Source: Thermogutta sp.
GTDB taxonomy: Bacteria; Planctomycetota; Planctomycetia; Pirellulales; Thermoguttaceae
Reading direction: 5' to 3'
Length of the DNA stretch: 12,904 bases
NCBI GenBank assembly: GCA_012798155.1
Contig: JAAZNR010000959.1
Coordinates: forward strand, 1 to 12,904
The notes under the pieces are model-generated. The model was not told the DNA's origin. It searched no databases and worked only from the letters and a program-made list of their open reading frames with translations. The translations under genes and the position numbers were made by a program. Below, piece after piece: positions 1 through 12,904 of the stretch (positions are counted from its first letter, which is position 1; the number at the start of each line of letters is the position of its first letter).

Positions 1-250
1 CCTGCAGCAAGGGGACCGCGGGATCCCGCCGGCACAGGATCATTCGGTGGTCGAGGTGGTCGTCAATCCATTGCGAAATGACGCGTTTGATGTCGCTGAA
101 ATCGACGACCATGCCGCGGTCATCCAGGCCGGCCACCTCGAACGTCACAATCAACCGCCCGTTATGGCCGTGCAGATTCTTGCACTTGCCCTCGTAATTG
201 AGAAGGCGGTGGCCGTAACAAAAGTCGATTTCGCGCGCGACTCGATACAT
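1..250 (-). CDS. queD: QueD / 6-pyruvoyl-tetrahydropterin synthase family protein (3' end outside window)
   Basis: This is the N-terminal 83 residues of a 6-pyruvoyl-tetrahydropterin synthase/QueD protein, running off the left edge. QueD converts 7,8-dihydroneopterin triphosphate to 6-carboxy-tetrahydropterin, an early step toward 7-deazaguanines. Visible in the translation: the N-terminal strand MYRVAREIDFCYGHRL with the first zinc-ligand histidine, the motif CKNLHGHN holding the likely catalytic cysteine and the other two zinc histidines, then VVDFSDIK and the conserved LDH. The ATG at 250 is preceded by AAGGTGAT about 2 nt upstream, a good ribosome binding site. It lies downstream of queC on the same strand, with 185 bp and a repeat element between them, which supports QueD over a pterin-pathway PTPS. 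The C-terminal half, with the remaining catalytic residues, cannot be checked here. Confidence 0.93.
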   Translation of the reverse strand, partial: MYRVAREIDFCYGHRLLNYEGKCKNLHGHNGRLIVTFEVAGLDDRGMVVDFSDIKRVISQWIDDHLDHRMILCRRDPAVPLLQ

Positions 251-300
251 GGATCACCTTTTCAGTACGTGTTGTTTCCCTGAATTGCAGCGATGGGGCA

Positions 301-319
301 ATTAGGCCTGCCGCTCCCT
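301..319. repeat. Second copy of the queC 3' end (19-bp direct repeat with 435-453)
   Basis: Nineteen bases, ATTAGGCCTGCCGCTCCCT on the plus strand, are identical at 301-319 and 435-453. Read on the minus strand both encode the same ending, RERQA followed by TAA. Similarity extends with mismatches to about 36 bp (DRHYGRERQA here, DRYPARERQA in queC). The two copies bracket the family B element at 337-435, so the 3' end of queC looks partly duplicated around the insertion. Confidence 0.8.
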
Positions 320-336
320 CCCGTAATGGCGATCAG

Positions 337-435
337 TTTTACTGCGCAGAATAAAAGTTCGGCAAACTGGGGTATGTAGATTTGCGAGTCTGCGTACGGG
401 CGGTAATCCGGTTTCGGCGACCATGCGCAGTAAAA
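337..435 (-). mobile_element. Family B inverted-repeat element, copy 1 (MITE-like, 99 bp)
   Basis: A 99-bp non-coding element bounded by perfect 12-bp inverted repeats, TTTTACTGCGCA at 337-348 and its complement at 424-435. Its reverse complement aligns over its length with copy 2 at 6928-7027 (roughly three quarters identical by eye, including GTCGCCGAAACCGG against ATCGCCGAAACCGG near one end). The right flank is TTAG (436-439) and the left flank TCAG (333-336), so a 4-bp target duplication is only imperfect here. The queC stop codon (complement of TTA at 436-438) lies in the right flank. The element is too short to encode a transposase and lies between queC and queD. Confidence 0.8.
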
Positions 436-1161
436 TTAGGCCTGCCGCTCCCTTGCGGGATATCGATCGGCGTAATAGACGGTGCCGTCGGGCAGTCCGG
501 CCTCGCGAAAGGCTCGGCGGCGTTCGGCGCACTTGTTACAGAATCCGCAATGCAAGCCCTTCCGGGGGGCGATGCACGAGAACGTCTTGTCGAGGGGTAA
601 GTCCCGCGCTTCGCGCATCCATTCTCGCTTGCTGAGGCCGGAGAGGGGACGCAGAATTCGCACTCTCTTCGGGCCGTAGGCCGCGAGACATGCTTCCATG
701 GAATCAAAAAACTCCGGTGCCGCATCGCCAAAGGGGTTGGTATCCAAGACGCCGATGGCCATCCGTTCGAAGCCGTGCAGTTGGCACCACACGCCCGCCT
801 TGGCCAGCATAAACAGGTTGCGCCCCGGCAGGTAAACCGCCTCGTCGGGCGAGGCCCTATCGGGGACCGCTCTGCCGGTCAGGCTCCAATGATCGGGCCA
901 CAGGTCGCGTACCGTCATCTCCAGAACCACCACAGGGTCGGCGATCGGCGCGAAACAAACGGACACTTCTCGGACCGCGGCGAATTCCTCGGCCTCCCAA
1001 TTCAAGCCGCACCGGACGTAGATCGGTTGTAGCCGACCGGCGGGGCATTTTTCTCTCGCGCGGCGTGCCAAAAGGCCGAGAACGATGGTGCTGTCCAATC
1101 CGCCGCTCATCAAAACGGCAACGGGCGAATCGATCTCCCATCCTTCACGTCCGTCGTTCAT
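436..1161 (-). CDS. queC: 7-cyano-7-deazaguanine synthase (QueC-like, variant substrate loop)
   Basis: QueC is a cytosolic ATP-dependent enzyme that turns 7-carboxy-7-deazaguanine into the nitrile preQ0. The N-terminus carries the PP-loop AVLMSGGLDST. The C-terminus has the four-cysteine zinc site C-x8-C-x2-C-x2-C in FSCIAPRKGLHCGFCNKC, followed by AERRRAF as in the family. The ATG at 1161 gives 241 residues, close to the usual 220-240, and puts the PP-loop near residue 15. The frame stays open to a GTG at 1224, but the added 21 residues are basic and unlike family N-termini, and neither start has a strong Shine-Dalgarno. Instead of the YSGYPDCRP-type loop of standard QueC, it reads GVLDTNPFGDAAPEFF, which marks a divergent branch. 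The stop codon lies at the border of a family B element, and queD follows. Confidence 0.92.
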   Translation of the reverse strand: MNDGREGWEIDSPVAVLMSGGLDSTIVLGLLARRAREKCPAGRLQPIYVRCGLNWEAEEFAAVREVSVCFAPIADPVVVLEMTVRDLWPDHWSLTGRAVPDRASPDEAVYLPGRNLFMLAKAGVWCQLHGFERMAIGVLDTNPFGDAAPEFFDSMEACLAAYGPKRVRILRPLSGLSKREWMREARDLPLDKTFSCIAPRKGLHCGFCNKCAERRRAFREAGLPDGTVYYADRYPARERQA

Positions 1162-1617
1162 AAGCCCCAACCGTGCGGGGAGGTCATCGCGCCGGCATTT
1201 GTTTTTTCTCTTTGTGCTTTCCACAGGCGCGCCCGGCTGAAGAAAAGCCCTCGGCGAACATCATGCCCCCCGCGAACATCATGTATTGTTGAAAATCAAA
1301 AACGATTGGCAAGCCCCGGACGTCGCCGATGAGACGCCGTGTGCCGGCTGACTTTCGGACGGGCGTCGAGACGGATTCACCGGATTTCGGGGATCGGCCC
1401 GCGAAAAACCATGCTTCCCAAGGCGGCGAAGCTTTTTGCCATGCGTTCCCATTCCGTCCGGACAAGGTACAATTCGTACGGAGGAGATAAGCTTCTTGCG
1501 GCGGAAGGTCGTGAGAAGGGTTGATTGTCTCCGTTCGGGGTTGGGGGCGACAAGTCGCGGAATGTTGAGAAGAGCGGATCCGGCGGCGGCCGGGGTTGCG
1601 GGGAAGGAGCCTTCGAC
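1162..1617. other. Divergent intergenic region between queC and recR
   Basis: About 455 bp separate the divergent queC and recR. No convincing gene is visible. It holds a 12-bp direct repeat, GCGAACATCATG, at 1254-1265 and 1272-1283 (period 18). A strong Shine-Dalgarno-like GGAGGAG lies at 1480-1486, 9 nt before a TTG at 1496 that opens a 44-codon frame ending at 1630, just inside recR. A -10-like TACAAT is near 1469 but no matching -35 was found. The outward promoters of both genes must lie here or further upstream; none could be placed with confidence. Confidence 0.5.
1602..1609 (+). promoter_or_regulatory. Ribosome binding site that sets the recR start
   Basis: GGAAGGAG ends 8 nt before the GTG at 1618. 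This is the best-spaced Shine-Dalgarno in the frame and agrees with the usual RecR N-terminus, so it decides against the ATG/GTG-type starts further upstream. Confidence 0.75.
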
Positions 1618-2217
1618 GTGGCGGAATTGACGGAATCGGTAAGCCGATTGATCGAGGAACTGACCAAGTTGCCCGGCATCGGCCGGAAGTCGGCCGAACG
1701 CATCACTTATCACTTGTTGCGGGTCAGCCGCGAGGAGGCGCTGGCCCTGTCGGAGGCCATACGGACGGTCAAGGAAAACGTCCGCCATTGCACGATTTGC
1801 TACAATCTAGCAGAGGATGAACTTTGCTCGATTTGCCGCGATGCGAGCCGCGACCGGTCATTGCTATGCGTCGTGGAGCAACCGCGAGACTTGATTGCCA
1901 TTGAACAAACCGGTCTTTACCGGGGGCTTTACCATGTTTTGCTGGGACGCCTTTCCCCATTGGACGGGGTTACGCCCGATCAGCTTACGATCTCGGATTT
2001 GGTGCGTCGGGTCAAAGAGGGAGGGATACGCGAGGTCATCATGGCCACGAACCCTACTGTTGAGGGGGACGGGACGTGCCTCTACATTTCGAATCAGTTG
2101 GCCGATCTCGACGTTACGATAACACGTTTGGCGAGGGGGATTACGCCCGGCAGCGTGATCGAGTTCGCGAACCCCGAGGTCTTGGCGGACGCCTTTGCCG
2201 GACGGCGAAGACTATGA
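1618..2217 (+). CDS. recR: Recombination mediator RecR
   Basis: RecR works with RecO (and RecF) to load RecA on gapped single-stranded DNA. The 199-residue product has the full architecture: a helix-hairpin-helix with LPGIGRKSAERI at residues 18-29, a four-cysteine zinc finger (C58, C61, C70, C73, in CTIC and CSIC), a Toprim domain from about residue 81 (LCVVEQPRDLIAIEQTG), and the C-terminal TPGSVIEFANPEVLADAF. The GTG start matches the usual length of about 200 and the family opening of a few residues before the first helix. The frame is open upstream to 1525, but that extension is Gly/Ser-rich and not RecR-like. The common partners ybaB and dnaX are not upstream; queC is there instead, divergently. 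rpoN follows after 217 bp on the same strand. Confidence 0.96.
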   Translation: MAELTESVSRLIEELTKLPGIGRKSAERITYHLLRVSREEALALSEAIRTVKENVRHCTICYNLAEDELCSICRDASRDRSLLCVVEQPRDLIAIEQTGLYRGLYHVLLGRLSPLDGVTPDQLTISDLVRRVKEGGIREVIMATNPTVEGDGTCLYISNQLADLDVTITRLARGITPGSVIEFANPEVLADAFAGRRRL

Positions 2218-2434
2218 CGTGAAGACTATAACCTATGGTCAAGATTCGGGGTTGTTTCGGCGACGGGAGGGTTTGCTGAATCGGAATTGGGCCGGTTGGG
2301 AGGCGTTCTCCAAATCCAAGGGTCGATTCCGCGTCCTCTCTAACGGAATCCTTGCCGGGGTTGTGCCGGGGTGCGGCACGCGGCCGGATGAGACGATTTG
2401 AGACGGTTGCACGCTAAAGGGAGATGAGTGCGTC

Positions 2435-3934
2435 ATGCGGTTTTCCCTCGGTCAAGAATTGAGGCAAGTTCAGAAGCAGATACTTGCTCCCCGCATGATC
2501 CAGTCCATGGAGATCCTGCAGCTCCCTCTCCAGCGGCTGGAGGAACGCATTCAGCAGGAGATGGTCGAAAATCCTTTCCTGGAGTTGGCGGCCGATCCGC
2601 CCGATGCCGACGAGGAGCCGGACGCGGCTCAGGAAGAGGAGCCTCGCGTCGAAGTTCGGTCCGATTTGGAAAAGGAATTGGTGATCGATGAGAGCAGTTC
2701 CGAAGAGTTTGAACGTTTGGAAACGTTGACGGAAGAGAATCCGGAGGTCTTCGAAGACGACATTTCGCGGCCGTCCAGCAACCGGATGGAGGAACTGTCG
2801 GATCGCTACAACGACATGATGGCCAACGTGCCGTCGCACGAACCGACGCTCCATGATCACCTCATCGAGCAACTGGCGGGCCTGGATATTTCGCCCGAGG
2901 TCCGGGCCATGGCCGAAATGCTGATCTACAGCTTGGACGGCGACGGTTACCTGAAGACCGATCTTCGCGATTTGTTGGGGCCTGACGCCGCGGAGGAAGA
3001 CCTGAAAGTCGCCGGGCAGGCCTTGGCGGTGGTGCAGCAGATGGATCCGGCGGGAGTCGGGGCCAGGACGTTGAAGGAGTGTTTGTTGCTTCAACTGGAC
3101 GCCGAGCTTCCCCATTACAAGGAATTGGCGACCCTCATTCGCGAGCATTTGGAGGATGTGGGCGAGAATCGCATCCCGCAAATCGCCAAGAAACGCGGTT
3201 GGACCGTGGATTTTGTGGAGGAGTTGATCGGCGAGCTACGGACGCTGAATCCCAAGCCCGGCGCGCAATTCGGCGGCTCCTCGGTGCCCAACGTCGTCCC
3301 CGACGTTTACGTGGAAGAAACGGAGGATGGGCGGTTCGTTGTGCAATTGAAGGACGACCACCTTTCTCGCTTGGGAATCAACGAGGAGTACCGGCGGCTC
3401 GTGGAATCGCGTCGCTCGGCCAAGCAGGACCGAGAGTTCTTCCGTCGCAAATTGACCCACGCGCAGTGGCTGATCGAGGCCGTCCAGCAACGTCGCAACA
3501 CCCTGCGGAAAGTGGCCCAGGCGATCGTGGACCATCAGCAGCGGTTTTTGCGGGACGGGCCGGAATACATCGAACCTCTGAAAATGCAGCAGATCGCGGA
3601 CGAGGTGGGCGTGCATGTCACGACTGTCAGCCGCGCCGTGGACGACAAATGGATCGAGACGCCGCGGGGTATTTTCCCCCTCAAGAGATTTTTCCGCAGC
3701 GGAACGGTCGGACAAGACGGTCAGGAGATCGCCTGGGACAAGGTCCGCTCCATGCTGCAAGAGATCGTCGCGGCGGAAGACAAGCAGAATCCCTTGACCG
3801 ACGAGGACCTGGTCGCCGAGCTGGCGCGTCGCGGGGTCAATGTCAATCGCCGGACCATCACCAAATACCGCCAGGAGTTGGGCATCCCCAGCTCTCGCCA
3901 GAGGAAAGATTGGAGGCAGGCCGCCAAGTCATGA
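2435..3934 (+). CDS. rpoN: RNA polymerase sigma-54 factor RpoN
   Basis: Sigma-54 directs RNA polymerase to -24/-12 promoters that need an ATP-driven enhancer-binding activator. The 499-residue product shows region I (about 1-50, Gln/Leu-rich, with QELRQVQKQILAPRM and MQSMEILQLP-like spacing), an acidic region II of about 70 residues, the core-binding domain (about 125-330, with MDPAGVGARTLKECL and LNPKPGAQF), a helix-turn-helix (about 382-420, MQQIADEVGVHVTTVSRAV), and the RpoN box NRRTITKYRQELGIP from residue 471. The box fits the ARRTVAKYRE consensus with small changes. The ATG at 2435 is preceded by AAAGGGAG about 11 nt upstream. The acidic linker is rather long and Asp/Glu-dense. A histidine kinase gene follows on the same strand, but no sigma-54 activator gene is present. 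Confidence 0.97.
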   Translation: MRFSLGQELRQVQKQILAPRMIQSMEILQLPLQRLEERIQQEMVENPFLELAADPPDADEEPDAAQEEEPRVEVRSDLEKELVIDESSSEEFERLETLTEENPEVFEDDISRPSSNRMEELSDRYNDMMANVPSHEPTLHDHLIEQLAGLDISPEVRAMAEMLIYSLDGDGYLKTDLRDLLGPDAAEEDLKVAGQALAVVQQMDPAGVGARTLKECLLLQLDAELPHYKELATLIREHLEDVGENRIPQIAKKRGWTVDFVEELIGELRTLNPKPGAQFGGSSVPNVVPDVYVEETEDGRFVVQLKDDHLSRLGINEEYRRLVESRRSAKQDREFFRRKLTHAQWLIEAVQQRRNTLRKVAQAIVDHQQRFLRDGPEYIEPLKMQQIADEVGVHVTTVSRAVDDKWIETPRGIFPLKRFFRSGTVGQDGQEIAWDKVRSMLQEIVAAEDKQNPLTDEDLVAELARRGVNVNRRTITKYRQELGIPSSRQRKDWRQAAKS

Positions 3935-4188
3935 ATTCCTCTCAGCCCATGGCTCGGTCGCGGCGGCACGGAAACCGGGAGGTCGGCGAGCCGGGAGATT
4001 TCTCTCCGATCTTTCGAGCGGCTCGCTTTCGATCGGCCTCGTGAGGGCGTAAAATAGGCGATCGGCAAAGGGGCGAGCATCACCCCGGGAGGCCGTCTCC
4101 CTCGTGATCGCGTGGGAGGAATCCCGCCTTGTTGCCCGCCGCCGTCGGATTGAAGAATCGGTGCGATTCCGCCGCATTGCGGGGCCGT

Positions 4189-4194
4189 GGGAGG
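4189..4194 (+). promoter_or_regulatory. Ribosome binding site that sets the kinase start
   Basis: GGGAGG ends 7 nt before the GTG at 4202. It overlaps the alternative GTG at 4187, which has no such site, so 4202 is preferred; the FHA domain then begins at once (MPSLFVIRG). Confidence 0.7.
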
Positions 4195-4201
4195 TTCTTT
4201 C

Positions 4202-5926
4202 GTGCCTTCGCTGTTCGTGATTCGAGGCAACGATCAAGGCAGCCGATTTGAGCTGGCCGCTACGGCGGTGAGTATCGGCCGGGACTCGGGCAACCGCATC
4301 CAGTTGCACGATACCGAGGTCTCTCGCCGGCACGCCGAAATTCGTCGCGTCGATGATCGTTACCTGCTGGTCGACCTGAACAGCTCCAACGGGACTCTGG
4401 TCAACGGCAAGCCCGTCCGGGAACACTTCTTGAATAGCGGCGACCAGGTCCAGGTGGGGCGGACCCTGATGCTCTTCACGCGGCCGGCCAACGAGTCGCA
4501 AGCCGTCGCCCCGTGGAACGTGGCTTTCACCTCTCAGGAGGAAGGCGACCGCTCGGAGATCATCAGCGCCGTCAAACCGCAAGAGGGGAACCGTATCTTC
4601 GCGGCCTCCGAGCCGGGCTACGATTCCTGGCCGGCCCGCGCCAAACGCAACCTCGAAATCATGTACCGCACGGCGCTGGCCATCAGCCACACCGTGGATA
4701 TCGACCAGCTCCTCAACCGCATCATGGATTTGATCTTTGAATGGGTGGAAGCCGACCGCGGTTGCATTTTGCTGGTCGATCCGGACACCAATCAACTCGT
4801 CCCCAAAGTGCGGCGGAGCCGGCAGGGGGCGGCGGAACGCTTGGTGATCAGCAAGACGATCCTGGATTACGTGCGAGAACGAAACGAGGGCGTGCTGACC
4901 AGCGATGCGCGGCACGATCAGCGATGGGATTCCGGCGCGAGCATCGTGCAGGCGGGAATCCGGGAGGCCATTTGCGTCCCCATGAAGGGACGTTACGACG
5001 TCGTCGGCGTGATCTACATCGACACTTCCCTCTCGCCGCAAGACATCCTGGCCCGCGGCACGACCAACAAGTTCACGCAAGATCATCTGATGTTGATGGT
5101 CGCCATTGCCCACCAGGCGGCTCTGGCCCTGGAGGATACGCATTATTATTCGGCCATGGTGCAAGCCGAGCGTCTGGCCGCGATCGGGCAGACCATCGCC
5201 ATGCTTTCCCACCACGTGAAGAACATCCTCCAGGGTATTCGCGGCGGCAGCTACCTGATCGAGATGGGATTGAACCGCCACGACGAGGAATTGATCCGTA
5301 AAGGCTGGACGATCGTCGAGAAGAATCAGAACAAGATCTCCGGCCTGGTGATGGACATGCTGACGTTCAGCAAGGAACGGGAACCGGACCTGCAAGTTGC
5401 CGACATCGGCCAGGTGGTTCATGACGTCGTGGAGCTGATGCAGCAGCGAGCCGCGGAATTCGAGGTTCAGCTTACTCTGGAATCCGTCGACGAGATACCG
5501 AAGCTGGTGTTCGATCCCGAGGGCATCCATCGCGCCGTGCTGAACTTGGTTACGAACGCCATCGATGCCGCGGCGGAGAGGCCGGAAGATCGGCGCGTTC
5601 GAGTGGCGCTGACCTACGCTCCCGAAGCCGCCCTGGTGCGGATCCAGGTTTCCGACAACGGCGGCGGTATCCCGCCGGAATTGAGGGATAAGATCTTCAG
5701 CCCCTTTGTTTCGCAGAAAAAGGGGAGCAAAGGGACCGGGCTGGGGTTGCCCGTCAGCCATAAAATCGTGCAGGAGCACGGCGGCCGGATTACCGTCCAA
5801 AGCGCCCCCGAGACCGGTACGACCTTCGTCATCGAACTGCCGGCGGTTTTGCCCCAGGAAACGCAGGGTTCGCCGGAGGAGACTTCGGGCGACACCTCGG
5901 CCGCGGCCGAGCCGTTTGCCTTATAA
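4202..5926 (+). CDS. FHA-GAF sensor histidine kinase (orphan, cytosolic)
   Basis: This is a soluble 574-residue histidine kinase. An FHA phosphothreonine-binding domain spans about 1-92 (IGRDSGN, SRRHAEI, NSSNGTLVNG). A GAF domain covers about 150-315. A HisKA dimerisation segment with the H-box MLSHHVKNILQGI follows (likely phospho-acceptor H337), and then a HATPase domain with N-box NLVTNAIDAA, G1 DNGGGI and G2 GTGLGLPV. The last 20 or so residues are a Glu/Ser/Ala tail. No signal peptide or membrane span is seen, so the input is probably intracellular: a phosphoprotein through FHA, a small ligand through GAF. No response regulator is adjacent. The location after rpoN suggests, without proof, an NtrB-like link to a sigma-54 activator elsewhere. 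The TAA stop lies inside the target duplication of a family A element. Confidence 0.94.
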   Translation: MPSLFVIRGNDQGSRFELAATAVSIGRDSGNRIQLHDTEVSRRHAEIRRVDDRYLLVDLNSSNGTLVNGKPVREHFLNSGDQVQVGRTLMLFTRPANESQAVAPWNVAFTSQEEGDRSEIISAVKPQEGNRIFAASEPGYDSWPARAKRNLEIMYRTALAISHTVDIDQLLNRIMDLIFEWVEADRGCILLVDPDTNQLVPKVRRSRQGAAERLVISKTILDYVRERNEGVLTSDARHDQRWDSGASIVQAGIREAICVPMKGRYDVVGVIYIDTSLSPQDILARGTTNKFTQDHLMLMVAIAHQAALALEDTHYYSAMVQAERLAAIGQTIAMLSHHVKNILQGIRGGSYLIEMGLNRHDEELIRKGWTIVEKNQNKISGLVMDMLTFSKEREPDLQVADIGQVVHDVVELMQQRAAEFEVQLTLESVDEIPKLVFDPEGIHRAVLNLVTNAIDAAAERPEDRRVRVALTYAPEAALVRIQVSDNGGGIPPELRDKIFSPFVSQKKGSKGTGLGLPVSHKIVQEHGGRITVQSAPETGTTFVIELPAVLPQETQGSPEETSGDTSAAAEPFAL

Positions 5927-6098
5927 CCGGACTTTTGCAAATTGTGGTGACGAGTTCTCGTCCGCCTTGGAAGAGGGTTATGGTGGGGGCAATTAGCCGC
6001 GAAAACGGCTTGCCGTGATTGCCTAACTTTACCAACCCCTCACCCACTGCCCCTCTCCCAGAGGGAGATGGGAGTAGTTTGCAAAAGTCCAGTTATAA
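5921..6098 (+). mobile_element. Family A inverted-repeat element, copy 1, with TTATAA target duplications (MITE-like)
   Basis: The element proper is 5927-6092 (166 bp). It starts CCGGACTTTTGCAAA and ends with the complement of CTGGACTTTTGCAAA, so the 15-bp terminal inverted repeats differ at one base. It is flanked on both sides by TTATAA (5921-5926 and 6093-6098), a 6-bp target-site duplication. The left TTATAA contains the stop codon of the histidine kinase gene. Inside, GGCAAT and ATTGCC can pair around 5980-6026, and CCCTCTCCCAGAGGG near 6052 is a small hairpin. Copy 2 at 6715-6880 has the same length and orientation, with about 14 mismatches by hand. No open frame resembles a transposase. 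Confidence 0.9.
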
Positions 6099-6359
6099 CA
6101 ATCGTCCCCCAGTAGATGGCATCCGGCCGCCGACGTTGCCCCGGCCGTCCGTAGTTCCAAGGTCGCATCGCAAGCGGCTTCACCGCTGCCGTCGGCCGTG
6201 CCCCGGTAGTCTTGTCCGCCGGGGTAGGTACAATATCGATTTTCGCCTCATGCGTACGAGCGCGGATTGTCTTCGCGAAGGCCGGGCAGGCGATCGTACT
6301 CATATTTGGGGCGGGCGAACGTATTCATTTGCAATTTTGAATTTGAAGGAGACTGAACG
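6099..6359. other. Leader region of the dodecin gene
   Basis: About 260 bp lie between the family A element and dodecin. No ORF looks coding. CCCCGG and CCGGGG around 6210-6230 could form a 6-bp stem with a 12-base loop. The final 60 bases are AT-rich compared with the surroundings and probably carry the dodecin promoter, but no clear -35/-10 pair was found. Confidence 0.3.
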
Positions 6360-6566
6360 ATGGCGGAAACCGTTTTCAAGAAGATCCAGATCGTCGGTAC
6401 GTCCCCCGTTTCTTTTACCGATGCCGCCGCCAAGGCCGTGGCCAAGGTCGCCGAGACCGAGAAAAATGCGTCCTGGTTCGAGGTTGTGGAACTCCGGGGC
6501 GCCATTGCCGACGGCAAGGTTTCCCAATATCAAGTTACCGTGAACGTCGGCTGCAAGCTCGAGTGA
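6360..6566 (+). CDS. Dodecin family flavin-binding protein
   Basis: Dodecins are small proteins that assemble into hollow dodecamers and bind flavins such as riboflavin, FMN or FAD in stacked pairs; they are thought to store or quench flavins. The 68-residue product matches the family in length and layout: an N-terminal strand VFKKIQIVGTSPVSF, one helix DAAAKAVAKVAETEKNA, the flavin-stacking tryptophan in SWFEVVELRGAI, and the last strand YQVTVNVGCKLE. The ATG is preceded by AAGGAG with 8 nt spacing, in an AT-rich leader. It is a single-gene unit: family A elements in direct orientation lie on both sides, so the gene sits inside a potential composite unit about 960 bp long. No flavin enzyme gene is adjacent. 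Confidence 0.94.
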   Translation: MAETVFKKIQIVGTSPVSFTDAAAKAVAKVAETEKNASWFEVVELRGAIADGKVSQYQVTVNVGCKLE

Positions 6567-6708
6567 GACGCATTGCTCAGCGGAGACCCCAGGCGAGACT
6601 CCGGCGAACCGCGGGCGGTAGCGAGGGCGAGAGCGTTGCCCCTCGTGCGGTGGGATTGGTTGGCTGTTCCGGTACAGATAGCGTCGGCTGGGGGCGGAAG
6701 CCCGGACG

Positions 6709-6886
6709 TTCCAACTGGACTTTTGCAAATTGTGGTGACAAGTTCTCGTCTGCCTTGGAAGAGGGTTATGGTGAGGGCAATTAGGCGCGAAAACGGCTTG
6801 CCGTGATTGCCCAACTTCACCAAGCCCACACCCGCTACCCCTCTCCCAGAGGGAGAGGAGAGCAGTTTGCAAAAGTCCAGTTCCAA
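6709..6886 (+). mobile_element. Family A inverted-repeat element, copy 2, with TTCCAA target duplications (MITE-like)
   Basis: The element proper is 6715-6880 (166 bp), with perfect 15-bp terminal inverted repeats CTGGACTTTTGCAAA. It is flanked by TTCCAA at 6709-6714 and 6881-6886, a perfect 6-bp target duplication different from that of copy 1, which shows independent insertion. It is a direct repeat of 5927-6092, about 92 percent identical by hand alignment without gaps. It lies 143 bp after dodecin, in a non-coding stretch, and 41 bp before the family B copy. Confidence 0.9.
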
Positions 6887-6923
6887 GTAACGATGCGGCG
6901 GTCCGCCTCGTTCGCAGAGCGGC

Positions 6924-7031
6924 TTAGTTTTACTGCGCAGGATCGCCGAAACCGGCTTACCGATCTTACGCAGACTCACAAAGCTGCGTACGCCCGTTTG
7001 CCCAGCTCCTTATCCTGCGGAGTAAAATTAG
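6924..7031 (+). mobile_element. Family B inverted-repeat element, copy 2, with TTAG target duplications
   Basis: The element proper is 6928-7027 (100 bp). It begins TTTTACTGCGCA and ends with the complement of TTTTACTCCGCA, one mismatch in 12. Perfect TTAG flanks at 6924-6927 and 7028-7031 form a 4-bp target duplication. It is inverted relative to copy 1 at 337-435. The right TTAG supplies the stop codon of the hydrolase gene (complement of TTA at 7028-7030), just as copy 1 does for queC. It is non-coding. Confidence 0.85.
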
Positions 7032-7735
7032 GCATTCCGGCGGACAAATGGGTTGCTCGTCTTTTCGCGGCCCACAGTCGTGGCCGGTCCGTGTCCCGGC
7101 AAGAGCAGCGTCTCATCCGGGAGAGAATACAGTTTTGCGCGGATCCCCTGGGCTAGCAATTCGAAATCCCCGTCAGGGAAGTCGGTCCTGCCGACGCTGC
7201 CGGAGAAGATGACGTCGCCGACGAAAACCCGCCAGGGAGTCCCTGTTTTCAGGATGAAGACGACATGTCCTGATGAGTGCCCGGGGATTTCTCGGACTTG
7301 CAGCTCCAACCCCGCCACGCTCAGGGCTTCGCCGTCGGCGACCAGGATATCCGCCGCGGGGCTGACGATGGGAAATCCGAAGTCATGGGACAAATTCAGT
7401 TTGGGATCCGTTAGCTTCTCCGCCTCGTTTTTGCCCGCGATGATGGGGCAATCGGGCCAATGCGCCTTCACGGATGCTATCCCGGCGATGTGGTCCGCGT
7501 GGCCGTGCGTCACCAGCACGGCCTTGGGGGTCAGGTGATCGGATTGGAGGCGTTCGACCAATGTGGCGGTGTCGAAACCGGGATCCACCACGAGGCAATC
7601 ATCGCGGCCCGACAACGCCGCCACGTACGCGTTTTGTCCAAAAAGCTCCGAAACGACCGTCCAGATACGCACTCGTTCGCCGTCCACGCACGGGTTCCTT
7701 TTGATGAAATCGGGAAAATGGGGCCTGTGGCCCAT
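7028..7735 (-). CDS. Glyoxalase II-like metallo-beta-lactamase-fold hydrolase
   Basis: A single-domain metallo-beta-lactamase-fold enzyme of 235 residues, most like the short glyoxalase II/YcbL group that hydrolyses thioesters such as S-lactoylglutathione. Metal ligands visible: THGHADH at 76-82 (H77, H79, D81, H82), GHSSGH with H153, D174 in FVGDVIFSGSVGRTDFPDGD, and H215 in LLPGHGP. The end GREKTSNPF corresponds to the family's substrate-side basic NPF motif. The longer C-terminal domain of classical GloB is absent, so the substrate is uncertain. The ATG at 7735 has no clear Shine-Dalgarno; a GTG at 7672 (VRIWTVVSELFG) would match the usual N-terminus as well. The stop codon lies in the TTAG flank of a family B element. 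The next gene is divergent. Confidence 0.9.
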   Translation of the reverse strand: MGHRPHFPDFIKRNPCVDGERVRIWTVVSELFGQNAYVAALSGRDDCLVVDPGFDTATLVERLQSDHLTPKAVLVTHGHADHIAGIASVKAHWPDCPIIAGKNEAEKLTDPKLNLSHDFGFPIVSPAADILVADGEALSVAGLELQVREIPGHSSGHVVFILKTGTPWRVFVGDVIFSGSVGRTDFPDGDFELLAQGIRAKLYSLPDETLLLPGHGPATTVGREKTSNPFVRRNA

Positions 7736-8059
7736 GTGCGATGTTTATACAATGCTTAACCCCTAGCGAATCGCCAACGCTTGAAGCGGACATTTTAACG
7801 GATCGGGCCGTTCCACGCGATAAGAACCTAAAGACGGAGCGCGAGTCGGCAAAACCGAGGTCTTCGGGAATGACCTCGATGCTCGTGCCGATCCGGCGGT
7901 TCGGCAGCTCAAGAATACGGAACATCCGGTCTTTCTCGGAGCAGGCGCCGGACAGGCAATCATCGAGGGGAACCGCCCCTGAGGTCCCTCGTTGTTCGCG
8001 GGTCGTCTCGTCCGTTAGCGGTAAAAGAAGCCTTGACGACATTGATGGGAGTGGAGTCC
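7736..8059. other. Divergent intergenic region between the hydrolase and DUF1571 genes
   Basis: About 325 bp with overlapping frames on both strands, none convincing. The best minus-strand candidate begins MFRILELPNRRIGTSIEV near 7922 and overlaps the hydrolase start out of frame; it matches no family I know. The promoters of both flanking genes should lie here, but no clear -35/-10 or -24/-12 sequence was found. Confidence 0.35.
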
Positions 8060-8944
8060 ATGACGCGGCTTGGCTTGGGCCGTTCGGCCCTGATTCTGAC
8101 GGTCCTCGCTTGGGGGACTCTTGCCATACGGACTGCGGCGCAAGAGGGCGGCGGGCGACCTGCGACCGCGCCCTCCGGCGATCTGCGGATTGCCGATCGC
8201 GTCCCCGCGGATAACCAGATCGTCGAGCATCCGCTCATGCCGACGATTCGGTGGGCCTATACCGGCATTCAAGACATCGAAAAGATCCAAGATTATTCGG
8301 CCGTCATGGTGAAACGGGAAAGGATCGGCGACCGGCTGAACGATCCGGAATACATGTTCATCAAAGTCCGCCACAAGCCGTTCAGCGTGTACATGTATTT
8401 TCTGGAACCGGCCGCCCTGAAAGGGCAGGAAGTGATCTGGGTGGAAGGCCGAAACGACGGCAAGATGTGGGCGCACCCCGGCGGAATCCGCAACAAATTG
8501 ATCGGAACGGTGTCTCTCGATCCGACCGGTCCCATCGCCATGCAGGGGAACCGCTATCCCATCACGGAAATCGGCGTCCTGAACCTGGTTCGCCGCCTGA
8601 TCGAGGTCGGCGAGCAGGATGCGCAGTACGGCGAGTGCGAGGTGAAGTTCTTCGAGGGCGCCAAAATCAATGACCGCGTGTGCACTTGCATTCAGGTGGT
8701 GCATCCTGTGCCGCGACGCAACTTTCGGTTCCACTTGGCGCGAATCTATGTGGATAAGGAACTCAACATCCCCATCCGCTACGAGTCGTACGATTGGCCG
8801 CGCGAGCCGGGCGGAAAACCGCAGTTGATCGAAGAATACACCTATCTCAACGTGAAGGTGAATAACGGTTTTACGGATGAGGACTTCGACATCCGCAATT
8901 CGAATTACAATTTCCGGTCGAAAGACGCCGCCGAAAAGCAGTGA
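8060..8944 (+). CDS. Secreted DUF1571 family protein
   Basis: A DUF1571 protein of 294 residues, a family common in Planctomycetota and of unknown function. The N-terminus is a signal peptide: MTRLGLGRSALILTVLAWG with cleavage likely near TAAQE, so the mature protein is exported. The body includes DYSAVMVKRERIGDRLNDPE, YMFIKVRHKPFSVYMYFLEP, KGQEVIWVEGRNDGKMWAHPGG and YVDKELNIPIRYESYDWP, a strand-rich pattern resembling LolA-type lipoprotein-carrier folds (my inference). The start at 8060 is chosen because GGGAG lies 8 nt upstream and the signal peptide begins at once; TTG 8033 and ATG 8045 are in frame but add a non-signal stretch. A hairpin terminator follows. It appears to be transcribed alone. 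Confidence 0.9.
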   Translation: MTRLGLGRSALILTVLAWGTLAIRTAAQEGGGRPATAPSGDLRIADRVPADNQIVEHPLMPTIRWAYTGIQDIEKIQDYSAVMVKRERIGDRLNDPEYMFIKVRHKPFSVYMYFLEPAALKGQEVIWVEGRNDGKMWAHPGGIRNKLIGTVSLDPTGPIAMQGNRYPITEIGVLNLVRRLIEVGEQDAQYGECEVKFFEGAKINDRVCTCIQVVHPVPRRNFRFHLARIYVDKELNIPIRYESYDWPREPGGKPQLIEEYTYLNVKVNNGFTDEDFDIRNSNYNFRSKDAAEKQ

Positions 8945-8977
8945 GGTCCTGCGGCGGATCCCCGGCGAAGACGGTTG

Positions 8978-9011
8978 GGCGGCCCTCTGTCTCCGCATGG
9001 GGCCGCCTTTT
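8978..9011 (+). terminator. Rho-independent terminator of the DUF1571 gene
   Basis: GGCGGCC at 8978-8984 pairs with GGCCGCC at 9001-9007 (7 bp, all G/C), with a 16-base loop, followed by TTTT and a T-rich ATTCTT. It lies 34 bp after the stop codon. The loop is long, so strength is uncertain. Confidence 0.6.
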
Positions 9012-9043
9012 GCTATTCTTCAATGCCGCCTTTTGCTATTCTT
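9002..9043. repeat. 19-bp tandem duplication at a convergent gene end
   Basis: GCCGCCTTTTGCTATTCTT occurs at 9002-9020 and again at 9025-9043, period 23. The first copy is the right arm and T-tract of the DUF1571 terminator; the second overlaps the last codons of the minus-strand gene that ends at 9036. A local duplication has thus moved terminator sequence into the end of the neighbouring gene, fixing its stop codon. Confidence 0.8.
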
Positions 9044-9518
9044 TCGGGGTTTCGCTCAGTCGGCGGAAGACTTCGCGGAGGTATCGCCTGGCGGCGGCAT
9101 AAATGCCGGGCCGGCTGCTCTCGCGGGGGCCGGCCACGTTCAGCACCCTGATGCCGTGATCTCGCACCCACCGCGTGAGAGCGGCAACGTCGGGCGGACT
9201 GGCGATATTCACCACGGTGAGCGGCTTGCCGTGGCGCAAGGCCAACTTGACGGTCAGTTCGGTTCCGCCTTGAAGAGGCCCTTCCGATATGACAAGCGTC
9301 CCGTCGGAGTCGAGGACGTTTTTCTCGGTGCGAACCGCATAGTCTTCACTGTCCGTCTCTTGGAGCGGCAGGTCCGGTGGGATCACACCGTCCTCCGCGA
9401 GACGGCCCTTGGGGCACCAGCCGCCGATAGCGAGGCCGACCTCCCTGGCCGCGTGCAGGGCCGCGCGATCGACCCCCGTCTGTCCCCCTGACACGATCTT
9501 CACTTTCCCCCTCGGCAT
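9036..9518 (-). CDS. SLOG-fold nucleotide-binding protein (putative molybdenum carrier family)
   Basis: A small Rossmann-like protein of the SLOG superfamily, matching the putative molybdenum carrier family by motif. Residues 10-20 read SGGQTGVDRAA, the glycine-rich nucleotide/phosphate site; 32-44 read GGWCPKGRLAEDG; later come GTLVISEGPLQGGTELT and the ending LNVAGPRESSRPGIYAAA. The family name comes from a structural proposal; the ligand is not established, and related SLOG proteins bind nucleotides. With the ATG at 9518 it is 160 residues and starts a few residues before the first strand, as in relatives. A TTG at 9602 would add 28 residues and overlap the stop of the LysM gene by 4 nt (TTGA), which would couple translation. 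Neither start has a strong Shine-Dalgarno. The last codons are fixed by a tandem duplication. Confidence 0.88.
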   Translation of the reverse strand: MPRGKVKIVSGGQTGVDRAALHAAREVGLAIGGWCPKGRLAEDGVIPPDLPLQETDSEDYAVRTEKNVLDSDGTLVISEGPLQGGTELTVKLALRHGKPLTVVNIASPPDVAALTRWVRDHGIRVLNVAGPRESSRPGIYAAARRYLREVFRRLSETPKE

Positions 9519-9598
9519 GATGTCGCGGTTGATGTCTCCAGGACCGATGATCGACGCTTGCCGTCGCAGGCTTCGGGGGTGGGAATCGGCGATGGTTT

Positions 9599-11023
9599 TC
9601 AACGAAAAACCTGCGGCGAGGGGGCGGTCGCGGCGGATTCGGCGTGGGGCAGGATCAACGTAATGCCGGGCTGAAAGCCTTCCATTTGCTTTCCCAGCCG
9701 GACCCGATTCAAATCGTAGATTTCCACCCAGCGTGAGGCCCTGCCCAGCTCGCGCCGGGCAATATCGAATAGTGTCTCACCCTCTTGCACGGTGTAGGTC
9801 TTACCGCTCACCGCGGCCGCACCGGATGCATTCCCTGCGGCCAGCGGCGGGACCTGGGGAGCCGGGCTGCCGCCCCAGCTCGGGCTGCCGATCGACCGGG
9901 CCGGCTCGGCAACCGCCAAACCGGCGTTCGCGTTCGACGGCGATTCGCTTCCGCCCACCGCAGCCGAAGGCGCCGAGGGGACGCCGCCTTGCCCGAACGG
10001 CGGCGTCGCCGTCGCCATTCCCGCTTCGCCGAGCGGAGCTAAATCCTCACCGGTCGAAAGATCGGCTGGAGTTGCTTGGGGGGCTGAAAACGAGCCGCCC
10101 GAGATCGGCGCCCCGGCGGCGGTCGGCAGCTCTTGCGGCGCAGCGGCGTCGTCTCGCGTGATCGGCATTCCCCCGGCAAAAAAGTCGGGTGCGGTGCCGG
10201 CCGCGGTGGCCGACCGGATCGGGGCCGCGGGTGGGACATCGGATATTGCCGGCGGTGATGCCCCGCTGATCTCTCCGGGGGAAGTGCCGGCGGCATTCCA
10301 CGGACCGAACGGAATATCGCTCGGTGCCGTGTTCGACACATTGGGAGAGGAGGCTTGGCCCACCGCATCATCGCCCCGCGGGATGTCCGGCACGCCCTGC
10401 GAATTCGCGTTGAAACGGACATCCCCGCCCGAACCGACCTCCTGCGAGCCCCCGCCGATGGACGAACGATCATCGGTACCCGGATCGTTGGGCGGCTCCG
10501 GCAGCAGGGTCTGCCCGATGTCCACCTCCGCCCAGGGTGAACCGACGTCGGCCGAGGCCGCAGCGGATGGCACCTCGGCGGGCCAGGCGGGTGCAGACGT
10601 CGCAGGGGAAGGCTCGGCCGTCCGGTTCGAGTAATCCACGTTCCAAGGGGAGCTTCCGGTTTCCGAGGACGCCGCGGCCGGCTCCGGGGATGCGGCGGGG
10701 GACGACGCGGGATCGTTGGGATCGTTTGCTTGCTCGGCCGGTTCCGCTTGCTTCCGGGCGACGGCTGCCGCTTTCTCTACAGGCGACGGCCCCCCGTCGC
10801 TCGCCTTCATTTGCCAAATCCGGTAGATCACGACGCCGACCAGGACGACCAAGAGGAACCCCAGCGTTCCCAGCCCGATCTTGATCTCGGTGCTCATCCG
10901 ATGAGCCGGACCGGCGGCTTCCAAATCCTGTGCGAATTCGGGCGAGTCGGGAGAAATTCCCTCGTTGATCTCGTTTTTCGCGGGAGAGGCATCGCCGGAA
11001 GACTGGGAATTGCGTTTGGACAT
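9599..11023 (-). CDS. Membrane-anchored LysM domain protein with long low-complexity linker
   Basis: A 474-residue protein with three parts. A short polar N-terminal tail (1-47) is followed by one membrane span (about 48-67, GLGTLGFLLVVLVGVVIYRIW) flanked by Lys on the inner side, giving an N-in, C-out topology. Residues about 75-400 are a disordered linker rich in Ala, Pro, Ser and Gly with no cysteine. A C-terminal LysM domain spans 408-460 (YTVQEGETLFDIARRELG to GITLILPH), a fold that binds peptidoglycan or other N-acetylglucosamine polymers. It may tether the membrane to the cell wall across the periplasm. The ATG has AAGGA with 9 nt spacing. The downstream SLOG gene may overlap its stop. 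A similar LysM tail is used in many envelope proteins, so the precise role is unknown. Confidence 0.88.
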   Translation of the reverse strand: MSKRNSQSSGDASPAKNEINEGISPDSPEFAQDLEAAGPAHRMSTEIKIGLGTLGFLLVVLVGVVIYRIWQMKASDGGPSPVEKAAAVARKQAEPAEQANDPNDPASSPAASPEPAAASSETGSSPWNVDYSNRTAEPSPATSAPAWPAEVPSAAASADVGSPWAEVDIGQTLLPEPPNDPGTDDRSSIGGGSQEVGSGGDVRFNANSQGVPDIPRGDDAVGQASSPNVSNTAPSDIPFGPWNAAGTSPGEISGASPPAISDVPPAAPIRSATAAGTAPDFFAGGMPITRDDAAAPQELPTAAGAPISGGSFSAPQATPADLSTGEDLAPLGEAGMATATPPFGQGGVPSAPSAAVGGSESPSNANAGLAVAEPARSIGSPSWGGSPAPQVPPLAAGNASGAAAVSGKTYTVQEGETLFDIARRELGRASRWVEIYDLNRVRLGKQMEGFQPGITLILPHAESAATAPSPQVFR

Positions 11024-11073
11024 GGTTCCGCATCCTTGCGGATCAAATTGATCGAATCCGGCATGGGTCAGGG

Positions 11074-11186
11074 TTTTAACACGACAGCGCTAAGTTGCCT
11101 ACTTCCTGCGACCAGTGGAGCTGCTATCGCTGCTACCGCCCCAACTGATCGTGGTTCTCTCCGGACTCAGCGCCGTCGTGTTAAAA
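11074..11186. mobile_element. Family C inverted-repeat element (113 bp, single copy here)
   Basis: Terminal inverted repeats of 21 bp match at 19 positions: TTTTAACACGACAGCGCT plus AAG at 11074-11094, and the complement of TTTTAACACGACGGCGCT plus GAG at 11166-11186. The 71-bp interior has no open frame of note. No target duplication is evident in the flanks. It sits upstream of the LysM gene and downstream of the ureohydrolase gene, and as RNA would form a 21-bp stem that could end or stabilise the ureohydrolase transcript. It could be a MITE or simply a long-loop hairpin. Confidence 0.6.
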
Positions 11187-11330
11187 GACGGCGTAAATCG
11201 GATCGCCGTACCCTTGTTCAGCCTGGACGAATTCCTACGGTCCTTGTACCCAATCCACCCGTTCGACTCAAGAGGAATTAAGGTGTTACCGGCGAGGTCG
11301 CGAGGCCGCAATGGTCCCAGGCGGCTTTCG

Positions 11331-12242
11331 CTAGGCCGGCCCCAGCAGGAGGGCCGCAGCCGCATGATAGACCAGTTTGGCCGCCATGAAGTCCGGGGCG
11401 TGCAGCCCTGGGATGGGAGCCAATTCGACCACGTCCAGCACGGGCACGGCGGCGGCGTGTCGCGCGATCGTGTCCAGAATCGCCAGGAAATCGTGCCACA
11501 GCAGGCCGCCCGGCTCCGGTGTGCCGACGGACGGCATGATCGAAGGGTCGAATCCGTCGAGGTCGATCGTCCAGTAGACGTATTTGTCCTTCACGAAGCG
11601 TGCCAATTCCGCAAGGTATTCGCCGGCCGGCACGTCTTCGGCGAAAACCGTGGTCACGGGCGGTCCGCTTGCCAAAAACTCCGCCTCTTCCCGCGACAGA
11701 TTGCGGATGCCGATTTGGAAGAGCGGGGCATGCTCGACGATACGTCTGCCCGCACAGGCGTGACTGAAGGGCGATTCCTCATACTGGTCACGCAAATCGG
11801 CATGGGCGTCGATCTGAACGCCGACCCAAGGCTTGTCCCTCCAAAGATTCGATAGAGCACGGGCGATCCCGGCGGATAGGGAGTGCTCCCCTCCCAACAC
11901 GACCAACAAATCGGGCTGGGGTGTGCCCGTGAATACCTCCTCGATCGTTTCCCTCACCCGGTTCATCATCTCCTCCGGGGACTTGGAGGAAACGGCGAGA
12001 CTGGGAAGCGTCGCGATTCCCAGCTCGCCCGCCGGTTCGATTTTCCGTCGCCGATCGTACAGTTCGACTTGCAATGAGGCGGACAAAATGGCGTCGGGGC
12101 CGAATCGCGTGCCGGCACCGTAGGTCGTCGTCGCCTCATAAGGTATTGGTAGGATCCACACCTTGGATTTTTCGGGCGAACCGGCGTCTTTAGGCAAGCC
12201 GAGGAAATTGCGTGGAACACCGGAGAACTTTTTGGGGATCAT
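11331..12242 (-). CDS. speB: Ureohydrolase, agmatinase/arginase family
   Basis: A cytosolic binuclear-metal (usually manganese) hydrolase that removes urea from a guanidino compound; agmatinase would make putrescine from agmatine. In 303 residues all metal-binding motifs are visible: GGEHS with H120, DAHADLR with D145, H147 and D149, and DLDGFDP with D227 and D229. The adjoining SHACAGRR (H161) and VGTPEPGGL are characteristic of the agmatinase side of the family, and the N-terminal PYEATTTYGAGTRFGPDAI is also typical. The family includes guanidinobutyrase, guanidine hydrolase and formimidoylglutamase, so the substrate, and hence the symbol, is tentative. The ATG at 12242 has a weak AAGGTAAGGG upstream. 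No polyamine gene is adjacent; the LysM gene lies 307 bp downstream on the same strand, beyond the family C element. Confidence 0.92.
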   Translation of the reverse strand: MIPKKFSGVPRNFLGLPKDAGSPEKSKVWILPIPYEATTTYGAGTRFGPDAILSASLQVELYDRRRKIEPAGELGIATLPSLAVSSKSPEEMMNRVRETIEEVFTGTPQPDLLVVLGGEHSLSAGIARALSNLWRDKPWVGVQIDAHADLRDQYEESPFSHACAGRRIVEHAPLFQIGIRNLSREEAEFLASGPPVTTVFAEDVPAGEYLAELARFVKDKYVYWTIDLDGFDPSIMPSVGTPEPGGLLWHDFLAILDTIARHAAAVPVLDVVELAPIPGLHAPDFMAAKLVYHAAAALLLGPA

Positions 12243-12301
12243 GAACCGCCCTTACCTTGTCGTAACGTGGCCGTTTAGGCGTCTGCTCGGTCTGGCATTG
12301 C

Positions 12302-12393
12302 AACGCGGAGGCGCAGAGGCTGTTTTTGAAACGCAGAGGTCGCAGAGGGCGCGGAGGAGGAAACGGTGGCCGCAACTCTGCGTTCTCCGCGTT
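12302..12393. repeat. Degenerate inverted repeat of the CGCAGAG type
   Basis: AACGCGGAGGCGCAGAG at 12302-12318 faces CTCTGCGTTCTCCGCGTT at 12376-12393, its complement apart from a two-base difference. Between them the motif CGCAGAGG recurs (near 12332 and 12341) as does GCGGAGG (near 12350). It lies 60 bp upstream of the ureohydrolase start, in non-coding DNA. Similar purine-biased CGCAGAG repeats are dispersed in several bacterial genomes. Confidence 0.6.
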
Positions 12394-12529
12394 TCCACCC
12401 TTATCATTCCGCGTAGCCGTCCCTGGTCCGCTGGGAGCCGAAAAACGTAGCCCACCCATTCACTCCCGAAGGCGGCAGTCCCATCATCGCGGGTTTCTTC
12501 GCAAGCATTGACACAATCCCCGTGAACGG

Positions 12530-12766
12530 TTACGACGCAGCGAATGACCCGGCCGGCGCCGGCCGGGCGAACGCCGGCTGATAGCCCGTGAGCTCCCCCG
12601 GACAAATCAGTTCCCCCGGACAAGGAAGCCCCTTCATCATACGTGCCGCAAGAGGTTTCTTGCAGCGGGTGCAAGCCCGCACTGAAACGGTCTGCACGGG
12701 ACGTTCACGCCGTCGTGGCATTTTTTCGGTGAAGGAAACTGCGCCCCCTTCTGCGTCGTCAATCAA
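12530..12766 (-). CDS. Possible small cysteine-pair protein (doubtful)
   Basis: A 78-codon frame from a TTG at 12766; an ATG at 12721 gives 63 residues (MPRRRERPVQTVSVRAC...). It contains CTRCKKPL followed by CPGELICPGEL, two cysteine pairs that could bind zinc. Codon use in the middle looks fairly gene-like, but no good Shine-Dalgarno precedes either start. The second half is shaped by an 18-bp direct repeat (TCCCCCGGACAA at 12594-12605 and 12612-12623, plus strand) and by a perfect 20-bp palindrome, both of which argue for non-coding DNA. I do not recognise a family. If real, it would be a small zinc-ribbon-like protein divergent from nothing nearby, lying upstream of the ureohydrolase gene on the same strand. 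Confidence 0.25.
   Translation of the reverse strand: MIDDAEGGAVSFTEKMPRRRERPVQTVSVRACTRCKKPLAARMMKGLPCPGELICPGELTGYQPAFARPAPAGSFAAS
12548..12567. repeat. Perfect 20-bp GC palindrome
   Basis: CCCGGCCGGCGCCGGCCGGG is its own reverse complement over all 20 bases. It lies in sequence with little coding evidence. There is no T-tract on either side, so a terminator is not supported; it may be a hairpin or a protein-binding site. Confidence 0.7.
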
Positions 12767-12787
12767 GGTTGCCCGGCGACGGAAGTC

Positions 12788-12904
12788 TCAGCTTCCGACC
12801 ATGGCGGCCTCACCTTCCGACCAGGGCGGCCTCACCTTCCGACCAGGGCGGCCTTGCGGGCCGAAGACTTCCAGGCGGATCTCCTGCACGGGGTGGATGA
12901 CCGC
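12788..12904 (-). CDS. Possible C-terminus of a gene extending past the right edge
   Basis: On the minus strand a frame is open from the window edge (12904) for 38 codons to a TGA at 12788-12790. It starts AVIHPVQEIRLEVFGPQGRPG, which reads like real protein, and ends in a stretch generated by the 22-bp tandem repeat. No start codon is within view and no family can be named. It could be a chance frame. Confidence 0.3.
   Translation of the reverse strand, partial: AVIHPVQEIRLEVFGPQGRPGRKVRPPWSEGEAAMVGS
12803..12854. repeat. 22-bp tandem repeat, about 2.4 copies
   Basis: Units of 22 bp beginning GGCGGCCTCACC and ending TTCCGACCAG lie at 12803-12824 and 12825-12846, identical, followed by a partial third unit to 12854. 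A more diverged unit (TCAGCTTCCGACCAT) precedes at about 12788. There is no spacer between units. It overlaps the end of the possible minus-strand frame. Confidence 0.8.

Follow-up and report, generated by a model that had tools for sequence, protein, structure and literature searches.

We found that copies of family B, a 100-nt mini-transposon in a Thermogutta genome, occupy stop codons well above the rate expected from the distribution of their target sites. Twelve of 35 copies flanked by the YTAR target (34%) lie exactly at the stop codon of a gene, compared with 27 of 348 unoccupied non-coding YTAR sites (8%; Fisher p=3.6e-5). This pattern probably has a joint origin, in which IS5-type MITEs combine three factors: a target motif that itself holds a stop triplet, the removal of harmful insertions, and a moderate bias toward the 3' ends of genes. 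The question was raised by the window, that is the whole 12,904-nt stretch of DNA that was analysed, where two copies each of families A and B lie near or against the following genes.

333..336: TCAG, outer flank of B1, one mismatch to TTAG
337..435, minus strand: B1, family B copy 1, a 99-nt MITE adjoining the queC stop
436..439: TTAG, inner flank of B1, containing the queC stop (436-438, minus-strand TAA)
436..1224, minus strand: queC, 7-cyano-7-deazaguanine synthase-like (ORF; Pfam QueC, E=6.8e-24)
4202..5926, plus strand: FHA-GAF sensor histidine kinase (Pfam FHA, GAF, HATPase_c), stop TAA at 5924-5926
5921..5926: TTATAA, left target duplication of A1, with the kinase stop inside it
5927..6092, plus strand: A1, family A copy 1, a 166-nt MITE
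6093..6098: TTATAA, right target duplication of A1
6360..6566, plus strand: dodecin gene, between A1 and A2 (Pfam Dodecin, E=1.4e-22)
6709..6714: TTCCAA, left target duplication of A2, intergenic
6715..6880, plus strand: A2, family A copy 2, a 166-nt MITE, intergenic
6881..6886: TTCCAA, right target duplication of A2
6924..6927: TTAG, left target duplication of B2
6928..7027, plus strand: B2, family B copy 2, a 100-nt MITE adjoining the hydrolase stop
7028..7031: TTAG, right target duplication of B2, containing the hydrolase stop (7028-7030, minus-strand TAA)
7028..7735, minus strand: metallo-beta-lactamase-fold hydrolase, glyoxalase II-like (Pfam Lactamase_B, E=4.7e-26)

A preliminary description of this DNA had placed three of the four insertions on stop codons. 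This is true of the window, but as a statement about the genome it is too strong, since only about one third of B copies and one ninth of A copies (5/43) lie at stops. The kinase stop does fall within the TTATAA flank of A1, where TAA at 5924-5926 forms the end of 5921-5926, and the queC and hydrolase stops fall within TTAG flanks, at 436-438 in the inner flank of B1 and at 7028-7030 in the right flank of B2. TTAG had been assigned to the flanks of both B copies; it is present on both sides of B2 and on the inner side of B1, but the outer flank of B1 (333-336) reads TCAG. Both B-associated stops were correctly given as GCC TAA, although the C or T before TAA is dictated by the YTAR target and is not an independent observation. 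The fourth insertion, A2, lies away from stops, as the description implied, in the intergenic sequence between the dodecin and hydrolase genes and with TTCCAA on either side.

Several observations bear on whether the stops adjoining the elements are native to their genes. The genes themselves look genuine: Pfam domains were found in 11 of the 12 genes that end in a B target (QueC, MBL-fold hydrolase, hemerythrin, RcpC/CpaB, MMPL, short-chain dehydrogenase, HSP70, ThiG, LeuA, DUF2752 and class II aldolase) and in four of the five that end in an A target (kinase, asparagine synthase, ArgJ and endoribonuclease L-PSP). The ArgJ profile alignment reaches the last residue of its protein. In a relative (L224), the orthologue of the hydrolase lies in a stretch lacking a B end and has its stop at the same codon position. 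The kinase of this relative stops two codons before the window kinase, as read by eye, and exact conservation of the kinase stop is unsupported. In its best segments the window kinase shares 88% identity with the kinase of a public MAG catalogued under Blastopirellula marina and 72% with a Thermogutta sp. kinase, which puts the window near Thermogutta.

The genome surveyed is a fragmented assembly of 4.29 Mb in 988 contigs. It contains at least 66 copies of the 166-nt family A with exact ends, and at least 55 copies of the 100-nt family B when up to three mismatches are allowed in the ends. A first look had yielded 100 candidates for family A; 65 A copies and 57 B copies were examined together with their flanks. 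Family A has terminal inverted repeats of 15 bp (CTGGACTTTTGCAAA) and a 6-bp target duplication with a consensus near TTNNAA that is perfect in 37 of 65 copies. Family B has terminal inverted repeats of 13-16 bp (TTTTACTGCGCAGGAT; in B1, TTTTACTGCGCAG) and a 4-bp target duplication that is perfect in 27 of 57 copies and contains one mismatch in a further 19, eight of which are copies of one compound insertion. Base counts of the 27 perfect duplications give YTAR as the B consensus target. At 166 nt and 100 nt, both elements are too short to encode a transposase, and A and B are MITE-like, non-autonomous mini-transposon families. Eight B copies with identical flanks revealed a third family, C, which is a 171-nt compound element that contains B, has the ends GAGCATGTCTTCAAATTAG and duplicates a 3-bp TNA target. 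Some 130 bp separate one C end from a fragment of an IS5-family transposase (NCBIfam NF033580, 89 bits, below the cut-off of 110).

The search of this fragmented assembly uncovered no autonomous element bearing the ends of A or B. The PF01609 profile matched only three loci, none of them with A or B ends, and the search for an A-ended autonomous partner covered these three loci. Six B-type ends were followed by a different base; the four that were inspected proved to be B copies or fragments, and the remaining two belong to B1 of the window and to a known copy on C802. Family B had no match in 59 relatives (at most 15 candidates scored per genome), in 395 other genomes of the same order (two candidates scored per genome) or in plasmids. 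It therefore appears to be species-specific, and the counts below come from one genome and have no replicate.

The sequence of the target has a direct consequence for the position of B within genes. YTAR is self-complementary and always finishes with TAA or TAG, so that each site holds a stop triplet on either strand, in one frame, a property that the preliminary description had overlooked. Because of this triplet, YTAR is impossible in the stop frame inside a gene and possible at the gene end, where it is available whenever C or T precedes a terminal TAA or TAG. Of 182 called gene ends, 39 qualify. Following insertion at such an end, the gene-proximal copy of the target retains the stop, and the encoded protein is unaltered.

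For the comparison with free target sites, the empty site of each copy was modelled by joining its flanks, and genes were called with a codon-pair model trained on this genome, a simple custom caller in place of standard annotation. In the window this caller recovers the queD, queC, recR, rpoN, kinase, dodecin, hydrolase, DUF1571, YpsA-like and arginase-family genes. From the 57 B copies we removed seven further copies of the compound insertion, 11 with more than one mismatch in the duplication and one with a short flank, leaving 38 clean copies, of which 12 lie exactly at a stop codon, 26 are intergenic and none is in a gene. Two of the 11 copies removed for mismatches lie beside an A copy, L122 at a stop and L022 in a called gene. 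The 35 clean copies with YTAR on at least one side were used for comparisons with the null, which consisted of all unoccupied YTAR sites across 30 readable random contigs and the flanking sequence of copies (n=546; 198 in genes and 348 non-coding). Of the non-coding null sites, 27 coincide with stops, 26 lie in the 50 bp following a stop and 48 at 51-150 bp, while 97 are no more than 150 bp from a start and 150 are farther away. The same classes hold 12, 7, 6, 5 and 5 of the B copies, with none in genes.

The excess of B at stops persisted in a series of variants of this comparison. It remained after weighting for local GC content (p=1e-4), when only intergenic gaps below 1000 bp (p=1.5e-4) or below 500 bp (p=2.4e-3) were considered, and when sites far from genes were omitted (p=1.1e-3). 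Without the two window copies that had raised the question the value was p=4e-4, and p=2.5e-3 when in addition the null was restricted to the random contigs. Across four gene-calling settings, Fisher p ranged from 7e-4 to 5e-3. Chance was thus rejected as the cause under several nulls. Base composition was likewise rejected: B sites are somewhat richer in GC (0.65 versus 0.58 within 12 bp), and the excess survives the GC weighting. Genes missed by the caller, which covers 77% of the 30 random contigs, could inflate the null, but the restriction to short gaps keeps p at 2.4e-3. Mapping the copies against free target sites, as had been suggested in the preliminary description, therefore shows a genuine stop excess for B (12/38 versus 27/348). 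Family B is not distributed without regard to stop codons, yet most copies lie off stops (26/38 for B, 38/43 for A).

The other families gave smaller counts. Removing 19 A copies without a clean duplication and three with short flanks from the 65 left 43, of which five lie at stops, compared with 2.5% expected from the target weight matrix (p=0.005; p=0.02 without the window copies). Two of the excluded A copies lay in called genes. Among three genomes of the same genus, only G003 contained matches to A. We sampled 33 regions from 42 matches there, giving 30 rows with one copy represented twice, and 17 copies of this diverged A family were counted. Two of the 17 are at stops (p=0.07), and one is in a called gene. 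Family C comprises eight compound copies in total. Of the six with both flanks, two lie at stops, two within 50 bp after a stop and two far away (p=0.06 for stops). One copy with a single flank (L107) has a flank that ends in a stop at the insertion, and its inclusion gives 3/7 (p=0.01); another (L108), at a contig end, was excluded. The A, G003 and C counts agree weakly in direction with those for B.

The preliminary description had offered two alternatives, a preference for gene ends and the survival of harmless insertions, and both fit the copy survey. If harmlessness were the only filter, insertion would be random with respect to YTAR, hits in genes and promoters would be lost, and gene ends would be what is left over. 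This reading accounts for the absence of B from genes (0/35 versus 198/546 in the null), for the absence of clean A copies from genes (0/43 versus 62% expected from the target matrix) and for the near absence of B from divergent gaps (1/29 versus 71/250 in the null). The same argument is made for pneumococcal repeats in section 6 of a published study (PMC3049150), the part of that paper on which we draw here. If the filter acted alone, however, sites far from genes should be the safest, yet they hold only 5 of 35 B copies, as against 150 of 348 sites in the null. Because such under-use is not what a harm filter alone would predict, an insertion bias was kept in the explanation. The stop excess also persists when genes and 5' regions are excluded altogether (12/30 B versus 27/251 null, p=1.4e-4). 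Furthermore, copies at stops are not older than the others, their mean divergence being 0.067 compared with 0.062-0.068 in the other classes; since they are as diverged as the rest, there is no sign of slow selective sorting. Family A, finally, shows no avoidance of divergent gaps, which hold 9 of the 36 copies whose neighbours were both called. We regard a filter acting by itself as rather unlikely.

The class counts also indicate what the bias is directed to. Seven of 35 B copies lie within 50 bp after a stop, compared with 26 of 348 null sites (p=0.02), and the ratio of stop to near-3' sites is 12:7 for B and 27:26 for the null (p=0.43). Since the near-3' sites are enriched as well and the stop ratio does not differ significantly from that of the null, the preference is for gene 3' ends, with the stop supplied by the motif. 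When every 3' site out to 150 bp is considered, stops make up 12/25 for B and 27/101 for the null, a borderline difference (p=0.053). A preference for the stop codon itself is thus not supported by the B counts (p=0.43; p=0.053). A bolder reading takes the enrichment near 3' ends as the work of the B machinery, which would actively prefer these ends, for example via transcription or translation termination, with the stop-containing, self-complementary target turning the stop codon into a safe harbour that the duplication restores. It would amount to non-destructive landing by a transposon family with no known targeting protein, and we hold it to be doubtful.

The joint explanation in terms of motif, harm filter and moderate 3'-end bias is the one that we favour. 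B inserts at a 4-bp YTAR sequence as IS5 does, and where this sequence includes a stop codon the 4-bp duplication holds the stop beside the gene and leaves the protein unaffected. The target motif is excluded from the stop frame in genes and present at many gene ends. Insertions that hit genes would be lost, and for B also those between divergent genes. Beyond these two factors, a moderate additional bias would direct copies to the stop and the following 50 bp. This account has no need of a terminator function. We infer from the target motif and from the analogy with family C that an IS5-family transposase moves B. The residual bias toward 3' ends would then reflect insertion rather than a finer form of selection.

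The preliminary description had also suggested that the elements might supply a 3' end or terminator to the host genes, in which case copies behind stops would have been retained because their hairpin ends or protects the transcript. The position directly behind stops would suit such a domestication, and the window copies have strong predicted RNA folds (z -3.3 to -6.1). One orientation with respect to the gene is commoner, though not significantly so, by 9 to 3 for copies at stops (p=0.15) and by 18 to 8 across all 3' ends (p=0.08). A terminator-like match on the plus strand, at 6908-6922, has its T-run supplied by the left end of B2, with the stem lying outside B2. The folding, however, is expected from the terminal inverted repeats alone. 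On neither strand of B is the stem followed by a U-tract; the T-run is at the 5' side of the stem. Conserved RNA structure in B is not supported either: in the terminal stem of 45 distinct 100-nt copies, one-sided changes occupy 87 of 720 cells (41 of them still capable of G-U pairing), compared with compensatory changes in 2 of 720. A terminator pattern scan returned seven matches, the one at 6908-6922 included, where 8.1 were expected, and the window contains no known RNA family at gathering scores. Together with the lack of an age difference between copies at stops and elsewhere, these results do not support a terminator or 3'-end role of B, and we consider retention for such a role very unlikely. 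Less credible still is a transposase that recognises hairpin or terminator structure at gene ends: some IS elements do prefer stem-loops, but after GC correction the foldability of empty B sites does not exceed that of null sites (35 versus 311, p=0.64), and their flanks are not more palindromic. The comparison gives p=0.73 when limited to stops and p=0.09, with the null less foldable, when limited to sites in the 50 bp following a stop.

Elements that duplicate YTAR carry a stop triplet on both strands of the target, and gene ends with this motif are therefore self-sealing landing sites. The target motif of a transposon is thereby linked to harmless insertion in a simple way that can be tested. 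If the residual bias proves to be an insertion preference, IS5-type elements would offer a tractable case of safe-site finding without a known targeting protein.

Correia and ERIC elements differ from A and B in their ends, hosts and targets. As described in the portions of the literature covered (PMC2229807, PMC10969869), these and other bacterial MITEs resemble A and B in being small, in having terminal inverted repeats and in lying mainly between genes; that same literature yielded no stop-codon statistic for Correia- or ERIC-type MITEs. The occurrence of MITEs near gene 3' ends is already known. The combination of a stop-containing, self-complementary target with a measured excess at stops was not found in the covered part of the open-licence literature. 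The closest relation is to the IS5 family. B duplicates YTAR, as described for E. coli IS5 in the part of the source used here (PMC10359306), and C duplicates TNA and lies near an IS5-family transposase fragment. Unlike IS5, B lacks a transposase, and the search for an autonomous partner of B returned none; the YTAR duplication published in that part concerns the E. coli element. Among pneumococcal repeats, RUP targets contain TA and RUP has been linked to IS630-Spn1, according to the portion of the report consulted (PMC2229807). The sections of the pneumococcal survey drawn on here (PMC3049150) describe RUP, SPRITE and BOX as short mobile repeats that are over-represented between convergent genes, with SPRITE near 3' ends and BOX providing the stop codon in 36 genes. 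BOX, as described there, differs from B in an essential respect: it encodes the stop itself, whereas here the stop resides in the duplicated target, outside the element.

The terminal part of queC with its stop codon (AATTAGGCCTGCCGCTCCCT...) is doubled, with one version on either side of B1, the copy of the 100-nt family B that lies directly after the queC stop (window 300-334 and 434-468). The two repeats are 35 bp long and 83% identical, and their 14-base core had no further occurrence in the genome sequence examined. From the sequence, the queC gene end seems to have undergone a small duplication, before or along with the insertion of B1. YTAR, the family B target motif, is depleted in the 30 random contigs that were readable (L142-L201): their 193 kb of readable sequence contain 190 sites, which we estimate to be several-fold under the expectation from base composition.

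Several mini-transposons were found to be nested, with the ends of B elements carrying elements of the 166-nt family A that are inserted into or abut them. Another element family, with ends TACTACAGCGCCGGC, was present at three loci; its L081 copy lies at the position of a called stop codon and has an A element nested within it.

Nested A/B pairs and copies with TACTACAGCGCCGGC ends, by locus
L022 456-719, A/B nested pair
L016 1405-1668, A/B nested pair
L122 335-598, A/B nested pair
L202 1384-1494, TACTACAGCGCCGGC ends, flanks CTAA/TTAG
L081 1478-1761, TACTACAGCGCCGGC ends, flanks TTAC/TTAC
L182 186-310, TACTACAGCGCCGGC ends, flanks CTAA/CTGA

A further inverted repeat lies in the window itself:
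11074-11186, 113 nt, 22-bp ends (TTTTAACACGACAGCGCT...), flanked by a LysM-like gene (assigned by eye) and an arginase-family gene

Its appearance suggests a copy of a further mini-element; the genome sequence examined yielded no second one. An intergenic motif, ACGCAGAGG...CTCTGCGTTTC, recurs beside several of the examined insertions (window 12290-12400; flanks on L099, L105 and L109).

In four genomes of more distant relatives (G005, G006, G007 and G040), family A gave many matches, each confined to ~40 nt within query positions 104-159, which suggests a separate repeat that has this inner stretch in common with A.
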